Origin: Chloroflexota bacterium
GTDB taxonomy: Bacteria > Chloroflexota > Limnocylindria > P2-11E
Length of the DNA stretch: 64,000 bases
Reading direction: 5' to 3'
Assembly (NCBI GenBank): GCA_027310565.1
Contig: DAIDAP010000015.1
Location: forward strand, 62,001 to 126,000
Under the pieces are notes generated by a model. It was not told the origin of the DNA. It saw nothing but the letters and a program-made list of their open reading frames with translations, and made no database searches. Of the stretch, positions 1 through 64,000 are shown one piece after another. The translations under genes and the position numbers were made by a program. How positions within the stretch are numbered: the stretch's first letter is position 1; the number at the start of each line of letters is the position of its first letter.

Positions 1-198
1 CTCGTGCCAGGTCATGCGCGGCTGGGCGGGGTTCGGCTGGACCTTCTCGAGCGGGATCTCGCGCACCGCCGTCGGCGTGCGCGCCGCGAGAAGGCTGATG
101 ATCCCGGGAGCGGTCTCCGTCTCCTGCTGGAAGATCCGCGTGCCGGCCCCGCGGAACGACTTCTTCGACGTGGACCGGCTCGGGCTACTTGTGAGCAC
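1..198 (-). CDS. parB: ParB chromosome-partitioning protein, N-terminal part
   Basis: ParB-type protein that would bind parS centromere sites and work with ParA in chromosome segregation. Only the first 66 codons lie in the window; the gene runs off the left edge. The start is a GTG at 198, preceded by a strong GGGAGGTGAT ribosome binding site, and it overlaps the 3' end of parA by 14 bases, so the two are translationally coupled. A basic, Ser-rich leader is followed near residues 48-66 by EIPLEKVQPNPAQPR, which matches the family opening (IPL..V.PNP.QPR). Identification rests on this motif and the parA neighbour. Confidence 0.85.
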   Translation of the reverse strand, partial: MLTSSPSRSTSKKSFRGAGTRIFQQETETAPGIISLLAARTPTAVREIPLEKVQPNPAQPRMTWHE

Positions 199-955
199 CG
201 ATCACCTCCCTGGCGAGGTCGACGAAGCTCTTCGCTGCGTCGGAGCGCGGCTCGTAATCGGTGATCGGGACGCCGGCCGTCGGCGCCTCCCCGATCTTCA
301 CGGACTGGCGGATCACGGTCTCGAAGACCTGGTGGTCGCCGAGATCGTGGAGCGAATCGAGCATGTCTCGCGCGAGGATCGTGCGGCTGTCGTAGAACGT
401 CGGCAGCAGCCCGAGCACCTTCAGGTTCGGGTTCAGCTTCATCTGCACCGTCTTGATGATCTTCAGCAGCGCGGCGACGCCCTTCAGCGCGTAGTACTGG
501 GTCTGCACCGGGATGATCACGCCGTCGGATGCGACGAGCGCGTTCAGGGTGAGCAGGCCGAGCGTCGGCGGGCAGTCGATGACCACGTACGCGTAGCGCT
601 GGACGATGTCCGCGCTCAGCTTGTCCCGCAGCGCCATCTCGCGTCCGATCGCGTTGAAGAGCTCGACCTCCGCCGCGGAGAGCTCGAGGGTCGACGGAGC
701 GACGTCGAGGCTCTTTGTCCTCGTGGGCCGGATGATCGACTCGAGCCGCACGTCCGGGTCGATGAGGACGTTCGCGACGTTCGCCTCGACGGTGTTGATG
801 TCGACGCCGAGGCCGACGGTGAGGTTGGACTGCGGATCGAGGTCGATGCACAGGACGCGCTTGCCGAGCGACGCGAGCGCGCCACCGAGGTTGATCGCGG
901 TCGTCGTCTTCCCGACGCCGCCCTTCTGGTTCGCGATCGCGATGACCTTGCCCAC
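185..955 (-). CDS. parA: ParA/Soj chromosome-partitioning ATPase
   Basis: ParA/Soj ATPase, 256 residues, usual family length. The GTG start at 955 has an AGGAGG ribosome binding site 6 bases upstream; the open frame extends further but without family similarity. A deviant Walker A KGGVGKTT is at residues 11-18, DLDPQSN near 38-44, and a Walker B-like VVIDCPPTLG near the middle. ATP-driven dimerisation on nucleoid DNA is the family role. It forms a coupled pair with parB and diverges from the tRNA gene at 1053. ParAB loci are often near the replication origin, but no dnaA boxes or origin were seen here. Confidence 0.95.
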   Translation of the reverse strand: MGKVIAIANQKGGVGKTTTAINLGGALASLGKRVLCIDLDPQSNLTVGLGVDINTVEANVANVLIDPDVRLESIIRPTRTKSLDVAPSTLELSAAEVELFNAIGREMALRDKLSADIVQRYAYVVIDCPPTLGLLTLNALVASDGVIIPVQTQYYALKGVAALLKIIKTVQMKLNPNLKVLGLLPTFYDSRTILARDMLDSLHDLGDHQVFETVIRQSVKIGEAPTAGVPITDYEPRSDAAKSFVDLAREVIGAHK

Positions 956-1034
956 GCGCTTCCTCCTGTCGCGTCCCCAGAACGACGCTACACGTGCGGA
1001 AGCGGCACGTGGCTCCCCTCGCGACGTCCGTCCG

Positions 1035-1040
1035 TAGCAT
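1035..1040 (+). promoter_or_regulatory. -10 element of the tRNA-Ile2 promoter
   Basis: TAGCAT lies 12 bases before the mature tRNA start. The same spacing is found for the tRNA-Val gene (TATCCT, 12 bases) and nearly so for tRNA-fMet (TACGAT, 11 bases). No convincing -35 is visible. Confidence 0.45.
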
Positions 1041-1052
1041 AAGGGCACGGGA

Positions 1053-1124
1053 GGGCCCATAGCTCAAGGGCGAGAGCGGGGGACTCATAATCCCTTGATC
1101 CAGGTTCGAGTCCTGGTGGGCCCA
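1053..1124 (+). tRNA. tRNA with anticodon CAT, probably tRNA-Ile2 (lysidine type)
   Basis: Complete cloverleaf: 7-bp acceptor stem GGGCCCA/TGGGCCC, D-arm GCTC/GAGC, anticodon arm GGGGA-CTCATAA-TCCCT with anticodon CAT at 1086-1088, and T-arm CCAGG-TTCGAGT-CCTGG. Only CC of CCA is encoded. Three tRNAs in this window carry CAT. This one resembles bacterial tRNA-Ile2: the anticodon-arm layout, including a G27-U43 pair, matches the E. coli molecule, and C4-G69 and C5-G68, reported TilS determinants, are present. It is therefore the likely substrate of the tilS product at 62514. The tRNA identity is certain; the Ile2 assignment is inference. Confidence 0.85.
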
Positions 1125-1173
1125 CCGCCGCGGATCCCATCCGACGACCGCCCCCGCCGCGGCGTGAGGCGGT

Positions 1174-1179
1174 CACAAT
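1174..1179 (+). promoter_or_regulatory. -10-like element, leaderless start of the PLP gene
   Basis: CACAAT ends 6 bases before the GTG start at 1186 and no ribosome binding site is present between them, so transcription probably starts at or next to the start codon. Confidence 0.4.
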
Positions 1180-1185
1180 CCCGGT

Positions 1186-2139
1186 GTGACCGTCTCCCTG
1201 GCGGACGTGGAGGCCGCACGCCCGGTCGTCGCGCCCCACGTGCACCGGACGCCCCTCCTGACCAGCCGCAGCCTCTCCGGGCGCATCGGTACGCCGGCCT
1301 ACCTCAAGGCCGAGAACCTCCAGCGCACCGGCTCGTTCAAGCCGCGCGGGGCCGTCAACGCCGTCGCCGGCCTCTCGAAGGAGGCACGCGCGAAAGGGAT
1401 CGTCACCATGAGCGCCGGGAACGCCGCGGCCGCCATCGCGTACGCGGCCTCCGCCGTGGGGGTGCCCGTGACGGTGGCCATGCCGGAGACCGCGCCGCGG
1501 ATGAAGATCGACGCCACGCGCGGCTACGGGGCCGAGGTCGTCTTCGCGCGCGACGTGACGGCGCTGCGCGCGCTCGTCGGTGAGCTCCAGGAGCGCAGCG
1601 GCGCCCACTTCCTGCACCCCTACGACGACGACGCCATGATCGCCGGGCACGGCACGCTCGCGCTCGAGGTGCTCGACGAGCTGCCCGACGCGGATGTCAT
1701 CGTCGCCGGCGTCGGCGGCGGCGGGCTCATCGCGGGCCTCGCCGTCGGCGCGACCCGCCGGCCGGGCGTCCGGGTCGTCGGGGTCGAGCCCGAGGGCGCC
1801 GCCGCCATGCGTCGCGCGCTCGACGCCGGCCGACCCGTCCCGCTCGACACGGTGCGGACCGTCGCCGACGGTCTCGCGGCGCCGATCGCGGGGACGCGGC
1901 CCCTCGATATCGTGCGGCGTCTCGTCGAGGACGTCGTCCTGGTGCCCGACGAGGTCATCCTCGAGGGGCTGCGCTTCCTCGCGGCGCGCGCGAAGCTCGT
2001 CGCGGAGCCCGCGGGCGCGGCGGCCGTCGGGGCGCTGCTCGCCGGACGCGTCCGCGTCGGGCCCGGCGAGCGCGTCGTCGCGATCGTCTCGGGCGGCAAC
2101 GTCGATCCGTCCCGCTTCGCCGAGCTCCTGCGCGCGTGA
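1186..2139 (+). CDS. PLP-dependent threonine dehydratase / serine racemase-like enzyme
   Basis: Fold-type II PLP enzyme of 317 residues, closest in pattern to catabolic threonine/serine ammonia-lyase or serine racemase. The PLP lysine is K52 in GSFKPRGAVNA; a glycine loop GVGGGGLIAG near residue 170 would hold the cofactor phosphate, and SGGN near the C-terminus is also typical. No ACT regulatory domain is present, which argues against the feedback-inhibited biosynthetic IlvA. The GTG start lacks a ribosome binding site and sits 6 bases after a -10-like CACAAT, suggesting a leaderless transcript. It overlaps the next gene by 4 bases. Whether it deaminates threonine/serine or racemises serine cannot be decided from sequence. 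Confidence 0.85.
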   Translation: MTVSLADVEAARPVVAPHVHRTPLLTSRSLSGRIGTPAYLKAENLQRTGSFKPRGAVNAVAGLSKEARAKGIVTMSAGNAAAAIAYAASAVGVPVTVAMPETAPRMKIDATRGYGAEVVFARDVTALRALVGELQERSGAHFLHPYDDDAMIAGHGTLALEVLDELPDADVIVAGVGGGGLIAGLAVGATRRPGVRVVGVEPEGAAAMRRALDAGRPVPLDTVRTVADGLAAPIAGTRPLDIVRRLVEDVVLVPDEVILEGLRFLAARAKLVAEPAGAAAVGALLAGRVRVGPGERVVAIVSGGNVDPSRFAELLRA

Positions 2140-2543
2140 AGGCGGTCCTCTTCGCCGACGGCGCGGCGCGCGGCAACCCCGGGCCGGCGGGCGCGGGCGC
2201 GGTCCTGCTCGACGGCGACGGCCGCGTCGTCGCGGAGCTGACGAAGTACCTCGGAAGGACGACGAACAACGTCGCCGAGTACAGCGCGCTCATCCTCGGG
2301 CTCGAGGAGGCGCGGCGGCGCGGCGTGGACGACATCGACGTGCGCATGGACTCGAGGCTCGTCGTGGAGCAGATGCGCGGCCTGTGGAAGATCAGGCATC
2401 CCAACATGAAGCCGCTGGCCCTCCGGGCCGGCGAGCTCCTCGCGTCGTTCCGCACGCGCTCCATCCGTCATGTGCCGCGCGACGACAACGCCATCGCCGA
2501 CGCGCTGTCGAACCGCGCCATCGACGAGGCCGGCCCGCCATGA
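2136..2543 (+). CDS. RNase H-fold ribonuclease
   Basis: Small ribonuclease HI-like protein, 135 residues, predicted to cut RNA in RNA-DNA hybrids. The four carboxylates are visible: D8 (FADGAARGNPGPA), E48 (NNVAEYSAL), D72 (VRMDSRL) and D122 (DDNAIADALSNRA). The opening and NN.AEY motif match the archaeal/Gram-positive RNase HI branch rather than E. coli RnhA, and there is no hybrid-binding N-terminal domain. The GTG start overlaps the upstream stop as GTGA, and the stop overlaps the next start as ATGA, so it is translated as part of a three-gene operon. Confidence 0.88.
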   Translation: MKAVLFADGAARGNPGPAGAGAVLLDGDGRVVAELTKYLGRTTNNVAEYSALILGLEEARRRGVDDIDVRMDSRLVVEQMRGLWKIRHPNMKPLALRAGELLASFRTRSIRHVPRDDNAIADALSNRAIDEAGPP

Positions 2544-3241
2544 CCGCGGAGCGGGACCCGCTCGCCGACCTCGTGTCGCGCAGCGTGGGCGGGCGCATCG
2601 CGGCGGTCGTGGCCGAGCCGCTCGCCGCGGAGGGCCTGGAGCGCAAGCGGCTCCGCTTCGAGCGGTCCGGAGCGGCCGCGACGGCGATCTTCGAGCGCGC
2701 CGCGCCCGGCGCGACGCTCGAGGCGCAGCTGCTGCCGTTCCTCGCGCGCAAGACCGACCGCGTGCCGGCGGTGTACTCGCGCGGCCTGCCGCCGCCGCAC
2801 GCACGGCTGGGACCCTGGGTCCTGCTGGAGGACGTCCTCGCCGGTGCGGACGCCTGCGACGATCCCGCGGCGATCGTGCGCGCCAAGGTCGAGATCGAAC
2901 GGGCGGTGGCGCCCGACCTCCCGGCGCTGCGGGCGCTGGGACTGCGCGAGCGGGGCCTGCCGGCGGCGCTCGCGGCGGCGCCGCGTGGTCTCGTCCACGG
3001 CGCGCTCGTCTGCGCGAACGCGCGGCGCGTCGAGCGCGGCGTGGTGATCGTGGGATGGTCGCGCGCGTTCCTCGGTCCGACCGTGATCGACGCGGCGACG
3101 CTGGCGCGGGACTGTCGGCGAAGGGGGGACGAGACGGCCGCGGCGGCCGTGCGCGACGCCTACCGGTCGGCGACGGGCGACGGAGACCGCGAGACGTGGC
3201 GCATCGCGACGGCACTCGGCGCCGGCGAGCCGGTAGAATAG
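2540..3241 (+). CDS. Degenerate phosphotransferase-like (APH-fold) protein
   Basis: Unrecognised 233-residue protein whose layout resembles aminoglycoside/choline-kinase-like phosphotransferases. VPAVYSRGLP followed by WVLLEDVLAG (near 75-103) looks like the family hinge, and LVHGALVCANA (151-161) lines up with the catalytic HGDxxxxN. The catalytic Asp is Ala155 here, and the metal-binding Asp of the usual IDW motif is Gly172 (IVGWSRAFLGP). If the alignment is right the protein is a pseudokinase. The ATG overlaps the RNase H stop, and the 3' end carries the -10 element of rnpB. Family assignment is inference from weak motifs. Confidence 0.6.
   Translation: MTAERDPLADLVSRSVGGRIAAVVAEPLAAEGLERKRLRFERSGAAATAIFERAAPGATLEAQLLPFLARKTDRVPAVYSRGLPPPHARLGPWVLLEDVLAGADACDDPAAIVRAKVEIERAVAPDLPALRALGLRERGLPAALAAAPRGLVHGALVCANARRVERGVVIVGWSRAFLGPTVIDAATLARDCRRRGDETAAAAVRDAYRSATGDGDRETWRIATALGAGEPVE
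3234..3239 (+). promoter_or_regulatory. -10 element for RNase P RNA
   Basis: TAGAAT lies inside the last codons of the upstream gene and ends about 6 bases before the P1 helix of rnpB. A clear -35 is not visible. Confidence 0.5.
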
Positions 3242-3243
3242 GG

Positions 3244-3534
3244 TTCCGAGCAGGCCAGACGGTCGCGGCGGCGAGAGCCGTCGAGGAAAGTCCGGACAGC
3301 ACAGGGCAGGGAAGCGGGTAACACCCGTCCGCCGCGAGGCGAGGACCAGCGCCACAGTGACGAACCCGCGCGAGCGGGGTGAAACGGGCAAGCTCTTCCC
3401 GCTGCAAGATCGCGTAAGGGGACCATGGCGTGGCCCGCGCCGTCCCCGGGTAGATCGCTAGAGACGGAGGGCGACCTCCGTCCCAGAGAGATGACCGTCC
3501 TTCGCCAGGATCCGGCTTATCGGCCTGCTCGGCC
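3244..3534 (+). ncRNA. rnpB: RNase P RNA, bacterial type A
   Basis: RNA subunit of RNase P, which matures tRNA 5' ends. The closing P1 helix is CCGAGCAGGCC at 3246-3256 paired perfectly with GGCCTGCTCGG at 3522-3532. Conserved core segments follow in order: GAGGAAAGTCCGGACA near 3281, CACAGGGCAG, GGGTAACACCC, CACAGTGACGAACC, GTGAAACGGGCAAGC near 3379, and AGAGAGATGACCGTCC near 3485. At about 290 nt it is shorter than most type A RNAs, so some peripheral helices are probably reduced. A TAGAAT -10 lies just upstream. Confidence 0.96.
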
Positions 3535-3550
3535 TGCCCGCCCGCCGCGA

Positions 3551-3580
3551 TTGACGGTCGGCGCCCGCGGTTGGTACTGT
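3551..3580 (+). promoter_or_regulatory. Housekeeping-type promoter with extended -10
   Basis: TTGACG (3551-3556), an 18-base spacer, then TACTGT (3575-3580) preceded by TGG, giving an extended -10. Predicted transcription start is near 3587. It stands alone in the gap after rnpB and points toward the intrinsic terminator at 3733-3764. Confidence 0.65.
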
Positions 3581-3586
3581 CGCCTG

Positions 3587-3764
3587 CGCACGCGGTCAGC
3601 GTGACGCTCGGAAAGGAAGTGGCGCAGCCGGTGATGTTCGCCTTCATGCCGCCTACCGCCGGGGGCCTCCCGCGGCGGAGCCTGCCCACTTCAGGGATGG
3701 TCTAGGGAGCTCGCCTCCCGCTCGGACGTCCGGACCGTGGGCAGTGCCCACGGTCTTTTGTTTT
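3587..3764 (+). ncRNA. Candidate small RNA or transcribed leader of about 178 nt
   Basis: The segment runs from a TTGACG/TACTGT promoter to a strong intrinsic terminator and has no plausible ORF. Internal structure includes AGCG-TGA-CGCT (about 3598-3608), a GC-rich nested hairpin starting CCGCC and ending GGCGG (about 3649-3678) and GGGAG-CTCGC-CTCCC (about 3705-3719). Size and layout are like 6S RNA, but I could not match the 6S central bubble, and it does not fit SRP RNA, tmRNA or a riboswitch I know. Because the terminator lies 31 bases before the ABC transporter gene at 3796, an attenuator or riboswitch for that gene is equally possible. Confidence 0.5.
3733..3764 (+). terminator. Rho-independent terminator
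   Basis: Perfect 10-bp stem GACCGTGGGC/GCCCACGGTC with an AGT triloop, followed by TTTTGTTTT. The T-rich tail is striking in this GC-rich sequence and is the clearest intrinsic terminator in the window. Confidence 0.9.
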
Positions 3765-3795
3765 GTCCGTCCCGAGGAGAAGGAGGAGAGCTGAC

Positions 3796-4632
3796 GTGAC
3801 CACCGAGACCGCACCCAGACCCGGCGACACGAGCCCACCGGCCGAGGCCCCGCGCGACGCGGTCGTCGCGGTCGGCGTGACGAAGGCGTTCGGCGGGCGC
3901 GGCAAGACCCGCCGCGCCGTGGACCGCGTCACGCTGCACGTCCGGCGCGGCGAGATCTACGGGCTCCTCGGCGCGAACGGCTCGGGGAAGTCGACGCTCA
4001 TCCGCGTGCTCTCGACGCTGCTCATCCCCGACGCGGGCGAGGTGCGCGTGTTCGGCCGCGACGTGCGGTCGGAGGAGCTCGCGGTGAAGCGGCTCATCAA
4101 CCGCGTGTCCGTCGACGCGTCCTTCTTCAAGAAGCTCTCGGCGATGGAGAACCTCGTCTACGCCGGCCGGCTCTACGGCGTCGCTCCGGGCGTCGCCCGC
4201 GAGAAGGCGTCGCGCATCCTCCGCCGGCTCGGCATCGCCGAAGAGCGCGTCGACGAGCCGCTCGAGAAGCTCTCGCGCGGCATGCAGCAGAAGGTGGCCA
4301 TCGCGCGCGCGTTCCTCACGGCGCCGATGCTGCTGCTCCTCGACGAGCCGACGACGGGCCTCGACATCCGCAGCAAGCGGGAGGTCCAGACGTTCGTGCG
4401 CGACCTCCGCGACGAGCACGACGCGACCATCCTGCTCACGACGCACGACCTCGACGAGGCGGAGCGCCTCGCCGACCGCATCGGCATCCTCCACGAGGGC
4501 CGTCTCGTCGCGGAGGGCACCAGCGCGGAGCTGCGCGCGCGCTACGGCGCGGGCGCGCTCGAGGACGTGTTCATGACCGCCACCGGCACGCGGCTCGACG
4601 ACGCGGACATGGCCGAGGGGCCGGCGACGTGA
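3796..4632 (+). CDS. ABC transporter ATP-binding protein
   Basis: ATPase subunit of an ABC-2-type exporter, 278 residues. Walker A GANGSGKST near residues 59-67, signature LSRGMQQK, Walker B LLLLDEPTTGLD and the switch His in LLTTHDLDEAE are all intact. A 20-residue Pro/Thr-rich tail precedes the domain. The start is GTG 3796, with AGGAGG 9 bases upstream. Subfamily patterns match drug/Nod-factor/ABC-2 exporters, but the substrate is not predictable. It overlaps its permease by 4 bases, and expression may be influenced by the terminator immediately upstream. Confidence 0.92.
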   Translation: MTTETAPRPGDTSPPAEAPRDAVVAVGVTKAFGGRGKTRRAVDRVTLHVRRGEIYGLLGANGSGKSTLIRVLSTLLIPDAGEVRVFGRDVRSEELAVKRLINRVSVDASFFKKLSAMENLVYAGRLYGVAPGVAREKASRILRRLGIAEERVDEPLEKLSRGMQQKVAIARAFLTAPMLLLLDEPTTGLDIRSKREVQTFVRDLRDEHDATILLTTHDLDEAERLADRIGILHEGRLVAEGTSAELRARYGAGALEDVFMTATGTRLDDADMAEGPAT

Positions 4633-5465
4633 CCGGCGGCATCGGCGGCCAGCTCGGCCTCGCCTACGCCTTCGTCGAGCGCGAGATCGCGCTCAGCAAG
4701 CGGTACTGGGCGTGGGAGGTCGTCTGGGTCGTGTACGGGATCGTCACGTCCCTCTCCGTCACCTACATCGGCGTGGCCGCGCCGGCGATCACCGGTGGGA
4801 CGGTGGACCAGGCGGCGGTCTCGCGCTTCGTCCTGTACCTCCTCGTCGGCACGATCGCGTGGCGCTTCCTCGGGATCATCTTCGACAACATCAGCGAGGT
4901 CATCGCGTGGGAGCGGTGGGAGGGCACGATCGAGTACACGTTCATGTCGCCGGTGCCGCGCCTCACCCATCTGCTCGGCATGTGCGCGGCGACGCTCGTC
5001 CGCGCACTGGTGTTCAGCGTCGTGACGCTCGCGGCCATCGCGCTGTTCGTGCCCGTCGACCTCTCGCGGGCGAACGCGCTCTCGGCGCTCGCGCTGCTCG
5101 CCGTCGGCGTCCTCGCGTTCGTCGGTCTGGGGATCGCGTGCGCGGCGTTCCCGCTCATGTGGCCCGAGAAGGGCCTGCAGATGTCGTACATCGTCCAGGC
5201 GGTCGTCCTGCTCGTCTCCGGGGTCTACTACCCGGTCGACGTGCTGCCCGGGTGGCTCGGCGCGCTGTCGGCGCTCTCGCCCGCGACCTACGTCATCCGC
5301 GGCATGCGCTCGGCGCTCATGGACGGCGCGGACCTCCTCTCGCTCTGGCCGGAGATCTGGCCGGCGCTCTCGATCGGCGTGCTCTCGATCCCGCTCGGGC
5401 TCGCCCTCTTCGTCCGCGTCGAGCGGTATGCGAAGCGGACCGGCCGCCTCAAGCGCAGCGGCTGA
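4629..5465 (+). CDS. ABC-2 type transporter permease
   Basis: Membrane subunit of the exporter encoded with the preceding ATPase, 278 residues with about six hydrophobic segments (for example VVWVVYGIVTSLSVTYIGVAA near 37-57 and ALLAVGVLAFVGLGIACAAF near 155-175). YYPVDVLPGWLGALSALSPATYVIRGMR near the C-terminus is characteristic of ABC-2 permeases. The GTG start overlaps the ATPase stop, so the two subunits should be made in step. No binding protein or periplasmic partner is encoded nearby. Confidence 0.9.
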   Translation: MTGGIGGQLGLAYAFVEREIALSKRYWAWEVVWVVYGIVTSLSVTYIGVAAPAITGGTVDQAAVSRFVLYLLVGTIAWRFLGIIFDNISEVIAWERWEGTIEYTFMSPVPRLTHLLGMCAATLVRALVFSVVTLAAIALFVPVDLSRANALSALALLAVGVLAFVGLGIACAAFPLMWPEKGLQMSYIVQAVVLLVSGVYYPVDVLPGWLGALSALSPATYVIRGMRSALMDGADLLSLWPEIWPALSIGVLSIPLGLALFVRVERYAKRTGRLKRSG

Positions 5466-5490
5466 CCGGGACCCGCACGGCGCCGGACGG

Positions 5491-5496
5491 TACGCT
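5491..5496 (+). promoter_or_regulatory. -10-like element, leaderless start of the oligopeptidase gene
   Basis: TACGCT ends 6 bases before the ATG at 5503. No ribosome binding site lies between it and the start codon. Confidence 0.45.
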
Positions 5497-5502
5497 GACC
5501 GC

Positions 5503-7581
5503 ATGGTGCGCGTTCCGCCGCCGCCCGCGACCAGGCGCGACGGCGTCGTCGACGTCTGGCACGGCGAGCGGCTCGCCGATCCCTACCGCTGGCTCGAGGG
5601 CGCGTCCGGCGAGATCGCGCGCTGGACCGATCTCCAGAACGCCCGCACCCGGTCCGTCCTCGACGCGCTGCCCGCGCGCGCGGCGCTCGCGTCGCGGCTG
5701 CGCGTCCTGCTCGCGGTCGGGCTGCTCGGCGGGCCGCGCCCCGCCGGTCCGTGGGTGTTCCACACGCGACGGGCCGGCGCGCAGCGCCAGTCGGTCCTGT
5801 ACGTGCGGGATGGCCCCGAGGGCGCGGACCGCGCGCTCGTCGATCCGAACACGCTCGACGACGCCGGCCTGGTCACGCTCGACTGGTACTTCCCGTCGCA
5901 CGACGGGCGTTTCGTCGCGTACGGGCTCTCGCGCGGCGGCGACGAGATGAGCACGCTGCACGTCGTGGAGACGGCCGCGGGCCGGGTGCTCGAGGAGCGC
6001 ATCCCGCACACGCAGCGCGCGAGCGTCGCGTGGGCCGGCGACGGCTTCTACTACGCGGTGCATCCCGCGCCCGGGAGCGTGCCCGCGGGGGACGAGCACT
6101 ACCACCGCCGGATCCGCTACCACGCGCTCGGGTCGGACCACGCGCACGACGAGCTGGTCTTCGGCGAGGGCCGCGCCAAGGAGGACATCCTGGCGGTGCA
6201 GACGTCGCCGGACGGGCGGTGGGTGCTCCTCGAAGCGTTCCGCGGCTGGGTCCAGAGCGACGTCTACCTCCTCGACCGCCGCGCGCCCGGGAGGGGGCCG
6301 CGCACGGTCGTCGAGGGGGAGGACGGGCTCACCGGCGGCGTCGTCGACGACGACGCGCTGTGGCTGCGCACGAACCTCGGGGCACCCAACTACACCATCG
6401 TCAGCGCACCGTGCGAGGGGCCCGAGCGCTCGTCGTGGCGCACCGTCGTTCCCGAGGGCGAGCACGCGATCGAGCTGTTCGCGCTCACGCGGCACGGCGT
6501 CGCCGTGGCGACGCTGGAGCGGGCGACGTCGCGCGTGGCGCTCTGGTCGCGGGACGGCGGCGCGCACGTCGACGTGCGCCTCCCGGGCCCGGGCACCGTG
6601 ACGGAGCTGCACGGCGATCGCCGCGGCGACCGCGCGTTCCTCACGTTCGAGTCGTTCACCACGCCACCGCTCGCGCTCGCCGTCGAGCGCGACGGTGCCT
6701 CGCGCGAGATCGTGCGGCTCGCGGCGCCGTCCGGCCTCGACACGTCGCGCATCGCCGTCGAGCAGACGACGTACGCCTCGAAGGACGGGACGCCGATCAC
6801 GATGTTCCTCGTCCATCGCGACGACGTCCGGCCGACCGGTGCCGTGGCGACGATCCTCTCCGGCTACGGGGGGTTCAACATCGCGCGCACGCCCCAGTAC
6901 TTCGCGGGCGTGGCCGCCTGGGTCGAGTCCGGTGGGCTGTTCGCTCTGCCGAACCTGCGCGGCGGCGGCGAGTACGGCGAGCGGTGGCACCGGGACGGGA
7001 TGCTCGGCCGCAAGCAGAACGTGTTCGACGACTTCCACGCGGCGGCGGAGGCGCTCGTCCGCGCGGGGTGGACGGACGCGGCGCACCTCGGCGTGTCCGG
7101 CGGGTCGAACGGCGGCCTGCTCACCGGCGCCGCGCTCACGCAGCGGCCGGAGCTGTTCGCGGCGGTGTACTGCGCCGTGCCGCTGCTCGACATGCTGCGC
7201 TACCAGCGCTTCCTCATCGCGCGGTTCTGGATCGCGGAGTACGGCTCCGCGGAGGACCGCGAGCAGTACCGCTGGCTGCGGGCGTACTCGCCGTACCACC
7301 GCGTGCGCGAGGGGGTGCGCTACCCGGCGGTGCTGCTCACGACCGCGGAGGGGGACAGTCGCGTGGATCCGATGCACGCGCGGAAGATGGCCGCGCGCAT
7401 GCAGTCGGTGACCGCGGAGGATCCGGACGCCGTCGTCCTGCTCCGCGTCGAGCGCGAGGCCGGCCACGGGATCGGAAAGCCGCTGGACAAGCAGGTCGAG
7501 GACCTCGCCGACCAGTACGCGTTCCTCGCCTGGCGGCTGGGGCTGGACGTTCCCGCCTCGGCTATGCTCGCTTCAGGGTGA
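5503..7581 (+). CDS. Prolyl oligopeptidase family serine peptidase (S9)
   Basis: Cytoplasmic S9 peptidase of 692 residues, about the length of classic prolyl oligopeptidases, expected to cleave short peptides after proline. The N-terminus DPYRWLEG is the family signature, followed by a beta-propeller region and an alpha/beta-hydrolase domain. The nucleophile is Ser535 in GVSGGSNGGLLTG; GDSRVDPMHARKM holds the Asp and REAGHGIGKP the His. No signal peptide is present. The ATG start has no ribosome binding site but follows a TACGCT -10-like element by 6 bases. The stop overlaps the next gene as GTGA. Confidence 0.93.
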   Translation: MVRVPPPPATRRDGVVDVWHGERLADPYRWLEGASGEIARWTDLQNARTRSVLDALPARAALASRLRVLLAVGLLGGPRPAGPWVFHTRRAGAQRQSVLYVRDGPEGADRALVDPNTLDDAGLVTLDWYFPSHDGRFVAYGLSRGGDEMSTLHVVETAAGRVLEERIPHTQRASVAWAGDGFYYAVHPAPGSVPAGDEHYHRRIRYHALGSDHAHDELVFGEGRAKEDILAVQTSPDGRWVLLEAFRGWVQSDVYLLDRRAPGRGPRTVVEGEDGLTGGVVDDDALWLRTNLGAPNYTIVSAPCEGPERSSWRTVVPEGEHAIELFALTRHGVAVATLERATSRVALWSRDGGAHVDVRLPGPGTVTELHGDRRGDRAFLTFESFTTPPLALAVERDGASREIVRLAAPSGLDTSRIAVEQTTYASKDGTPITMFLVHRDDVRPTGAVATILSGYGGFNIARTPQYFAGVAAWVESGGLFALPNLRGGGEYGERWHRDGMLGRKQNVFDDFHAAAEALVRAGWTDAAHLGVSGGSNGGLLTGAALTQRPELFAAVYCAVPLLDMLRYQRFLIARFWIAEYGSAEDREQYRWLRAYSPYHRVREGVRYPAVLLTTAEGDSRVDPMHARKMAARMQSVTAEDPDAVVLLRVEREAGHGIGKPLDKQVEDLADQYAFLAWRLGLDVPASAMLASG

Positions 7582-7922
7582 ACATCCTCCGCATCCTGCG
7601 CCAGCAGGCGAAGGACTACGACTGCAGCGTGTGCGGCACGAACCACAGCCGCTCCGAGATCCGGGTGCTCGGCAGGGTCGACACCATGTGGATCGTCCGG
7701 GTGACCTGCTCGAAATGCGAGACCGCGATCAAGCTCCTGGTGCAGCTGGACGATCGGCGTGCGCTGGCGCGCCCGACGACGGAGCCGCTCGGACGCGAGC
7801 GCCGCCCGCCGATGACCGCCGACGACGTCATCGACGCGCACGAGCTCCTCGAAGGGTTCGACGGCGATGTCCGCACGCTCTTCGGAGCGCGCGAGAAGGA
7901 CGCCGGCCGCAGCACCTCCTAG
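7578..7922 (+). CDS. Small zinc-ribbon protein of unknown function
   Basis: Protein of 114 residues with two CxxC knuckles, CSVCGTNH near 16-23 and CSKCE near 47-51, that should bind one zinc ion. The rest is acidic and Arg-rich with no recognised domain. The GTG start overlaps the oligopeptidase stop; a TATGCT hexamer 9 bases upstream could also give it a separate transcript. It ends directly against the fabH start. Its position before fabH suggests a shared transcript, but no function is proposed. Confidence 0.72.
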   Translation: MNILRILRQQAKDYDCSVCGTNHSRSEIRVLGRVDTMWIVRVTCSKCETAIKLLVQLDDRRALARPTTEPLGRERRPPMTADDVIDAHELLEGFDGDVRTLFGAREKDAGRSTS

Positions 7923-8996
7923 ATGCCGAAGAACGCGGTCATCACCGGCTGGGGCTTCTATGCGCCCACGCGTGTGATGACGAACTTCGATTTCGAGAAG
8001 ATCGTCGATACGTCGGACGAGTGGATCACGAGCCGGACCGGCATCAAGGAGCGGCGGTTCGCCGCGGACGGCGAGTCGACGTCCACGATGGCCGTGCGCG
8101 CGGCGCGCCTGGCGCTCGAACGCGCGAAGCTGCGGCCGCAGGACGTGCAGCTCGTGATCGTCGGGACGTGCTCCCCGGACTATCTGTTCCCGGCGACCGC
8201 CTGCATCGTGCAGTCCGAGCTCGGCGCGACGAGAGCCGGCGCGTTCGACGTGGAGGCCGCCTGCACGAGCTTCGTCACGGCGCTCGGTATCGCCCGCGGA
8301 ATGATCTCGTCGGGGACGGTGGAGAACGCGCTCGTCGTCGGCGCCGAGACCCTCTCGCGGCTGCTCAACTTCAAGGACCGCGGCACCTGCGTCCTGTTCG
8401 GTGACGGTGCGGGCGCCGTCGTGGTCGAGGCGTCGAACGCCTCGGTCGGGGTCGAATCCGTCGTGTTGCACAGCGACGGGAGCAAGGGCGAGCTGCTGAT
8501 GGTCGAGGCCGGCGCCAGCAGGCTGCCGGCGTCCAAGGAGACCGTGGAGCTCGGGAAGCACCTCATCACCATGCAGGGGGGCGAGGTCTTCAAGCTCGCC
8601 GTGAAGTCGATGGCCGACGCCGCCGAGGAGGCGCTGCGCGAGGCCGGCCTCGGCCTCGAGGACATCGACCTCATGATCCCGCACCAGGCGAACATCCGGA
8701 TCATCGAAGGCGTCGCGAAACGGCTGCGTTTCCCCATGGAGCGGGTGTTCGTCAACATCCAGCGCTACGGCAACACGTCGGCGGCGTCGATCCCGATCGC
8801 GATGGCCGAGGCCGAGGCGACCGGACGCCTCGCGCGCGGCGACAAGGTGCTCCTCGTGGCGTTCGGCGGCGGCTTCACCTGGGGTGCCGCGGTGCTCGAG
8901 TGGTTCGGCGCGCACGACGGCGTGCGCGCCCAGAGCGCGCTCGACCGCGCGCGCGACGCGCTCGAGGACGTGGTCGACCGGGTCCGGCCGCTCTAA
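7923..8996 (+). CDS. fabH: Beta-ketoacyl-ACP synthase III (FabH)
   Basis: KASIII condenses acetyl-CoA, or a branched acyl-CoA, with malonyl-ACP to start fatty-acid synthesis. The 357-residue protein has the full triad: Cys114 in VEAACTSF, His in IPHQANIRI near residue 258 and Asn in RYGNTSAASIP near 285. The C-terminal GGGFTWGAAVLEW is typical. It is about 25 residues longer than E. coli FabH, with an Arg-rich tail. The ATG follows the stop of the zinc-ribbon gene with no gap. No other fatty-acid gene is nearby, so this copy may also serve branched-chain or specialised lipid synthesis. Confidence 0.93.
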   Translation: MPKNAVITGWGFYAPTRVMTNFDFEKIVDTSDEWITSRTGIKERRFAADGESTSTMAVRAARLALERAKLRPQDVQLVIVGTCSPDYLFPATACIVQSELGATRAGAFDVEAACTSFVTALGIARGMISSGTVENALVVGAETLSRLLNFKDRGTCVLFGDGAGAVVVEASNASVGVESVVLHSDGSKGELLMVEAGASRLPASKETVELGKHLITMQGGEVFKLAVKSMADAAEEALREAGLGLEDIDLMIPHQANIRIIEGVAKRLRFPMERVFVNIQRYGNTSAASIPIAMAEAEATGRLARGDKVLLVAFGGGFTWGAAVLEWFGAHDGVRAQSALDRARDALEDVVDRVRPL

Positions 8997-9143
8997 CGTC
9001 AGCCGACAGGCGACGCCCGGGCCGCCGTTCCGCCGCGCGAGACGGTCGTGGCCGGCCGGGCGGGAGGCTTCCTCGAGGCGCAGGCGGCCCTCTCCGCGCT
9101 CGCGGGCGCCGGGGTGTGACACCAAACGTCCTTGGATTCCCGC

Positions 9144-9171
9144 TTGACAACGCGCCCCCGGGGTGCAAAAT
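9144..9171 (+). promoter_or_regulatory. Promoter of the dcw cluster
   Basis: TTGACA (9144-9149), a 16-base spacer and CAAAAT (9166-9171). This is the best sigma-70-type -35 in the window. Transcription would start near 9178, directly at the MraZ operator. GGATTCCCG lies just upstream at 9134-9142. Confidence 0.75.
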
Positions 9172-9180
9172 GCCCAAGGC

Positions 9181-9205
9181 GTGGTGATTAGTGGGGAACG
9201 GTGGG
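9181..9205 (+). promoter_or_regulatory. MraZ operator with three repeats
   Basis: GTGGT (9181-9185), GTGGG (9191-9195) and GTGGG (9201-9205) recur with an exact 10-base period. This matches the known MraZ box of GTGGG direct repeats separated by 5 bases. The site overlaps the predicted transcription start and leader, consistent with MraZ repressing its own operon. Confidence 0.88.
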
Positions 9206-9233
9206 GCACCGCTCTCCAGGACGGGAAGGGCAG

Positions 9234-9665
9234 TTGGAGAGCTACTTCGCGGGCGAATTTGCCCACTCGCTGGACGAGAAGGGGCGCCTCGCCATCCCGG
9301 CCAAGCTCCGCGGCCGCTTCAAGGAAGGGGCGGTCGTGACGCGTTGGATCGGGGAGTGCCTCGCCGTCTTCCCGGCGCCCGAGTGGGCCGCGATCAACAC
9401 CGACATCGCCAAGCGGCCGCGGACCGACCCGGCCGCGACCCGCTTCCGGCATTTCCTTCTCGCGGGCGCGCACGAGGCCGACCCTGATGCCCAGGGACGT
9501 CTCACGATCCCGGCGCACCTCCGGGAGTACGCGCACCTCACGAGCGAAGCCGTCGTCATCGGCAACTCGGATCACCTCGAGGTCTGGGAGCCGGGACGCT
9601 GGCACGCCGAGCTCGCGCGCGTCCAGAACGACATCGCGGGCGACCTCAAGGACCTCGGGGTTTGA
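9234..9665 (+). CDS. mraZ: MraZ transcriptional regulator of the dcw cluster
   Basis: SpoVT/AbrB-like regulator, 143 residues, that in other bacteria binds GTGGG repeats upstream of its own operon. Two repeated domains are visible: FAGEFAHSLDEKGRLAIPAKLRG at the N-terminus and DAQGRLTIPAHLREYA near the middle. The TTG at 9234 is preferred over the GTG at 9201 because the protein then starts like other MraZ proteins, GGGAAGGG lies just upstream, and the earlier GTG is part of the operator. It heads the division cluster. Confidence 0.9.
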   Translation: MESYFAGEFAHSLDEKGRLAIPAKLRGRFKEGAVVTRWIGECLAVFPAPEWAAINTDIAKRPRTDPAATRFRHFLLAGAHEADPDAQGRLTIPAHLREYAHLTSEAVVIGNSDHLEVWEPGRWHAELARVQNDIAGDLKDLGV

Positions 9666-9667
9666 GT

Positions 9668-10641
9668 ATGAAGCTCTTGCCGGGGGGTCCTCGGGGGGCG
9701 AAGCCCCCCGGCTCCTTCATGAGCCGGTTCTGCTGGCCGAAGTACTCGCCGAGCTTGATCCCCGCGAAGGTGGCCGCTTCCTCGATGGCACGGTCGGTGG
9801 GGGAGGTCATGCGCAAGCGATCCTCGACCGCACCGCGCCCTCCGGCCGCCTCCTCGGTCTCGACGTCGACCCCGCCGCCCTCGCCGAGGCCGGGCGGGTC
9901 CTCGCGCGGTTCGGTGCGCGCGCCGTCCTCGTCCGCGCCAATTTCGCGGTTTGCGACGTCGTGGCCCGCCAGCACGGCTTCGACCCGGTCGACGGCGTCC
10001 TCCTCGACCTCGGGCTCTCATCGCTCCAGCTCGCCGACGCGCAGCGAGGCTTCAGCTTTCGCGCGGAAGGCCCGCTGGACATGCGTGCCGACCCGGACCT
10101 TGGCGTCACGGCGGCCGACATCGTGAACAGCTGGGACGAGCGCGACCTGCGCCGGGTGCTGGCCGAGTTCGGCGAGGAGCCGGAGGCCGCGCGGGTCGCG
10201 GCGGCGATCGTGCGCCGCCGGTCCCGCGAGCCGTTCATGACCGCCGACGACCTCGGCCGCTTCGTGCACGGCGTGAAGCGCCGGCGCACGCGCGGCGTCG
10301 ATGCCGCGACGCGTGTCTTCCAGGCGCTGCGCATCGCGGTGAACGACGAGCTGGCGAGCCTCGACCGCGGCCTCGCTGCCGCGCTTGGGATCCTGCGTCC
10401 CGGTGGCCGCCTGGCGGTCATCTCGTTCCACTCGCTCGAGGACCGCTCCGTGAAGCGATTCATGGCGCGGGAGTCGCGCGACTGCATCTGTCCTCCCCAC
10501 CTCCCCACCTGCGTCTGCGGGCACCGCGCGGGTCTGCGTGTCGTTACCCGGCGTCCGCTTCGTGCGGACTCGGCGGAGGTCGCACGCAACCCGCGCGCCC
10601 GCAGCGCAGCCCTCCGCGTCGCGGAGAAGATCGGCTCGTGA
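9668..10641 (+). CDS. rsmH: 16S rRNA (cytosine-N4) methyltransferase RsmH, start frame anomalous
   Basis: RsmH methylates C1402 (E. coli numbering) of 16S rRNA. HEPVLLAEVLAEL, DGTVGGGGHA (SAM loop), GLDVDPAAL, DLGLSSLQL, ISFHSLEDRSVKRFM and the NPRARSAALRV end are all present. No ATG, GTG or TTG lies in this frame between the mraZ stop and HEPVLL; the only in-frame start is ATG 9487, deep inside mraZ. An ATG at 9668 is 1 base out of frame and would join it through a -1 shift, or through one extra C, in the CCCCCC run at 9704-9709. The coordinates use that reading. The gene is certain; its start is not. Confidence 0.85.
9680..9711 (+). other. GC hairpin with two competing G tracts at the mraZ-rsmH junction
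   Basis: CGGGGGGC (9692-9699), GAA loop, GCCCCCCG (9703-9710) forms an 8-bp stem. A second tract CCGGGGGG at 9680-9687 can pair with the same C tract, so two exclusive stems exist. There is no T tract, so it is not an ordinary terminator. It lies exactly where rsmH loses its frame. Confidence 0.7.
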
Positions 10642-11033
10642 TCGCGTCGCAGGCCGTGCGCGCGGCGCCGCGGCGCCGCGCGGCGCTCCCACGTCAGCCG
10701 CACGCCGCACGGCCGGTGCGCCGCCGGGCCGCGGCGGGCTCGGTGACGTGGGAGGTGCGCACGTTCGTCGCGGTGAGCGCCGCGATCGCCTTCGTGTTCC
10801 TCCTCGCGATGCTCTACCTCTCGCAGGCCACCGCGGTATCGACCGCCGGGTACGAGGTCCAGCGGCTCGGGGCCGTCCGCGACGAGTTGCGCCGGCAGAA
10901 CGCGCTGCTCGAGGTCGAGAGCGCCCGCCTCGACGCGCCGGCGCGCATCGAGGCCGAGGCGAAGCGGATCGGGCTGGTCCGGGTGTCGACGATCCCGGTC
11001 GTGCGCATCGAGGCGGTCGCGGCGAAGCGTTAG
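10638..11033 (+). CDS. ftsL: FtsL-like cell division protein
   Basis: Bitopic membrane protein of 131 residues: a basic N-terminus rich in Arg and Ala, one membrane span FVAVSAAIAFVFLLAMLYLS near 50-69, then an extracellular coiled-coil-prone segment (VQRLGAVRDELRRQNALLEVES). This is the FtsL/DivIC architecture; with FtsQ-type and DivIC-type proteins it recruits FtsW and FtsI to the septum. It overlaps rsmH as GTGA and precedes the transpeptidase gene, the usual ftsL place. FtsL proteins diverge strongly, so the call relies on position and topology. Confidence 0.85.
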   Translation: MIASQAVRAAPRRRAALPRQPHAARPVRRRAAAGSVTWEVRTFVAVSAAIAFVFLLAMLYLSQATAVSTAGYEVQRLGAVRDELRRQNALLEVESARLDAPARIEAEAKRIGLVRVSTIPVVRIEAVAAKR

Positions 11034-11091
11034 GGCGCGGGCGGGGTGTTGCTGGGGAGCGAGCACCTCGACCAGGACGGGAGGAGGAAGC

Positions 11092-12774
11092 GTGACCGAG
11101 ACGGTCTCCCCGGCGCGGCTCCGCGTCCTCTTCGCGTTCTTCGCCAGCGCGATGCTCCTCGTCTCCCTGCGCGTCGGGTACTGGCAGACGATCGGCCGTG
11201 CGGCTCTGCTCGAGGGCGCGACCGATCAGGTCACGAGCGAGCTGGTGCTGGGAGCGCAGCGCGGGAACATCTACGACCGTACGGGCGCGATCCTCGCGAC
11301 GACCGTCCAGCTCCGCTCGCTCTACGCGATCCCCTCCCGCATCGCCGACCGCGCCGCCGCCGCGGCGGCGCTCGCGCCGCTCCTCGGCACGTCCTCGGAC
11401 ACCCTGCGCGCCGCGCTCGACTCGGGCGCGGAGTGGCTGTACCTGCGTCGCCGCCTCCCCGAGGAGACGGCGCGCGCGGTCGAGGCGCTCGGCATCGGGG
11501 GCCTGGGCTTCGAGATGGAGCCGAAGCGGCTCTACCCGGGCGACACGATCGCGGCGCAGGCGCTCGGGTTCGTGAACGACGACGGCGTGGGCCAGAACGG
11601 CGTCGAGGGCGCGTACGACGAAGCGCTCCGCGGCGCGCCCGGCAGCCTCGTCGTGGAGCGCGACCCCCAGAACCGCGAGCTCGCCATCGGGCTGCGCACC
11701 GCCGTCGCGCCCCGCGACGGCGCCGACCTCACGCTCACCCTCGACCTGGTCATCCAGACGTCCGTGGAGCGGGCGCTGCGGGCCGCGATCGAGAAGGAGC
11801 GCGCCACCGGCGGGTCCGCGGTCGTGCTCGATCCTCGCGACGGCGCGATCCTCGCGCTCGCGTCGTTCCCGACGTACGACCCCGCGAACGTCGCGACCGC
11901 GGACCCGGAGTCCCTGCGGAACCGCGCCGTGTCGTGGACCTACGAGCCGGGATCGACGATGAAGGCGATCACGATCGCCGCGGCGATCGACCAGCGTGCC
12001 GTGACACCCGAGACGGCGTACGACGACAAGGGCTACGCGATCATCGGCGGCCGGCGGCTGAACAACGCGCTCGGCAAGGCGTACGGGCGGACCACCGTGA
12101 CGCAGGTCCTCGAGCGCTCGGCGAACGCCGGCGCGGTCTTCGTCGCGCAGCAGCTCGGGGCGGAGCGGCTGCGCGCCTACCTCGACGCGTTCGGGTTCGG
12201 CCGGCGCAGCGGCGTCGATCTCGCGGCCGAGGCGAGCGGCTCGGTCCGGCCGCTCGCCGAGTGGTACCCGGTCGACCTCGGCACGATCGCGTACGGGCAG
12301 GGCGTCGCGGTGACACCGCTCCAGCTCGCGGCGGCGTACGCCGCGATCGCCAACGGCGGCACGCTGTACCAGCCGTACGTCGTGGCGACGCGGCGCGATG
12401 CGGACGGGGAGCACCGCATCGCGCCCGTCGCGTCGGGACGTCCGATCTCGCCGGACACCGCCGCGACGGTGCGGCAGATGCTCGTCTCGACGGTCGACGA
12501 CGGGATCGCGAAGGGCGCGTCGCTTCCCGGTTTCAGCGTCGCGGGCAAGACCGGGACCGCGCAGATCCCGAGCGCGGACGGCAGCTACGTCAGCGACGAG
12601 TACATCTCGTCGTTCGCCGGCTTCGCGCCCGCGAGCGACCCGCGGTTCGTCGCCGTGATCGTGCTCGAGCGTCCGCAGTCCAAGCTCTACGGGACCGTGA
12701 GCGCGATGTCGGCCTTCCGCGCCATCGCCGCCGACGTGCTGCGCGAGGAGCGCGTGCAGCCGGACCGCGGGTGA
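11092..12774 (+). CDS. ftsI: Septal peptidoglycan transpeptidase FtsI (class B PBP)
   Basis: Class B penicillin-binding protein of 560 residues that cross-links septal peptidoglycan. One N-terminal membrane anchor (VLFAFFASAMLLVSLRVGYW) is followed by the dimerisation domain (RGNIYDRTGAILA) and the transpeptidase domain: SxxK as S288-TMK in EPGSTMKAIT, SxN as SAN near 345, and KTGT near 482. No PASTA domains are present. The GTG start has AGGAGG nearby. murE normally lies between this gene and murF, but the gap is only 19 bases and holds no gene. Confidence 0.93.
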   Translation: MTETVSPARLRVLFAFFASAMLLVSLRVGYWQTIGRAALLEGATDQVTSELVLGAQRGNIYDRTGAILATTVQLRSLYAIPSRIADRAAAAAALAPLLGTSSDTLRAALDSGAEWLYLRRRLPEETARAVEALGIGGLGFEMEPKRLYPGDTIAAQALGFVNDDGVGQNGVEGAYDEALRGAPGSLVVERDPQNRELAIGLRTAVAPRDGADLTLTLDLVIQTSVERALRAAIEKERATGGSAVVLDPRDGAILALASFPTYDPANVATADPESLRNRAVSWTYEPGSTMKAITIAAAIDQRAVTPETAYDDKGYAIIGGRRLNNALGKAYGRTTVTQVLERSANAGAVFVAQQLGAERLRAYLDAFGFGRRSGVDLAAEASGSVRPLAEWYPVDLGTIAYGQGVAVTPLQLAAAYAAIANGGTLYQPYVVATRRDADGEHRIAPVASGRPISPDTAATVRQMLVSTVDDGIAKGASLPGFSVAGKTGTAQIPSADGSYVSDEYISSFAGFAPASDPRFVAVIVLERPQSKLYGTVSAMSAFRAIAADVLREERVQPDRG

Positions 12775-12781
12775 GCGTCGG

Positions 12782-12787
12782 TACCAT
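12782..12787 (+). promoter_or_regulatory. -10-like element, possible leaderless start of murF
   Basis: TACCAT ends 6 bases before GTG 12794. It could give murF and the genes after it a transcript independent of the mraZ promoter. Confidence 0.4.
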
Positions 12788-12793
12788 TCGAGC

Positions 12794-14170
12794 GTGTTCA
12801 CGCTCCACGAGCTCCTGGAGGCATCCGGTGGGCACGTCGTCGGTGGCCGCGCGGACGCGGAGCGTCGGTTCCCCGGCGGCGCGTTCGACTCACGGCGGCT
12901 GCGACCGGGCGAGTGCTTCTTCGCGCTGCGCGATCAGCGTGACGGGCACGACTTCGTGGCCGACGCGTTCGCGCGTGGCGCCGGCGCCGCGGTCGTCGAG
13001 CGCGTCCCGGACGGGATCTCCGCCGATGCGCTCCTCGTCCAGGTCGCGTCGCCGCTCCGCGCGCTGCGAGCGCTCGCGGACCGGCTGCGTGACCGCGCGC
13101 CGATCCCGGCGGTGGGCATCACCGGCAACGTCGGCAAGACGACCGCGAAGGAGGCGACCGCCGCGGCGCTCGGGGCGCGGTACCGCGTGCTGCGGACGGC
13201 CGAGTCGTACAACAACGAGATCGGCGTGCCCCTCACGTTCCTCGCGCTCGAGCCCTCGCACGAGGTCGCCGTGATCGAGCTCGGCTTCTACGTCCCCGGG
13301 GAGATCGCGGACCTCTGCCGGCTCGTCCGTCCGCGCGTCGGGATCATCACGCGCATCCCCGAGCGGCCCGTGCACTACGCGCGCACGCCGAGCGTCGAGG
13401 CCATCGCGGCAGGCAAGGCCGAGCTCATCGCGTCGCTCCCGGCCGACGGCGTCGCGCTGCTCAACGCGGACGACCCGCGCGTGCGCGCGCTCGCGCCGCG
13501 CACCGGGGCGCACGTGGTGCTCTTCGGTGAGGCGCAGGATGCCGCTCTGCGGGCGACGGACGTGCACGCCGACGGGCTCGAGCCGCTGCGCTTCACCGTC
13601 GTCTGCGACGGCGAGCGCGCGGGCGTGCGGCTGCCGCTGCCCGGCCGGCAGGGGGTGAGCGCGGCGCTGGCTGCGATCGGGGCCGCGCGCGCTCTCGGCG
13701 TCCCGCTCGAGGAGGCCGCCGTCGCGCTCGGCACCATGGAGCGGCCCGCGCGTCGCATGCAGGTCCGCCGTGCGGACGGGGTGACGGTCATCGACGACTC
13801 CTACAACGCGAGCCCGGCGGCGGTGCTCGCCGCGCTCGACGTGCTGCGTGGCGCGGGAGGGCGGCGCGTCGCGGTGATCGGGGACATGCTCGAGCTCGGA
13901 TCGCTCTCCGCGGACGCGCACGAGGAGGTCGGCCGCGCGGCGGCGCGCAGCGCCGACGTGCTCGTCGCCGTCGGGGAGCTCGCGCGCACCTCCGCCGACG
14001 CCGCGCGGCGGGCGGGGCTCGCCGACGTGCGCGCCGTCGCCGACGCCGCCGAGGCGCTGGTCCTGCTCAAGCGCCTGCGGCGGCCCGGCGACGTGATCCT
14101 CGTGAAGGGCTCGCGCGCCCTCGCGCTCGACAAGCTCGCCGACGCTTTGACGGCGAAGGTGTCCGTCTAG
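12794..14170 (+). CDS. murF: UDP-N-acetylmuramoyl-tripeptide--D-alanyl-D-alanine ligase
   Basis: MurF adds D-Ala-D-Ala to UDP-MurNAc-tripeptide in the cytoplasm. The 458-residue protein has ATP loop GITGNVGKTTAKE, the Mur-ligase central motif ELGFYVPGEIADLCRLVRP, and IDDSYNASPAAVLAALDVL with GDMLELG, which distinguish MurF from MurE. A segment that usually reads NVG.AH is replaced by TRIPERPVHYART, an unusual variant near the active site. The GTG start lacks a ribosome binding site. The stop shares one base with the mraY start. Confidence 0.92.
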   Translation: MFTLHELLEASGGHVVGGRADAERRFPGGAFDSRRLRPGECFFALRDQRDGHDFVADAFARGAGAAVVERVPDGISADALLVQVASPLRALRALADRLRDRAPIPAVGITGNVGKTTAKEATAAALGARYRVLRTAESYNNEIGVPLTFLALEPSHEVAVIELGFYVPGEIADLCRLVRPRVGIITRIPERPVHYARTPSVEAIAAGKAELIASLPADGVALLNADDPRVRALAPRTGAHVVLFGEAQDAALRATDVHADGLEPLRFTVVCDGERAGVRLPLPGRQGVSAALAAIGAARALGVPLEEAAVALGTMERPARRMQVRRADGVTVIDDSYNASPAAVLAALDVLRGAGGRRVAVIGDMLELGSLSADAHEEVGRAAARSADVLVAVGELARTSADAARRAGLADVRAVADAAEALVLLKRLRRPGDVILVKGSRALALDKLADALTAKVSV

Positions 14171-15156
14171 TGGAGATCCTCGCGCTGGGCGTGCTCCTCA
14201 GCGCGTTCCTCCTCGGACTCGCGCTCGGGTCGCCGTACATCCGCCTGCTGCGGACGCTCCGCGTCGGACAGAACATCCGACCCGAGGGACCGCAGACGCA
14301 CTACGTGAAGCAGGGCATCCCGACGATGGGCGGCGCCCTGTTCATCGGCGTGACGGTGTTCCTGTGGCTCCTGGTGCTCGCGCTGCTGCCGCCCGGCGCG
14401 CGCGACGACTTCATCCCGCAGACGATCGTCCCCATCGGCACGCTCGTCGCGGTGGGCGTCCTCGGCGCGATCGACGACCTGGTGAACGTCCGGTACGGGT
14501 TCGGCATCCGCGGGCGGCACAAGCTCGTGTGGCAGACGATCGTCGGCCTCGCCGCCGCGCTCTACATCCAGCGCCACTTCGGCATCACCGGCGTGTACGT
14601 GCCGCTCGTGGGCGAATGGGAGATCGGCGCCGCCGCGTTCGTGGCGCTCGCGCTCTTCGCGATCGTCGCGACGTCGAACGCCGTGAACCTCACCGACGGC
14701 ATGGACGGGCTCGCCGGCGGCCTCAGCGTCTTCGCCTTCCTCTCGGTCGCGTTCATCGCGAACGCCCGCGGCTTCCCGTGGCTCGTCGTGCTCTCGGCCG
14801 GGCTCGTCGGCGCGCTGCTCGCGTACCTGTGGTTCAACGTCCACCCCGCCGAGTTCATCATGGGCGACACGGGGGCGCTCGCCCTCGGCGCGACGCTCGC
14901 GACCGTCGCGCTCACGACGGGCTTCGTCCTCCTCGTGCCGCTGTTCGGCGTCGTGTTCATGGTCGAGGAGCTGTCGGTGGCGATCCAGGTCGGCAGCTTC
15001 AAGCTGCGGGGAAAGCGCATCTTCCGCATGTCGCCGCTGCACAACCACTTCGAGCTCATCGGCTGGGCGGAGGAGAAGGTCACGATCCGCTTCTGGCTCA
15101 TCGGAGCGCTGGCGGGGATCATCGCCGCGATCCTCGCGTACGCGACGCCGAAGTGA
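14170..15156 (+). CDS. mraY: Phospho-N-acetylmuramoyl-pentapeptide transferase
   Basis: Integral membrane enzyme of 328 residues making lipid I from UDP-MurNAc-pentapeptide and undecaprenyl phosphate. Ten or so hydrophobic segments are visible. Signatures include KQGIPTMGG, DDLVNVRYGFGIRGRHKL, NAVNLTDGMDGLAGG, FNVHPAEFIMGDTGALALG and SPLHNHFELIGWAEEKV, covering the catalytic aspartates and the His-rich loop. GTG start overlaps the murF stop by one base; its own stop overlaps pgeF. Confidence 0.95.
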   Translation: MEILALGVLLSAFLLGLALGSPYIRLLRTLRVGQNIRPEGPQTHYVKQGIPTMGGALFIGVTVFLWLLVLALLPPGARDDFIPQTIVPIGTLVAVGVLGAIDDLVNVRYGFGIRGRHKLVWQTIVGLAAALYIQRHFGITGVYVPLVGEWEIGAAAFVALALFAIVATSNAVNLTDGMDGLAGGLSVFAFLSVAFIANARGFPWLVVLSAGLVGALLAYLWFNVHPAEFIMGDTGALALGATLATVALTTGFVLLVPLFGVVFMVEELSVAIQVGSFKLRGKRIFRMSPLHNHFELIGWAEEKVTIRFWLIGALAGIIAAILAYATPK

Positions 15157-15926
15157 CGCCCGCGACGTCCGCGTGGGCGGCGCGCGACGGCATGCTCTGG
15201 TCGCCGTCGCTCGGCGCGCTCGGGCTCGTCGCCGGGTTCACCACGCGCGCGCAGGGCAGCATGGCCGGCTCGCACCATCCGTCCGACGAGCAGGCGCGGA
15301 ACCGCGCGGCGCTCGCGGAGCGCCTCGGCTTCGCCGGCGTCGCGCGCGTGAAGCAGGTGCACGGGCGCGAGGTCGTGCGCGTCGAGGGGCCGCGCGAGCC
15401 GTGGCCGGCCGCCGACGCGCTGTGGACCGACCGCGACGGCGTGCTGCTCGGCATCGCCGCGGCGGACTGCGTGCCGGTCCTCGTGGCCGACCCGCTCGGA
15501 CCGATCGGCGTCGCCCACGCCGGCTGGGAGGGGACGACGCGGCGTGTCGCGGCCGCGCTCGTCGAGACGATGGTCGCGGGCGGGGCGGCGCGCGAGCGCC
15601 TCGTCGCGGCGCTCGGGCCGTCGATCGGGCCCTGCTGCTACACGATCGACGAGGCGCGCGCGTCGCTCGTCGCGGAGCGCATCGGCGACCGGTCGCTGCG
15701 CCGCGGGCGAGACGGCGCCGCGTTCGATCTCTGGAGCGCCAACGCCGCACAGCTGCGCGAGGCGGGTGTGCGCGAGATCGAGATCGCCGGGCTCTGCACG
15801 CTCTCGGGCGGCGGCGACCTGTGGTCGTACCGCGGGCGCGGGCCGGACGGGCGCTACGGGACCCAGCTCGGGTTCCTGGGGAGGCCCGGGCCGGCTCGCT
15901 CCCCGCGGGGGAGCCGCTCGTCGTGA
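15153..15926 (+). CDS. pgeF: PgeF/YfiH-type peptidoglycan editing factor (laccase-like domain)
   Basis: Multicopper-polyphenol-oxidase-fold protein of 257 residues (YfiH/LACC1 family). Metal-ligand motifs are visible: VKQVHGREV (His), AAADCVPVLVAD (Cys), GVAHAGWEGT (His), and GPSIGPCCYTI. In E. coli the family member removes faulty UDP-MurNAc-L-Ser from the precursor pool; other members act on purine nucleosides. Its insertion between mraY and murD supports the peptidoglycan role here. GTG start overlaps the mraY stop, and its stop overlaps murD. The last 20 residues are Arg/Ser/Pro-rich and outside the domain. Confidence 0.9.
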   Translation: MTPATSAWAARDGMLWSPSLGALGLVAGFTTRAQGSMAGSHHPSDEQARNRAALAERLGFAGVARVKQVHGREVVRVEGPREPWPAADALWTDRDGVLLGIAAADCVPVLVADPLGPIGVAHAGWEGTTRRVAAALVETMVAGGAARERLVAALGPSIGPCCYTIDEARASLVAERIGDRSLRRGRDGAAFDLWSANAAQLREAGVREIEIAGLCTLSGGGDLWSYRGRGPDGRYGTQLGFLGRPGPARSPRGSRSS

Positions 15927-17350
15927 GCCTCATCTTCGACGCCGAGGTCGACCGCGAGGACTTCCGCGGCCGGCGCGTGACGATCGTCGGTCTCGGCAAG
16001 GGCCGCACCAGCGCCGGGCTCGCGCGGTTCCTCGTCGGGTGCGGCGCCGACGTCACGATCACGGACGCCAAGCCGCGCGAGGCGCTGGGCGAGGGCATCG
16101 CCCGCCTGGGCGACACGCCCGCGCGGCTGATCCTGGGACCGTCGAGCGACGACGAAGCGCTCGCGGATCCCGACTTCGTGTTCGTCATCCCCGGCGTGCG
16201 CCCGCGCAGCGCGACCATCCTGCGCGCGCTGCAGCGCTCCGTACCGGTGCTCACCGAGATCGGCCTGTTCCTCCGGCTCTGTCCCGCTCCGATCGTCGGC
16301 GTGACCGGCACGAAGGGCAAGACGACGACCACGACGATGCTCGAGCAGATCCTCGCACGGGGAGCGCGACGCGTCGTGACCGGCGGCAACATCGGGTGGT
16401 CGGTCATCGACGGCCTCGCGACGATCACGAAGGACGACGTCGTGCTGCTCGAGCTCTCGAGCTTCCAGCTCGAGACGCTCGGCCGCAGCCCGCACGTCGC
16501 GGTGATCACGAACGTGACCGAGGACCACATCGACCATCACGGCACGCGCGAGGCCTACATCGAGGCGAAGCGCAGCATCCTGGCGTGGCAGGGGACCAAG
16601 GACGTCGCCGTGCTCAACCTGGACGACCCGACGGTCGTCGCGATGCACACCGGCTGCGCGTCCGAAGCCCGCGGCTACTCGCTCACGCTGCGGCCGAAGC
16701 GGGGCGGGTACCTCGACGGGTCGGGCACGCTCGTCCTCTGCGACGGCTCGCCGCGGCCGCTCCTGCGGGCCGACGAGCTCCGCGTGCCCGGGCGGCACAA
16801 CGTCGCGAACGCGCTCGCCGCGGCGATCGCGGGCGGCGCCATGGGCGTCCCGCCCGAGCGGATCGCCGACGCGCTGCGCACGTTCGAGGGCGTCGGCCGG
16901 CGCACCGAGCGCGTCGCGGAGCGCGACGGGGTGCTGTGGGTGAACGACTCGGCCGCGACGAACCCGACGGCGACGCTCGCCGCGCTCGACACGTTCGACC
17001 GTCCGGCGGTCGTCATCCTCGGCGGGGTCGCCAAGGGCACCGACTTCGGTCCGCTCGCGCACGCGCTGGTGCGCCGCGCGCGCGGCGCCGTCCTCATCGG
17101 TCAGGCCGCCGAGGAGATCGCCGCCGCGCTCGACGCGGCGCACACCGGCGCCGGCGCGGGAGGGCTCGCCGTCCGCCGGGCCGCGACGCTCGCCGAGGCC
17201 GTCGCGGTGTCGCGCGAGCTCGCGACGCCGGGCGACGTGGTCCTGCTCTCGCCGGCCTGCGCGTCGTTCGACATGTTCCGATCGGCGGACGACCGCGGCG
17301 ACCGCTTCACCGCTCTGGTGCGCGAGCTCGTCGAAGGCGCGCCCGCATGA
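15923..17350 (+). CDS. murD: UDP-N-acetylmuramoylalanine--D-glutamate ligase
   Basis: MurD adds D-glutamate to UDP-MurNAc-L-Ala. Length 475 residues. N-terminal Rossmann part VTIVGLGKGRTSAGLARFL, ATP loop VTGTKGKTTTTTMLEQIL, central ELSSFQLETL and TNVTEDHIDHHG, and C-terminal NDSAATNPTATLAAL and SPACASFDMF all fit. The GTG start at 15923 overlaps the pgeF stop as GTGA. D-glutamate for this step would come from murI at 57192. Confidence 0.95.
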   Translation: MSLIFDAEVDREDFRGRRVTIVGLGKGRTSAGLARFLVGCGADVTITDAKPREALGEGIARLGDTPARLILGPSSDDEALADPDFVFVIPGVRPRSATILRALQRSVPVLTEIGLFLRLCPAPIVGVTGTKGKTTTTTMLEQILARGARRVVTGGNIGWSVIDGLATITKDDVVLLELSSFQLETLGRSPHVAVITNVTEDHIDHHGTREAYIEAKRSILAWQGTKDVAVLNLDDPTVVAMHTGCASEARGYSLTLRPKRGGYLDGSGTLVLCDGSPRPLLRADELRVPGRHNVANALAAAIAGGAMGVPPERIADALRTFEGVGRRTERVAERDGVLWVNDSAATNPTATLAALDTFDRPAVVILGGVAKGTDFGPLAHALVRRARGAVLIGQAAEEIAAALDAAHTGAGAGGLAVRRAATLAEAVAVSRELATPGDVVLLSPACASFDMFRSADDRGDRFTALVRELVEGAPA

Positions 17351-18627
17351 GGGGCCCGCTCGCGCGCCGCACGGCCTACGACCTGACGCTGCTCGCCGTG
17401 GTCCTGGCGCTGACGCTGCTCGGGCTGGCGATGGTCTACAGCGCGAGCGGGATCGGCGCGCTCGACGCGCTCGACGACCCGCGGTACTACCTCGGCTGGC
17501 AGTCGCTCTGGGCGCTCCTCGGCCTCTCCGGGATGCTCGTCGCGATGCGCGTGGACTACCGCCTCTACCGGTACGCGGCGGTGCCGCTGCTGCTGCTGGC
17601 CGTCGCGCTGCTCGCCGCGGTGCTCGTCCCCGGTGTGGGCACGAACGTGAACGGGGCCGCACGCTGGCTCCGGCTCGGCGCGGTCGGGCTGCAGCCCGCC
17701 GAGCTCGCGAAGCTCGCGCTCATCGTGTACCTCGCTGCCTGGCTCGGCGGCCGTCGCGACCGGATCGCGAGTCCCTCGGTGTTCGTCCCGTTCGCGATCG
17801 CCACCGCGACGATCACCGGGCTGGTGGTCGCCGAGCCGGACTTCGGGACCGCGGTCGTGATCCTCGCGATCGCGATGACGATGTACTTCGTCGCCGGCGC
17901 GCGGCCGCGCGTGTTCGCGGCGCTGGCGGCGCTGGCGACGACCGGCGCGCTCGCGGTCGCCGTCGCCGAGCCGTACCGGGTGCAGCGTCTGGTCACCTTC
18001 CTCGACCCCTGGGCCGACCCGGCACGCACCGGCTACCAGACGGTCCAGTCGCTGTACGGGCTGGCGCTGGGCGGCCCGTTCGGCGAGGGGCTCGGGGCGG
18101 GGCGCGAGAAGTTCGGCTACCTGCCCTACCCGTACACGGACTCGATCTTCGCCATCCTCGGCGACGAGCTCGGGCTTGCCGGGACGCTCGCCGTGATCGC
18201 GCTGTTCCTCGTGCTCGCGTACCGTGGCATCGCCATCGCGCTGCGCGCGCGGGACGCGACGGGCGCGCTCCTCGCGGCGGGCATCACCACGTGGCTCGTG
18301 CTCCAGGCGTGGATCAACATGTCCGTCGTCGCGAGCCTGCTGCCGATGACCGGCCTGACCCTGCCGTTCATCTCGTACGGCGGCTCCTCGCTCTTCGTCG
18401 GCCTCATCGCCGTGGGTATCCTCCTCAACGTTGGACGCCAGGCCCGGAGCGGGGCAGCCGTCGCGCCCGGAGGCGCCGGCCCGCACGTCGCGAGCGTGTC
18501 GCGTGCTCCTCGTCGGAGGCGGAACGGGGGGGCACCTGTCGCCGCTGCTCGCGATCGCCGAGGCGCTTCGCGCGGCCGCCGGCATCCGCTTCCTCTTCCT
18601 CGGTGGTCGTCGCGGGCAAGAGAATAG
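17347..18627 (+). CDS. ftsW: Peptidoglycan glycosyltransferase FtsW
   Basis: SEDS-family polytopic membrane protein, 426 residues, that polymerises septal glycan strands with FtsI. Family motifs: VNGAARWLRLG, LQPAELAKLALIVYLA, EPDFGTAVVIL, DPWADPARTGYQTVQSLYGLALGG, FILG-like FAILGDELG and LPFISYGGSSL. The conserved part ends at about residue 365 (LLNVGRQ). The remaining 60 residues read through the start of murG in another frame and look like out-of-frame sequence, so the original stop may have been lost. Confidence 0.94.
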   Translation: MRGPLARRTAYDLTLLAVVLALTLLGLAMVYSASGIGALDALDDPRYYLGWQSLWALLGLSGMLVAMRVDYRLYRYAAVPLLLLAVALLAAVLVPGVGTNVNGAARWLRLGAVGLQPAELAKLALIVYLAAWLGGRRDRIASPSVFVPFAIATATITGLVVAEPDFGTAVVILAIAMTMYFVAGARPRVFAALAALATTGALAVAVAEPYRVQRLVTFLDPWADPARTGYQTVQSLYGLALGGPFGEGLGAGREKFGYLPYPYTDSIFAILGDELGLAGTLAVIALFLVLAYRGIAIALRARDATGALLAAGITTWLVLQAWINMSVVASLLPMTGLTLPFISYGGSSLFVGLIAVGILLNVGRQARSGAAVAPGGAGPHVASVSRAPRRRRNGGAPVAAARDRRGASRGRRHPLPLPRWSSRARE

Positions 18628-19600
18628 GCTCGTGCCCGAGGCGGGCATCCCCTTCCACGCGACGCCGCTGCCGTCCCTGCGCGATCCGGAGTCGCGCCGC
18701 GCGCTGCTCGGCACCCTCGTGCGGCTGCCGCTCGCCTTCTTCGACGCGCTGCTGCGCATCGCGCTCTTCCGGCCGAGCGTGTGCGTCACGAGCGGCGGGG
18801 TCGTGGCGATCCCGATCGTGCTCGCGGCGCGCGTCCTGGGCGTCCCGGTCTACCTCTGGGCCGGCGACGCGCTGCCGGGACGCGCGAGCCGCGCGCTGGG
18901 CCGCTTCTGCGCGCGCGTCGGGGTGACGTTCGAGCAGGCGCGCGGCGCCTTCCCGGCCGCGCGGGTGCGCGTGACCGGCACCCCGATCCGCGCGTCGCTG
19001 CTGCGCTGGACGCGGGCCGAGGCCCGGCGCGCGATGGACGTCCCGGCGGACGCCGCGCTCATCGTGATCACCGGAGGGAGCCAGGGGTCGGAGCGCGTGA
19101 ACGAGGCGATCTTCGCCGCCCTGCCGCGGCTCCTGCGGCGCGCGTACGTGCTGCACGTCACCGGCGAGACGCACTTCGCGAAGGCGCAGGCGCGCGAGGC
19201 GACGCTGGCGCCGGACGTCCGCGGGCGCTACCTGCCGCGCGCGTACCTGCGCGGCGAGATGGGCGCGGTGCTCGCCGCGGCCGATCTCGTCATCGGCCGC
19301 GCCGGGTCGTCGTCGATCGCGGAGCCGCTCGCGTTCGGGACGCCGCTCCTGCTCGTCCCGTTCGGCGCGGCGATGGAGGGGCACCAGGAGGCGAACGCGC
19401 GGGCCGCGGCCGAGACCGGTGCCGCCGTCGTCGTGCGCGAGAGCCAGCTCGACGCCGACCGCGTCGTCGCGGAGGCCGGCGGTCTGCTGGACGACCCCGA
19501 GCGCCTGACGCGCATGGCGCAGGCCGCGCGCGCCGCGGGACGACCGAACGCGGCGGCGGACATCGCGGCCGAGGTGCTCGCCCTGGGCGGCTGCGCGTGA
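18431..19600 (+). CDS. murG: Undecaprenyldiphospho-muramoylpentapeptide GlcNAc transferase
   Basis: MurG converts lipid I to lipid II at the inner face of the membrane (GT28). Up to 389 residues. VLLVGGGTGGHLSPLLAIAEAL is the N-terminal glycine-rich loop; TSGGVVAIPIVLAARVLGVPVYL, TGGSQGSERVNEAI and GRAGSSSIAEPLAFGTPLLLVPF follow. Start options are TTG 18431 (25 extra residues) or GTG 18503, directly at VLLVGGG; neither has a ribosome binding site. Either lies well inside the ftsW frame, so the genes overlap by 125-197 bases. Confidence 0.92.
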   Translation: MDARPGAGQPSRPEAPARTSRACRVLLVGGGTGGHLSPLLAIAEALRAAAGIRFLFLGGRRGQENRLVPEAGIPFHATPLPSLRDPESRRALLGTLVRLPLAFFDALLRIALFRPSVCVTSGGVVAIPIVLAARVLGVPVYLWAGDALPGRASRALGRFCARVGVTFEQARGAFPAARVRVTGTPIRASLLRWTRAEARRAMDVPADAALIVITGGSQGSERVNEAIFAALPRLLRRAYVLHVTGETHFAKAQAREATLAPDVRGRYLPRAYLRGEMGAVLAAADLVIGRAGSSSIAEPLAFGTPLLLVPFGAAMEGHQEANARAAAETGAAVVVRESQLDADRVVAEAGGLLDDPERLTRMAQAARAAGRPNAAADIAAEVLALGGCA

Positions 19601-20859
19601 CGCGGTACCACGTCGTGGGCGCCGGCGGGATGGGCATGTCGGCGGTCGCGCGGCTGCTCCTCGCGGGCGGCGAGGCCGTGTCCGGCTCGGACAGCGGGCG
19701 CTGGCCGCTCGCCGACGCGCTCGCGCGCGACGGTGCGCGGATCTACCAGAGCTTCGCCGCCGATCACCTCGGCGACGCGGACGTGGTCATCCGATCGAGC
19801 GCCTACCACGAGGACAACCCCGAGATCGCGGCGGCGCTGGCGCGCGGCATCCCGGTGTGGCGGCGTGAGGACGCCTGGCGGCTCCTCGCGGAGGGCCGGC
19901 GCGTCGTCGCGGTCGCGGGGACGCACGGCAAGTCGACCACCACGGCGCTCGTCTGGGTCGCCCTGCGGGCCGGCGGCATCGACGCGTCGCTGGTCTGCGG
20001 CGCGGTGCTGCGGGACCTCGGGTCGAACGCGTATCGCGGCCGCGACGACGTGCTGGTCATCGAGGCCGACGAGTACGACAACGCGTTCCTCGCGCTGCGG
20101 CCCCTCGTCGCGGTGGTCACGACCGTCGACCACGACCACGTCGACGTGTTCCCGACCCCGGACGCGTACCGGTCCGCGTTCCGGCGGTTCGCCGCGAACG
20201 TGCGAGAGGACGGCTTCCTGGTCTGCGCCGCGGACGATCCGGGCGCACGCGCGCTTGCCGAGTGGGCGTCGGCGAGCACCCGCGCCCGGGTGCGCACGTA
20301 CGGCGCGCTCGCCGGCGCCCTCGCGATCCCCGGGGCGCACAACGCGCGGAACGCGGCGGGGGCGCTCGCCGCGGCCGCCTGCCTCGGCGTCGACGGCGAG
20401 CGCCCGGCCGCGGCGGTGCGAGCGTTCAGCGGCGTGGAGCGGCGCCTCGAGCTCGTCGGGGCCGCGGGCGACATCCGCGTCGTGGACGACTACGCGCACC
20501 ATCCCGCCGAGATCGCGGCCGGGCTCGCGGCGTACGGTGAGCGTGCCGTGGTCGTCTTCCAGCCGCACACGCCCAGCCGGCTCGCCGCCTTCTTCGACGA
20601 GTTCGCGGCGGTGCTGCGCCGCGCGCGCGCGGTGATCGTGATCGAGACCTTCTCGTCCGCGCGCGAGGGACGCGACGAGGTGTCGCGCGCGCGGGCGCTC
20701 GCGGACGCGGTCGGCGGGCGGTACGTCCCCGACGCCGAGAGCGCCGCCCGGGCCGCCGCCGAGCTGGCGCGGCCCGGCGACGTCGTGCTGGTCATGGGCG
20801 CGGGCGACGTGCGCCCGGTCGGCGAGCGCCTGCTCGAGCTGCTGCGCGCGCCGGTATGA
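19597..20859 (+). CDS. murC: UDP-N-acetylmuramate--L-alanine ligase
   Basis: MurC attaches L-Ala to UDP-MurNAc, the first peptide step. 420 residues, slightly short for the family. N-terminal YHVVGAGGMGMSAVARLLL, ATP loop VAGTHGKSTTTALVW, EADEYDNAFLALRPLVAVVT, DHDHVDVF, and C-terminal VVDDYAHHPAEIAAGL and VFQPHTPSRLAAFFDEF are diagnostic; AHHP is specific to MurC. GTG start overlaps the murG stop and the stop overlaps murB. Confidence 0.95.
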   Translation: MTRYHVVGAGGMGMSAVARLLLAGGEAVSGSDSGRWPLADALARDGARIYQSFAADHLGDADVVIRSSAYHEDNPEIAAALARGIPVWRREDAWRLLAEGRRVVAVAGTHGKSTTTALVWVALRAGGIDASLVCGAVLRDLGSNAYRGRDDVLVIEADEYDNAFLALRPLVAVVTTVDHDHVDVFPTPDAYRSAFRRFAANVREDGFLVCAADDPGARALAEWASASTRARVRTYGALAGALAIPGAHNARNAAGALAAAACLGVDGERPAAAVRAFSGVERRLELVGAAGDIRVVDDYAHHPAEIAAGLAAYGERAVVVFQPHTPSRLAAFFDEFAAVLRRARAVIVIETFSSAREGRDEVSRARALADAVGGRYVPDAESAARAAAELARPGDVVLVMGAGDVRPVGERLLELLRAPV

Positions 20860-21737
20860 AGACCGAGGTGCTCGGCGCTCGCGGTGAGCCGCTCAGCAGG
20901 CACACGTCGCTGCGCATCGGCGGGCCCGCCGAGTACTACGTGCGCGTCACGACGGAGCGCGACCTGCGCGGGGCGATCGCGATCGCGCGCGAGCACGAGC
21001 TGCCGGTCTTCGTGCTCGGCGCGGGGACCAACCTGCTCGTCGCCGATCGCGGCATCCGCGGCGTCGTGCTGCACGACGACTGGGCGGAGACGAGCGTCGA
21101 CGGCGCGATCGTGACCGCGTCGTCGGGGACGCCGCTGGCGTCGGTGGCCGCGGTCGCGGCGCGCGCCGGGATCCTCGGTCTGGAGTGGATGGCGACGGTG
21201 CCGGGGACCGTCGGCGGCGCGGTGCACGGCAACGCCGGGGCGTTCGGGAGGGAGACGGCCGACGTGCTCGTCGACGCCGAGCTCATTGACCTGAACGGCG
21301 ACAGCTGGACCGCCACCTGCTCCGAGCTCGCCTTCGCGTACCGCACGTCGGCGCTGCAGGGCACGCCGATCGTCGTGCTGCGGGCGCGCTTCCGCGGCGA
21401 GCCGGGAGACCGTGCGGCGGCCGTGCGGCGGATCAAGGAGATGGCCAACGAGCGGATGGCCAAGCAGCCGCTGGCGCAGCCGAACACCGGCTCGATCTTC
21501 CGCAACCCGCCGGGCGACCACGCCGGACGGCTCGTGGAGGCCGCCGGCCTCAAGGGCGCGACGCGGGGTGGCGCCATGGTGAGCACGAAGCACGCGAACT
21601 TCATCGTGAACACCGGCGACGCGACCGCCGAGGACGTGCGCGCGCTCATGCGCCGCTGCCAGGACGAGGTGAAGCGGCGGTTCGGCGTCGACCTCGTGCC
21701 CGAGGTCGAGCTGGTCGGGGAGTGGGATGACCGCTAG
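20856..21737 (+). CDS. murB: UDP-N-acetylenolpyruvoylglucosamine reductase
   Basis: FAD-dependent reductase completing UDP-MurNAc synthesis. 293 residues, type II (short) form. HTSLRIGGPAEYYV, VLGAGTNLLVADRGIRGVVL (FAD), EWMATVPGTVGGAVHGNAGAFG and PNTGSIFRNPPGDHAGRLVEAAGLKG with catalytic Ser, then STKHANFIVNTG, all match. ATG start overlaps murC; the last 11 bases overlap ddl. murA is not in the window. Confidence 0.95.
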   Translation: MKTEVLGARGEPLSRHTSLRIGGPAEYYVRVTTERDLRGAIAIAREHELPVFVLGAGTNLLVADRGIRGVVLHDDWAETSVDGAIVTASSGTPLASVAAVAARAGILGLEWMATVPGTVGGAVHGNAGAFGRETADVLVDAELIDLNGDSWTATCSELAFAYRTSALQGTPIVVLRARFRGEPGDRAAAVRRIKEMANERMAKQPLAQPNTGSIFRNPPGDHAGRLVEAAGLKGATRGGAMVSTKHANFIVNTGDATAEDVRALMRRCQDEVKRRFGVDLVPEVELVGEWDDR

Positions 21738-22818
21738 GCGCATCCGCGTCGGCGTGTTCACCGGCGGCGCGTCGAACGAGCGTGACATCTCCCTGGCGAC
21801 GGGCGCGCAGATCGCGCGCTCCCTGCCGGCGGACCGCTACGAGGTCGTGCTCCTCGACCCGCTCGCGCTCATGGCCCGCAACCCGGCGCTCTCCTCCGCC
21901 CGCCGCGCCGAGGCCGAGGCCCTCCTGCGGAGCGGCGGCCGGGTCGATCCGGGGCACCAGCTCCCGCGAGGCCTCGAGCGCGAGATCGAGAGCGCTTCGG
22001 GCGCGCTCGTGCCGGCGAGCCGCGTCATCACCGGCGCCGCCGAGCCGCCCGACGTCGTCTTCATCGCGCTGCACGGCGTGTGGGGCGAGGACGGGCGCAT
22101 CCAGGGACTGCTGGACACGCTCGGCATCCCCTACACGGGCTCGGGTGTGCTCGCGTCGGCGCTGGCGATGGACAAGGCGATGGCGAAGAGGGTCCTGGCG
22201 TCGGCCGGGCTCGACGTGCCCCGCGACGCGGTCGTGCGCGGCGCGGCCGGCGACGACCTCGCGCGGGCCGCGGCCGTCGGCCTCCCGGCCTTCGTGAAGC
22301 CGGTCGCGAGCGGATCGAGCGTCGGCGCCGCGATCGTGCGCCGGCCTGAGGAGCTCGCGCCGGCCATCGAGGCCGCGCTCCGCGAGGACGACCGCGCGCT
22401 GGTCGAGGAGTACGTCCAGGGGCGCGAGCTGACCGTCGCGGTCATCGGCAACGACCAGCCGCGGGCGCTGCCGGTCATCGAGATCGTCACCAAGCACCCG
22501 TTCTTCGACTACGGCGCCAAGTACGACGCCGGGGAGAGCGAGGAGATCGTGCCGGCGCGCATCCCCGACGAGGTCGCCCGACGCACGCAGGCGCTCGCGC
22601 TGCGCGCGCACGCCGCGCTCGACTGCCGCGGCATGTCGCGCACCGACTTCGTCTGGAGCGCCGACCGCCTCGTCGTGCTCGAGGTGAACACGATCCCCGG
22701 GATGACCGCGAACAGCCTCCTGCCGAAGGCGGCGGCCGCGGCGGGCATCCCCTTCGGCGAGCTGCTCGAGCGCCTCATCGGGTGGGCCCTCGAGGACGCC
22801 GCGCGGCGGCGACGCTGA
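21727..22818 (+). CDS. ddl: D-alanine--D-alanine ligase
   Basis: ATP-grasp ligase of 363 residues producing D-Ala-D-Ala for MurF. VGVFTGGASNERDISLATG, FIALHGVWGEDGRIQGLLDTLGIPYTGSGVLASALAMDKAMAK in sequence, PAFVKPVASGSSVGAAIV, EEYVQGRELTVAVIG, ARIPDEVAR and VLEVNTIPGMTANSLLPKAA cover the ATP and Mg sites. The active-site Tyr-Ser pattern that separates Ddl from VanA-type ligases was not checked by alignment. ATG start lies within the end of murB; its 3' end overlaps ftsQ by 37 bases. Confidence 0.94.
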   Translation: MTARRIRVGVFTGGASNERDISLATGAQIARSLPADRYEVVLLDPLALMARNPALSSARRAEAEALLRSGGRVDPGHQLPRGLEREIESASGALVPASRVITGAAEPPDVVFIALHGVWGEDGRIQGLLDTLGIPYTGSGVLASALAMDKAMAKRVLASAGLDVPRDAVVRGAAGDDLARAAAVGLPAFVKPVASGSSVGAAIVRRPEELAPAIEAALREDDRALVEEYVQGRELTVAVIGNDQPRALPVIEIVTKHPFFDYGAKYDAGESEEIVPARIPDEVARRTQALALRAHAALDCRGMSRTDFVWSADRLVVLEVNTIPGMTANSLLPKAAAAAGIPFGELLERLIGWALEDAARRRR

Positions 22819-23576
22819 GCTCACGCGCGAGCCGCCGCGGGCGCGCCCGGGCGACGCGGCGGCGCCGGCTCCGGGTCCCCGCCCGCGCCCTCTCCGGCCT
22901 GGTCGCGATCCTGTCCGCCGCGGCCCTCGGCTGGGTCGTGCTCGGCGACACGCCACGGATCGCCCGCGTCGCGGTCACGGGCGCGCGCCACGTCGCGCCG
23001 GCCCAGGCGGCGGTCGCGAGCGGCCTCGAGGGCCAGCGCGTGTTCGAGGCGAGCGCGAGCGCCGCCCGCGACCGCCTCCGGGCGCTCGCCGCGGTGCGCG
23101 ACGCGCGCGTCGAGATCAGCCTCCCCGGCGGCGCCCGCGTCGCGCTCGTCGAGCGCAGCCCGGTCGGCAGGTGGATCGACTCCGCCGGCGTCGAGTGGCT
23201 CGTCGACGCCGACGGCGTGCTCTTCGCGTCCGCCGATCCGGCCGCCGCGCCGCAGCTGCGCGTCAGGGACGAGCGCGCGGCGCGTGCCGCCGGCGAGCGG
23301 ATCGACCCGGCCCTCGTCGCGGCGGCGCTGCGCCTCGCCGGCGTCGCGTCGGGCGAGCTGCGCGCGGACGCGACCGCTCCGGCCGTCGTCGTCCGCAGGG
23401 ACGCGAGCGGCTTGGTGCTGCGCTTCGGCTCGGGGTGGGAGATCCGCTTCGGCGGCCCGGAGCGGATCGAGGAGAAGCTCGCCGTCGTACGCGGCTTCCT
23501 GCGGGACGAGCCGCGGCGCGGCCTAGACTACGTCGACGTGCGCAGTCCCGACCGCATCGTGTACAGCCCGCAGTAG
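22782..23576 (+). CDS. ftsQ: FtsQ/DivIB-type division protein with POTRA domain
   Basis: Bitopic membrane protein of 264 residues: a very basic cytoplasmic tail of about 30 residues, one span (LSGLVAILSAAALGWVVLG near 38-56), then a POTRA-type segment (IARVAVTGARHVAPAQAAVASGL) and the FtsQ domain (LVERSPVGRWIDSAGVEWLVDADGVLF). It links FtsA/FtsZ to FtsL and FtsI in the divisome. The only good start is GTG 22782, inside the end of ddl. It abuts the small basic protein gene with no gap. Confidence 0.9.
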   Translation: MGPRGRRAAATLSSRASRRGRARATRRRRLRVPARALSGLVAILSAAALGWVVLGDTPRIARVAVTGARHVAPAQAAVASGLEGQRVFEASASAARDRLRALAAVRDARVEISLPGGARVALVERSPVGRWIDSAGVEWLVDADGVLFASADPAAAPQLRVRDERAARAAGERIDPALVAAALRLAGVASGELRADATAPAVVVRRDASGLVLRFGSGWEIRFGGPERIEEKLAVVRGFLRDEPRRGLDYVDVRSPDRIVYSPQ

Positions 23577-23906
23577 ATGCGGATATGGCTTCCCCTGCTC
23601 GGCCTCGGGGCAGGCGTGCTCCTCGGACTCGCGCTCCGCCTGGACCTGCCGATCGAGTGGGCGCGCTACACCGCCGTGGGCATCCTCGCCGCGCTCGATT
23701 CGCTCCTCGGGGCGTTCCGCGCCGAGCTCGAGGGCCACTTCGACACCCGCATCTTCCTCTCCGGCTTCTACACGAACGCCCTCTTGGCCGCAGGGCTCAC
23801 GTTCCTCGGTGACCGGCTCGGCATCGACCTCTACCTCGTGGCGCTGTTCGCGTTCGGGTGGAGAATCTTCCAGAATGTGGCTGTCATCCGCCGGCACTTC
23901 ATCTAG
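23577..23906 (+). CDS. sbp: Small basic protein Sbp (DUF1290)
   Basis: Membrane protein of 109 residues with about three hydrophobic segments (LPLLGLGAGVLLGLAL; YTAVGILAALDSLLGAF; LYLVALFAFGWRIFQN). ALDSLLGAFRAELEGHFD and FISGF-like FLSGFYTNALLAAGLTFLGDRLG are hallmarks of the family, which sits beside ftsQ/divIB and ftsA in many Gram-positive and Chloroflexota genomes. Role unknown. The ATG follows the ftsQ stop directly. A 238-base gap then separates it from ftsA. Confidence 0.9.
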   Translation: MRIWLPLLGLGAGVLLGLALRLDLPIEWARYTAVGILAALDSLLGAFRAELEGHFDTRIFLSGFYTNALLAAGLTFLGDRLGIDLYLVALFAFGWRIFQNVAVIRRHFI

Positions 23907-23947
23907 TGCCGCGCGCCGGAAATACCTTGACGGCCGATGCAGCGGCA

Positions 23948-23968
23948 AGGGATTCCCGGTGCGCGACA
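23948..23968 (+). repeat. 21-bp exact repeat, copy A (upstream of ftsA)
   Basis: Begins AGGGATTCCCGG and ends GCGCGACA; identical over 21 bases to 62398-62418 upstream of tRNA-Met. It sits 177 bases before ftsA. A TTGACG at 23927-23932 lies upstream, but no good -10 follows at normal spacing. The rest of this 238-base gap holds no gene or other clear structure. Confidence 0.8.
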
Positions 23969-24144
23969 CTGGAGAGCCGCGCGGTCACGCGGACGCAGGT
24001 GGGGACCCAGGGAGGAGCCGGACCGGACGAGCGAGAAGCGGTTCACCCGCGACGAGCGAGTCCGGCGGCAGCGGAGCGTGCCGCGAGCCACCCGAAGCCG
24101 TAGGCGCAGGATGGCGAGGAAAGTAACGAGAGGCGGGGTCGTCC

Positions 24145-25380
24145 GTGCCTGAACAGACGGTGCTCGTCGCGATCGACATCGGGACAACCAAGGTCTGCGT
24201 CCTCATCGGCGAGGTCGGCGCGCGGACCGGCGGCGTCGACGTCATCGGCATCGGCCAGGCGCCCTCGGACGGGCTGCGCAAGGGCGTCGTCGTCGACATC
24301 GATCGCACCGTCCAGTCCGTCGCGACCGCCGTCGACGCGGCCGAACGGCTCTGCGGTCTGAAGGTCCGCTCCGCGTTCGTGGGGATCTCCGGCAGCCACA
24401 TCGGATCGCAGAACTCGCGCGGCATGGTCGCGGTGGCGGGCCGCCAGCACGACGTGACGCGCGAGGACACCATGCGCGCGATCGAGGCCGCGCGGGCGGT
24501 CTCGATCCCCAACACGCGCGAGATCCTCCACGTCATCCCGCGGGGCTACGTCGTCGACGGCCAGGAGGGCGTCCGCGACCCCATCGGCATGAGCGCGGTG
24601 CGGCTCGAGGTCGAGACGCACATCGTCACCGCCTCCAGCACGAGCGTCCAGAACCTCAGCAAGTGCGTGCAGCGGGCCGGGGTCGAGATCGACGAGCTCG
24701 TGCTCACGCCTCTCGCGTCCGCCGAGGTGCTGCTCGCCGAGGAGGACCGCGAGCTCGGCATCGCGCTCTGCGACGTCGGCGGCGACACGACCGACGTCGC
24801 GATCTTCCAGGACGGCTCGATCAGCCACTGCGCGACGATCCCGATGGGCGCGCGCAGCGTCACCAGCGACCTCGGCCTGGTCCTCCGGGTGACGCCGGAC
24901 GTCGCCGAGGAGCTGAAGCTCAAGCAGGGCACCGCGCTGCCGCTCGACGTCGACCCCGACGAGGTCATCCAGATCACCTCCATCGGCGAGGAGGTGCCGC
25001 GGCCGATCACCCGGCGGCACGTCGCCCAGATCATCGAGGCGCGGACGACCGAGCTCTTCGACCACGTCGCGCGGGAGATCGAGGCCGCCGGCGCGACGAA
25101 CCGGCTTCAGGCGGGGCTCGGGCTGACAGGCGGGGGCTCGCTCCTCAGGGGCATCAGCAAGGCGGCCCGCGACCAGCTCGGGATGAGCGCGCGCGTGCTC
25201 GCCCCGCGCGGGCTGGGCGGTCTGACCGACGCCATCTCGACGCCGCCGTACGCGGCCGCCTCCGGGCTGCTGACCTGGGGGGCCCGGAACTGGACGGCCG
25301 ACGAGGTCCGCGAGGGCGCGCGGTCGCTGGACGGCGTCGGCGGCCGCATCGCGCGCATCGTCCGCGGCCTCATGCCGTGA
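24145..25380 (+). CDS. ftsA: Cell division protein FtsA
   Basis: Actin-like ATPase of 411 residues that anchors FtsZ filaments to the membrane. VAIDIGTTKVCVLIGEV (phosphate 1), ALCDVGGDTTDVAIF (phosphate 2) and LTGGGSLLRGISKAA (adenosine) are clear, with the SHUC insert typical of FtsA. The C-terminus RIARIVRGLMP fits the amphipathic membrane-targeting helix. GTG start, with GAGGCGGGG upstream. Beyond the TGA stop the same frame stays open for 24 more codons to a second TGA at 25453. Confidence 0.95.
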   Translation: MPEQTVLVAIDIGTTKVCVLIGEVGARTGGVDVIGIGQAPSDGLRKGVVVDIDRTVQSVATAVDAAERLCGLKVRSAFVGISGSHIGSQNSRGMVAVAGRQHDVTREDTMRAIEAARAVSIPNTREILHVIPRGYVVDGQEGVRDPIGMSAVRLEVETHIVTASSTSVQNLSKCVQRAGVEIDELVLTPLASAEVLLAEEDRELGIALCDVGGDTTDVAIFQDGSISHCATIPMGARSVTSDLGLVLRVTPDVAEELKLKQGTALPLDVDPDEVIQITSIGEEVPRPITRRHVAQIIEARTTELFDHVAREIEAAGATNRLQAGLGLTGGGSLLRGISKAARDQLGMSARVLAPRGLGGLTDAISTPPYAAASGLLTWGARNWTADEVREGARSLDGVGGRIARIVRGLMP

Positions 25381-25542
25381 GCCGCGGCCTTCGACCCCAC
25401 CCGCGGGCGCATCGAGATCACCGACGGCGCCGGCGACCGGATCGTCCGGCCGTGACGGCGAGCGCGCACCGCGCTCGGGCCCGATAAGGCCTCGCATCCC
25501 GGCCGCGGCGGGTATAGAGTTCCGAGGACAACAGAAGAACTC

Positions 25543-25620
25543 CATGAGCGCACCGCAAGGGGAGGGGCAGCGGCATGGACTGGTAGTGGAGGCTCGCCCA
25601 TGCCCCTCCGTAGCGACATA
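25543..25620 (+). CDS. Possible 25-codon upstream ORF overlapping the ftsZ start
   Basis: ATG 25543 opens a 25-residue frame that ends with TAG at 25618-25620, 18 bases inside ftsZ and in a different frame. GAAGAA lies upstream as a weak ribosome binding site. The peptide ([19 protein letters not shown]...) has no recognised features. If translated, ribosomes would open the hairpin that buries the ftsZ start, so it may be a coupling leader rather than a functional peptide. It may also be chance. Confidence 0.3.
25561..25609 (+). promoter_or_regulatory. Hairpins covering the ftsZ ribosome binding site and start codon
   Basis: GGAGGGGCA (25561-25569) is perfectly complementary to TGCCCCTCC (25601-25609), and GGCATGG (25572-25578) to CCATGCC (25598-25604). 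The two stems compete for the same 3' arm. Both include the ftsZ ATG at 25600 or its next bases, and the GTGGAGG ribosome binding site lies in the loop. This is the layout of a translational switch. Confidence 0.6.
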
Positions 25621-26727
25621 GAGAACTTCGCGCTCATCAAGGTCGTCGGCGTCGGCGGCGGCGGATCCAATGCGGTGAACCGGATGATCCGTGCGGAGCT
25701 CATGGGCGTCGAGTTCATCGCGGTGAACACCGACGCGCAGGCGCTCCTCATGTCGGACGCGCCGCACAAGATCCGCATCGGGGACAAGGTCACGAAGGGC
25801 CTCGGCGCGGGCGCGGATCCCATCGTCGGGCGCAAGTCCGCGGAGGACGACAGCGAGAAGCTCTACGAAGCGCTGAAGGAAGCGGACATGGTGTTCGTGA
25901 CCGCCGGCATGGGCGGTGGCACGGGGACGGGCGCCGCGCCGGTCATCGCCGAGATCGCGAAGGACATCGGCGCGCTCACCGTCGCTGTGGTGACGAAGCC
26001 CTTCCAGTTCGAGGGCGCGCGCCGCCGGCTGCTCGCCGAACAGGGCATCGGCGACCTCGTCGACAAGGTCGACACGCTCATCACGATCCCCAACGACCGG
26101 CTGCTCCAGGTCGTCGAGAAGCGCACCAGCGTGATGGACGCGTTCCGCGTCGTCGACGACGTGCTGCGCCAGGGCGTGCAGGGCATCAGCGACCTCATCA
26201 CCGTCCCCGGCCTCATCAACCTCGACTTCGCCGACGTGAAGACGATCATGACGAGCGCGGGCTCGGCGCTCATGGGCATCGGGCACGGCGGCGGCGAGAC
26301 GCGTGCCGCCGACGCCGCGCGCCAGGCGATCATGTCGCCGCTCCTCGAGCAGTCCATCGACGGCGCGCGCGGGGTGCTGTTCACGATCACCGGCGGGCCG
26401 GACCTCGCGCTCTTCGAGGTGAACGAGGCGGCCGAGATCATCCACGCGGCGGCCGACCCCGAGGCGAACATCATCTTCGGCGCGGTCATCGACGATCGCA
26501 TGGGCACCGAGGTGAAGATCAGCGTCATCGCGACCGGGTTCGACCAGAATCGCCCGCTGCGGCGCATCGAGCAGCCGCTGTACAAGCGGCAGGTCGAGTC
26601 ACGCCCGGCGGAGCGGCCGGTGCGCGTGGCCGCCCCCGTCGCGGCGCCGCCGCCGGCGCCGGCGGCCGAGGAGAAGAAGTTCGATCCCGACGACCTGGAG
26701 GTCCCGAGCTTCCTTCGCCGGCGGTAG
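25600..26727 (+). CDS. ftsZ: Cell division protein FtsZ
   Basis: Tubulin-like GTPase of 375 residues forming the division ring. [35 protein letters not shown] (tubulin signature), the NDRLLQV segment and the T7 loop [11 protein letters not shown] are present. After a Pro/Ala-rich linker the C-terminal peptide [12 protein letters not shown] would bind FtsA. ATG 25600 has TGGAGG 9 bases upstream, within the loop of a predicted hairpin. ftsZ is the last core gene of the cluster; sepF and divIVA do not follow. Confidence 0.97.
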
Positions 26728-26733
26728 GACCGC

Positions 26734-26747
26734 CACTAGATGTAGTG
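26734..26747 (+). promoter_or_regulatory. NrdR-type box upstream of nrdR
   Basis: CACTA-GATG-TAGTG is a perfect inverted repeat with a 4-base centre, resembling the palindromic NrdR box with its conserved CT.../...AG core. It ends 26 bases before nrdR. A TATCTT hexamer at 26761-26766 lies between the box and the start. Autoregulation of nrdR is likely. Confidence 0.6.
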
Positions 26748-26760
26748 CCCGCCCATCCCG

Positions 26761-26766
26761 TATCTT
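26761..26766 (+). promoter_or_regulatory. -10-like element for nrdR
   Basis: TATCTT lies 7 bases before GTG 26774, so the transcript would have almost no leader; the NrdR-type box sits in the -35 region. Confidence 0.45.
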
Positions 26767-26773
26767 GTGCCTC

Positions 26774-27313
26774 GTGCGCTGTCCGTCCTGCGGCCATCCC
26801 GATACGCGCGTGATCGACTCGCGCGAGGCTGAGGACGGCTCGTCCATCCGCCGCCGCCGCGCGTGCGACCGGTGCGGCGAGCGGTTCACCACGCGCGAGC
26901 GCAGCGAGTCCGCGCGCATCCAGGTCGTCAAGCGCGACGGGTCGCGTCAGGAATTCGACCGGCGCAAGCTCGCCTCCGCCATCGGGAAGGCCGCCGGGAA
27001 GCACCTCACGGGCGACGCGATCGATCGGGTCATCGACGAGATCGAGTCGACGCTGCGGCAGACCGGGGCGTCGGAGGTCGCCTCGCGGCGCATCGGCGAG
27101 ATGGTGCTCGAGCGGCTCGCCGAGGTCGACCCGATGAGCTACCTGCGCTTCAAGATCGTGTACTCGGGGCTCCAGGACACCGACGCGCTCTACGACGAGC
27201 TCGAGCGGCTCGTCCAGCTCCGCCAGGCCGCCCGCGACCGGCGCGTCGCCGAGCAGACCACACTCCCGATCGCGGACGCCGTCCCCGCGGCGCCGCGCCG
27301 CCGCCGCCGTTAG
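26774..27313 (+). CDS. nrdR: Ribonucleotide reductase repressor NrdR
   Basis: Zinc-ribbon and ATP-cone repressor of ribonucleotide reductase genes, 179 residues. CPSCGHPDTRVIDSR and CDRCGERFTTRER form the zinc ribbon; the ATP cone starts at IQVVKRDGSRQEFDRRKL. The GTG 26774 start is chosen because NrdR proteins begin MRCP. About 25 residues of charged, Ala/Arg-rich tail extend past the normal end. A perfect palindrome upstream suggests autorepression. No nrd reductase gene is in the window. Confidence 0.95.
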   Translation: MRCPSCGHPDTRVIDSREAEDGSSIRRRRACDRCGERFTTRERSESARIQVVKRDGSRQEFDRRKLASAIGKAAGKHLTGDAIDRVIDEIESTLRQTGASEVASRRIGEMVLERLAEVDPMSYLRFKIVYSGLQDTDALYDELERLVQLRQAARDRRVAEQTTLPIADAVPAAPRRRRR

Positions 27314-27329
27314 CGGCCCCGCACCGACG

Positions 27330-27992
27330 GTCCGTGCCGTCCTGTGGGATCTCGACGGGACGCTGACCGACAGCGTCCGCTTCGTCGTCGACACCGCGAA
27401 CCGCGTCATCGCGGCCCATGGCGCCCGCCCGCTGGACTTCGCCGCCGTCGGCGGCATGAGCGGCTCGCCACTCGAGTCCATCTTCCGCATCGCCGCCCCC
27501 GAGCTCTCCGACGAGGACGCCCGGGCGTGGCGCGCGGAGTACCGCGAGATCTACGAGCGCGAGATCGTCCCCGTGACGCGCCTCTTCCGCGGTGCGCGCG
27601 GGACGCTGGCGGCCTTCCACGCCGCCGGCCTGCGGCAGGCGACGATCACCGGAAAGCGCGCCGCCGACTGCGAGCGCATCCTGCGCGGGCTGCGGATCCG
27701 GGGCGAGATCGACGCGTATCTCGGCGGGGACTCGGTGGCGCGCGCGAAGCCCGCGCCGGACCTCGCGCTCGCCGCCGCGGCGCGGCTCGGCCGCGCGCCC
27801 GAGGAGTGCGTCGTCATCGGCGACGCGCCCGCCGACGTCGGCATGGGCCGCGCCGCGGGCATGCGCGTGATCCAGGTGGCCTGGGGCTACGCGCGTCGCA
27901 GGCTGCCCGACGCGGACGCGCTCGTGCGCACGTGGCCCGAGCTGCGCCGCGCCGTCTTCGTCATGGCCGGCGGTCGGGCCATACTGCGGTGA
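27330..27992 (+). CDS. HAD-family phosphatase, non-canonical start
   Basis: Haloacid dehalogenase-type phosphatase, about 220 residues, phosphoglycolate-phosphatase-like. Motif I is [12 protein letters not shown], motif II TITGKRA, motif III Lys in RAKPAPD, motif [20 protein letters not shown] cap domain lies between I and II. No ATG, GTG or TTG is in frame upstream of motif I; the first in-frame ATG (27456) would remove the catalytic Asp. Candidate starts are GTC 27330 (family-like [10 protein letters not shown]), CTG 27342, or GTG 27334 if one base is missing near 27337. Stop overlaps dcd as GTGA. Substrate unknown. Confidence 0.78.
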
Positions 27993-28564
27993 CCGTGGTC
28001 CTCTCCGACCGGGACATACGCGCCGCGATCGCCGCCGGGCGGATCGGCATCGACCCCTTCGACGAGTCGTGCGTCCAGCCCGCGAGCGTCGACATCCGTC
28101 TCGACAGCCTGTTCCGGGTGTTCCGCTCGAGCCGCCACGCGTACATCGACCTCGCCAGGCCGCTGGACGACATCACCGAGCTCGTCGAGGTCGGCCCGGA
28201 CGAGTGCTTCATCCTCCATCCCGGCGAGTTCGTGCTTGGCTCCACCCGCGAGCGCATCCGGCTCGCGGACGACCTGGTCTCGCGCGTCGAGGGCAAGAGC
28301 AGCCTCGGCCGGCTCGGCCTGCTCATCCACAGCACCGCCGGCTTCGTCGACCCGGGATGGGACGGGCACATCACGCTCGAGCTGAGCAACGTGAACACGA
28401 TCCCGATCACGCTCTACCCGCGCATGCGCGTGGGGCAGCTCTCCTTCTTCCCGCTGTCGAGCCCGGCCGAGCGTCCGTACGGCTCGTCCGAGCTCGGCTC
28501 GAGCTACCAGGGGCAGACCGGGCCGACGCCGTCGCGCTACCGGCTCGACCTCCCGCGCGGTTGA
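27989..28564 (+). CDS. dcd: dCTP deaminase
   Basis: Deaminates dCTP to dUTP, or to dUMP in bifunctional versions, feeding thymidylate synthesis. 191 residues. [37 protein letters not shown], the [29 protein letters not shown] segment and the nucleotide-closing [14 protein letters not shown] are characteristic. GTG 27989 overlaps the HAD stop; its stop shares a base with the next ATG. Placement next to nrdR links it to deoxynucleotide supply. Confidence 0.95.
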
Positions 28565-28842
28565 TGGCGTTCCTGGGCCTCTTCATCGAGGCGTTCATCA
28601 CCGTCCTCGCGCAGGCGCTGACGCTCGCGATCTTCGTCCGCGTGCTCCTCTCCTGGGTGCCGACGCTGCGGCTGCCGTTCGGCCTGGGCGAGTTCGTCTG
28701 GAGCGTCACCGAGCCGATCCTTGGTCCGATCCGCCGCTCGCTTCCGTTCATGGGCGGCTTCGACCTCTCGCCGCTGATCGCGCTCCTCGCCATCCAGGTC
28801 GTCTCGAGCATCCTGCTGCGGCTGCTGCCGCCCGCCTGGTGA
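28564..28842 (+). CDS. YggT/YlmG-family membrane protein
   Basis: Protein of 92 residues with two hydrophobic segments (FITVLAQALTLAIFVRVLLSWVP and LSPLIALLAIQVVSSILLRLL) flanking EPILGPIRRSLPFMGGFDLSP, the family signature. YggT/YlmG proteins occur near the ftsZ end of dcw clusters in Gram-positive bacteria and have been linked to division or osmotic stress; function is not settled. Its ATG overlaps the dcd stop (TGATG), and its stop overlaps the DUF167 gene. Confidence 0.88.
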   Translation: MAFLGLFIEAFITVLAQALTLAIFVRVLLSWVPTLRLPFGLGEFVWSVTEPILGPIRRSLPFMGGFDLSPLIALLAIQVVSSILLRLLPPAW

Positions 28843-29126
28843 TCGCCCTCCGGCGCCGCGGCGATCGGGTCGCCTTCGACGTCCGCGTCGCGCCGCGCGC
28901 CTCCCGGACGGCCGTCGGCGGCGCTCGCGCGGGGGCGCTGCTCGTGCGCGTCACGGCGCCGCCGGCGGAGGGGGCGGCGAACGCCGCGGTCCTCGAGGCG
29001 CTCTCGCGCGCCCTGGACGTGGCGCCGCGTGAGCTGCGCATCGAGCGGGGCGGCGCGGCGCGGACGAAGACGGTGAGCGCGCCGGGCCGCGTCGCGGCGG
29101 CGGTGCGGCGCCTCGCGGCGGTGTAA
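28839..29126 (+). CDS. DUF167/YggU-family protein
   Basis: Small cytoplasmic protein of 95 residues with VRVAPRASRTAVGG at the start and VTAPPAEGAANAAVLEALSRAL in the middle, the DUF167 hallmarks. In many genomes it is next to yggT, as here. Function unknown. GTG start overlaps the yggT-like stop; its stop TAA shares a base with the next ATG. Confidence 0.88.
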   Translation: MIALRRRGDRVAFDVRVAPRASRTAVGGARAGALLVRVTAPPAEGAANAAVLEALSRALDVAPRELRIERGGAARTKTVSAPGRVAAAVRRLAAV

Positions 29127-29712
29127 TGCCGGACGGCCGGGCGGCGTACTGGCGGAAGATGACCGTGCATGCGGCCCTGGCGACGTTCCCGCACGGCCTC
29201 CTCGTCCGCGAGACGCGGGTGACCTTCGCCGACGCGGCGCGTGACCACCAGGACGAGCTGTTCGGCGTCGCGCTGCGCATCCTCGGTGACCGCGACGCGG
29301 CGCTGGACGCGACGAGCCGGACGCTCCTCAAGGCGTTCCGCTCCTGGGAGCGGTACGACCAGACCCGCCCGGTCCGCCACTGGCTCCTGCGCATCGCCGC
29401 GAACGAGGCCGTCACGCTCGGCCGCGCGCGTTCCCGCGACCGTGCCAGGCGGACGGACGCCGCGGCGGCGCTCGAGGTCCCCGACCCCGGTCCGTCCCCC
29501 GATGCGGCGGCGCTCGCGCGGGAGCGGCGGGATCGGGTGCGCGGCGCCGTGGCCGCGCTGCCCGACCGCTACCGCGTGCCGGTCGTGCTGCGCTACTTCA
29601 GCGAGCTGTCCCTCGAGGAGATCGCGGCGGTGACCGGCCGGCGGCGACCGTGGGCGTGCAGCTGCTCCGCGCGCGCGCGATGCTCCGCACGGCGCTCGAG
29701 GGCGAGCGGTGA
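29126..29712 (+). CDS. ECF-type sigma factor, frameshifted in region 4
   Basis: Sigma-70-family factor of the extracytoplasmic type. Region 2 is visible as DAARDHQDELFGVALRILGD through WERYDQTRPVRHWLLRIAANEA; region 4 starts at ALPDRYRVPVVLRYFSELSLEEIAAVTG. At about 29636 the frame slips: the proper continuation (PAATVGVQLLRARAMLRTALEGER) is in the -1 frame and ends with TGA 29710-29712, exactly overlapping the next gene as GTGA. Unshifted, the frame runs on as Arg/Ala-rich nonsense to 29821. The start may be ATG 29126 or GTG 29219. One missing base, a real frameshift or a young pseudogene are all possible. Confidence 0.72.
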
Positions 29713-30110
29713 CCGGCGGCGGGCTGTTCGACGAGAGCGAGCTCCGCCGCGTGCTGCGCCTGGAGGGCGACGAGCTGCCGCCGCGTCTGGACGCGGCCGC
29801 CATCGCGCTCGCCGCGCGTGAGGAGGGCCGCGACCGCTTCGTGCTCGCGGCCGTGCCGGCGGTGGTCGGCGCGACGGCGCTCGCGGCCGCGCTCGTGTGG
29901 CAGCAGCTCTTCGCGCTCGCGCCCCTCGTCGGGCCCGCGCTGCTCGGCGTGGCCGTCGCCGGCGCGGCGGCGCTCGCGGCGGCGGTCGTCCCGCTCGCCG
30001 AGACCGCGAGCGATCCGGCGGTCCCGCTGAGCCTCCTCGCCGCCCTCGGCGTCGTCATCGTGCGCGAGCTCATCGAGCGCAGGGAGCACGCCCATGTCCA
30101 CGCGTCTTGA
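29709..30110 (+). CDS. Membrane protein, possible anti-sigma partner
   Basis: Unrecognised 133-residue protein with a soluble N-terminal 45 residues and three hydrophobic segments (FVLAAVPAVVGATALAAALVW; LVGPALLGVAVAGAAALAAAVV; PLSLLAALGVVIVRELI). It directly follows an ECF sigma gene with a GTGA overlap, the typical place for an anti-sigma factor, but no zinc-binding HxxxCxxC motif is present. The final 17 bases overlap the PspC gene. The anti-sigma role is inferred from position only. Confidence 0.65.
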   Translation: MTGGGLFDESELRRVLRLEGDELPPRLDAAAIALAAREEGRDRFVLAAVPAVVGATALAAALVWQQLFALAPLVGPALLGVAVAGAAALAAAVVPLAETASDPAVPLSLLAALGVVIVRELIERREHAHVHAS

Positions 30111-30555
30111 GCGCAGCACGACGAACCGGGTGATCGCCGGCGTCTGCGGCGGCATCGCGGAGTACCTGCAGGTCGATCCCACGCTCGTGCGCGTCTTCTT
30201 CGTCGTCGCCGCGGTCATGACCGCCGGCCTGGCGTTCCTCGCGTACCTGGCGCTGCTCATCCTCATGCCGCTGCCCGGCCAGCCGGTGCCGTTCGTGAAG
30301 AGCGAGAGCGCCGGCGGCGCGGCGATGGCCGCCGAGGTCGACGCGCCCGGGCCCGAGCGGCCGATGCGGCCGCCGCCGGACCCGGAGGCCGGCGAGCGCC
30401 GCCGCGCCGCGTTCGGCTACGTCCTCATCGCGCTCGGCGTCGTCTTCCTCGCGGGGAACCTCGGGGTGCTCCGCGGCGTGCGCTGGGACCTCGTCTGGCC
30501 CGTTGTGCTCATCGGTCTGGGCGGCCTCCTCCTCTTGCAGCGCGCGCGGCGGTGA
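30094..30555 (+). CDS. PspC-domain membrane protein
   Basis: 153 residues. The N-terminal PspC domain (LERSTTNRVIAGVCGGIAEYLQVDPTLVRVFFVV) carries one long membrane segment; after a Pro-rich linker a second pair of spans (GYVLIALGVVFLAGNLGVL and LVWPVVLIGLGGLLLLQRARR) resembles the LiaF/LiaI-type membrane domain. PspC and LiaF proteins take part in envelope-stress sensing, which fits a locus with an ECF sigma factor. ATG 30094 lies 17 bases inside the upstream gene. Confidence 0.85.
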   Translation: MSTRLERSTTNRVIAGVCGGIAEYLQVDPTLVRVFFVVAAVMTAGLAFLAYLALLILMPLPGQPVPFVKSESAGGAAMAAEVDAPGPERPMRPPPDPEAGERRRAAFGYVLIALGVVFLAGNLGVLRGVRWDLVWPVVLIGLGGLLLLQRARR

Positions 30556-30707
30556 CCGGGCGCCGCGGCGTCCTCCGGCCGCTCCCGCTCGTACTGATCG
30601 GGATCGACATCGCGTTCGCGCGCCGCCGGCCGATCGCCGCGCTCGCGTCGCCGCGCTCGGAGAGCTCTCGCTTCGCCGGCGACGCGACGACGGCGGCCGT
30701 CCGGTAG
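30552..30707 (+). CDS. Possible short membrane protein or remnant
   Basis: GTG 30552 overlaps the PspC stop and opens a 51-residue frame with one weak hydrophobic stretch (LRPLPLVLIGIDIAFARRRP) resembling part of the LiaF-like membrane domain. The remainder is low in hydrophobics. It may be a truncated paralogue of the preceding C-terminal domain or just 3' untranslated sequence. Confidence 0.3.
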   Translation: MTGRRGVLRPLPLVLIGIDIAFARRRPIAALASPRSESSRFAGDATTAAVR

Positions 30708-30740
30708 CACACAGCCGGGCCGTCGCTGGTGCGCGTCCTG

Positions 30741-30746
30741 CATGAT
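30741..30746 (+). promoter_or_regulatory. -10-like element for the Rieske gene
   Basis: CATGAT lies 8 bases before GTG 30755 with no ribosome binding site between them. Confidence 0.35.
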
Positions 30747-30754
30747 GTCGGGAC

Positions 30755-31609
30755 GTGATCCGCCGCTGGCTCGAGCCGCTCCTCGACGCGCAGGGCTGGG
30801 CCGACCCGTTCGGCGAGCTGCTGCAGAAGCTCTTCCGCGCGATCTACGGCCCGTTCCCCCCACTGCGCGACCTGCTGCACGGGACCTGGCTCGGCCACCC
30901 GCTGCATCCGCTCCTCACCGACGTCCCCATCGGCGCGTTCGTCGTCGGCATCGTGCTCGACCTCGTCGGCGAGCGGAGCGCCGCGACGTGGGCCACCGGC
31001 ATCGGGTGGGTGACGATGCTCGGCGCCGCGCTCGCCGGGTTCGCCGACCATCTCGACCTCGAGGGCAGGCCGCGCCGGTACGGGAGCCTCCATGCGGCGA
31101 CGATGCTCCTCGCCGCGCTCGCCTATCTCCTCTCGCTCGGCGAGCGTCTTTGGTGGGCGCCGCTCTTCCCGCGCGCGGAGGTCTGGCTCGCCGGGCTCGG
31201 CCTCCTCCTCGTCCTGATCGGTGGCTATCTCGGCGGCGAGCTCGTGTTCAACCTCGGCAGCCAGGTCGATCGCCACGCCTGGCGCGGCGGCGGGTCCAAG
31301 TGGCAGGCGCTCGACGTCGGCGAGGTGCCCGAGGGCCAGCTCGCCAAGGCGAAGGCCGGCGCGGCGACGCTCGTGGTCGTGCGCCTGGGGGAGCGGGTCT
31401 ACGCGCTGCACGACACCTGCGCGCACCAGGGCTGCTCGCTCGCTTCGGGCCGTCTCGTCGACGGGGGCCGGCGCATCGAGTGCCCCTGCCATGGCTCGCG
31501 CTTCGAGCTCTCCGACGGCAGCGTGAACCGCGGGCCGGCGGTCTTCCCGCAGCCGGCTTACGAGGTCCGTGTCGCCGACGGACGGATCGAGGCGCGCCGG
31601 CGCGGCTGA
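30755..31609 (+). CDS. DUF2231 membrane protein fused to a Rieske [2Fe-2S] domain
   Basis: 284 residues. The first 165 form a four-span DUF2231-like domain (WLGHPLHPLLTDVPIGAFVVGIVLDLVG near the start, where HP..HP is the hallmark). A C-terminal Rieske domain carries the cluster ligands in CAHQGC and CPCHGS, with GPAVFPQPAYEV behind. The low-potential ferredoxin type is suggested by a NirD-like layout. It may link membrane haem or quinone chemistry to electron transfer, but no partner oxidoreductase is encoded nearby. GTG start, probably leaderless. Confidence 0.88.
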   Translation: MIRRWLEPLLDAQGWADPFGELLQKLFRAIYGPFPPLRDLLHGTWLGHPLHPLLTDVPIGAFVVGIVLDLVGERSAATWATGIGWVTMLGAALAGFADHLDLEGRPRRYGSLHAATMLLAALAYLLSLGERLWWAPLFPRAEVWLAGLGLLLVLIGGYLGGELVFNLGSQVDRHAWRGGGSKWQALDVGEVPEGQLAKAKAGAATLVVVRLGERVYALHDTCAHQGCSLASGRLVDGGRRIECPCHGSRFELSDGSVNRGPAVFPQPAYEVRVADGRIEARRRG

Positions 31610-31660
31610 GGTGCGCCGGCCGCTGGCCGGGCGGACCGTCCTTGGGCGATACTCCGCCGC

Positions 31661-33004
31661 GTGTCCGGCCTCACCGAGAGGATGTCGGCGGCACCCACGC
31701 CGACCGAGCTCGACGCCTCGCGCGCGCTGAACGCGGAGTACCTCCGCCTGCACCCGGACGAGGTGGCGCTCTACCTCGACGGACGGGAGCCGGCCGAGAC
31801 GGTCGTGCTGCTCTCGGGCGCGCCGCCGCCGACGACGGCGCTCCTGCTCGAGCGCATGAACCCCCGCGTCGGCGCCGCGGTCCTGCGCGGACTTCCGCCG
31901 GAGACGGCGCGGCTCGCGCTCGCGGCGATGAATCCCGCGCGCGGCGTCCCGGTGCTGGTGAGCCTGCCGCGCGACGAGCGCGAGGCGATGCTCGCGCGAC
32001 TCGCCCCGCGCGTCGCGGAGGAGCTCCGCGAGATCCTCACCTATCCGGCCGACAGCGCGGGCGGGCTGATGGATCCGCGCATCACGACGTTCGGCCACGA
32101 CCTCACCGTGGACGACGCGCTCCGCCGCATGCGCGCGTTCAAGGAGAAGGAGTTCGACGCCATCTACGTGAGCGACGGGGAGGGCCGGCTCTCCGGCGCC
32201 GTGCCGCTCGGCGAGATCGCGACCGCGGCGCCCGAGCGCCGCCTCGGCGACCTCGTGCGCGCGGCGCCGGCGGCGGTCGCCGTCACGGCGACGCGCGAGG
32301 AGATCGTGGACTACCTCCGGGATCGCCGGCTCGTCGCGCTGCCGGTGGTCGACCTCGCCGGACGGCTCGTCGGCGTGATCCGCTACAGCCAGCTCGTCGC
32401 GGCCGCCGAGGCCGAGGCCCTGAGCGGCCTCCAGACGATGGTCGGCGCCGGCAAGGACGAGCGCGCGCTCTCGCCCATCCGTCACGCCGTGCGCCACCGG
32501 CTGCCGTGGCTCGAGATCAACCTCGCGACGGCCTTCCTCGCCGCCACCGTCGTCGGCCTCTTCGAGGGCACCATCGCGCAGTTCACCGCGCTCGCGGTGC
32601 TGCTCCCGGTGGTCGCCGGGCAGTCCGGGAACAGCGGCATGCAGGCGCTCGCGGTGACGATGCGCGGCCTCACGCTGCGCGAGGTCGGCCTCCGGCACTG
32701 GCCGCGCCTCATCGCGAAGGAGGCCGGTGTCGGCGTCCTCAACGGCCTCGCGGTCGCGCTCACGACGATGCTCGGCGTGTTCCTGTGGAGCCGCAGCTTC
32801 GGCCTCACGTTCGTCATCGGCGTGGCCATGGTCCTCGCGATGGTCCTCGCCGGGGTCTGCGGCGCCCTGGTGCCGGTGGTGCTCAAGGCGCTCGGCCAGG
32901 ACCCCGCGCAGTCGTCGTCCATCGTCCTCACGACCTTCACCGACGTCGGCGGCTTCCTCTCGTTCCTCGGCCTCGCGACGCTCCTCTCCTCGCTGCTCGA
33001 ATGA
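31661..33004 (+). CDS. mgtE: Magnesium transporter MgtE
   Basis: MgtE-family Mg2+ channel, 447 residues. A superhelical N-domain (LHPDEVALYLDGREPAE to EELREILTYPADSAGGLMDPR), two CBS domains (DDALRRMRAFKEKEFDAIYVSD; ALPVVDLAGRLVGVIRYS) and a five-span membrane domain with AVLLPVVAGQSGNSGMQ and the late SSSIVLTTFTDVGGFLSFLGLA are all visible. The N and CBS domains normally close the channel when cytosolic Mg2+ is high. GTG start, preceded 7 bases earlier by GATACT. No M-box riboswitch fits in the 50-base gap. Confidence 0.94.
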   Translation: MSGLTERMSAAPTPTELDASRALNAEYLRLHPDEVALYLDGREPAETVVLLSGAPPPTTALLLERMNPRVGAAVLRGLPPETARLALAAMNPARGVPVLVSLPRDEREAMLARLAPRVAEELREILTYPADSAGGLMDPRITTFGHDLTVDDALRRMRAFKEKEFDAIYVSDGEGRLSGAVPLGEIATAAPERRLGDLVRAAPAAVAVTATREEIVDYLRDRRLVALPVVDLAGRLVGVIRYSQLVAAAEAEALSGLQTMVGAGKDERALSPIRHAVRHRLPWLEINLATAFLAATVVGLFEGTIAQFTALAVLLPVVAGQSGNSGMQALAVTMRGLTLREVGLRHWPRLIAKEAGVGVLNGLAVALTTMLGVFLWSRSFGLTFVIGVAMVLAMVLAGVCGALVPVVLKALGQDPAQSSSIVLTTFTDVGGFLSFLGLATLLSSLLE

Positions 33005-34761
33005 CCCGTGCGACGAGGGGGATCGTCCGCCTCATCGCGGTCGCCGCCCTCGTCCTCTCGTGGCCGTGGGCCGCCGCCGCGCCCGCGCGCGCCGACGACA
33101 CCGGTTGGACGATCGAGTCGTTCGACGCGCGCATCGAGATCCAGCCCGACGGGCGGCTCCTGGTGACCGAGGGCATCGACGTCGACTTCGGCCCGCTCGA
33201 GCGCCGCGGCATCTTCCGCGACATCCCCGTCGAGTACGCCTGGCCGGACCGCCCGCGCACCGTGCGGGCGTACGGCCTGGAGGTGCTGTGGGTCCGCGAC
33301 GAGACGGGGAGGTCGATCCCGTTCTCGACGAGCCGCGAGGGCGCGAACGTGCGGATCCGCGTCGGCGACCCGGATCGGACCGTGACCGGGAAGCAGCGCT
33401 ACCGCATCGCGTACGTCGTCGTCGGCGTGCTCAACGGCTTCGCCGAGCACGACGAGCTCTACTGGAACGTCACCGGCGACCAGTGGCCGGTCGCGATCCG
33501 GCGCGCGACCGCGACGGTGGTCGCGCCCGCGGGCCCCAGCGACACGACGTGCTTCGTCGGCGTCGCCGGGTCCACCGCGACGTGCACCGAGACGGACGCC
33601 GCGCGTGGCCGCGTCTTCACCGCGGGGCGGCCGCTCTCGCCGGGCGAGCAGCTCACCGTCGTCTTCGGCCTGCCCAAGGGCGTCGTCTCGGAGCCGCGGC
33701 CGATCCTGCGCGACCGTCCGCGCGAGGTGGAGGAGTTCTTCGACCGGAGCCCGCTCACCCTCGGCGCGGCGGCCGCGGTCGCGCTCGCGGGGCTGTGGCT
33801 GGTGTTCTGGTGGTGGTGGCGCGCCGGCCGCGACCGGCCCGAGCGCACCACCGTCGTCCCCGAGTACGAGCCGCCCGATGGGCTGCGCCCCGCCGAGCTC
33901 GGCGTGCTGGTGGACGAGCGCGCGGACCCGCGCGACGTGACCGCGACGATCGTCGACCTGGCGGTCCGCGGCCACCTCACCATCACGGAGAGGCCCAAGG
34001 AGGGGCTCTTCGGCACGAAGGACTGGATCATCACGCGCAGGGGCGGCGACGCCGCGGCGCTGCGCGACTACGAGCGCACCATCCTCGACGGCCTGTTCGA
34101 CGATCGCGACGAGGTGAAGCTCTCGGAGCTGCGGCGCCACTTCTACGCGACGCTCGGGAAGGCGCAGCGAGAGCTGTACCGCGAGACCGTCGACCGCCGC
34201 TGGTTCCCGGCGGACCCCTCCCGCGTGCGCGCCACCTACGCGGCGCTGGGCGTCGCGCTCCTCGTCGTCGCGGGCATCGTCGCCTGGGGACTGGGCTACC
34301 TGGCGGGCGCCGGCGTCGTCGGCCTCGCCCTCGGCGTCCCGGCGCTCGGGCTGGCGGCGGCCTCGCCGGTGATGCCGTCGAAGACGAAGACGGGGGCCGA
34401 GCTGCTCCGGCGCACGCTGGGCTTCCGCCGGTACATGGAGGTCGCCGAGACCGAGCGCCAGCGCTTCGCCGAGCGTGAGGGGATCTTCGCCGCGTACCTG
34501 CCGTACGCGATCGTGTTCGGCACCGTCGACCGCTGGGCGCGCGCCTTCGAGGGCATCGACGTGCGTGCGGCGACCGCCGGCTGGTACGTGGGATCGTCGC
34601 TGCCGACCTCGTTCGCCGCGACCGACCTCTCGCGCGAGCTCGCGTCCTTCTCGAGCGAGGTCTCGACGGCGATCGCGTCGACGCCCGGATCGAGGGGCGG
34701 GAGCGGCTTCGGCGGCGGCGCGGGCGGCGGCGGCGGTGGAGGCGGCGGCGGCTCGTGGTGA
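33001..34761 (+). CDS. DUF2207 membrane protein
   Basis: 586 residues with an N-terminal signal sequence (LIAVAALVLSWPWAAAAPARA), an extracellular beta-rich DUF2207 domain (DARIEIQPDGRLLVTEGIDVDFG...RRGIFRDIPV), a membrane segment LAGLWLVFWWWWRAG, a cytoplasmic winged-helix-like part, two further spans near 415-460, and a C-terminal Gly-rich tail ending in Ser-Trp. Glycine-rich ends are common in this family. Function unknown; surface location is likely. ATG overlaps the mgtE stop as ATGA. Confidence 0.88.
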   Translation: MTRATRGIVRLIAVAALVLSWPWAAAAPARADDTGWTIESFDARIEIQPDGRLLVTEGIDVDFGPLERRGIFRDIPVEYAWPDRPRTVRAYGLEVLWVRDETGRSIPFSTSREGANVRIRVGDPDRTVTGKQRYRIAYVVVGVLNGFAEHDELYWNVTGDQWPVAIRRATATVVAPAGPSDTTCFVGVAGSTATCTETDAARGRVFTAGRPLSPGEQLTVVFGLPKGVVSEPRPILRDRPREVEEFFDRSPLTLGAAAAVALAGLWLVFWWWWRAGRDRPERTTVVPEYEPPDGLRPAELGVLVDERADPRDVTATIVDLAVRGHLTITERPKEGLFGTKDWIITRRGGDAAALRDYERTILDGLFDDRDEVKLSELRRHFYATLGKAQRELYRETVDRRWFPADPSRVRATYAALGVALLVVAGIVAWGLGYLAGAGVVGLALGVPALGLAAASPVMPSKTKTGAELLRRTLGFRRYMEVAETERQRFAEREGIFAAYLPYAIVFGTVDRWARAFEGIDVRAATAGWYVGSSLPTSFAATDLSRELASFSSEVSTAIASTPGSRGGSGFGGGAGGGGGGGGGGSW

Positions 34762-34775
34762 GCCCTCGCGCGCGG

Positions 34776-34781
34776 TATCCT
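34776..34781 (+). promoter_or_regulatory. -10 element of the tRNA-Val promoter
   Basis: TATCCT lies 12 bases before the mature tRNA-Val, the same spacing as TAGCAT before the tRNA at 1053. Confidence 0.45.
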
Positions 34782-34793
34782 TGAGGCCCTCGC

Positions 34794-34867
34794 GGGCTGT
34801 TGGCTCAGCTGGTTAGAGCGCTGCGTTCACATCGCAGAGGTCGCTGGTTCGAATCCAGCACAGCCCA
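34794..34867 (+). tRNA. tRNA-Val (anticodon CAC)
   Basis: Acceptor stem GGGCTGT/ACAGCCC, D-arm GCTC/GAGC, anticodon arm CTGCG-TTCACAT-CGCAG with CAC at 34828-34830, T-arm GCTGG-TTCGAAT-CCAGC, discriminator A at 34867. Only CC of CCA is encoded. It lies between the DUF2207 gene and the convergent TetR gene. Confidence 0.95.
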
Positions 34868-34882
34868 CCGGTCGCTCCTCCG

Positions 34883-35524
34883 CTAGCGTGCCCTCGGTCG
34901 GGCCCGTCGCGGCGCGGGCACGATGCCGTCTCCGTCCGCGAGGCCGGCGAGCAGGCGCCGCGCGGCGGTCTGGAATCGGGAGGGATCACCGTAGGAGCGC
35001 GCGACGAGCAGCGCGCCCTCGAGGCCGCTGACGATCGATCGCGCCTCTTCGCGCGCGGCTCCACGCAGACGCAGCGTCCCGTCCGTCTCGCCTTCCCTCA
35101 GGATCCCTTCCAGCCAGGCCTCGTTCTCGTCGAAGAACCGGGTGACCGCGGTCCGCATGCCCTTCGGGAGGGTGTGGTACTCGGCCGCGAGCATGCCGCA
35201 GAGGCACATCCGCTCCGCCTGCATGACCTCCGTGTAGAGGGTGGCGTACGCGTGGAGCTTCGCCCGCGCGCTGACCGGTCGCGCCTGGATCGCGGCGAGA
35301 CCCGCGAGGAAGCGCTCCGCGTAGCGTGAGACGAGCGCCTGGCCGAGCTCGGCCTTGCCGGCGAAGTAGTAGTGCAGCGTCGCCGTGGTGATGTCGAGCC
35401 GCGCGGCGACGTCCGCGTAGCTGAAGCCGTTGAACCCGCGGACCTGTACGAGCTGCTCCGCCACGGCGAGGATCCTCGCCGCCGTGTCGCCTTCGCCGCG
35501 CCGCCGACCGACCACCATCCACAT
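34883..35524 (-). CDS. TetR/AcrR-family transcriptional regulator
   Basis: 213 residues. The N-terminal helix-turn-helix is ILAVAEQLVQVRGFNGFSYADVAARLDITTATLHYYFAGKAEL in order, with typical TetR spacing; the C-terminal ligand domain contains a CLCGMLAAEYHTLP segment with two cysteines. It is transcribed away from the cupin and PAS genes, and a perfect 18-bp palindrome in the intergenic gap is the probable operator for both directions. Its inducer is unknown; the C-terminal pattern resembles the group that includes nemR-like regulators, where Cys residues can sense electrophiles. Confidence 0.92.
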   Translation of the reverse strand: MWMVVGRRRGEGDTAARILAVAEQLVQVRGFNGFSYADVAARLDITTATLHYYFAGKAELGQALVSRYAERFLAGLAAIQARPVSARAKLHAYATLYTEVMQAERMCLCGMLAAEYHTLPKGMRTAVTRFFDENEAWLEGILREGETDGTLRLRGAAREEARSIVSGLEGALLVARSYGDPSRFQTAARRLLAGLADGDGIVPAPRRARPRAR

Positions 35525-35560
35525 CCTCGCACGGCCGGAACACGGCCGGAAATCGCTCTC

Positions 35561-35589
35561 TTGACGACTTATCTACTAGTAGATAAATA
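35561..35589 (+). promoter_or_regulatory. Promoter of the cupin-PAS operon
   Basis: TTGACG (35561-35566), exactly 17 bases, TAAATA (35584-35589). The TetR palindrome fills the spacer and enters the -10, so repressor binding would block RNA polymerase. Confidence 0.75.
35569..35586. promoter_or_regulatory. TetR operator, perfect 18-bp palindrome
   Basis: TTATCTACTAGTAGATAA is its own reverse complement over all 18 bases and is AT-rich in a GC-rich genome. It lies between the divergent TetR and cupin genes and overlaps the cupin promoter. Confidence 0.85.
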
Positions 35590-35636
35590 TACCGGCCGAC
35601 AGGCCGTCCTGTCCAAGAGCGATGGGGAGACGAGAG

Positions 35637-35999
35637 ATGCCGCAGAAGACCGCCCACAAGACGTTCGGGAAGCCCGACGAGGATCGCACGTTCCCGAACG
35701 GCCACGCGGAGATCCTGAAGTTCGCGGGCGCCGAGATCGGCCGTCTGTCGTTCAAGCCGGGGTGGCGCTGGTCGACGGACGTGAAGCCGATCGCGAAGAC
35801 GGCGAGCTGCGAAGCGCCCCACTTCCAGTACCACGTGAGCGGGCGCCTCGCGATCCGCATGGACGACGGCACCGAGTTCATCGCCGGCCCGGGCGACGTC
35901 ACCTCGCTCCCCAGCGGGCACGACGCCTGGGTGGTCGGCAACGAGCCCGTCGTGGTCGTCGACTGGTTCGGTGCGAGCAACTACGCGAAGGGCAGCTGA
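35637..35999 (+). CDS. Cupin-domain protein
   Basis: 120 residues, single cupin barrel. The central part (APHFQYHVSGRLAIRMDDGTEFIAGPGDVTSLPSGHDAWVVG in pieces) has the two cupin motifs with His residues, but the first motif is HFQYHVSG rather than the full G(X)5HXH, so metal binding may be altered. ATG 35637 is chosen because GGGGAGA lies 8 bases upstream; an in-frame ATG at 35622 is also possible. It is the first gene behind the TetR-controlled promoter. Similar cupins in stress loci are uncharacterised. Confidence 0.82.
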   Translation: MPQKTAHKTFGKPDEDRTFPNGHAEILKFAGAEIGRLSFKPGWRWSTDVKPIAKTASCEAPHFQYHVSGRLAIRMDDGTEFIAGPGDVTSLPSGHDAWVVGNEPVVVVDWFGASNYAKGS

Positions 36000-36037
36000 G
36001 CGCGCCCGGGAACCGGGGAAAGGAAAGGATCAGGACG

Positions 36038-36469
36038 ATGAACGAGCGAGGGGCCGTGGCCGACCGTCAGGGCAACGACGAGCCGCACGAGGAATGGCTC
36101 GCCGCGATCGCCGCGCAGCTGGCGCCCATCTTCGAGCACTCCAGCGAGGGCGTGTACGTCTACCTCGACGACCGCCACAAGGTCTGCAACGCCGTGCTGG
36201 CGAAGATGTGGGGATTCGGGTCGCCGGCCGAGTGGGCGGGGGCGCCGGACTTCCTGGGCACGTTCGTGGCGGAGGACGATCGGGCGGAGGTGTCGCGCGC
36301 GTATCACGCGCACATCCACCAGTCGCTCACGCCGACGCGGCTGCGGTTCACCGTCCGGCGCCCCGACGGCACGCCGGTGCGCTGCGAGTCCGACATGATC
36401 CCGCTGTCGTACGCCGGGCGGATGCTGGCCTACCACTTCGTACGCCTGATCCCCGCGAGTCGCGCGTGA
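36038..36469 (+). CDS. Single PAS-domain protein
   Basis: 143 residues containing one PAS-like fold (IFEHSSEGVYVYLDDRHKVCNAVLAKMWGF, FLGTFVAEDDRAEVSRAY, LRFTVRRPDGTPVRCESDMIPLSY) and no output domain. PAS domains bind small ligands or mediate dimerisation. AAGGAAAGGA lies upstream of ATG 36038. It shares the operon with the cupin gene under the TetR-type repressor, so the module probably responds to a small molecule. What it signals to is not visible here. Confidence 0.75.
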   Translation: MNERGAVADRQGNDEPHEEWLAAIAAQLAPIFEHSSEGVYVYLDDRHKVCNAVLAKMWGFGSPAEWAGAPDFLGTFVAEDDRAEVSRAYHAHIHQSLTPTRLRFTVRRPDGTPVRCESDMIPLSYAGRMLAYHFVRLIPASRA

Positions 36470-36485
36470 TCGCCTCGACGCGGCG

Positions 36486-36896
36486 CTAGGGCTCGCAGTC
36501 GCCCGTCCTGCCCGGCCCCGGCACGGGTCCGAGCAGCGGCGGCCCGGACCACACGTCGAGACGGCCGCAGGAGAGGTCGACCCGCGCCGCGTCGCCGCGC
36601 ATCGTCCCGGGGCCCGCTTCGACGTCGCCGGCGCGGACGGCGACCGTGAGGAGCACCCGTCCGCTCGGCGATCGCGCCTCGACCGACCAGGGGAGCGGCG
36701 GGAGCGCGTCGGCTCGGAGCGACGCCTGCTCGTGCGGTGCGACCGTGCGCACGGCCGTCCCGTTCACAGCGAGCGTCACCGCGAGGGTGGTCTGGTTGGA
36801 CACCCACAGGTCGTACGCCGCGGGCGGCGCGGTCGGCGCCGGCGTGACGGGCTCGCAGGCGAGGGTGAGCGCGAGGGCGGCGGCGAGGCGTGTCAC
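36486..36896 (-). CDS. Putative lipoprotein
   Basis: 136 residues beginning with a short signal and lipobox (LAAALALTLAC, cleavage before the Cys near residue 14). A Pro/Thr-rich linker leads to one domain with a beta-sandwich-like pattern (YDLWVSNQTTLAVTLAVNG; WSVEARSPSGRVLLTVAV) and a late Cys pair. No family recognised. GTG start. It converges on the PAS gene and is followed in the same direction by nothing within 1 kb. Confidence 0.72.
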   Translation of the reverse strand: MTRLAAALALTLACEPVTPAPTAPPAAYDLWVSNQTTLAVTLAVNGTAVRTVAPHEQASLRADALPPLPWSVEARSPSGRVLLTVAVRAGDVEAGPGTMRGDAARVDLSCGRLDVWSGPPLLGPVPGPGRTGDCEP

Positions 36897-36934
36897 GCCA
36901 TGCGAACGCCGGCAGGGTCGCGGCGGTTCCGGCG

Positions 36935-37240
36935 CTACCGGACGAGCAGCCCCTCGACGATGCCCGCCGCCACGAGCAGCACGATGCAGATCGCGAGGAC
37001 GACGCCGACCCGCCGGAAGTCCCTGGTGACGAAGCCGCGCTCCATGACCGCGGCGCGCTCGAGCGCCGCGGACGGCGCGCCCGCGGCGCGCGCGAATCCG
37101 CCGCGAGCGGCGCGCAGCGGGCGGTGCACCGGGCGCGCCGCCGGTACGGGCTCGCGCTCCGCCCGGACGGGTGCCGGCGCGCGGCGCGCGGCGACCGCGT
37201 CGCGCCGCGTGCGTGTCCTGGTGCGGTGTCGTCTGCCCAT
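36935..37240 (-). CDS. Small basic protein with C-terminal membrane span
   Basis: 101 residues: about 75 very Arg/Ala-rich residues followed by one membrane segment near the C-terminus (VGVVLAICIVLLVAAGIVEGLLV). ATG 37240 has GAGG 7 bases upstream; an earlier ATG at 37255 is possible. Tail-anchored topology with a basic cytoplasmic part could bind nucleic acid or membrane lipids, but no family is recognised. Confidence 0.55.
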   Translation of the reverse strand: MGRRHRTRTRTRRDAVAARRAPAPVRAEREPVPAARPVHRPLRAARGGFARAAGAPSAALERAAVMERGFVTRDFRRVGVVLAICIVLLVAAGIVEGLLVR

Positions 37241-37279
37241 CGGAGCCCTCAGCATACCGTTCCGGTTATCGTCGCCGCC

Positions 37280-37771
37280 GTGACGCTCGATCTCTCGACG
37301 CTCTCGACGCTCGTCGTCGCGCTCGCCGTCCTGGTCGTCGCGCTCGTCGCCTGGGTCGCGTGGCTCCAGCGGTCGGAGTCGCGGCTGCGGACCCGTCTCC
37401 GGCGCGTGCTCGCCGACGGCGAGTCGGCGGGCCTCGACGAGCTGCTCGACCGCCAGCAGCAGCGGATCGCGTCGCTCGGCGAGCGTCTCGACGCCCTCAA
37501 CAGGCTGCAGCGCGAGCTCGAGGACCTCACGCACCGCACGATCCAGAAGGTCGCGGTCGTCCGGTACAACCCCTTCAGCGATACCGGCGGGGACCAGTCG
37601 TTCGCGATCGCGCTCCTCGACTCGCTCGGGAACGGGCTCGTCGTCTCCAGCCTGCACGGCCGTACCGAGACGCGCGTCTTCGCGAAGCCGGTGCAGGGCG
37701 GCCGCTCCCGCTACGCGCTCTCGGACGAGGAGCAGGACGCGATCCGCAGGGCGCTCGCACCGACGACGTGA
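37280..37771 (+). CDS. DUF4446-family membrane protein
   Basis: 163 residues: one N-terminal span (TLVVALAVLVVALVAWVAWL), a coiled-coil-like stretch (LDRQQQRIASLGERLDALNRLQRELEDL), then the conserved RTIQKVAVVRYNPFSDTGGDQSFAIALLDSLGNGLVVSSLHGR core of DUF4446. In Firmicutes this family is encoded near parB, but here it is 36 kb from parAB. Function unknown. GTG 37280 follows a GTTATC hexamer by 9 bases. Confidence 0.85.
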   Translation: MTLDLSTLSTLVVALAVLVVALVAWVAWLQRSESRLRTRLRRVLADGESAGLDELLDRQQQRIASLGERLDALNRLQRELEDLTHRTIQKVAVVRYNPFSDTGGDQSFAIALLDSLGNGLVVSSLHGRTETRVFAKPVQGGRSRYALSDEEQDAIRRALAPTT

Positions 37772-38655
37772 CCGGGCCGGCCGGCCGCACGCTCGCGATC
37801 GTCAATCCGGCCGCGGGCCGGGGCGCGGGGAAGCGTCTCGCCGGGCGTCTTGCCGCGGACCTCGCGGGCGACGGCATCGCCGTCGACGTCGTCACCACCC
37901 CGGGGCCGGGCGAGGGCGCGCGGCTCGCGGCGGCCGCCGTCGAGGACGGGTACGCGCGGGTGCTCGCCGTCGGCGGCGACGGGACGGCGAACGAGATCGC
38001 GAGCGGGCTGGTCGGCTCCGAGGTCGCGCTCGCGCTCTATCCGATCGGAGCCGGGAACGACCTCGCGCGCGCGCTGGGCTACCCGCGCTCCCGCAGGGAC
38101 CTCGCGGCGTTCCTCGCGAGCGCGCGGCGCCGCCGGATCGACGTCGGCGAGGCCAACGGCCGGGTCTTCGTCAACGCCGCGGGCGTCGGCATCGACGGGC
38201 ACGTCGCGGAGCGCGTCATCGCGAGCAGCCGCGTGGTGGGGCAGACGCTGGGCTACGTCGTGGGGGCGCTGGTCTCGATCGCCACCTACCGGCCGCGCCC
38301 CATGCGCGTCACGCTCGACGGCGCGTCATTCGAGGGGCCGCACCTGATCGTCGTCGCCGCGAACGGCACGCACTTCGGGAGCGGCATGCACGTGGCGCCC
38401 GGGGCCGAGATGGACGACGGCCTGTTCGACATCGTCATCGGCGGCGATCTCGGACGGTGGGCGTCGCTCGTCGCGCTCGCCAAGCTGTACCGCGGCACGC
38501 ACGTCGACGGCCGGCGCGTCCTCGCGTTCCGCTCGCGCGCGCTCGACGTCGAGCTGGACCAGCCCGAGCCGATGGAGGCCGACGGCGAGGCCGTACGCGC
38601 CGCGGCGCTGCGCGTCCGCATGCGTCCCGGCGCGCTGTGGGTGCTGTCGCGGTGA
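37768..38655 (+). CDS. Diacylglycerol/lipid kinase (YegS/DgkB family)
   Basis: 295 residues. NPAAGRGAG near the start, AVGGDGTANEIASGL (catalytic GGDGT), PIGAGNDLARALG and a C-terminal DDGLFDIVIGGDLGRWASLVALAKLYRGTH match the DAGK-catalytic family. It probably phosphorylates diacylglycerol or a related lipid at the membrane face, recycling it to phosphatidate. GTG start overlaps the upstream stop; its stop overlaps selA. Confidence 0.9.
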   Translation: MTGPAGRTLAIVNPAAGRGAGKRLAGRLAADLAGDGIAVDVVTTPGPGEGARLAAAAVEDGYARVLAVGGDGTANEIASGLVGSEVALALYPIGAGNDLARALGYPRSRRDLAAFLASARRRRIDVGEANGRVFVNAAGVGIDGHVAERVIASSRVVGQTLGYVVGALVSIATYRPRPMRVTLDGASFEGPHLIVVAANGTHFGSGMHVAPGAEMDDGLFDIVIGGDLGRWASLVALAKLYRGTHVDGRRVLAFRSRALDVELDQPEPMEADGEAVRAAALRVRMRPGALWVLSR

Positions 38656-40010
38656 GCGTCGCGGACCGCCGCCGGCTCCCGTCCGTCGACGCGGTCGTGC
38701 GCGCGGCGGGCCCGCTGGCGGTGCCGCGGCCGCGCTTCGTCGCCGCGGTCCGCGCCGTGCTCGACGACGCGCGCGGCGGACGGCTGAGCGTGGCCGGCGC
38801 CGAGGACGCCGCGCGCGCCGCGCGGGAGCGGCTCGCGCTCCGCGACCGCAGGACGCTGCGCCGCGTCCTGAACGCCACAGGCGTCGTGCTCCAGACGAAC
38901 CTCGGCCGGGCGCCGCTCGCGCCGGCCGCGGTCGCGGCGATAGCCGAGGCGGCGGGCGCGGCGAGCGTGGAGTACGACCTCGCCGCCGGCAGGCGCGGCG
39001 AGCGCCACGGCCACGCGCGCGCCCTCGTCGCCGAGCTCGCCGGCGCCGAGGACGCCGTCGTGGTGAACAACAACGCGGCCGCGGTCCTGCTCGCGCTCGC
39101 CGCGCTCGCGTCGCGCCGCGAGGTCGTCGTCGCGCGCGGCGAGCTGGTGGAGATCGGCGGCGGGTTCCGCATCCCGGACGTGCTCCGGCGGTCGGGCGCG
39201 AAGCTCGTCGAGGTCGGCACGACGAACCGCACCTACGTGAAGGACTACGCCGCGGCGATCGGCGAGCGCACCGCCGCGATCCTGCGGGTGCACGCGAGCA
39301 ACTTCCGGATGACCGGGTTCGTCGCCCGGCCGGAGGACCGCGCCCTCGCGTCGCTCGCCCGCGAGCGCGGCATCGCGCTGGTCCACGACCTCGGCAGCGG
39401 CACGTTCCTCGACACCGCCGCGTACGGCCTCGCGCACGAGCAGACCGTGCAGGACGCGGTCGCGGCGGGCGCCGACGTGGTCACCTTCAGCGGCGACAAG
39501 CTCCTCGGGGGGCCGCAGGCCGGCCTCGCCGCGGGCCGCGGCGAGGCCATCGCCGCGCTGCGGGCGCACCCGCTCATGCGCGCGCTGCGGCCGGACAAGC
39601 TGACGCTCGCGGCGCTCGTCGCGACGCTCGAGCTGTACCGCGACGGCCGGGCCGAGCGCGAGCTGCCGGTCTGGCGGATGATCGCCGCCGCTCCGGCGGC
39701 GCTCGCGGCGCGCGCGAGGGCGATCGTCGCCGCGCTCGCGGCGTCCGGCGTCGGCGCGCGCGTCGTGGCCACCGAGTCCACGGTGGGCGGCGGCGCGCTC
39801 CCCGAGCAGACGCAGCCCTCGCGCGCCGTCGCGCTCGAGGCCGACGCCGCGCGTGCGGCCGCCGCGCTCCGTGACGGCGAGCCGGCGGTCGTCGGCCGCG
39901 TGGTGGACGATCGGCTCGCGCTCGATCTGCGCGCGATCCTTCCGGAGGATGATGGTGTCCTCGCGCAGGCGGTCATCGCGGCGACGGCACGATGGAGGAG
40001 GAGCTCATGA
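38652..40010 (+). CDS. selA: L-seryl-tRNA(Sec) selenium transferase
   Basis: PLP enzyme of 452 residues converting Ser-tRNA(Sec) to Sec-tRNA(Sec) with selenophosphate. LPSVDAVVRAAG at the N-terminus, LNATGVVLQTNLGRAPL, DAVVVNNNAAAVLLAL, GELVEIGGGFRIPDVL and the PLP lysine in TFSGDKLLGGPQAG are all present. GTG start overlaps the lipid-kinase stop. With selB 540 bases downstream this indicates a working selenocysteine system, but no tRNA-Sec or selD was found in the window. Confidence 0.95.
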   Translation: MSVADRRRLPSVDAVVRAAGPLAVPRPRFVAAVRAVLDDARGGRLSVAGAEDAARAARERLALRDRRTLRRVLNATGVVLQTNLGRAPLAPAAVAAIAEAAGAASVEYDLAAGRRGERHGHARALVAELAGAEDAVVVNNNAAAVLLALAALASRREVVVARGELVEIGGGFRIPDVLRRSGAKLVEVGTTNRTYVKDYAAAIGERTAAILRVHASNFRMTGFVARPEDRALASLARERGIALVHDLGSGTFLDTAAYGLAHEQTVQDAVAAGADVVTFSGDKLLGGPQAGLAAGRGEAIAALRAHPLMRALRPDKLTLAALVATLELYRDGRAERELPVWRMIAAAPAALAARARAIVAALAASGVGARVVATESTVGGGALPEQTQPSRAVALEADAARAAAALRDGEPAVVGRVVDDRLALDLRAILPEDDGVLAQAVIAATARWRRSS

Positions 40011-40396
40011 GCGGCGAGCTGCGGGCGATCTCGACGGATCGGGCGCCGAAGGCGATCGGGCCCTACAGCCAAGCGATCCAGACCGGCGATCTGGTGTTCT
40101 GCGCGGGTCAGCTCCCGCTGGATCCGGCGACCGGAGAGGTCGTGAGCGGGGACATCCGGGAGCAGACCCGTCGCGTGCTCGACAACCTCGCCGCGGTGCT
40201 CGCGGCCGCCGGCTCTGGCCTCGACCGGGTCGTGAAGACGACGGTGTTCCTCAGCGACCTGGCCGAGTTCGCCGCGATGAACGAGGTCTACGCGGAGCGC
40301 TTCGGCCCGCACAAGCCGGCGCGCTCGACGGTGCCCGTCGGGCTGCTCCTGCGCGGTGCGCGCATCGAGATCGAGTGCATCGCGACGCGGCGGTGA
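40007..40396 (+). CDS. ridA: RidA family reactive-imine deaminase
   Basis: 129 residues. RidA hydrolyses enamine/imine intermediates released by PLP dehydratases. KAIGPYSQAIQTGDLVFCAGQLPLDP at the N-terminus, DLAEFAAMNEVYAERFG, and the active-site Arg in PARSTVPVGLLLRGARIEIECIA are diagnostic. ATG 40007 has a strong AGGAGGAG just upstream and overlaps the selA stop. Its place inside the sel operon, between selA and selB, is unusual. Confidence 0.94.
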   Translation: MSGELRAISTDRAPKAIGPYSQAIQTGDLVFCAGQLPLDPATGEVVSGDIREQTRRVLDNLAAVLAAAGSGLDRVVKTTVFLSDLAEFAAMNEVYAERFGPHKPARSTVPVGLLLRGARIEIECIATRR

Positions 40397-40551
40397 CGAA
40401 GCCGGGCGGGGAGCGGTCCCGCGGCGAGCGGGGCGGCCCGATCTCGCCGAAGGCGCTCGGGATCGCGTTCGGGATCTGGATCACGGCGATGCTCGTGCTG
40501 GCGTTCGTCGTCGTGCCGACCGCGTTCGGCTCGTGCGCCCCGCCGTCGTGA
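40393..40551 (+). CDS. Small single-span membrane protein in the sel operon
   Basis: 52 residues. A basic, Gly/Arg/Pro-rich N-terminus is followed by one span (GIWITAMLVLAFVVVPTAF) and a Cys-Ala-Pro-Pro-Ser end. It is joined by GTGA overlaps to ridA before and selB after, which supports translation. No family recognised. Confidence 0.6.
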   Translation: MTKPGGERSRGERGGPISPKALGIAFGIWITAMLVLAFVVVPTAFGSCAPPS

Positions 40552-42479
40552 CGCACGGCGTGACGCGCGTCGTCGCGACGGCGGGGCACGTCGATCACGG
40601 CAAGTCCACGCTCATCACCGCGCTCACGGGCATGGATCCGGACCGCCTGCGCGAGGAGCGCGAGCGGGGCATGAGCATCGATCTCGGCTTCGCCTGGCTG
40701 GTCCTGCCGTCGGGCGCCGAGGTCGGGATCGTCGACGTGCCCGGCCACCGGGACTTCATCCGGAACATGCTGGCCGGGGTCGGCAGCGTCGACGCGGTGC
40801 TGCTCGTCGTCGCGGCGGACGAGGGCGTCCGCCCGCAGACGCGCGAGCACCTCGCGATCCTCGAGCTGCTCGGCACGTCCGGTGGCGTCGTCGCGCTCAC
40901 CAAGCGCGATCTCGTCGACGACGAGTGGGTAGCGCTCGCGCGCGCCGAGCTCGCCGCGGCGCTCGCCGCGACGCCGCTCGCGGATGCCGAGATCGTCGAG
41001 GTGAGCGCGCCGGCGCGCCGCGGCCTCGACGAGCTCGTGGCGGGGCTCGATCGCGCGCTCGGCGCGGCGCCCGCGCGAAGGGACACCGGCCGCCCGCGCC
41101 TGCCGATCGATCGCGCCTTCACCATGCCGGGGTTCGGCACCGTCGTGACCGGCACGCTCGTCGACGGGTCGCTCGCCGTGGGGGACGAGGTCGAGGTGCA
41201 GCCCGGCGGGCTGCGCGGCCGGATCCGCGGGCTGCAGACACACCGCCGGGCGCTCGACGTCGCGTCGCCCGGCAGCCGGGTCGCCGCGAACCTGACCGGC
41301 GTCGAGCGCGCCGCCCTGTCGCGCGGGATGGTGCTCGCCCGTCCGGGCACGCTCGCCGCGACCGGCGCGGTCGCGCTCCGTCTCGACGTGCTTGGAGCGG
41401 CCGGCGCGCCGCTCGCCCACGGCGACGAGGTCATGGTTCACGCGGGCACGGCGGAGACCGTCGCGCACGTCGTCGTCCTCGACGGGGACGAGATCGCGCC
41501 GGGCGCGTCGGGCTGGGCGGAGCTGCGCCTGGCCGCGCCGATCGCGGCCGTCGCCGGCGACCGCGTCGTCGTGCGGCGGCCGTCGCCGTCGGAGACCGTC
41601 GCCGGAGGCGCGATCGTCGACGCGGCGCCTGGGCGCCTGCGCGGGCGCGCGCTCCGCGAGGCGCTGGAGCGGCGCTTCGCGCCGACACCCGCGTCGCGGC
41701 TGCTCGCCTCGCTCGACGAGCCCCGCCCCGCCGCCGAGGCGGCCGCGCGCGCGGGCCTCGACGGCGGCGAGCGCGACGCCGCGGTCGCCGAGCTGGTGGC
41801 GCGCGGCGACGTGGTCGCCCTGGCCGACGCCCTGGTCGCGCGGACCTCGTTCGACGCCCTCCTCGCCCGTGCCGAGCGCGCGGTGGCGGGCACGCATCGT
41901 GCCTCGCCGCTGCGCCCCGGCGCGCCGCGGGAGGAGGTGCGCGGCGCGACCGCCCTGACGCCGAGGCGCTTCGCGGCATTCGTCGCGCGCGCGGTCGCCG
42001 AGGGACGGCTCGTCGATCGCGGCGCGGCGCTCGCGCTGCCGGGTCACACGCCGCGCCTCGAGCCGTCGCAGGAGGCGGCGTGGGCTCGCGCGCGCGAGGC
42101 CCTCGCGAGCGACGAGGCCCATCCGCTCACGCCCGAACGGCTCGCCTCGGACTACGGCCTGGATCGCGAGGTGCTGGTGGCGCTCGCCGAGCGCGGCGAC
42201 CTCGTCCGGGTCGGGACCGACGCGGTCTTCCTCCCCGGCACGGTCGCGCGCTTCGCGACGGCGGTCGTCGCCGAGCTCGGCAGCGCGCCGTCGATCACCG
42301 TCGCTCGCGCGCGTGATCTGGTGGGCTCGAGCCGCAGGCACGTCCTTCCGCTGCTCCAGCTGCTGGACGATCGCGGCATCACGCGCCGCCGGGGTGACGA
42401 ACGTATCCTCGTGCTCACGCCGGACGCGGCACGGGACCGCATCCGCGCGCTCATCGCTCAGGGGGAGGACACACCGTGA
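40548..42479 (+). CDS. selB: Selenocysteine-specific elongation factor
   Basis: SelB carries Sec-tRNA(Sec) to UGA codons marked by SECIS hairpins. 643 residues. G1 loop GHVDHGKS at 13-20, G3 DVPGHRDFI, G4-like LTKRDLVD, domain II FTMPGFGTVVTGTLVDG, and C-terminal winged helices (LTPERLASDYGLDREVLVALAERGDLVRVG; LVGSSRRHVLPLLQLLDDRGITRRRGDERIL) that would bind the SECIS element. GTG 40548 overlaps the small membrane protein gene; its stop overlaps pepA. Confidence 0.95.
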   Translation: MTHGVTRVVATAGHVDHGKSTLITALTGMDPDRLREERERGMSIDLGFAWLVLPSGAEVGIVDVPGHRDFIRNMLAGVGSVDAVLLVVAADEGVRPQTREHLAILELLGTSGGVVALTKRDLVDDEWVALARAELAAALAATPLADAEIVEVSAPARRGLDELVAGLDRALGAAPARRDTGRPRLPIDRAFTMPGFGTVVTGTLVDGSLAVGDEVEVQPGGLRGRIRGLQTHRRALDVASPGSRVAANLTGVERAALSRGMVLARPGTLAATGAVALRLDVLGAAGAPLAHGDEVMVHAGTAETVAHVVVLDGDEIAPGASGWAELRLAAPIAAVAGDRVVVRRPSPSETVAGGAIVDAAPGRLRGRALREALERRFAPTPASRLLASLDEPRPAAEAAARAGLDGGERDAAVAELVARGDVVALADALVARTSFDALLARAERAVAGTHRASPLRPGAPREEVRGATALTPRRFAAFVARAVAEGRLVDRGAALALPGHTPRLEPSQEAAWARAREALASDEAHPLTPERLASDYGLDREVLVALAERGDLVRVGTDAVFLPGTVARFATAVVAELGSAPSITVARARDLVGSSRRHVLPLLQLLDDRGITRRRGDERILVLTPDAARDRIRALIAQGEDTP

Positions 42480-43948
42480 AGATCCGTGCCGTACGTCCCG
42501 GCGCCGCGGGCGCCGTCGACGCCTTCGTCGTGCCGCTCCAGGAAGGCGGGAAGGCGCCCGCGCCGCTGCCGCGCTCCGCGCGCGCGGCGGTCGACCGCAT
42601 CGCGAAGAGCGTGCACGGCGTCACGCGGCCGTACGCCGTGACGACGCATCACGGCGACCCGCTCGTCGTGGTCGTCGGCATGGGCAAGCCCGAGGAGCTC
42701 GACGCCGAGCGCGCGCGCAACGTGGCCGCCGCCGGGATCAAGGCGCTCTGGCGCAGCGACGCGCGCCGGGTCGCGATCGTCGTGCCGGCGGGCGCCCTGG
42801 GCGAGGAGCGCGCGGCCGAGGCGACGGCCGAGGGAGCGGTCTACGCGATGTGGCGGCCCGAGACCCACCGCACCCGCGAGGCCGAGCGCCGCCTCCCGCC
42901 GCTCGACACCGTGCTCCTCCTCACCGCGAGACCGGCGACGAGGGCGATCGCGCGCGGCCAGGCGGTGGGCGAGGCGGTGAACCTGCAGCGCCGTCTGGCG
43001 AACGAGCCGGCGAACAAGATGACGCCGACGCTGCTCGCGGACGAGGCGCGCGCGGTGGCCAAGGACGCCGGCCTGCAGGTCGAGATCCTCGACGAGGCGC
43101 GGTGCCGCGAGCTGGGCATGGGGAGCTATCTCTCCGTCGCGCAGGGCAGCCATCAGCCCCCGCGCCTCATCGTCCTGCGGTACCGGGGCCGCGGCGGCGG
43201 CACGAAGGGCTTCGACGTCGCCTTCGTGGGGAAGGGGATCACCTTCGACACGGGCGGGATCTCCATCAAGCCCGCGGACAACATGCATCACATGAAGGCG
43301 GACATGACCGGCGCGGCGAGCGTCATCGCCGCGCTCGGCGCGATCGCGAAGCTGCGTCCGAAGGTGAACGTCCTGGGCGTCGCGCCGTGCACCGAGAACC
43401 TGCCCGGCGGCGGCGCGACCAAGCCCGGCGACGTGTTCACCAGCATGAGCGGGAAGACCGTCGAGGTCATCAACACCGACGCCGAGGGCCGGCTCGTGCT
43501 GATCGACGGGATCAGCTACGCGCAGCGCGAGGGCGCCAGGCGCGTCGTGGACGTCGCGACGCTCACCGGAGCGATCGGCGTGGCGCTGGGGCCGTACTTC
43601 ATCGGGCTCTTCGGGAAGCCGCGGTCGTTCGTCGACCAGGTGCACACCGTCGCGACCGCGGCGGGCGACCGCACCTGGCCGATGCCGCTCACGGACGAAT
43701 ACCGCGACGAGATCAAGGGTGAGGTGGCGGACCTGCGCAACAGCGCCGGCCGCGAGGGCGGTGCCATCAAGGCCGCGGCGTTCCTCGACGCCGCGGTCGA
43801 GGAGGGGACCGAGTGGGCCCACCTCGACATTGCCGGTGTGGACTGGTCCGATCGGGATCGGACCTACGCCCCGAAGGGCCCGCAGGGGCCGGCGGTGCGG
43901 ACGCTCGTCGCGCTCGCGGGCCACCTCGCCGACGGCGCGGTACGATAG
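42476..43948 (+). CDS. pepA: Leucyl aminopeptidase (M17)
   Basis: 490-residue cytosolic metallo-aminopeptidase. The N-terminal macro-like domain is divergent; the catalytic domain has VGKGITFDTGGISIKP, MKADMTGAASVIAAL, and the signature NTDAEGRLVLIDGISYA, which supply the two-metal ligands and the catalytic Lys/Arg. LQRRLANEPANKMTPTLLADEA precedes it. GTG start overlaps selB. It releases N-terminal residues during peptide turnover. Confidence 0.95.
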   Translation: MKIRAVRPGAAGAVDAFVVPLQEGGKAPAPLPRSARAAVDRIAKSVHGVTRPYAVTTHHGDPLVVVVGMGKPEELDAERARNVAAAGIKALWRSDARRVAIVVPAGALGEERAAEATAEGAVYAMWRPETHRTREAERRLPPLDTVLLLTARPATRAIARGQAVGEAVNLQRRLANEPANKMTPTLLADEARAVAKDAGLQVEILDEARCRELGMGSYLSVAQGSHQPPRLIVLRYRGRGGGTKGFDVAFVGKGITFDTGGISIKPADNMHHMKADMTGAASVIAALGAIAKLRPKVNVLGVAPCTENLPGGGATKPGDVFTSMSGKTVEVINTDAEGRLVLIDGISYAQREGARRVVDVATLTGAIGVALGPYFIGLFGKPRSFVDQVHTVATAAGDRTWPMPLTDEYRDEIKGEVADLRNSAGREGGAIKAAAFLDAAVEEGTEWAHLDIAGVDWSDRDRTYAPKGPQGPAVRTLVALAGHLADGAVR

Positions 43949-43960
43949 CACGGATGTTCG
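43947..43960. promoter_or_regulatory. Degenerate SOS-like box before the helicase gene
   Basis: AGCAC-GGAT-GTTCG has a good right half (GTTCG) and the same GGAT centre as the full box at 48230, but its left half deviates from CGAAC. A TATGCT -10-like hexamer follows at 43962-43967. Weak alone; notable because of the similar box at rmuC. Confidence 0.35.
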
Positions 43961-43999
43961 ATATGCTTCCGACGCCGCGATGAGCGCGGGCGGACGTCG

Positions 44000-46945
44000 G
44001 TGACCGAACAGCTCGAGTTCGGTCTCGGCGAGCCGCGGCCGGACATCCTCGCGACGCTCAGTGAGGAGCAGCGCCGTGCGGTGGAGCACGGGGCCGGTCC
44101 GCTGCTCATCGTCGCCGGCGCGGGCACCGGCAAGACGCACGTCCTCACCGCGCGCATCGTCCACCTTATCGCCGTCGGTGCCGCCCGCCCGCACGAGATC
44201 CTCGCCGTGACCTTCACCGAGAAGGCCGCGGCCGAAATGCAGGAGCGGGTCGACCTGAACACGCCGCTCGGGCTCAACGACGCCGCGATCAAGACGTTCC
44301 ACGGCTTCGGCGACGAGGTGTTCCGCGAGTTCGCGCTCGAGCTCGGGCGCTCCGGGGAGCTGCGGGTCCTCTCGACCGCCGAGCAGGTCATCTTCGTGCG
44401 AGAGCACCTCTACGACCTGCCTCTGCGCAGATACAGACCGGCCGGCGATCCGCTGCGCTACGTCCGCGCGCTCCTGGACCTCTTCGGGCGGGCGCGTGAC
44501 GAGGACGTCTCGGTCGAGGAGTACGCCGCATACGCCGCGGGGCTGCGCGCCGGAGTCGGGGAGCGGCTCGACGCGGACGTTCGCGCCGACGAGGCCGAGG
44601 CGCAGGAAGAGCTCGCCGCGGTGTACGCCGCGTACACGGCGCTCAAGGAGCGGGCCGGCGTCGTCGACTTCGGCGACCAGATCGCGCTCTGCCTCCGCCT
44701 CCTGCGCGAGCACCCCGCCGCCGCGCGGCGGCTGCAGAGCCGCTACCGCTACGTGCTGGTCGACGAGTTCCAGGACACCAACAGCGCGCAGTTCCGTCTC
44801 CTGCGCCACCTCGTCGAGCCGCATCGGAACATCACCGTCGTCGGTGACGACGATCAGTCGATCTTCGCCTGGCGCGGCGCGACGCTCGGCAACTTCGACG
44901 CCTTTCGCGACGCGTATCCCGACGCGAGCGTCGTGGCCCTGGTCGAGAACCGGCGCTCCGGACAGGGCCTCCTCGATGCCGCGTACCGGCTCATCACCAA
45001 CAATCCGGATCGCCTCGAGGTCCGGCTCGGGATCGACAAGCGGCTCGTCGGGCGGCCCGCGTCGGATGAGCCGGAGGTCGACCACCTGCAGTACGTGAGC
45101 GGCGCGGACGAGGCGGACGAGGTGGCGGGCCGCATCGCCCGAGAGGCGCTGCGCCACCGTCGGCCCTTCGGCGACTTCGCCGTGCTGGTCCGCAACAACA
45201 ACGACGCCACTCCGATCCTGAACGCGCTCGCGCGTCGGCAGATCCCGGCGCATTTCTCCGGCGGGGGACAGCTCTACGAGCGGCCGGAGATCCGCCTGCT
45301 CATCTCGTTCCTGTCGGCGGTCGCGCTCCCCGCGGACTCGCGTCACGTCTACAGCCTCGCGGTGTCGCCGCTGTACGGCTTCCCGCCGGTGGAGCTCGCG
45401 CGGGCCACCGAGGCGAGCGGGCGCCGCCAGCGCCCGCTGCGTGAGGTGTTCGAGGAGATCGCGCGAAGCGACGGAGCCTTTCCGGCCGAGGCGGTCGCGG
45501 CGGCGAAGCGCCTGGTGGAGGACCTGGCCCACTACTCGGGCCGGGCCGCCGAGCTCTCGACGTCCGAGCTGCTGTACGAGTTCCTCGACCGCTCGAAGCT
45601 CCTCGCGCGCTACCTCGAGCCGGACTCGGCGCTCGCCGAGGAGCAGGGACGGAACGTCGCCAAGTTCTTCCGCCTGGTCCATTCAGCCGCGCGCACGCTG
45701 CCGACGGACCGCGCCTCCTTCTTCGTGCCGTACCTCGAGCTCCTCCGCGAGGCGGGAGACGACCCCGTCGCCGCCGACTTCGAGGCGTCGGCCGAGCGAG
45801 TGAACGTGCTCTCGATCCACAAGGCCAAGGGGCTCGAGTTCGGCGTGGTCTTCCTGGTCCACTGCACCGACGAGCGCATGCCCGGCTCGATGCGTGGCGA
45901 GGCGCTGCCGCTTCCGGAGGGCCTCGCCAAGTCGCCGGCGCCCGACCGCGACACGCACATCGCCGAGGAGCGCCGCCTGGTGTACGTCGCGATGACGCGG
46001 GCGAAGTCCGCGTTCTTCTTCGTGAACGCGGTCGACTACGGCGGCCAGCGCGCCTTCCGCCCCAGCCGCTTCATCGGCGAGGCGCTCGGCCGCAAGCCCG
46101 AGCGGATCTCCGCGCGCCTTGCGGCATACGAGGAGCTCCAGCGCTTCCAGGCCGCTCCCGCGGAAGCCGACGCTCCGCTGCCGGCGCTCGGACCGGACGA
46201 CGTCCTCACCGTCTCCTACAGCGACATCGACGACTATCGCCGCTGCCCGCTGCTCTACCGGTTCAAGCACGTGCTGCGGATCCCGGTGCTCCCGACGCCG
46301 GCGATGATCTACGGCCTCGCGCTGCACGAGGCGGTGCGCGACTACCTCCGGCGCAAGCGCGAGGGGGAGCAGCCGACGCTGGCCGACCTGCAGGCGACCT
46401 TCCGTGCGGCCTGGCTCGCGGAGGGGTTCATCAGCCCGGAGCACGAGAGCGAGCGTTTCCAGGCCGGGCTCCGCGCCCTGGTGCGATTCCACGACGAGCA
46501 GCGCGGCTCCGCGCCTCCGGACCTCGTGGAGCAGCGCTTCTCGTTCATGCTCGGGGCCGACCGCGTCGTCGGCCGGTGGGACCGCGTCGACCAGAGCGCG
46601 TCGGGGCCCGAGGTGATCGACTACAAGTCGTCGGCCCTGGACGAGGAGGGCGACAAGCCGCAGCAGCTCGCGAACCAGGACCTCCAGCTTCGCCTGTACG
46701 CGCTGGCCTACGAGCGCATGTACGGCAAGCGACCCGCGCGTGCGTCGCTGCACTTCCTCGAGACCGGTGGCCGCGGGACGATCGAGCCCAGCGACGCCGA
46801 CATGAGCGTGGTGCGCACACTGGTGACGACCGTGGCGGCCAAGATCCGCAGACGGGAGTTCGCCGCCTCGCCGGCGAAGGGGATTCGGACGTGCCTCGAG
46901 TGCGCCTACCACCAGATCTGCCCGAGCTCGCTGACCGCCCGCTGA
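44000..46945 (+). CDS. UvrD-family helicase fused to a PD-(D/E)XK nuclease
   Basis: 981 residues. Superfamily 1A helicase motifs: [29 protein letters not shown], Ia [70 protein letters not shown] RecB-like nuclease domain follows from about residue 730, with GRWDRVDQ and EVIDYKSS as the catalytic core and a late Cys pair ([11 protein letters not shown]) that, with an earlier Cys, may hold an iron-sulfur cluster as in AddB-type nucleases. Likely role in double-strand-break repair. GTG start behind an SOS-like half box. Confidence 0.92.
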
Positions 46946-46982
46946 GGGGCCGCGTGTCGTTGCGCAGAGACACGCGCTCAGC
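46941..46982. terminator. Hairpin between convergent genes, shared by both stops
   Basis: Outer stem GCTGAG (46941-46946)/CTCAGC (46977-46982) and inner stem GCGTGTC (46952-46958)/GACACGC (46969-46975). The TGA of the helicase gene and the stop of the MFS gene on the other strand lie in opposite arms of the outer stem. No T tract follows, so it may work as a weak bidirectional terminator or 3' barrier. Confidence 0.5.
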
Positions 46983-48186
46983 GTGAAGGCGGGCGCGGGG
47001 CGCGGACGAGAAGCAGGAGGGCGAAGCTGAGGAAGATGAAGACGGCCGCGCCGACGAACGACACGCGGTACGAGTCGAGCGACGCGATGAGCACGCCGGC
47101 GACCAGGGCGCCCACCGGCTGCGAGAGCGACCATACCGCCGAGCCCAGGCCGGTCATCTCCGCCGCGCGCTCCGCGGGGACGAGGTCGACCAGTAGCGGG
47201 ACGGCGAGGGTCGTCCAGACGCCGTTCGCGAGGCCGATGACGCCCATCGCCGCGAGCGCCTGCGGGAGGGTCGCCACCTGCGACGCGGCGAGCGCGATGA
47301 GCGAGTACGCGAACAGGCCGGCGGCGAGCACCGGCTTCTTGCCGCGTCGATCGGCGATGTAGCCGGCCGGGATCGCGCCGACGATCGTCCCGGCCAGCGC
47401 CGGAAGCAGCAGCTGGAACGCCTCGCCCTCGGAGAGCCCGAGCGCGCTGACGCCGAAGCGCGTGAGGTAGGGAAGGACGCCGCCCGTGCCCATCCAGTAG
47501 AGCGACGCCGCGCCGATGTAGACGAGCAGGTCGCGATGGCCCGCGAGGTCGCGCAGATAGCCGCCGACGTCGAGGCGCAGCGGCCCGGTCGGCCGCGGCG
47601 GCGTCGCGGGCTCGCGGATGAAGACGGTGGTGATGCCGAAGGAGAGGACGAGCGCTCCCGCGACGATCGCGAAGACCAGCTCGGGCGAGCGATCCCACAG
47701 GACCAGCGCGGCGAGCGTCGCGGCGATCTGGCCGAGCATGTTGAACACCGCGAGGACGGCCCCGACGCGGCCGCGCTGGTCGATCGGGACGAGGTCGGCG
47801 AGGAGCGCCACGTAGGGGTCGACCGCGACGTTGAGGAAGAACGCGTTCACCGCGAGGACCAGCAGCATCGGCCCGATCGGCGGGAAGCCGGCGAGGTAGA
47901 GCAGCGATGCCGCGGTGAGCGCCACGCCGAGGACGAAGTACGGCCGCCGCCGCCCCCACCGGCTCCGCGTGCGGTCGGACATCGCACCCACAATTGGTTG
48001 CACGAGAGCGCCCGCGAGGGAGCGCTCCTGGGCGAGGAGACCGACCGCCCAGGGCGGGACGGCGGGATAGCGGAGCAGGTACAGACCGATGGCGCCATTG
48101 AGGAAGCTGTAGACGACGTTGGCGCCGAAGCTTCCGAACCCGAACACGACGCTCGCGCGGAAGCTGAGCGGCCGCTGCGGCGTCAC
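46978..48186 (-). CDS. MFS transporter, SLC45/GPH-like
   Basis: 402 residues with about 12 membrane segments. VQPIVGAMSDRTRSRWGRRRPYFVLG is the SLC45/glycoside-pentoside-hexuronide-type loop 2-3 signature, and a second related loop is GYIADRRGKKPVLAAG. Family members move sugars or related solutes with protons; the substrate here is unknown. GTG 48186 is chosen because the protein then begins just before the first span; the frame is open further upstream without similarity. Divergent from rmuC across a 58-base gap holding an SOS-type box. Confidence 0.85.
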   Translation of the reverse strand: MTPQRPLSFRASVVFGFGSFGANVVYSFLNGAIGLYLLRYPAVPPWAVGLLAQERSLAGALVQPIVGAMSDRTRSRWGRRRPYFVLGVALTAASLLYLAGFPPIGPMLLVLAVNAFFLNVAVDPYVALLADLVPIDQRGRVGAVLAVFNMLGQIAATLAALVLWDRSPELVFAIVAGALVLSFGITTVFIREPATPPRPTGPLRLDVGGYLRDLAGHRDLLVYIGAASLYWMGTGGVLPYLTRFGVSALGLSEGEAFQLLLPALAGTIVGAIPAGYIADRRGKKPVLAAGLFAYSLIALAASQVATLPQALAAMGVIGLANGVWTTLAVPLLVDLVPAERAAEMTGLGSAVWSLSQPVGALVAGVLIASLDSYRVSFVGAAVFIFLSFALLLLVRAPRPPSR

Positions 48187-48229
48187 GATGGCAGGTTGTA
48201 GCCGTTCCACGGACGTTGCGCGTACACTT

Positions 48230-48243
48230 CGAACGGATGTTCC
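48230..48243. promoter_or_regulatory. SOS/LexA-type box before rmuC
   Basis: CGAAC-GGAT-GTTCC matches the Gram-positive/actinobacterial LexA pattern CGAAC-N4-GTTCG at 9 of 10 half-site bases. It ends 1 base before the rmuC ATG and follows a TACACT -10-like hexamer (48223-48228), a position suited to repression. lexA itself is not in the window. Confidence 0.65.
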
Positions 48244-48244
48244 G

Positions 48245-49327
48245 ATGGGAGTAGGCGAGGGGCTCGGCGTCGCGGCGCTGGTGATCGCGGTGATCGCCGC
48301 CATCGTGGCGCTGCGGCGGCCCGCGGCGGGCCCGGCGCAGCCGGACCTCGGTCCCGCGGTCGAGCTGCTCCGCGCGAGCGTCGAGGACATGCGCTCGGCG
48401 GACCAGGCCGCGATCGCCGAGCTGCGCGCCGAGCTCCAGCGGACCCTCGGCGCGAGCGAGCAGCGGATCGTCACGCAGACCGGGACGACCCAGCGCGCTC
48501 TCACCGACCTCTCGCGCCAGCTCGGCGCGCTCGGCGAGCAGGGCACGCGCATCGCGGAGCTCGCCCGGGACATCGGCTCGCTCCACGACCTGCTGCGCGC
48601 GCCGAAGCCGCGCGGCGGATTCGGCGAGCTGATGCTCGAGCGTCTCTTGCAGGACTGCCTGCCCGCGAGCGCGTACGAGGTCCAGTACATGTACCGGGAC
48701 GGATCGCGCGTCGACGCCGTCGTCCACTACGGGAGCCGGATCGTCCCGATCGACGCGAAGTTCCCGAACGAGTCGTACACGCAGATCGCCGCGGCCCGCG
48801 ACGACGCCGAGCGGCGCGCGCGCCGGCGCGCCTTCCTGCAGCAGGTGCGGCGGCACGTCGACGCGGTGGCGCGCTACGTCGCCCCGCAGGAGGGGACCAT
48901 CGACTATTCCTTCATGTACCTCCCGTCGGAGGCGATCTACCAGGAGCTCACGCTCGGCGACGGCGCGCCGGACGAGCCGGACGTCCTCGCGTACTGCGCC
49001 GAGCGCCACGTCATCCCCGCCTCGCCGAACACGCTGCTCGCGTACCTGCAGGTCGTCGCGCTCGGTGTGCGCGGGCTCGCCATGCAGGAGCGGACGCGCG
49101 AGCTGCAGCAGGGGATCGCGCAGGTGCGCCGCGAGTTCGAGCGGTTCGTCCAGCTCCACGACCAGCTCGGCCACCACCTCGAGAACGCGACGAAGAAGTT
49201 CGACGAGACCGAGCGCGCCCTCGCCCGCGCCTCCGGCGCGATCGAGGGTCTGTCGCAGGTGCCGATCGCCGCGGGCGGCGAGCAGGCGACGCTGCCGCTC
49301 GCGCTCACGGACGACGACCGCGGGTGA
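48245..49327 (+). CDS. rmuC: DNA recombination protein RmuC
   Basis: 360 residues. One N-terminal hydrophobic segment (GVAALVIAVIAAIVAL), a long coiled coil (residues about 30-110), then the RmuC nuclease-like domain: RGGFGELMLERLLQDCLP, VDAVVHYGSRIVPIDAKFPNESY and FMYLPSEAIYQEL. RmuC limits recombination between inverted repeats in E. coli. ATG 48245 is chosen because the upstream frame crosses the SOS-type box and divergent promoter. GTGA overlap with the next gene. Confidence 0.9.
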   Translation: MGVGEGLGVAALVIAVIAAIVALRRPAAGPAQPDLGPAVELLRASVEDMRSADQAAIAELRAELQRTLGASEQRIVTQTGTTQRALTDLSRQLGALGEQGTRIAELARDIGSLHDLLRAPKPRGGFGELMLERLLQDCLPASAYEVQYMYRDGSRVDAVVHYGSRIVPIDAKFPNESYTQIAAARDDAERRARRRAFLQQVRRHVDAVARYVAPQEGTIDYSFMYLPSEAIYQELTLGDGAPDEPDVLAYCAERHVIPASPNTLLAYLQVVALGVRGLAMQERTRELQQGIAQVRREFERFVQLHDQLGHHLENATKKFDETERALARASGAIEGLSQVPIAAGGEQATLPLALTDDDRG

Positions 49328-49689
49328 CGGCCGGGGCGCGACGCTCTCTGCGCCCGCTCGCGGTCCTCTTCCTCGTCGCCGTCGCGCTGGCCGCGGGCCT
49401 GGTGCTCGCGCGCGATCCGGAGGAGCCGCTCGCGGTCGTCGGGGTGATCGCGGCGATCGCGGTCGCGGCCGGTGCCGCCGCCGCGATGCCGCTCCTGGGC
49501 GGCGCGCGAACGCGCCGCGAGCGTCGTGCGGCGCTGCGGCGCGCGGTCCTGGTCGCCGCGGCCGTCGCGCTGCTGCTCGCGCTGCGCGTCGTCGACGGGC
49601 TCTCCGTCATCACGGGTGGCTTCGTCGTCCTCGCCATCGTCGCCGCCGAGGCGGTCCTCGTCGCGCGCCCGGGCACGCCTTCGCGCTAA
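49324..49689 (+). CDS. Membrane protein of unknown function
   Basis: 121 residues with four hydrophobic segments (LAVLFLVAVALAAGLVL; LAVVGVIAAIAVAAGAAAAMPLL; AVLVAAAVALLLALRVVDGL; GFVVLAIVAAEAVLVA) separated by an Arg-rich loop. No family recognised. GTG start overlaps rmuC, so both are co-translated. Confidence 0.7.
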   Translation: MTAGARRSLRPLAVLFLVAVALAAGLVLARDPEEPLAVVGVIAAIAVAAGAAAAMPLLGGARTRRERRAALRRAVLVAAAVALLLALRVVDGLSVITGGFVVLAIVAAEAVLVARPGTPSR

Positions 49690-49702
49690 CCTCGGGACGC
49701 GG

Positions 49703-50875
49703 ATGGACCTCGCAGCGCTGAAGGCGCGTGTCCGCGAGCGTGTCGACGCGCGCGGCGCGTCGTTCGACCGTATCGCGCTCGCGATCCATGAGCGACCCGA
49801 GCTGGCCTTCGAGGAGCGGTTCGCGTGCGCGGAGCTGGTGCGCGCGCTCGAGGCGGAGGGCGTCCGCGTGCGCCGCGACGCCGGCGGGCTCGCCACCGCG
49901 TTCACGGCGGAGGCGGGGAAGGGGAAGCCGGTCGTCGCGCTGCTCGCGGAGTACGACGCGCTGCCCGGCCTCGGCCACGCGTGCGGCCACAACGTCATGG
50001 GGACGGCCTCGACGCTCGCGTTCCTCGCGCTGCGCGACGTCGGCGGCGACCTCGCGGGCACGGTCCGCCTCGTCGGCACGCCGGCCGAGGAGCACGGGAA
50101 CGGCAAGGTCCACCTCATCAGGGCGGGAGCGTTCGCGGACGCGGATGCGGCGATGATGTACCACGCCGGCGACCGCGACGAGCTCGACCCGCTGATGCTC
50201 GCGATGGTCGGCCTCGAGGTGGAGCTCCTCGGGAAGGCGGCGCATGCCGCGGCCGAGCCGCACGAGGGACGCAACGCGCTGGACGCGCTCCTCCTCGGAT
50301 GGACGGCGCTCTCGGCGCTCAGGCTCGTCGTGCGCAGCGACGCGCGCTTCCACGGGATCATCACCGACGGGGGGAAGGCGGCGAACATCATCCCGGACCG
50401 CGCCGCCGCGCGGCTCATGGTGCGGTCGCCGGACAACGCCTACCTGCGCGAGCTCCAGCGCCGCGTGCTCGCGTGCTTCGAGGGCGCCGCGACGCAGACG
50501 GGCTGCGAGCTGCGGCACACGTGGAGCGAGACCTGCGAGCTCGTTCGCACGAACCGCCCGCTCGCCGAGGCCTTCGCCGCGAACACCCGGGCGCTCGGGC
50601 GTGAGATGCGGCCGCGGCGGCCCGGCGACACGCACGGGTCCACGGACATGGGCAACGTCACCAGCGTCGTGCCGGGGATCCATCCCTTCCTGTCGATCAC
50701 GGACGGCCCGGTCCCCGGCCACTCCGTCGCGTTCGCCGCCGCCGCGGCGACGCCGCGCGCGCTGGAGACGATGCGTCTGGGCGCGAAGGCGCTGGCGATG
50801 ACGGCGCTCGACGTCATCGCCGACGGCGTCCTGCGCCGGCGCGTCCGGGAGGCCTTCGACGTCGCGCGTGGTTGA
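49703..50875 (+). CDS. M20-family amidohydrolase
   Basis: 390-residue zinc peptidase/amidohydrolase resembling AbgA/AbgB-type or HipO-like enzymes. LLAEYDALPGLGHACGHNVMGTASTL supplies the metal-binding HxCGH-type motif; GTPAEEHGNGKVHLI has the catalytic Glu pair, and a dimerisation domain (GKAAHAAAEPHEGRNALDAL) follows. STDMGNVTSVVPGIHPFL contains a further ligand. The substrate is probably an N-acyl or p-aminobenzoyl amino acid or a peptide. The location beside a D-aminoacylase suggests amino-acid amide salvage. TAACCT lies 10 bases before the ATG. Confidence 0.87.
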   Translation: MDLAALKARVRERVDARGASFDRIALAIHERPELAFEERFACAELVRALEAEGVRVRRDAGGLATAFTAEAGKGKPVVALLAEYDALPGLGHACGHNVMGTASTLAFLALRDVGGDLAGTVRLVGTPAEEHGNGKVHLIRAGAFADADAAMMYHAGDRDELDPLMLAMVGLEVELLGKAAHAAAEPHEGRNALDALLLGWTALSALRLVVRSDARFHGIITDGGKAANIIPDRAAARLMVRSPDNAYLRELQRRVLACFEGAATQTGCELRHTWSETCELVRTNRPLAEAFAANTRALGREMRPRRPGDTHGSTDMGNVTSVVPGIHPFLSITDGPVPGHSVAFAAAAATPRALETMRLGAKALAMTALDVIADGVLRRRVREAFDVARG

Positions 50876-51677
50876 CTGGTTCGGCGCGGAGAGCGGCGCC
50901 GGCGATGACGAGCGGCTCGCCGCGCTCTACGACCTCGACGTGCGCTTCGACGATCCCGCGATCGACTGGTTCCGCGGGCTCGCGCGGATGACCGGCGGGC
51001 CGGTGCTCGAGCTGGGCGTCGGCACCGGGCGCGTCGCCGTTCCGATCGCGCGGGACGGCCACGACGTCACCGGCATCGACCGCTCGCCCGCGATGCTCGC
51101 GCGCGCCGAGCGGCGCGCCGCGTCGGCCGGGACGAGCCTGCGCCTCGTCGAGGCGGACGTGCGCTCGTTCGCGCTGGAGCGCGCCTTCAACCTGGTGATC
51201 GTCCCGTTCAACACCTTCCTCATGCTCGCGCCCGACGACCGCTGGGCGTGCCTCGCGCGCTGCCGTGAGCACCTCGCGCCGGCGGGGCGGCTCGCCGTGG
51301 ACGTGTTCCAGCCCGATCCGGAGAAGATCGCGGGCGTGGACGGCGGGGTGCGCGAGGAATGGCGGCGGGCCGATCCCTCCACCGGCCGTCTCGTGACGAA
51401 GTACTCGAGCACGCGCGCCAGCGTCGACGCGGTGACGTTCCACTGGTGGTGGGACGAGGTCGCCGACGACGGCACGGTGCGGCGCATCGGGCGCGAGACG
51501 ACGCTCCACTACCTGTACCGGCGGGAGGCCGAGCTGCTCTTCGCCGCCTCGGGGTTCGAGCTCGACGCGCTGCACGGCGACTACGACGGCTCGCCGGCGA
51601 CGTCCGCGTCTGCGCGCCTGCTCATCGTGGCCCGCCGCAGGGAGCGCGGGAGCGGCCGCGAGCGGAGGCGACGGTGA
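50868..51677 (+). CDS. Class I SAM-dependent methyltransferase
   Basis: 269 residues. SAM-binding motif I VLELGVGTGRVAVPIA near 44-59, motif II-like DVTGIDRSPAMLARA, and FNLVIVPFNTFLML. A C-terminal half with TTLHYLYRREAELLFAASGFEL fits small-molecule methyltransferases. The GTG start overlaps the M20 gene and the stop overlaps the deacylase gene. Substrate unknown. Confidence 0.85.
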   Translation: MVDWFGAESGAGDDERLAALYDLDVRFDDPAIDWFRGLARMTGGPVLELGVGTGRVAVPIARDGHDVTGIDRSPAMLARAERRAASAGTSLRLVEADVRSFALERAFNLVIVPFNTFLMLAPDDRWACLARCREHLAPAGRLAVDVFQPDPEKIAGVDGGVREEWRRADPSTGRLVTKYSSTRASVDAVTFHWWWDEVADDGTVRRIGRETTLHYLYRREAELLFAASGFELDALHGDYDGSPATSASARLLIVARRRERGSGRERRRR

Positions 51678-53257
51678 CGGACATCCTGATCCGCGGCGGC
51701 CTCGTGATCGACGGCACCGGAGCGCCCGCGCGGCGCGCCGACGTCGCCATCACCGACGGGCGCCTCACCGACGTGGGGCAGGTCGCGGGCCGCCGCGCCG
51801 GGCGCATGATCGACGCGCGCGACCGCGTCCTCACCCCCGGCTTCATCGACATCCACTCGCACTCCGACGAGGCGATGTTCGTCAACTCCGCGATGGAGAG
51901 CGCCCTGCACCAGGGCGTCACGCTCGCGGTGTGCGGGAACTGCGGCGGATCGTCGGCGCCGGTGCACGGGCTCGCGGCAGAGGAGCTCGATCGCGATCTC
52001 GGGCGCCTCGGGGTGCGGCGAGCCTGGTCGCACTTCTACGAGTACGCCGACGCCGTCGAGCGCAACACGGCGTCGCTCAACGTGTGCTCCTTCGTGGGGC
52101 ACGGGACGCTGCGCATGTCGGTCATGGGCGCGGAGGCGCGCCCGCCGACGTCCGTGGAGCTCGACGAGATGCGCGCGCTGCTGTCCCGGGCGATGGACGA
52201 GGGCGCCGTCGGCCTCGCGTCCGGGCTCATCTACCCGCCGAGCGCGTACGGCACGGCCGACGAGCTCGCCGCGCTCTGCGCCGTCGTGCGGCAGAAGGGC
52301 GGGCTCTACGCCAGCCACATCCGCGACGAGGGCGCGAAGCTGCTCGAGGCGGTCGAGGAGGGCCTCGAGATCGCGCGCCGCTCGCGGGTGCGTGCCGAGC
52401 TCTCGCATCACAAGGCGGCGGGCAGGACGAACTGGGGCAGGGTGGCGCAGTCCGTCGCGCGGATCGAGGCCGCGCGGGCGGAGGGCGTCGACGTGCAGGC
52501 CGACCAGTACCCGTACACGGCATCGTCGACGGGGCTCGCCGTCACGATCCCGAACTGGGTGCACGAGGGCGGGTCGGCGAGGCTCACCGAGCGGCTGCGC
52601 GACCCGTCGGTGCGCCAGCGGATCCGGGGCGAGGAGACGGAGACCGGCCGCGCCTGGGACCGGATCGTCATCGCCCGCGCGCTGCTGCACCCCGAGTACG
52701 GCGGGCGGAGCGTCGCGGAGCTGGCGGCGACGGCGGGGAAGGATCCGCTGGAGTGGACGTGCGACACGCTGGTCGAGCACGAGGGCGCGGTCGACATCAT
52801 CCATCACTCGATGAGCGAGGAGGACGTGCGGTTCGTGATGGCGCGGCCCTGGATCGCCATCGGCAGCGACTCACGCGCGAACGCGCCGTACGGGCCGCTC
52901 TCGTTCGGCAAGCCGCACCCGCGCTCGTACGGGACGTTCCCGCGCGTCCTCGGGCGGTACGCGCGCGAGGAGAAGGTGCTCACGCTCGAGGACGCCGTGC
53001 GGAAGATGACGTCGCTGCCCGCCCGGCACCTGCGGCTGCGCGATCGCGGCGTGCTGCGCATCGGCGCGGCGGCGGACGTCGTCGTGTTCGATCCGGCGAC
53101 GGTCGCCGACACGGCGACGTACGAGGACCCGCACCGGTACCCCGCGGGGATCGAGCACGTGATCGTGAACGGCGCGCTCGCCCTCGAGTCGGGCGAGACG
53201 ACGCAGGAGCGGAGCGGCCGGTTCCTGCGGCTCGGCCGCGACCTCGGCGGCCCATGA
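51674..53257 (+). CDS. N-acyl-D-amino-acid deacylase (amidohydrolase superfamily)
   Basis: 527 residues. ILIRGGLVIDGTGAPARRADVAI, metal motif PGFIDIHSHSDEAM, GVTLAVCGNCGGS (the Cys that can bridge the zinc in this group), YASHIRDEG, ELSHHKAAG and SDSRANAPYG match D-aminoacylases. They cleave N-acyl-D-amino acids to acid and D-amino acid. GTG start overlaps the methyltransferase; the stop overlaps the DUF1611 gene. The context with dgcN/dgcA-like genes suggests D-glutamate or other D-amino-acid salvage. Confidence 0.88.
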   Translation: MTDILIRGGLVIDGTGAPARRADVAITDGRLTDVGQVAGRRAGRMIDARDRVLTPGFIDIHSHSDEAMFVNSAMESALHQGVTLAVCGNCGGSSAPVHGLAAEELDRDLGRLGVRRAWSHFYEYADAVERNTASLNVCSFVGHGTLRMSVMGAEARPPTSVELDEMRALLSRAMDEGAVGLASGLIYPPSAYGTADELAALCAVVRQKGGLYASHIRDEGAKLLEAVEEGLEIARRSRVRAELSHHKAAGRTNWGRVAQSVARIEAARAEGVDVQADQYPYTASSTGLAVTIPNWVHEGGSARLTERLRDPSVRQRIRGEETETGRAWDRIVIARALLHPEYGGRSVAELAATAGKDPLEWTCDTLVEHEGAVDIIHHSMSEEDVRFVMARPWIAIGSDSRANAPYGPLSFGKPHPRSYGTFPRVLGRYAREEKVLTLEDAVRKMTSLPARHLRLRDRGVLRIGAAADVVVFDPATVADTATYEDPHRYPAGIEHVIVNGALALESGETTQERSGRFLRLGRDLGGP

Positions 53258-54330
53258 CCGGCGTGCGGCGGGTCGCGATCCTCGCCGAGGGCCAGCTCGC
53301 GCCACGGACCGCCAAGACGGCGATCGGGGTCCTGCGCTACGCGCCGTACGAGGTCGTCGCGGTCGTCGACTCGACGCGCGCCGGGACGGACGCCGCGTCG
53401 CACGTCGGCGTGGGGAAGGGCGTACCCGTCGTCGCGACGGTGGACGAGGCGCTCGCGCTGGGCGCGGAGGCGCTGCTCGTCGGTACGGCGGCGCCGGGCG
53501 GCCGCATCGCCGACGCGTTCCGTCCACACCTCGGGCGCGCCCTCGAGCGGGGGCTCGGCGTGTGGAGCGGCCTGCACGAGCGGGTGCTGTCCGATCCCCT
53601 CCTCGCGGCCGCCGCGAGGAGGGGCGGCGCGACCGTGCGCGAGCTGCGCGATCCGCCGGCGGACCTGGCGATAGGCGGCCACCGCCGCCCGCGCCCAGGT
53701 GCCCGCGTCGTCCTCACCGTGGGGACCGATGCCGCCGTGGGCAAGATGACCGTCGCGCTCGAGCTCGTCGCCGCGCTCGAGCGCATGCGCGAGCGCGCCG
53801 TGTTCGTGCCGACCGGGCAGACCGGCATCGCGATCGCGGGGTGGGGCATCAGCGTCGACGCGGTCGTCGCCGACTTCATCGCCGGCGCCGCGGAGCGGAT
53901 GGTCTGCGACGCGGCGGAGCGCGCCGACTGGGTCGTCGTCGAGGGGCAGGGCTCGCTCGCGCACCCGGGGTTCTCGGGCGTGACCCTCGGCCTCCTCCAC
54001 GGCGCGTCTCCTGACATGATGGTCCTGGTGCACGACACGAGCAGGGCGGTCCTGAAGGGATTCGAGGGCGAGGGCCTGCCCGTGCGCGCGCTCGACGAGG
54101 CGATCCGCATGTACGAGGACGCGGCGGCGTGGCGGCACCCGCCCGACCGGCCGCGCGCGCGTGTCGTCGCGGTCGCGCTCAACACCTCGGGCCTCCCCGC
54201 GGAGGCCGTCCCGGGAGCCCTGCGCGACGCCGCCGCGCGGACGGGCATCGTGGCCGGCGACCCGATCCGCGAGGGCGCGCCGGGCGCCGACCGGCTGGCG
54301 CGCGCGCTCGTCGGCGCGGCGGTCGCATGA
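53254..54330 (+). CDS. dgcN: DUF1611/DgcN-like protein
   Basis: 358 residues. VVLTVGTDAAVGKMTVALEL is a P-loop-like motif typical of DUF1611; PTGQTGIAIAGWGISVDAVVADFIAGAAE and VVEGQGSLAHPGFSGVTLGLLHGASPDMM follow, with an N-terminal Rossmann-like part. DUF1611 proteins include DgcN, reported as a D-glutamate N-acetyltransferase acting with the racemase DgcA. The next gene encodes a matching epimerase, supporting that role. The gene name is by family and context, not by tested activity. Confidence 0.8.
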   Translation: MTGVRRVAILAEGQLAPRTAKTAIGVLRYAPYEVVAVVDSTRAGTDAASHVGVGKGVPVVATVDEALALGAEALLVGTAAPGGRIADAFRPHLGRALERGLGVWSGLHERVLSDPLLAAAARRGGATVRELRDPPADLAIGGHRRPRPGARVVLTVGTDAAVGKMTVALELVAALERMRERAVFVPTGQTGIAIAGWGISVDAVVADFIAGAAERMVCDAAERADWVVVEGQGSLAHPGFSGVTLGLLHGASPDMMVLVHDTSRAVLKGFEGEGLPVRALDEAIRMYEDAAAWRHPPDRPRARVVAVALNTSGLPAEAVPGALRDAAARTGIVAGDPIREGAPGADRLARALVGAAVA

Positions 54331-55370
54331 GGCCTCTGGCGCCGACGTCGGTCGGCCCGCGGGTGCGCACCGTCGACGTGCACCTCGAGGTGCCCTTCCA
54401 GATCTCGCGTGCGACGCGGACGGAGAAGCGCGTCGTGCTCGTCGAGTGGGAGGAGGATGGACGCGTCTCGCGCGGCGAGGGATCCGCCGATCCGTTCTTC
54501 GGGGAGACGACCGAGTCGATCGAGGCCGACGTGCGCCGTGGGCTCGACCTCCTGCCGGACGATCCCGAGGACCTCGCGGCGCTCCGCGCCCGTCTCGACG
54601 AGCGCTTCCCGCACGGCGGCGCCGCGGCGTGCGCGCTCGACGTGCTCGCGCACGATCGCGCCGCGCAGGCGGCCGGCGTTCCGTTGCGCACGTTCCTCGG
54701 GCTGGCGCCCGCCGAGGCGCCGCCGACGTCCTTCACCATCGGCATCGCCGAGCCCGCGGTCATGGCCGAGCGCGCCGCCGCGGCGGCGGCGAGGGGCTTC
54801 ACCGTGCTGAAGGTGAAGCTCGGGCACGGCGACGGCGTGGACGCGCTCGCGGCGATACGCGAGCGCTTCAGGGGGACGATCCGGGTGGACCCGAACGCGG
54901 CGTGGACGCCGGAGGAGGCCCCCGGCCGCATCGAGCGCATCGCGCGCTTCGGGATCGAGTTCGTCGAGCAGCCGACGCCGCCGGACGACGTCGAGGGGCT
55001 CCGCCGCGTGCGCGAGCGCAGCGCCCTGCCGATCGTCGCGGACGAGGCCGCGGTGCGGCTCGCGGACGTCGATCGGCTGGCGAGCGCGTGCGACGGGATC
55101 AACGTGAAGCTCCAGAAGTGCGGCGGCGTCGCCCAGGCGCGCGCGATGATCGCTCGCGCGCACGAGCTCGGTCTGCGCGTGATGCTCGGCTGCCGCGCGG
55201 CGGAGACGAGCGTCGCGATCGCCGCGGCGGCGCACCTCGCACCCGCGGTCGAGTGGGCCGACCTCGACGGGAACCTGCTCATCGTCGACGACCCGTTCGT
55301 CGCGGTGCCGGTGGAAGGAGGACGCTTCGTGTTCAGCGACCGACCCGGTCTCGGAGCGCTGCCGTCGTGA
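54327..55370 (+). CDS. dgcA: Enolase-superfamily dipeptide epimerase / DgcA-like racemase
   Basis: 347 residues. Muconate-lactonizing subgroup: VLKVKLG carries the first catalytic Lys pair, VDPNAAW, FVEQPTPPD and VADEA give the Mg ligands, and NVKLQKCGG the second Lys. Members are L-Ala-D/L-Glu epimerases or N-acyl-amino-acid racemases. The ATG overlap with the DUF1611 gene matches the known dgcN-dgcA pairing, in which the product is an N-acetyl-glutamate racemase. A peptidoglycan-peptide epimerase is the alternative. Confidence 0.85.
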   Translation: MRPLAPTSVGPRVRTVDVHLEVPFQISRATRTEKRVVLVEWEEDGRVSRGEGSADPFFGETTESIEADVRRGLDLLPDDPEDLAALRARLDERFPHGGAAACALDVLAHDRAAQAAGVPLRTFLGLAPAEAPPTSFTIGIAEPAVMAERAAAAAARGFTVLKVKLGHGDGVDALAAIRERFRGTIRVDPNAAWTPEEAPGRIERIARFGIEFVEQPTPPDDVEGLRRVRERSALPIVADEAAVRLADVDRLASACDGINVKLQKCGGVAQARAMIARAHELGLRVMLGCRAAETSVAIAAAAHLAPAVEWADLDGNLLIVDDPFVAVPVEGGRFVFSDRPGLGALPS

Positions 55371-56065
55371 CCGGTCGCCCGGCGCGGTCGCCCACGACGG
55401 GTCCGCTCGCGGTCGGGCTGTTCGCCGTCGGGCTGCTGCTCGCCGGCCTCGTCGCGCTCGCGCTGCTCTGGTCGGGGACGGGGCCGTACGCGGACATGGC
55501 GCGCGACAACGGTGTGACGGCCACGGTCTTCGTCGGCCCGGACGGCCGCGAGGTGACACGGGACCTGCCGGAGACCCTCGACCTCCACCGCCGCTGGTCC
55601 GCGTACGTGACCGGTGTGGGCGACGCGCCGCCGACCTTCGAGGGGGACGTCCGTTTCGACGCCAACGAGATCTCACACATGGTCGACGTGCGCCGCGTCT
55701 TCGACATCGCCAAGCTCCTCGTGCCCACCGGCCTGTTCGTGATCCTCCTGCGCCTGCAGCGTGCGCGCGCGCAGGGCGGCGCGTCGGCCCTGCGGCTGGC
55801 GCGCGACGGGAGCCTCGTCGCCCTGGCCGTCGTCGCGGTCGTCAGCCTCCTCACGCTCGTGGCGTTCGAGAGCCTGTTCATGGCCTTCCACGTGGTCGCT
55901 TTTCCGCAGGGCAACTACATGTTCGACCCGGCGGTGAGCAACCTCGTCCGTCTGTATCCGGACTGGTACTGGGAGGGCGTCACGCAGCGGGTCGGCGTGT
56001 CGTTCGTCGTCGTCACGCTCGGCATCGCGCTCGCCGCGACGCTCGGGCTGCGGCGAGCGAAGTGA
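55367..56065 (+). CDS. DUF1461 (TIGR01906) integral membrane protein
   Basis: 232 residues: one N-terminal span, a large extracellular loop, then three more spans. FEGDVRFDANEISHMVDVRRVF and the hallmark FHVVAFPQGNYMFDPAVSNLVRLYPDWYWEGVTQR segments identify the family. Some members are suggested to modify cell-wall-linked lipids, but function is unsettled. GTG start overlaps the epimerase stop, ending this operon. Confidence 0.85.
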   Translation: MTGRPARSPTTGPLAVGLFAVGLLLAGLVALALLWSGTGPYADMARDNGVTATVFVGPDGREVTRDLPETLDLHRRWSAYVTGVGDAPPTFEGDVRFDANEISHMVDVRRVFDIAKLLVPTGLFVILLRLQRARAQGGASALRLARDGSLVALAVVAVVSLLTLVAFESLFMAFHVVAFPQGNYMFDPAVSNLVRLYPDWYWEGVTQRVGVSFVVVTLGIALAATLGLRRAK

Positions 56066-56081
56066 CCTAGACTCGCCGCCG

Positions 56082-57185
56082 ATGAAGCGCGCTCTCCTCG
56101 TCGAGGACCTCCCGCAGGTCGCGCAGCACCTCCAGGCGATGCTCGCGCGCGAGCAGGACGTCGAGCTGGCGGGCGTGCAGACGCAGGCCGACGCGGCGAT
56201 CGCGCAGGCGACGACCGAGAAGCCGGACATCGTGATGATCGACGCGCTGCTCCAGGGGAAGACGACGGGCTTCGACGTCGCGAAGCGCGTGCGCGCTGCG
56301 TCGCCCGGCACGCGCATCGTCCTCGTCACCGTCCCGCAGAAGCCGGTCGAGCCGAAGCCCGAGCTCGGCATCGACGCCGTGTTCGTGCTGCCGGGCGGCG
56401 CGAACGAGCTCGGCGTCGCGCTTGGCATCGGCAAGGCGGCGAAGGTCGCCGCCGGAACGATCGTCGCCGTGTACTCGCCCAAGGGCGGCACCGGAAAGAC
56501 GACGCTCGCGCTCAATCTGGCGTGCGTGCTGCGTCGTCAGGGCAAGGCCGTCGCGCTGCTCGACGGCGTGATGCAGTTCGGCTCGATCCGCCACGTGCTG
56601 CAGGTGCCGCCCTCCGCGCGCTCGTTCGTCGACCTGCCCGCCGCCGGCGCGATGAAGACGTCGATCGGCGAGGTGCTGTGGGAAGGCCCGGGCGGCGTGC
56701 ACATCCTGCTCTCCCCCGCGCGGCCGGAGGAGGCCGACCTCGTGCAGGCCGCTGACATCGCCACCGCGATGAAGCTCCTCGCCGAGAGCCACGACTACGT
56801 GATCGTCGACACGCCGTCGCGGCTCACCGAGGACACGCTCGCGATCCTCGACGCGGCGTCGCTCGTGCTGCTCGTGGTCACCTACATGAGCGCGACCGTC
56901 GCGAACGCGCGGTCGGCGATCGACACGTTCGAGGCGCTCGGCTACAAGGGCCAGAAGCCGATCCTCCTCGTCGTGAACCAGGCGGACACGGCGGCGGGCA
57001 TGTCCAAGGGAGGCCTCGAGCACGCGCTGAACCTGCCGGTCGTCGCCGAGGTGCCGACCGACTGGAAGACGGTGAGCGAGTCGCTGAACAAGCAGCAGCC
57101 GTTCGTCCTCGCGTCCCCGACGGCGCCGGTGAGCAAGGCGCTGGATCAGCTCGCGACCGCGCTCGTCTCCCAGCAGCGCAAATAG
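56082..57185 (+). CDS. Receiver-domain plus MinD-like ATPase (CpaE/TadZ type)
   Basis: 367 residues. An N-terminal receiver-like domain (RALLVEDLPQVAQHLQAML... PDIVMIDALLQGK) with Asp near 54 is followed by a ParA/MinD ATPase: VAVYSPKGGTGKTTLALNLA with deviant Walker A, and YVIVDTPSRLTEDTLAILDAAS. CpaE/TadZ proteins place tight-adherence pili at a pole. No other tad/cpa gene is in the window. TAGACT lies 8 bases before the ATG, so the transcript is nearly leaderless. Confidence 0.88.
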   Translation: MKRALLVEDLPQVAQHLQAMLAREQDVELAGVQTQADAAIAQATTEKPDIVMIDALLQGKTTGFDVAKRVRAASPGTRIVLVTVPQKPVEPKPELGIDAVFVLPGGANELGVALGIGKAAKVAAGTIVAVYSPKGGTGKTTLALNLACVLRRQGKAVALLDGVMQFGSIRHVLQVPPSARSFVDLPAAGAMKTSIGEVLWEGPGGVHILLSPARPEEADLVQAADIATAMKLLAESHDYVIVDTPSRLTEDTLAILDAASLVLLVVTYMSATVANARSAIDTFEALGYKGQKPILLVVNQADTAAGMSKGGLEHALNLPVVAEVPTDWKTVSESLNKQQPFVLASPTAPVSKALDQLATALVSQQRK

Positions 57186-57191
57186 CGGCCG

Positions 57192-58022
57192 GTGTCGCAG
57201 CGCTCCGGGCTTCCCATCGGTGTGTTCGATTCGGGCGTCGGCGGGCTCACCGTGCTGCGGGAGCTGCGCCGCCAGCTGCCGGCCGAGTCGACCGTCTACC
57301 TCGGCGACGAGGCGCGCATGCCGTACGGCCCGCGGCCCGCGGCCGAGGTGCTCGAGTTCACGCGGCAGGCGATGCGCTGGTTCGCGTCGCGCGGCTGCAA
57401 GCTCGTCGTCATCGCCTGCAACACGGCGACGAGCGCGGCGCTCGAGGCGGTGCGCGACGAGTCGGCGGTGCCGATCATCGGCGTCGTCCGGCCCGGCGCG
57501 GCCGCGGCGCTCGCCGCGTCGGCGCGGCGCGCGATCGGCGTTCTCGCCACGGTCGGCACCGTGCGCTCGGGCGCGTACGTGCGGGCGGTCCGCGACCTCG
57601 ATCCGTTCGCCGACGTCGTCCAGCGGGCCTGTCCGAAGCTCGTGCCCCTCGTCGAGGCGGGGAGAGCGGGCACGCCCGAGGCGCTCGCCGCGGTGCGCGA
57701 GTACGTCGGCCCGCTGCTCAGCGAGGGTGGCGTCGTGACGCCGGTCGTCGACACGCTGCTCCTGGGCTGCACGCACTACCCGCTGCTCCGCGAGGAGTTC
57801 GCGGCCGTGGCCGGCCCGGCGGTGCGCGTCGTGGACTCGGCGACCACGACGGCGCTCGCCGTGCGCGAGGTGCTCGCGTCGCATCGTCTGCTCGCCGGGG
57901 AGGGACGCCCGACGCACGAGGTGTGCGCGACCGGCCCCGTCGCGCGCTTCCGCGACGTCGCGCGGACCATCTTCGGCGAGGATCTCCCCGAGGTGTCCGG
58001 CGTCGCGCTCGCCGGACCGTGA
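57192..58022 (+). CDS. murI: Glutamate racemase
   Basis: 276 residues. Makes D-glutamate for MurD by a two-cysteine mechanism. IGVFDSGVGGLTVLREL at the N-terminus, YLGDEARMPYGPR, first Cys in VIACNTATSAAL, second Cys in LLGCTHYPLL. GTG start, 6 bases after the upstream stop; its stop overlaps the GTPase gene. Supplies the dcw ligases encoded at 9-23 kb. Confidence 0.95.
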   Translation: MSQRSGLPIGVFDSGVGGLTVLRELRRQLPAESTVYLGDEARMPYGPRPAAEVLEFTRQAMRWFASRGCKLVVIACNTATSAALEAVRDESAVPIIGVVRPGAAAALAASARRAIGVLATVGTVRSGAYVRAVRDLDPFADVVQRACPKLVPLVEAGRAGTPEALAAVREYVGPLLSEGGVVTPVVDTLLLGCTHYPLLREEFAAVAGPAVRVVDSATTTALAVREVLASHRLLAGEGRPTHEVCATGPVARFRDVARTIFGEDLPEVSGVALAGP

Positions 58023-59128
58023 ACCTCGTCTCGACGATCACCGGGCTGCCGTACGTGGGGAAGACCACGCTCTTCAACCTGCTCACCGGCGGCCATGCGG
58101 CGACGGGTGCGTTCGCCGGCGCCGAGGCCGAGACGAACGTCGGCGTGGCGAAGGTGCCGGACGCGCGCGTCGACCGCCTTTCGGCGCTCTACGCGCCGAA
58201 GAAGACGACGTACGCGGAGGTGACGTACCGCGACCTCGGCCTCGCGCACTCGGCGCAGCAGCACCAGGGCGGCCCGAGCGCGCAGAAGCTCGGCGACCTG
58301 CGGACCTCCGACGCGATCCTGCACGTCGTGCGCGCCTTCCGCGACGCGTCCGTGCCGCACGTGGACGCGACGGTCGACCCGGTGCGCGACCTCGCGAGCA
58401 TCGAGCTGGAGCTGCTCATCGCGGACCACGCCGTCGTGGAGAAGCGCCTCGAGCGCATCGAGCCCGAGCTGCGGGCGGCGAAGGGCGCCGAGCGCGAGGC
58501 GCGCGAGCGGGAGCGGAGCGTGCTGCGGAAGGCGATGACGTCCCTCGAGGCCGAGACGCCGCTGCGCGACCTCGCGCTGGACGAGGAGGAGCGCAGGGCC
58601 GTGCGCGGCTACCGCTTCCTGACGCTGCTGCCGCAGCTCGTCGTCGCGAACGTCGACGAGGCCGACGTCGCGGGTGCGGAGGCCGTCCTCGCGCCGCTCC
58701 GCGCCGCGGCCGCCGCGCACCGGCACGAATCGGTCGTCGCGGTGTGCGCGAAGCTCGAGGCCGAGATCGCGGACCTCGAGCCCGAGGAGGCCGGCGCGTT
58801 CCGCCGGGACCTCGGCGTGACCGAGCCAGCGCTGCACCGCGTCATCCGAGCGACGTACGACCTCCTCGGCCTCGTCTCGTTCTTCACCGTCGGGTCCGAC
58901 GAGGTGCGCGCCTGGACGATCCCCGCGGGCACGCAGGCGCCCGCGGCCGCCGGCGCGATCCACTCGGACCTCGAGCGCGGCTTCATCCGCGCGGAGGTGA
59001 TCGAGTGGGACCGCCTGCTGGAGGCCGGCTCGGAGGCGAACGCGAAGAAGCGGGGGGTCGTGCGGACCGAGGGGAGGGACTACGTCGTGAAGGACGGTGA
59101 CGTGCTGCACGTCCTGTTCAACGTGTGA
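58019..59128 (+). CDS. ychF: YchF-like OBG-family GTPase/ATPase
   Basis: 369 residues. N-terminal P-loop ITGLPYVGKTTLFNLLTGG (GLPNVGKST in most YchF proteins, so two residues differ), an expanded switch region, a coiled-coil domain (about 125-180), and a C-terminal TGS domain (LLGLVSFFTVGSDEVRAWTIPAGTQAPAAAGAIHSDLERGFIRAEVI in parts). YchF binds ribosomes and prefers ATP. G3 DLGLAH replaces the usual DIAGLV, which is notable. GTG 58019 overlaps murI. Symbol given by closest family; a divergent paralogue is possible. Confidence 0.8.
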   Translation: MNLVSTITGLPYVGKTTLFNLLTGGHAATGAFAGAEAETNVGVAKVPDARVDRLSALYAPKKTTYAEVTYRDLGLAHSAQQHQGGPSAQKLGDLRTSDAILHVVRAFRDASVPHVDATVDPVRDLASIELELLIADHAVVEKRLERIEPELRAAKGAEREARERERSVLRKAMTSLEAETPLRDLALDEEERRAVRGYRFLTLLPQLVVANVDEADVAGAEAVLAPLRAAAAAHRHESVVAVCAKLEAEIADLEPEEAGAFRRDLGVTEPALHRVIRATYDLLGLVSFFTVGSDEVRAWTIPAGTQAPAAAGAIHSDLERGFIRAEVIEWDRLLEAGSEANAKKRGVVRTEGRDYVVKDGDVLHVLFNV

Positions 59129-59988
59129 GCACCGGCCCGGGGCGGTTCGTCGCGGTCGGCCACGTGGCGCGCGACGAGTTCGAGGGCGAGCCGGCGTGGC
59201 GCCTCGGCGGCACCGCCCTCTACGCGACGGCGACCGCGGCGCGGCTCGGCGTCGCGACCGACCTCGTCACGCGCGTCGGTCCGCGCGAATCGGGGCCGCT
59301 GCGCGAGCGGTGCGCGGCGCTCGGCATCACGCTGCACGCGCTGCCCGCCGAGGTCACGACCACGTACGCCTTCCGCCACGTCGACGGCCACCGGGAGCTC
59401 CGCCTGCGCGCGCGCGCCCGCGGCATCACCGCCGCCGACGTGCCGCCGGAGCTCCTCGGTGCGCCGGCCGTCGTCCTCGCCTCGATCGCGCACGAGATCC
59501 ATCCGAGCCTGCTGCGCGCGTTCACGACGGGGCAGGTCGTGGTCGCGGCGCAGGGCTACCTGCGGGAGTGGAGCGCGGATGGGTCGATCCGGCCGCGGCG
59601 GTGGGACGGCGCCGAGGAGGTCGTCGCCGCGGCGCGCGCCGTCGTGCTGAGCGAGGACGATGTCGCGGGCGACCTGAGCGGGCCGCGCCGCTGGTCCGCG
59701 CATGGCGTGGTCATCGTGACGCTCGCCGAGCGTGGCGCCCTCGTGCTGGACGCCGGCGACGAGCGGCTCGTGCCGGGCTGCGCGGCCGCGCGCGTCGTCG
59801 ATCCGACCGGCGCGGGCGACGCGTTCGCGGCGGGCCTGGCGGTCGCCCTCGCGGAGGGGCGCGCGCTGCTCGACGCCGTGCGCTTCGCCAACGCGGTGGC
59901 GTCGTTCGCGGTCGAGGCGGTCGGCACCGAGGGCCTGTCGGACCGTGCGGGGGTCGAGGCGCGGCTGCGCGGCGGGTCGTGCGGCTGA
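59125..59988 (+). CDS. PfkB-family carbohydrate kinase
   Basis: 287 residues. LGGTALYATATAARLG near 25-40 and the C-terminal DPTGAGDAFAAGLAVALAEG (anion hole and catalytic Asp) define the ribokinase/PfkB family. The lid region is short, as in nucleoside- or inositol-type members. Substrate unknown. GTG start overlaps the GTPase gene; it converges with the binding-protein gene 28 bases away. Confidence 0.87.
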   Translation: MSTGPGRFVAVGHVARDEFEGEPAWRLGGTALYATATAARLGVATDLVTRVGPRESGPLRERCAALGITLHALPAEVTTTYAFRHVDGHRELRLRARARGITAADVPPELLGAPAVVLASIAHEIHPSLLRAFTTGQVVVAAQGYLREWSADGSIRPRRWDGAEEVVAAARAVVLSEDDVAGDLSGPRRWSAHGVVIVTLAERGALVLDAGDERLVPGCAAARVVDPTGAGDAFAAGLAVALAEGRALLDAVRFANAVASFAVEAVGTEGLSDRAGVEARLRGGSCG

Positions 59989-60016
59989 TGCCGCGTCGGG
60001 GAGTCCCGTGCCGCCG

Positions 60017-60931
60017 CTACTCCGGCGACAGCTTGCGGTCGCCGGTGATGGGCGTGATGTCCTTCTCGTACAGCGTGGCCCACGTCCCGCTCGAGATCAG
60101 GCGCGAGACGAAGTCGTCGAGGAACGGCATGAAGCCCTGCCGGTCGCCGCTGACGTTCTTCTTCACGCCGATCCCGTAGCGGCGGTCGCCGAACGCGGCG
60201 CCGACGATGGCCGTCCCGGCGTCCCGCTTCGCGAGCATGGCGAGCACGACCTCGTTCGCCGCGATCGCCTCGGCGGCGCCGATCCGGAGTGCCTCGAGGC
60301 ACGCGGCATAGCTGTCGACGAGGAGGATCTTCGCGCCGTTGCTCGTGGCGGCGCGCAGGTCGGTCTCGGCCGCCGAGCCGCGCTGCGTGCAGACCGTCTT
60401 CGAGCCGTCGGCGACGTCGCGCACCTCGCTGATCTGGTCGTTTCCCTTGCGCACGAGGAGCCGGGCGCCGGTGCGGAAGTACGCCGCACCGACGTCGATC
60501 TGCGCCTTCACGTCGTCGCTGAGCGGCACCGCCTGGATGACCACGTCGGCGCTGCCCCCGGTGAGGGCCGTGATCCGCGTCGCGGCGTTGACCGGCACCC
60601 ACTCGATGCGGCTCGCCGGGTCGTCGCGGCCGCCGTAGATCGCCCTCATCAGCTCGCGCGCGAGGTCGACCTCGAATCCCGACCACGCGCCGGTGCTCGG
60701 GTCCTTCTCGCTGAACGGCGGGTTGTCCTCCTGCGTGCCCACGCGCACCTTGCCCCTCGCCTGCAGCGCGTATTGGTACGTCGCGAGCTCGAAGCGTGGT
60801 CGTGTGCTCGGGCTCGCGGTCGGCGCGGCGCTCGGGGTCGGCCGCGTCGTGTCCGTTGGCGTGCACGAGAGCAGGGCCGCGACGAGGAGCGCGATGGTGC
60901 CAGCGCCGCGGCGGCGCATCTCCATGGGCAC
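60017..60931 (-). CDS. Family 3 extracellular solute-binding lipoprotein
   Basis: 304 residues. Signal with lipobox IALLVAALLSC (Cys near 23), a Thr/Pro/Ser linker, then an amino-acid-binding fold: GKVRVGTQEDNPPFSEKDPSTGAWSGFEVDLAREL, RITALTGGSADVVIQAV, SAAETDLRAA and GIGVKKN. Such proteins deliver polar amino acids, often glutamate, to ABC permeases, but no permease is adjacent. The start may be any of three nearby Met codons. It is divergent from the hydrolase gene across 26 bases. Confidence 0.87.
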   Translation of the reverse strand: MPMEMRRRGAGTIALLVAALLSCTPTDTTRPTPSAAPTASPSTRPRFELATYQYALQARGKVRVGTQEDNPPFSEKDPSTGAWSGFEVDLARELMRAIYGGRDDPASRIEWVPVNAATRITALTGGSADVVIQAVPLSDDVKAQIDVGAAYFRTGARLLVRKGNDQISEVRDVADGSKTVCTQRGSAAETDLRAATSNGAKILLVDSYAACLEALRIGAAEAIAANEVVLAMLAKRDAGTAIVGAAFGDRRYGIGVKKNVSGDRQGFMPFLDDFVSRLISSGTWATLYEKDITPITGDRKLSPE

Positions 60932-60945
60932 CGAGCGTAACGCGC

Positions 60946-60951
60946 TAGCCT
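60946..60951 (+). promoter_or_regulatory. -10-like element, leaderless start of the hydrolase gene
   Basis: TAGCCT ends 6 bases before GTG 60958. The divergent gap of 26 bases is too short for a separate leader. Confidence 0.4.
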
Positions 60952-60957
60952 CGGGCC

Positions 60958-61755
60958 GTGCAGGATCACTTCGGTCCGGCGCGCGCGGTGCTCGCGTCGG
61001 CCGCGTTCCGCGCGAGCGCGCTGGTGCGCGACCCCGCGGGCGACGAGCTCCTCGGCCTCGATGCCGACGCCGTCCACCCGGCGGCGTCGGTCATCAAGAT
61101 CCCGCTGGTGATGGCGCTCTACGACGACGCGGCCGCGGGGCGTCTGAGCCTCGACGAGCGCGCGCCCGTCGGTGCGCGTGTGGACGGCAGCGGCGTGCTG
61201 CGCGACCTGCGCGACGTCGAAGCGCTGACGCTCCGCGACCTCGCCGCGCTCACGATGATCCTGTCCGACAACACGGCGACGAACGCGCTCATCGCCCGCC
61301 TGGGCCTCGACCGCGTGAGCGAGCGGCTGCGCGAGTGGGGCTGCGCCGCGACGCGGCTGCGCCGGAGCATGTACGACGTCGAGGCGGCGCGTCGCGGGCT
61401 CGAGAACGTGGCGAGCGCTCGCGAGACGGCCATGCTCGTGGCGCGGCTCGTCGCCGCGGAGGGCATCGACCGCGGCGCCGCCGACGGCGTGCTCGGGCTC
61501 ATGGAGCGCTGCGACGACGACCGCAAGCTGCGCCGTTACCTCGCGCCGGAGGAGAAGGTGCCCAGCAAGAGCGGGACGCTCGACGCGTCCCGGAACGACG
61601 TGGCGCTGTTCCGCGGGCCGCGGCGCACGCTGATCGTCGCGGCGTTCACGCGGGAGGTCCGCGACCACCTTGCCGCCGAGCACGCGCTCGGGGTCCTCGG
61701 CCGCTGCGCGGCGCGGGCCGCGGGTATCGCGGTGCCGCCCCTTCCGTTCGGGTAG
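60958..61755 (+). CDS. Class A beta-lactamase-fold serine hydrolase
   Basis: 265 residues. SVIKIPLVMALYDDAA carries the SxxK motif, LSDNTATNALI the SDN motif, and VPSKSGTLDASRND the KSG motif, so all three active-site elements of serine beta-lactamases are there. No Sec signal peptide is visible at the GTG 60958 start, so it is either cytoplasmic or translated from an unrecognised upstream start. The class A omega-loop ExxLN is not clear, and esterase or peptidase activity is as likely as beta-lactamase. Confidence 0.82.
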   Translation: MQDHFGPARAVLASAAFRASALVRDPAGDELLGLDADAVHPAASVIKIPLVMALYDDAAAGRLSLDERAPVGARVDGSGVLRDLRDVEALTLRDLAALTMILSDNTATNALIARLGLDRVSERLREWGCAATRLRRSMYDVEAARRGLENVASARETAMLVARLVAAEGIDRGAADGVLGLMERCDDDRKLRRYLAPEEKVPSKSGTLDASRNDVALFRGPRRTLIVAAFTREVRDHLAAEHALGVLGRCAARAAGIAVPPLPFG

Positions 61756-61765
61756 CGCAGCGGCG

Positions 61766-62161
61766 ATGATGCGTGGCGTGCGCACCCATCGCCGGCGTCG
61801 GTCGCCGCGCTCGCTCCGGCCGCTCGTGGCCGCGCTCGTCCTGGCCGTCGGGCTCCTGAGCGCGTGGGCGTTCGCCGGCATCACCATCCGCGAGAACGCG
61901 CTGGCGCGGTTGACGTCCCAGACCCAGGCCCAGATCGCGGCGGAGGAGCGGCGCCGCACGACGCTCGAGGCCTCCGTCGCCCAGAAGCGCACGGAGGACT
62001 ACGTCGCCGAGCGCGCGCGCAGCCTCGGATGGGCGTGGCCGTGGGAGGCGATCATCGCGGTCGAGCAGGAGCGCGCGGCGCGGAACGAGGCGACGCCGGA
62101 GGAAGCCCGTCCCAGCCGCGTGCAGCGCTGGGTCGCGCTGCTCCTGGGCGCCGGGTCTTGA
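61766..62161 (+). CDS. FtsB/DivIC-type septum-initiation protein
   Basis: 131 residues: basic N-terminus, one span (LRPLVAALVLAVGLLSAWAFAGI near 17-39), a coiled coil (ENALARLTSQTQAQIAAEERRRTTLEASV), then a short soluble domain (YVAERARSLGWAWPWEAIIAVEQE). This is FtsB/DivIC architecture and would complement the FtsL-like protein at 10638. ATG start 11 bases after the hydrolase stop. Position next to tRNA genes and tilS-ftsH matches Gram-positive divIC-tilS-ftsH order. Confidence 0.83.
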   Translation: MMRGVRTHRRRRSPRSLRPLVAALVLAVGLLSAWAFAGITIRENALARLTSQTQAQIAAEERRRTTLEASVAQKRTEDYVAERARSLGWAWPWEAIIAVEQERAARNEATPEEARPSRVQRWVALLLGAGS

Positions 62162-62236
62162 GCTCTCACGCCGGCGACGCATCGCCTCAGGGGCCGAGCG
62201 TCACGCCAAGAGCGCGTCGATGGTCGTGATCCCTGG

Positions 62237-62242
62237 TACGAT
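62237..62242 (+). promoter_or_regulatory. Extended -10 of the tRNA-fMet promoter
   Basis: TGGTACGAT: TG one base before TACGAT, ending 11 bases upstream of the tRNA. No good -35. Confidence 0.5.
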
Positions 62243-62253
62243 TAGACTGACGA

Positions 62254-62325
62254 CGCGGGGTGGAGCAGCGGTAGCTCGACGGGCTCATAACCCGTAGGTC
62301 CTGGGTTCGAATCCCAGCCCCGCAA
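62254..62325 (+). tRNA. Initiator tRNA-fMet (CAT)
   Basis: Acceptor stem CGCGGGG/CCCCGCA with the diagnostic C1-A72 mismatch, anticodon arm ACGGG-CTCATAA-CCCGT with the three consecutive G-C pairs of initiators, anticodon CAT at 62286-62288, T-arm CTGGG-TTCGAAT-CCCAG. CCA is not fully encoded. Confidence 0.95.
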
Positions 62326-62331
62326 CAGACC

Positions 62332-62353
62332 GGCCCGGGCGCCTGCCCGGGCC
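62332..62353 (+). terminator. Possible terminator after tRNA-fMet
   Basis: GGCCCGGGC-GCCT-GCCCGGGCC forms a perfect 9-bp stem 6 bases past the tRNA. Only TTGTCGT follows, so the T tract is poor. Confidence 0.6.
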
Positions 62354-62397
62354 TTGTCGTCCCTGGTGCCTCGGCCGTCCGGTGCCGCGCATCGTCG

Positions 62398-62418
62398 AGG
62401 GATTCCCGGTGCGCGACA
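62398..62418 (+). repeat. 21-bp exact repeat, copy B (upstream of tRNA-Met)
   Basis: Identical to 23948-23968. Here it lies directly before a TAGAAT -10 (62420-62425), occupying the -35/spacer position of the tRNA-Met promoter. Confidence 0.8.
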
Positions 62419-62419
62419 T

Positions 62420-62425
62420 TAGAAT
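62420..62425 (+). promoter_or_regulatory. -10 element of the tRNA-Met/tilS promoter
   Basis: TAGAAT ends 10 bases before the tRNA. The 21-bp repeat sits immediately upstream. Confidence 0.55.
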
Positions 62426-62435
62426 CGATGTTCTC

Positions 62436-62510
62436 GGCTGGGTAGCTCAGTCGGCCTAGAGCAGTGGATTCATAACCCACCGGTCGGCGGTTCGAATCCG
62501 CCCCCAGCCA
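62436..62510 (+). tRNA. Elongator tRNA-Met (CAT)
   Basis: Acceptor GGCTGGG/CCCAGCC, D-arm GCTC/GAGC, anticodon loop TTCATAA with CAT at 62471-62473, T-arm GGCGG-TTCGAAT-CCGCC, discriminator A62510. The anticodon stem GTGGA/CCCAC has one A-C mismatch next to the loop. T4 and G5 in the acceptor stem argue against it being the TilS substrate. Confidence 0.92.
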
Positions 62511-62513
62511 CCG

Positions 62514-63890
62514 TTGGCAACGCCCTCGACGCGCCGGATCGTGCGGACCGTCCGCGAGTTCGCGCGCGAGCACGCGCTGCTGGTGCCCGGGCCGATCGTC
62601 GTCGCGGTCTCCGGCGGCACCGACTCGACCGCGCTCGCGCTCATCCTCGCCGAGCTGCGCGCCGAGCTCGGCCTCGTGCTGCACGTCGCGCACTTCGATC
62701 ACCGCGCGCGGCCGGACGCCGCGCCCGGCGACGCCGCGTTCGTCGCCGACCTCGCGAACCACATCGGCGCTCGGCTGCGTGTCGGGCGCGCCGACCGCGC
62801 ACCGGCGAGCGAGGACGACGCGCGGCGAGCGCGCTACGAGTTCCTGCGGCGCGTGGGGCGAGCGGTCGCCGCGACGGCGATCGCGACCGGCCACACGCGG
62901 GACGACCAGGCCGAGACGGTGCTCCTCCATCTCACGCGCGGCTCCGGCCTCGCCGGCCTCGCCGGCATGCGGCCGCTGCGCGACGGGATCGTGCGGCCGC
63001 TGCTCGCGATCGGACGCGCGGACACGGCGGCGATCTGCGCGGCCGCCGGCGTGACGGCGCGCGAGGACGCGACCAACGCGTCGCTCCGCTTCGCGCGCAA
63101 TCGGATCCGGCTGCGGGTCCTCCCCGAGCTCGAGCGGATCAACCCGCGCGTCCGTGAAGCGCTCGCGCGCTTCGCCGAGGCCGCCGCGCAGACCGAGGCC
63201 GCGTCTCCCCGCGGCGCATGCCCGGCGAGCGCGCTCGACCTGTCGGCGCTGCCCGATGGTGCGGATCGCCAGCGCGCCCTCGCCGACGCGTGGCAGGCGG
63301 TCACGGGGCGGGTGCTCACGGCGGCGCAGCGCTCGGCGCTCACGCGGCTCACGTCGACCGGCGCGGGCACGAGGCGCATCGACCTGCCGGGCGGCGCGGC
63401 GGTGCGCGAGTACGGCACCCTGCGGCTCGGCGTGCGCGAGGACCGTCCGGCCGTCGCCGGTCCGCTTCCGCTGCGGCGCGGCGAGCCGGCGCTGTGGCAG
63501 GGCTGGCGGATCGCCCTCGATATGCCGCCGGACGGGCTCCCGCACCGCGCGCGGGTCCGCGCCTCGGACGCCGCCGGTCTGGTGGTCCGGTCGCGGCGAC
63601 CCGGCGATCGGCTCGCGGGCGGCCGGAAGAAGGTGCAGGACGTCCTCGTGGACGCCAAGGTCCCCGCCGCCCGGCGCGACGGCTGGCCCCTCGTCACGTT
63701 GAACGAGCAGGTCGTGTGGATCCCCGGGATCACCAGACCGCCGCGGGCCGGCCGCGTGCCGCTCGCGGCAGGACCAGTGGGGGATGACCCCACACCGGTC
63801 TCGGGCGCTACGGTGGGTTCGGGCCCACGCGGTCAGGTAGCATCGATGACAGAAGCTCGCCCACGCGGCGGGAAGAGAGGCCGAGGCTGA
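62514..63890 (+). CDS. tilS: tRNA(Ile)-lysidine synthetase
   Basis: TilS converts C34 of tRNA-Ile2 to lysidine so that it reads AUA. 458 residues. PP-loop VVAVSGGTDSTALALIL, HVAHFDHRARPDA, AIATGHTRDDQAETVLLHLTRGSGLAGLAGM, REDATNASLRFARNRIRLRVLPEL and the C-terminal TilS domain (VRSRRPGDRLAGGRKKVQDVLVDAKVP) are intact. Start TTG 62514 is 3 bases past the tRNA-Met; GTG 62541 is an alternative. The last 35 residues look like non-conserved readthrough toward ftsH. Confidence 0.95.
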   Translation: MATPSTRRIVRTVREFAREHALLVPGPIVVAVSGGTDSTALALILAELRAELGLVLHVAHFDHRARPDAAPGDAAFVADLANHIGARLRVGRADRAPASEDDARRARYEFLRRVGRAVAATAIATGHTRDDQAETVLLHLTRGSGLAGLAGMRPLRDGIVRPLLAIGRADTAAICAAAGVTAREDATNASLRFARNRIRLRVLPELERINPRVREALARFAEAAAQTEAASPRGACPASALDLSALPDGADRQRALADAWQAVTGRVLTAAQRSALTRLTSTGAGTRRIDLPGGAAVREYGTLRLGVREDRPAVAGPLPLRRGEPALWQGWRIALDMPPDGLPHRARVRASDAAGLVVRSRRPGDRLAGGRKKVQDVLVDAKVPAARRDGWPLVTLNEQVVWIPGITRPPRAGRVPLAAGPVGDDPTPVSGATVGSGPRGQVASMTEARPRGGKRGRG

Positions 63891-64000
63891 ACCTGGACAA
63901 CCGCATCTTCAAGAACGGCATCCTCACGCTGCTCCTGGTGGTGATGGGGCTGGCGCTCCTGTACGCCTACCGCTCGCAGGCGCCCGCCGTCCAGACGATC
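63887..64000 (+). CDS. ftsH: FtsH protease N-terminus (partial), probable CTG start
   Basis: The window ends 38 codons into a frame that starts LNLDNRIFKNGILTLLLVV: a short polar end then the first membrane span, as in FtsH AAA+ proteases, and tilS-ftsH order is common. The only start at the right place is CTG 63887, which overlaps the tilS stop as CTGA, like the many GTGA overlaps here. GAGAGG lies 8 bases upstream. The next in-frame GTG would cut into the membrane span. Catalytic parts lie outside the window. Confidence 0.75.
   Translation, partial: MNLDNRIFKNGILTLLLVVMGLALLYAYRSQAPAVQTI

Follow-up and report, generated by a model that had tools for sequence, protein, structure and literature searches.

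The locus analysed here raises the question of what kind of RNA is made from the short stretch between rnpB and an ABC-2 exporter in a Chloroflexota genome. Positions 3551-3764 of the window (the whole stretch of 64,000 nucleotides of DNA that was analysed) contain an extended -10 promoter, a leader of ~175 nt and a strong terminator. The features of the locus are as follows.

3551..3580, + strand: promoter, with -35 TTGACG at 3551-3556, an 18-bp spacer and the extended -10 TGG-TACTGT at 3572-3580
3616..3627, + strand: segment 1, GAAGTGG-c-GCAG in the Shine-Dalgarno (SD) region, whose complementarity to segment 2 gives the protector helix
3631..3705, + strand: leader ORF, GTG 3631 (or ATG 3634) to TAG 3703-3705, peptide (M)MFAFMPPTAGGLPRRSLPTSGMV followed by the stop
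3682..3689, + strand: segment 2, CTGCCCAC, antiterminator strand within the leader ORF and perfect complement of 3737-3744
3733..3764, + strand: intrinsic terminator, GACCGTGGGC-AGT-GCCCACGGTC then TTTTGTTTT, found by terminator scan
3737..3744, + strand: segment 3, GTGGGCAG, part of both antiterminator and terminator 5' arm
3796..4632, + strand: ABC exporter ATPase gene, the next gene after the leader (Pfam ABC_tran, 6.5e-32)
4629..5465, + strand: ABC-2 exporter permease gene (Pfam ABC2_membrane, 2.2e-14), overlapping the ATPase gene

A first-pass annotation had proposed an extended -10 promoter. TTGACG, an 18-bp spacer and TACTGT with an upstream TGn are present, and TTGAC together with a TGnTATCGT-like -10 was found again at the same position in relatives. 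The window promoter did not satisfy the consensus rule of an automated promoter scan, which reported no sites here. Transcription presumably starts near 3587. The loci of genus g5 (L007-L016, e.g. L009 and L014) contain an inverted repeat, GCGCACGCTCGTCGC ... GCGACGAGCGTGCGC, upstream of the leader and overlapping the -35 region and spacer. This repeat is absent from the window, and by its sequence looks like a candidate operator for a DNA-binding regulator.

The class A rnpB (3247-3535) and tRNAs were detected in the window as Rfam matches. The end of rnpB is located only ~15 bp upstream of the leader promoter with no clear terminator of its own, and transcriptional read-through from rnpB into the leader is possible. 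A functional link to rnpB was rejected, as rnpB, where found nearby in relatives, is ~1 kb away (L004, L005, L009, L013). The element sits directly upstream of the orthologous ABC ATPase gene in relatives from both the family and the class, not beside rnpB, and hence belongs to the exporter operon. It is thus not the orphan unit it had been taken for; the leader stretch is the 5' part of the exporter messenger rather than a free-standing small RNA. The exporter ATPase is DrrA-like, with a TIGR01188 score below the family cut-off (232.8 bits versus 312.45).

The terminator, also proposed previously, was recovered by the scan. Its stem (3733-3755) consists of 10-11 bp with a 3-nt loop, followed by TTTTGTTTT, and two terminator-like sites were observed in the 4-kb region compared to 0.5 expected. 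The leader as a whole folds modestly better than shuffled sequences do (z = -2.2), a weak signal probably due in large part to the terminator. In L074, L075, L077, L078, L081, L096, L112 and other sister-family loci, the first terminator is often joined 50-100 nt downstream by another terminator-like hairpin, of the GAGCCGCGG...CCGCGGCTC type and with a T-rich tail, and the sequence suggests tandem attenuation there.

The stretch had been described as non-coding. It was found to carry a short ORF with a ribosome-binding site between the promoter and the terminator, for which translation is predicted. This SD-led ORF has ~24 codons, a C-terminal end ...PRRSLPTSGMV and a stop codon 27 nt before the terminator. 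The SD-to-GTG spacing is ~11 nt in the window compared to 7 nt in most relatives. The strong test of the element is its conservation: a DNA search among 101 related genomes matched it in 20 members of the window's family, its own genome among them. All 20 possess the SD region (mostly AAAGGAAG), the short ORF and the octamer CTGCCCAC near the ORF end, and in all 20 the terminator 5' arm carries the complementary GTGGGC. The stop codon is at +21 from the octamer in 18 of the 20 members, with +20 in L017 and +19 in L018; the latter two place the stop in another frame relative to the octamer, yet retain an SD-preceded start that is open to the stop. Genomes of the window's family without the ABC gene at the cut-off are also without the element (e.g. 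G011, 95% complete), and contig ends account for the genomes that show one of the pair and not the other (G004, G009).

The octamer and the terminator arm define the alternative structures. In the window's family, GTGGGCAG comprises the terminator 5' arm plus two loop bases, and pairs with CTGCCCAC in the ORF. Since CTGCCCAC pairs with the terminator 5' arm, antiterminator and terminator are mutually exclusive. Where it contacts segment 2 the terminator 5' arm does not vary, whereas the 3' arm drifts via G-U pairs, a pattern to be expected of a 5' arm that also pairs elsewhere. Segment 2 is invariant in the 20 family members, and the lack of variation in segments 2 and 3 renders covariation uninformative there. 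The protector helix formed by segments 1 and 2 has a mean duplex energy of -22.1 kcal/mol (window's family plus nearest neighbour) versus -14.4 kcal/mol with shuffled segment 1; it is strong only in the window's family and weak elsewhere. Both sides of this helix are altered in L072 (GGAGCGGCGCAG with CTGCCCGCCTCC). In L019 and L020 segment 1 has become GGCAGGG, for which a displaced CCCTGCC around segment 2 is a possible partner, and the leader peptides end in ..TLPTSGPS and ..TLPTTGPS, respectively.

The sister families provide the variation required. Their sequence differs, with the layout remaining the same: an SD, an ORF of ~18-34 codons ending in G-R-S-[V/A]-P and a few further residues, and a terminator. 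The pairing is longer here and includes the terminator loop, with GATCTG-Y-GCCC in the ORF opposite GGGC-CAGATC in the terminator. Matched changes are seen in genus g14 (GGACCG-T-GCCC with GGGC-CGGTC), in g35 (TGTGCCCAC with GTGGGCACA) and in L083, L086 and L107 (GCCCTTC with GGAGGGC). Within the sister families, the mean antiterminator duplex energy is -20.79 compared to -18.35 (sd 0.25) with permuted partners, and 38 double-change cells were counted versus 12.2 (sd 3.2) permuted, the effect of relatedness not being fully removed in these permutation tests. In the 31-sequence sister-family alignment the covariation score of the antiterminator is 0.155 versus 0.092 (sd 0.007), with none of 500 shuffles reaching the observed value, and slid versions of the pairing score at most 0.073. 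Conservation and covariation in relatives had been suggested as a check in the first-pass annotation; both are borne out, by the 20 family genomes and by an antiterminator that overlaps the ORF, excludes the terminator and is kept by covariation in the sister families. A small hairpin, GGCGG...CCGCC, directly follows the leader stop in these families (alignment A6, columns 36-51); it is conserved with a compensatory change and may bring the antiterminator strands together.

A close orthologue of the ABC ATPase is present in 113 of the 177 genomes of the class. The regions upstream of 80 orthologues were fetched, and 77 were used in a scan that employed no peptide motif. An SD-led ORF with a terminator was found in 64 of the 77 regions versus none of 385 dinucleotide shuffles, placing an intrinsic terminator between the leader ORF and the structural gene, and in 62 loci the ORF end forms a duplex of ≤ -15 kcal/mol with the terminator arm or loop. 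R2, a covariance model of the leader as it occurs in the sister families, gave matches in 100 of the 177 genomes; 99 of these do not belong to the window's family. The matches occur nearly always once per genome; a multi-copy regulon was rejected on the basis of essentially one locus per genome. A model built on the window's family (R1) reaches the sister families weakly, which, together with R2 missing the window's family, indicates that the two forms have strongly diverged.

Beyond the class, ATPase orthologues in other groups of the phylum are accompanied by recognisable leaders in several cases, e.g. MTISTNKLITVSVRVREIVLVSPLADAGGRSVPTIRRLKR, MSIVIRRLTGSGPAITVPRRRAVPTACRR and MIGQTMTRLRSGNAGGAPHGGAGSARALPTFRRH. 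An automatic rule identified such leaders in 10 of 27 regions versus 6 of 270 shuffles, and more were apparent by eye. Matches of a pattern scan of named genomes in Actinobacteria, Burkholderiales and Myxococcota were judged to be chance upon sequence inspection, and those in Chloroflexi to be real. In L189, L191, L201 and L203 an extra small gene is located between the leader, which has tandem terminators, and the ATPase gene.

To calculate the consequence of ribosome position, transcripts ending before the terminator 3' arm were folded with 30 nt covered by a ribosome. For a ribosome at codons 1-8 the antiterminator is generally formed, and it is lost once the ribosome occupies the stop or the conserved Pro codon; the folding of the window's own leader is uneven at codons 5-11. 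By geometry and by computation, a ribosome at the leader end would mask the antiterminator strand. The terminator is the equilibrium fold of the full transcript in every computed state, and the antitermination decision must therefore be kinetic.

The sequence shows the leader ORF, the terminator, their mutually exclusive pairings and the conservation of these, and it is very probable from this comparison that the element serves the exporter operon as its 5' leader, acting as a ribosome-mediated transcription attenuator of a drug-type exporter. RNA polymerase would start near 3587 and a ribosome would load on the leader ORF. Translation to the leader end would position the ribosome on segment 2 as segments 3 and 4 emerge, allowing the terminator to form and halting transcription upstream of the exporter. 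If a ribosome-targeting drug, for instance, held the ribosome at an earlier point, segment 2 would be free to pair with segment 3, blocking the terminator and leading to transcription of the exporter ATPase and permease. Read-through would thus be under the control of leader translation. An antibiotic as the source of the disturbance is suggested by the drug-type exporter and by known cases, and the exporter would presumably protect the cell. The attenuator, one of the options named in the first-pass annotation alongside a new small RNA and a riboswitch, is therefore strongly supported, and the other two are not.

The attenuator model leaves the role of the peptide to be considered. Its C-terminal motif G-R-S-[V/A/L]-P is conserved in the window's family and the sister families, with similar endings (RSVPT, RAVPT, RALPT) in other classes. 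Different families encode R-S-[V/L]-P with unrelated codons (CGC AGC CTG CCC versus AGA TCT GTG CCC), and the Arg codon variants of the sister families are almost all synonymous (AGA 54, AGG 9, CGA 6 of 73), although the motif itself partly guided the choice of loci for this count and the CCC codon is also constrained by RNA pairing. The unrelated codons and synonymous changes make it likely, at the level of sequence, that selection acts on the leader peptide besides the RNA. These observations would also fit a specific arrest peptide, in which stalling itself is the regulated step and senses one small molecule or tRNA state. We regard this as unlikely, as the folding calculations show that a ribosome stopped on the motif covers segment 2, favouring termination and not induction. 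Furthermore, conservation of the motif partly serves the RNA pairing, and L017 and L018 keep the RNA in another reading frame. A ribosome paused at the motif would hide segment 2, such that the peptide may enforce the off state. It is possible, if tentative, that the G-R-S-[V/A/L]-P end acts as an inherent pause signal in the nascent chain, holding an undisturbed ribosome over the antiterminator strand. Termination would then be the default and any upstream failure of translation would release the exporter, making the leader an old, drug-class-independent translation-stress sensor of Chloroflexota that uses an arrest peptide in inverted fashion.

Other classes of regulatory RNA can be considered against the same data. 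In the trp operon attenuator the stop codon is placed so that the finishing ribosome masks the antiterminator strand, and helices 1:2, 2:3 and 3:4 can form. The Chloroflexota leader shares this stop placement and these helices along with a leader ORF, and a trp/his-type amino-acid attenuator sensing charged tRNA would have the same architecture. However, inspection of the leaders revealed no run of a single regulatory codon, their first half is poorly conserved, and the controlled gene encodes an exporter rather than a biosynthetic enzyme, making such a system very unlikely. Alternative terminator and antiterminator structures are likewise a property of ligand-binding riboswitches. Here, conservation is found in the ribosome-binding site, the end of the ORF and the terminator sequence complementary to that end, with no conserved aptamer-like core besides the latter two; the sequence from the SD to segment 2 is variable with the reading frame kept. 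A riboswitch is accordingly highly improbable, and no known Rfam riboswitch or leader was found at gathering score in the window stretch or in 16 divergent loci. We attach equally little weight to a trans-acting small RNA with the terminator as its own 3' end. Promoter and terminator do bracket ~175 nt, and the terminated leader would be a short RNA, but the element has a fixed position upstream of one operon and a conserved ORF and antiterminator. The 6S-like character suggested on the basis of length is not borne out, a whole-genome search with the 6S RNA covariance model (RF00013) having yielded nothing at E ≤ 10. As anticipated in the first-pass annotation, the stretch is without a match to an Rfam family; two microRNA models and M23, at 20.2 bits against a cut-off of 41.2, gave near-misses that were dismissed as chance.

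The ribosome-mediated attenuator most closely resembles the bmrB-bmrCD system of Bacillus subtilis, for which control of read-through by leader translation has been shown experimentally: undisturbed translation leads to termination, and antibiotics that slow the ribosome lead to read-through (PMC4191407). Both place a leader ORF (translated in bmrB, predicted to be so here) together with an antiterminator and an intrinsic terminator ahead of an ABC transporter, that of bmrB being a multidrug transporter (PMC4191407). In bmrB, however, the terminator lies within the leader ORF, whereas it is located 23-45 nt past the stop in the Chloroflexota element, which also differs in controlling an ABC-2 DrrA-like exporter, in its phylum and in the conserved peptide end over the antiterminator strand. 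The likeness proposed is one of mechanism. Resistance genes under leader-based attenuation that responds to ribosome-targeting drugs are also described, with the leaders of vmlR (PMC9226507), msrD (PMC10314930) and mef(E)/mel (PMC4335068); these leaders control ABC-F factors or the mef/mel pump in Firmicutes. Attenuators upstream of ABC transporter genes were predicted by Naville and Gautheret in 2010 as ABC-leaders, the main text of which does not mention Chloroflexi, Roseiflexus or Herpetosiphon (PMC2965389). A literature search of incomplete coverage found no leader-peptide attenuator of an exporter described for Chloroflexi. The kind of system is hence already known; the family, its phylum and the conserved peptide end appear to be new.

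The element would constitute a family of regulatory RNA that Rfam lacks, conserved across one class of Chloroflexota and recurring in others. It would make the conserved exporter a candidate translation-stress or antibiotic response in these bacteria, and the end of the leader peptide a candidate for nascent-chain pausing.

Follow-up and report, generated by a model that had tools for sequence, protein, structure and literature searches.

An order-wide frame break between a start codon at the mraZ stop and the reading frame of rsmH in Chloroflexota

Taken as a whole, the comparative evidence presented here indicates that throughout one order of Chloroflexota the start codon at the end of mraZ is separated from the reading frame of rsmH by a frame break which is far beyond chance, ancient and selected. 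This judgement follows from a wrong-frame start that is kept in 28 of 28 genomes, from spacer lengths that are fixed modulo three, and from neighbouring genes and outgroups that are mostly in frame. The reading that we prefer, and to which we give a probability of roughly one half, is that ribosomes would reinitiate at an ATG or GTG (RTG) in this broken frame and would then enter RsmH through a -1 (or +2) shift at or before its first conserved residue, a His.

The mraZ-rsmH junction in the window and across the order

In the window (the whole stretch of 64,000 nucleotides that was analysed) mraZ occupies positions 9234-9665 of the forward strand, opening with TTG and ending in DLGV-TGA (stop 9663-9665), with the C-terminal end in the rest of the order being mostly LGI. 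The RsmH reading frame follows on the same strand, from the CAT of HEPVLL at 9718 to the TGA at 10639-10641. Both identities are secure: mraZ matches Pfam MraZ (4.2e-34) and scores over the cut-off of NCBIfam TIGR00242, and RsmH matches the equivalog TIGR00006 (9.3e-93, 311 bits against a curated cut-off of 154.3) and Pfam PF01795 (2.9e-100, 336.1 against a cut-off of 27), and aligns with 3tka and 1m6y from the His through to the end. The window's genome (G000, a bin of 2.8 Mb) holds a single rsmH copy. Just upstream of mraZ, at 9181-9209, lie GTGGT/GTGGGG repeats with a 10-nt spacing, which we take to resemble the MraZ operator motif and regard as a candidate for it.

The initial annotation had stated that ATG, GTG and TTG are all absent from the RsmH frame between the mraZ stop and HEPVLL and that the ATG at 9668 lies one frame off RsmH, and both statements are borne out directly by the window sequence. 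From 9664 up to 9718 the RsmH frame reads GAG TAT GAA GCT CTT GCC GGG GGG TCC TCG GGG GGC GAA GCC CCC CGG CTC CTT, and the closest canonical start upstream in this frame is an ATG at 9487, 77 codons before the His and within mraZ. The putative rsmH initiation codon, the ATG at 9668-9670 of the forward strand, sits two bases past the mraZ stop and off the RsmH frame, so that a -1 shift would be needed to reach RsmH from there. We place the frame change in the 52-nt leader that runs from the mraZ stop up to the His codon (9666-9717, forward strand) or at the His codon itself, where CATGAG contains a second wrong-frame ATG (9719-9721, forward strand) that is preceded by a GGAGG-like sequence in many relatives. 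A ribosome that did not shift would meet a dead-end open frame of 152 codons and then a TGA (9668-10126, forward strand).

The class is probably Limnocylindria, to judge from its small-genome sister group f5. All 29 available genomes of the order carry rsmH and the junction is comparable in 28, with G023 left out of all junction counts because its rsmH start is off the contig. Those order genomes seen by name are all metagenome assemblies, and the near relatives are 'Chloroflexi bacterium' assemblies with titles that suggest lakes, groundwater, soil cores and other sources. The spacer between the mraZ stop and the His codon measures 1 modulo 3 in every one of the 28, and it comes in 12 different lengths (4, 7, 13, 16, 19, 22, 34, 37, 43, 46, 49 and 52 nt). 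On a tree of MraZ and RsmH, in which 13 of 28 inner branches are well supported, at least 16 changes of spacer length are needed, all of them multiples of three, and the phase is never altered. With indels free to take any length, the phase would be kept with a nominal chance of (1/3)^16, a value that is indicative only in view of relatedness and tree error, since nominal probabilities overstate the evidence when sequences are related.

The start codons themselves tell the same story. We counted every ATG, GTG and TTG in the interval that opens four bases before the mraZ stop ends and closes at the His codon. A start stands in the RsmH frame in 1/28 genomes (a TTG in L006) and in the mraZ frame also in 1/28, while the wrong (RTG) frame has an ATG or GTG in 28/28, close to the mraZ stop or to the His codon. 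In 25 of the 28 an ATG or GTG stands at offset -4, -1 or +2 from the mraZ stop; L014, L016 and L024 have no RTG of this frame upstream of the His, and their wrong-frame ATG lies solely within CATGAG/CATGAA. An ATG or GTG wholly before the His, at offsets -1 to 8, occurs in the RTG frame in 24/28, in the RsmH frame in 0/28 and in the mraZ frame in 1/28, and shuffled spacers gave a mean of 5.0 such wrong-frame starts with a maximum of 13, so that none of 5000 shuffles reached the observed 24/28. The identity or position of the RTG has changed at least 13 times on the tree and never out of its frame. The His codon is CAT in 22/28, though 75% of the His codons within the gene bodies are CAC, and with CAT the second wrong-frame ATG is kept. 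Across the order's junctions there is a GGAGG consensus at -8 to -4; mraZ ends in TAG (15 genomes), TGA (12) or TAA (1), and the codon preceding this stop is ATC, ATT, ATA or GTT.

Other genes of the same genomes behave differently. An in-frame start was present in 25/25 ftsI and 27/28 mraZ genes (the other being CTG), and in 11/15 ftsL genes, with three CTG and one run of N; ftsI and ftsL were counted where contig and alignment reached, in 25 and 15 of the 28. By the corresponding test, from 20 codons before the His to codon 4, rsmH has a start in 11/28, ten of these being scattered inside mraZ. Among class outgroups 35/40 rsmH genes start in frame within 15 codons, the remaining five having H-x-P-V-M with an in-frame GTG-ATG at codons 3-4, and among other named bacteria 45/48 have an in-frame start within 20 codons. 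In the f5 outgroup (5/5 of those fetched) an ATG within TGATG/TAATG, at an apparent LGF-type mraZ end, is in frame with RsmH, and because of this frame agreement the mraZ-coupled start of rsmH looks ancestral on the sequences, the phase being what appears to have changed in this order. The junctions studied here thus resemble TGATG/TAATG coupling in that the start overlaps or adjoins the upstream stop, with an RTG within a few bases of the mraZ stop in 25/28; they differ from it in that the coupled start is one frame off rsmH in 28/28, and the conserved frame transition that marks programmed frameshifting is present in all 28 genomes. A separate observation concerns CTG, which takes the place of the TTG or GTG start of relatives in the mraZ of L114 and in the ftsL of L003, L004 and L005, so that this lineage may also start genes with CTG.

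Which frame is read, and rival explanations

From the His onward the RsmH frame is conserved, with His, Pro and Val each present in 28/28 and third positions variable. Before the His, codon statistics trained on mraZ and rsmH and applied to the 18 spacers of at least 16 nt (155 codons per frame) gave lnL values of -644.0 for the RTG frame, -672.1 for the RsmH frame and -696.5 for the mraZ frame, and GC3 of the spacer was 0.77, 0.58 and 0.65, respectively. Stops are found in 0/186 spacer codons of the RTG frame, 0/214 of the RsmH frame and 10/214 of the mraZ frame, this last excess being partly due to the A after ATG, and both the RTG and RsmH frames are open through the spacer in all 28. Composition leans towards translation in the RTG frame up to the His without pinpointing the shift. 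Leader substitutions between close relatives have no codon periodicity in either frame, by a hand count with too few changes to decide.

The first rsmH codons show no excess of synonymous conservation (0.98-1.0). In the same stretch, 9718-9772, we observe T- or A-ending codons that are otherwise rare, such as GTT in 23/28 and GTA in 18/28. A real protein encoded in the RTG frame and overlapping rsmH was considered and rejected, as there is no synonymous constraint on RsmH over the dead-end frame, and the end point of the RTG frame seems to follow conserved RsmH residues. A downstream start was rejected as well, because the first canonical starts of the RsmH frame, at codons 25-81 in 20 genomes or a GTG at codon 5 in eight, lie beyond or inside conserved sequence. 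No unusual tRNAs were seen among the 30 of 48 tRNA-family matches inspected, all of which looked ordinary.

By eye, the junctions share no heptamer, homopolymer, structure or invariant segment beyond the His-Glu-Pro codons that could serve as a conserved slippery site. The initial annotation had proposed a slippery site in the window, with CCCCCC at 9704-9709 forming the 3' arm of a hairpin. The pairing part of this proposal holds: the C run pairs with G9693-9698 in a minimum-energy fold of 7 bp, or 8 when C9692-G9710 is added. Its role as a slippery element does not, and we set aside both the hairpin and the C run as a common site, since few relatives have a comparable hairpin by eye (L006, L008, L009 and L116, with none in the other 23 of 27) and since its core is a dispersed repeat. 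The segment 9683-9711 is a palindromic sequence with the consensus GGGGGTYCTCGGGGGGCGMAGCCCCCCGG, present in four copies in the window's genome, the other three being in L209, L211 and L212 near position 1501. The shortest spacers, of 4-7 nt, have no room for a hairpin, and the G6/G6/C6 structure of the window (9680-9711, forward strand) is probably a later insertion that also kept the phase rather than a shift signal. What survives of the proposed frameshift is a frame change somewhere between the ATG and HEPVLL, which stays the most economical reading, and the suggested tie of rsmH expression to mraZ agrees with an RTG at or beside the mraZ stop. Elsewhere in the gene, the rsmH of L009 and of L022 have apparent GC-rich in-frame inserts.

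Several other explanations have to be weighed against this. That the break is a homopolymer error of assembly or sequencing, the other possibility raised at the outset, could draw on the G6, G6 and C6 runs in the window, but none of the 27 relatives compared restores the frame, and the 52-nt spacer is in phase with these relatives, which mostly do not have such runs; the chance of such an error is practically negligible. Another alternative has a +1 shift occur where mraZ ends, around GGG ATC T-stop and in the manner of prfB, so that RsmH would be made solely as an MraZ-RsmH fusion and the RTG would be incidental. RsmH is indeed +1 to mraZ in 28/28 with spacer changes in multiples of three, its frame of the spacer is free of stops, and the fusion would cover L014, L016 and L024 with their absence of an upstream RTG. 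We nevertheless consider it unlikely: it leaves the wrong-frame RTG of 28/28 genomes unexplained, the ending LG-[I/F/V]-stop also occurs in outgroups with in-frame rsmH starts and is hence not a shift cassette, and the leader codon statistics disfavour the RsmH frame. In place of the CUU-UGA and SD-like stimulator of a prfB-like +1 shift, the mraZ stop is preceded by ATC, ATT, ATA or GTT, which provide no shared CUU-U-like cassette.

Initiation could instead be non-canonical, in the RsmH frame near the His and guided by the GGAGG-like sequence, with the open RTG frame acting as a decoy. The GGAGG consensus at -8 to -4, the apparent use of CTG as a start in the mraZ of L114 and the ftsL of L003-L005, and an influence of RsmH on start-codon choice reported in PMC13317604 are all in its favour. 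We regard it as rather unlikely, given that no near-cognate RsmH-frame codon is shared (the short spacer of L017 is TCT GAG CGT GCG CAC), that GGAGG is absent from several junctions by eye (L017, L018 and L019), and that the keeping of the RTG in one frame goes unexplained. On this reading low RsmH would loosen start-codon choice and so yield more RsmH, in the manner of IF3 and the AUU start of infC. A start inside mraZ is very improbable. Most genomes do have an RsmH-frame ATG 66-82 codons before the His, about 180-194 nt ahead of the last base of the mraZ stop, with an open frame that would add an extension of 66-82 residues; against this, L022 and L014 have the RsmH frame closed 11 and 38 codons ahead of the His, L019 and L011 have no such ATG, and a dual-coding signal is lacking, with synonymous variation over the last 64 mraZ codons of 1.06 against 0.95 before.

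A possible initiation-linked shift and self-regulation

Reinitiation at the RTG followed by a shift therefore remains our preferred reading, and its steps might be as follows. In the ancestor of the order rsmH would have moved by one base (modulo 3) between the mraZ-coupled start and HEPVLL, and selection would have kept the break. Ribosomes finishing mraZ would reinitiate at the RTG, and a fraction of them would shift by -1 (the same as +2) no later than the His codon and so make RsmH; unshifted ribosomes would produce an out-of-frame peptide ending 121-146 codons into rsmH. We infer the shift step itself, because no common slippery site was found. The shift would probably be tied to initiation or to the first steps of elongation, and in L017 and L018 it would have to occur on or right after initiation because only GTG-CG precedes the CAC. 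Speaking against this reading, L014, L016 and L024 would need it on the initiator itself, and fMet-tRNA is unable to re-pair one base back.

By analogy with prfB and infC, the arrangement may let RsmH set its own level. This suggestion comes from the activity of the enzyme, since RsmH methylates C1402 of 16S rRNA, a base that touches the mRNA at the P-site codon. The gene for IF3, infC, has an autoregulated AUU start, and it resembles rsmH in that its start is irregular and its product guards the choice of start codons; infC is however read in frame from a non-canonical codon, whereas rsmH has a canonical codon that is out of frame. PMC13317604 describes impaired GUG and UUG starts and raised AUU starts upon loss of MraW/RsmH, and PMC13245932 describes reduced UGA readthrough and +1 frameshifting, with both citing Kimura and Suzuki 2010. 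The prfB gene of release factor 2 is similar: it too encodes a factor of translation fidelity, ribosomes that begin at its start must change frame to read it, the break is conserved, and self-regulation would follow (PMC13245932 and PMC5009743). It differs in that the prfB shift is +1, lies within a single gene at the shifty stop CUU-UGA and comes with a conserved cassette, whereas in rsmH the offset is -1/+2, falls between the coupled start and the gene body, and has no conserved cassette. With dnaX and the IS elements that use an internal Shine-Dalgarno sequence, rsmH would share the -1 direction and, in many junctions, the GGAGG-like sequence; unlike them its junctions share no X_XXZ_ZZN motif, the shift would fall in the first codons, and the shifted product alone is the one of interest. 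We found no prior report of a frame break between mraZ and rsmH in the open-access PMC literature, and the accessible part of the GeneTack survey (PMC3711429) puts a cluster called 'Ribosomal RNA methyltransferase' under translational coupling, rsmH not being named there.

Near its 3' end rsmH also contains two blocks that are specific to the order, at 10489-10514 (26 nt) and 10585-10607 (23 nt) of the forward strand, the second being predicted to pair with the sequence just 3' of the first. Both are invariant, synonymous sites included, in the 26 genomes compared, a count made without the truncated L024 (G009) and L135 (G012). A 32-mer around the first block occurs in 28/29 genomes of the order (27 exact copies and one that differs at a single position, with G012 truncated) and in 0/148 other genomes of the class that were searched. 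The predicted long stem, joining the 3' flank of the first block with the second, has 36 consensus pairs including neighbours, mostly invariant, and its apical hairpin shows some compensatory change and also non-standard pairs. Single-sequence folding gave z values of -2.8 in the sense and -3.1 in the antisense direction, and Rfam had no match at E up to 10 across 9100-11100. On these predictions the two blocks look like an unrecognised structured RNA element. Complementarity between the element and the junction was at chance level (mean z -0.02 in 27 genomes, against mononucleotide shuffles). The element, which may or may not belong with the frame break, shares one clade with it, a single evolutionary event. 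It is conceivable, and in our estimation quite improbable, that rsmH senses its own product: ribosomes unmethylated at C1402 would grip the P-site codon less and slip at the rsmH initiation codon, the only site at which a slip gives RsmH, with the element at 10489-10607 forming part of the circuit.

Implications

A near-universal gene of the division cluster thus appears, order-wide, to be without a start in its own frame and with a conserved one in the wrong frame. One practical consequence is that automatic gene prediction may set rsmH in the wrong place or cut it short in these genomes. If a frame change does take place at initiation it would be an unusual form of recoding. As RsmH acts on the ribosome at the site of the start codon, the role of C1402 methylation in the choice of frame and start would then become directly testable.
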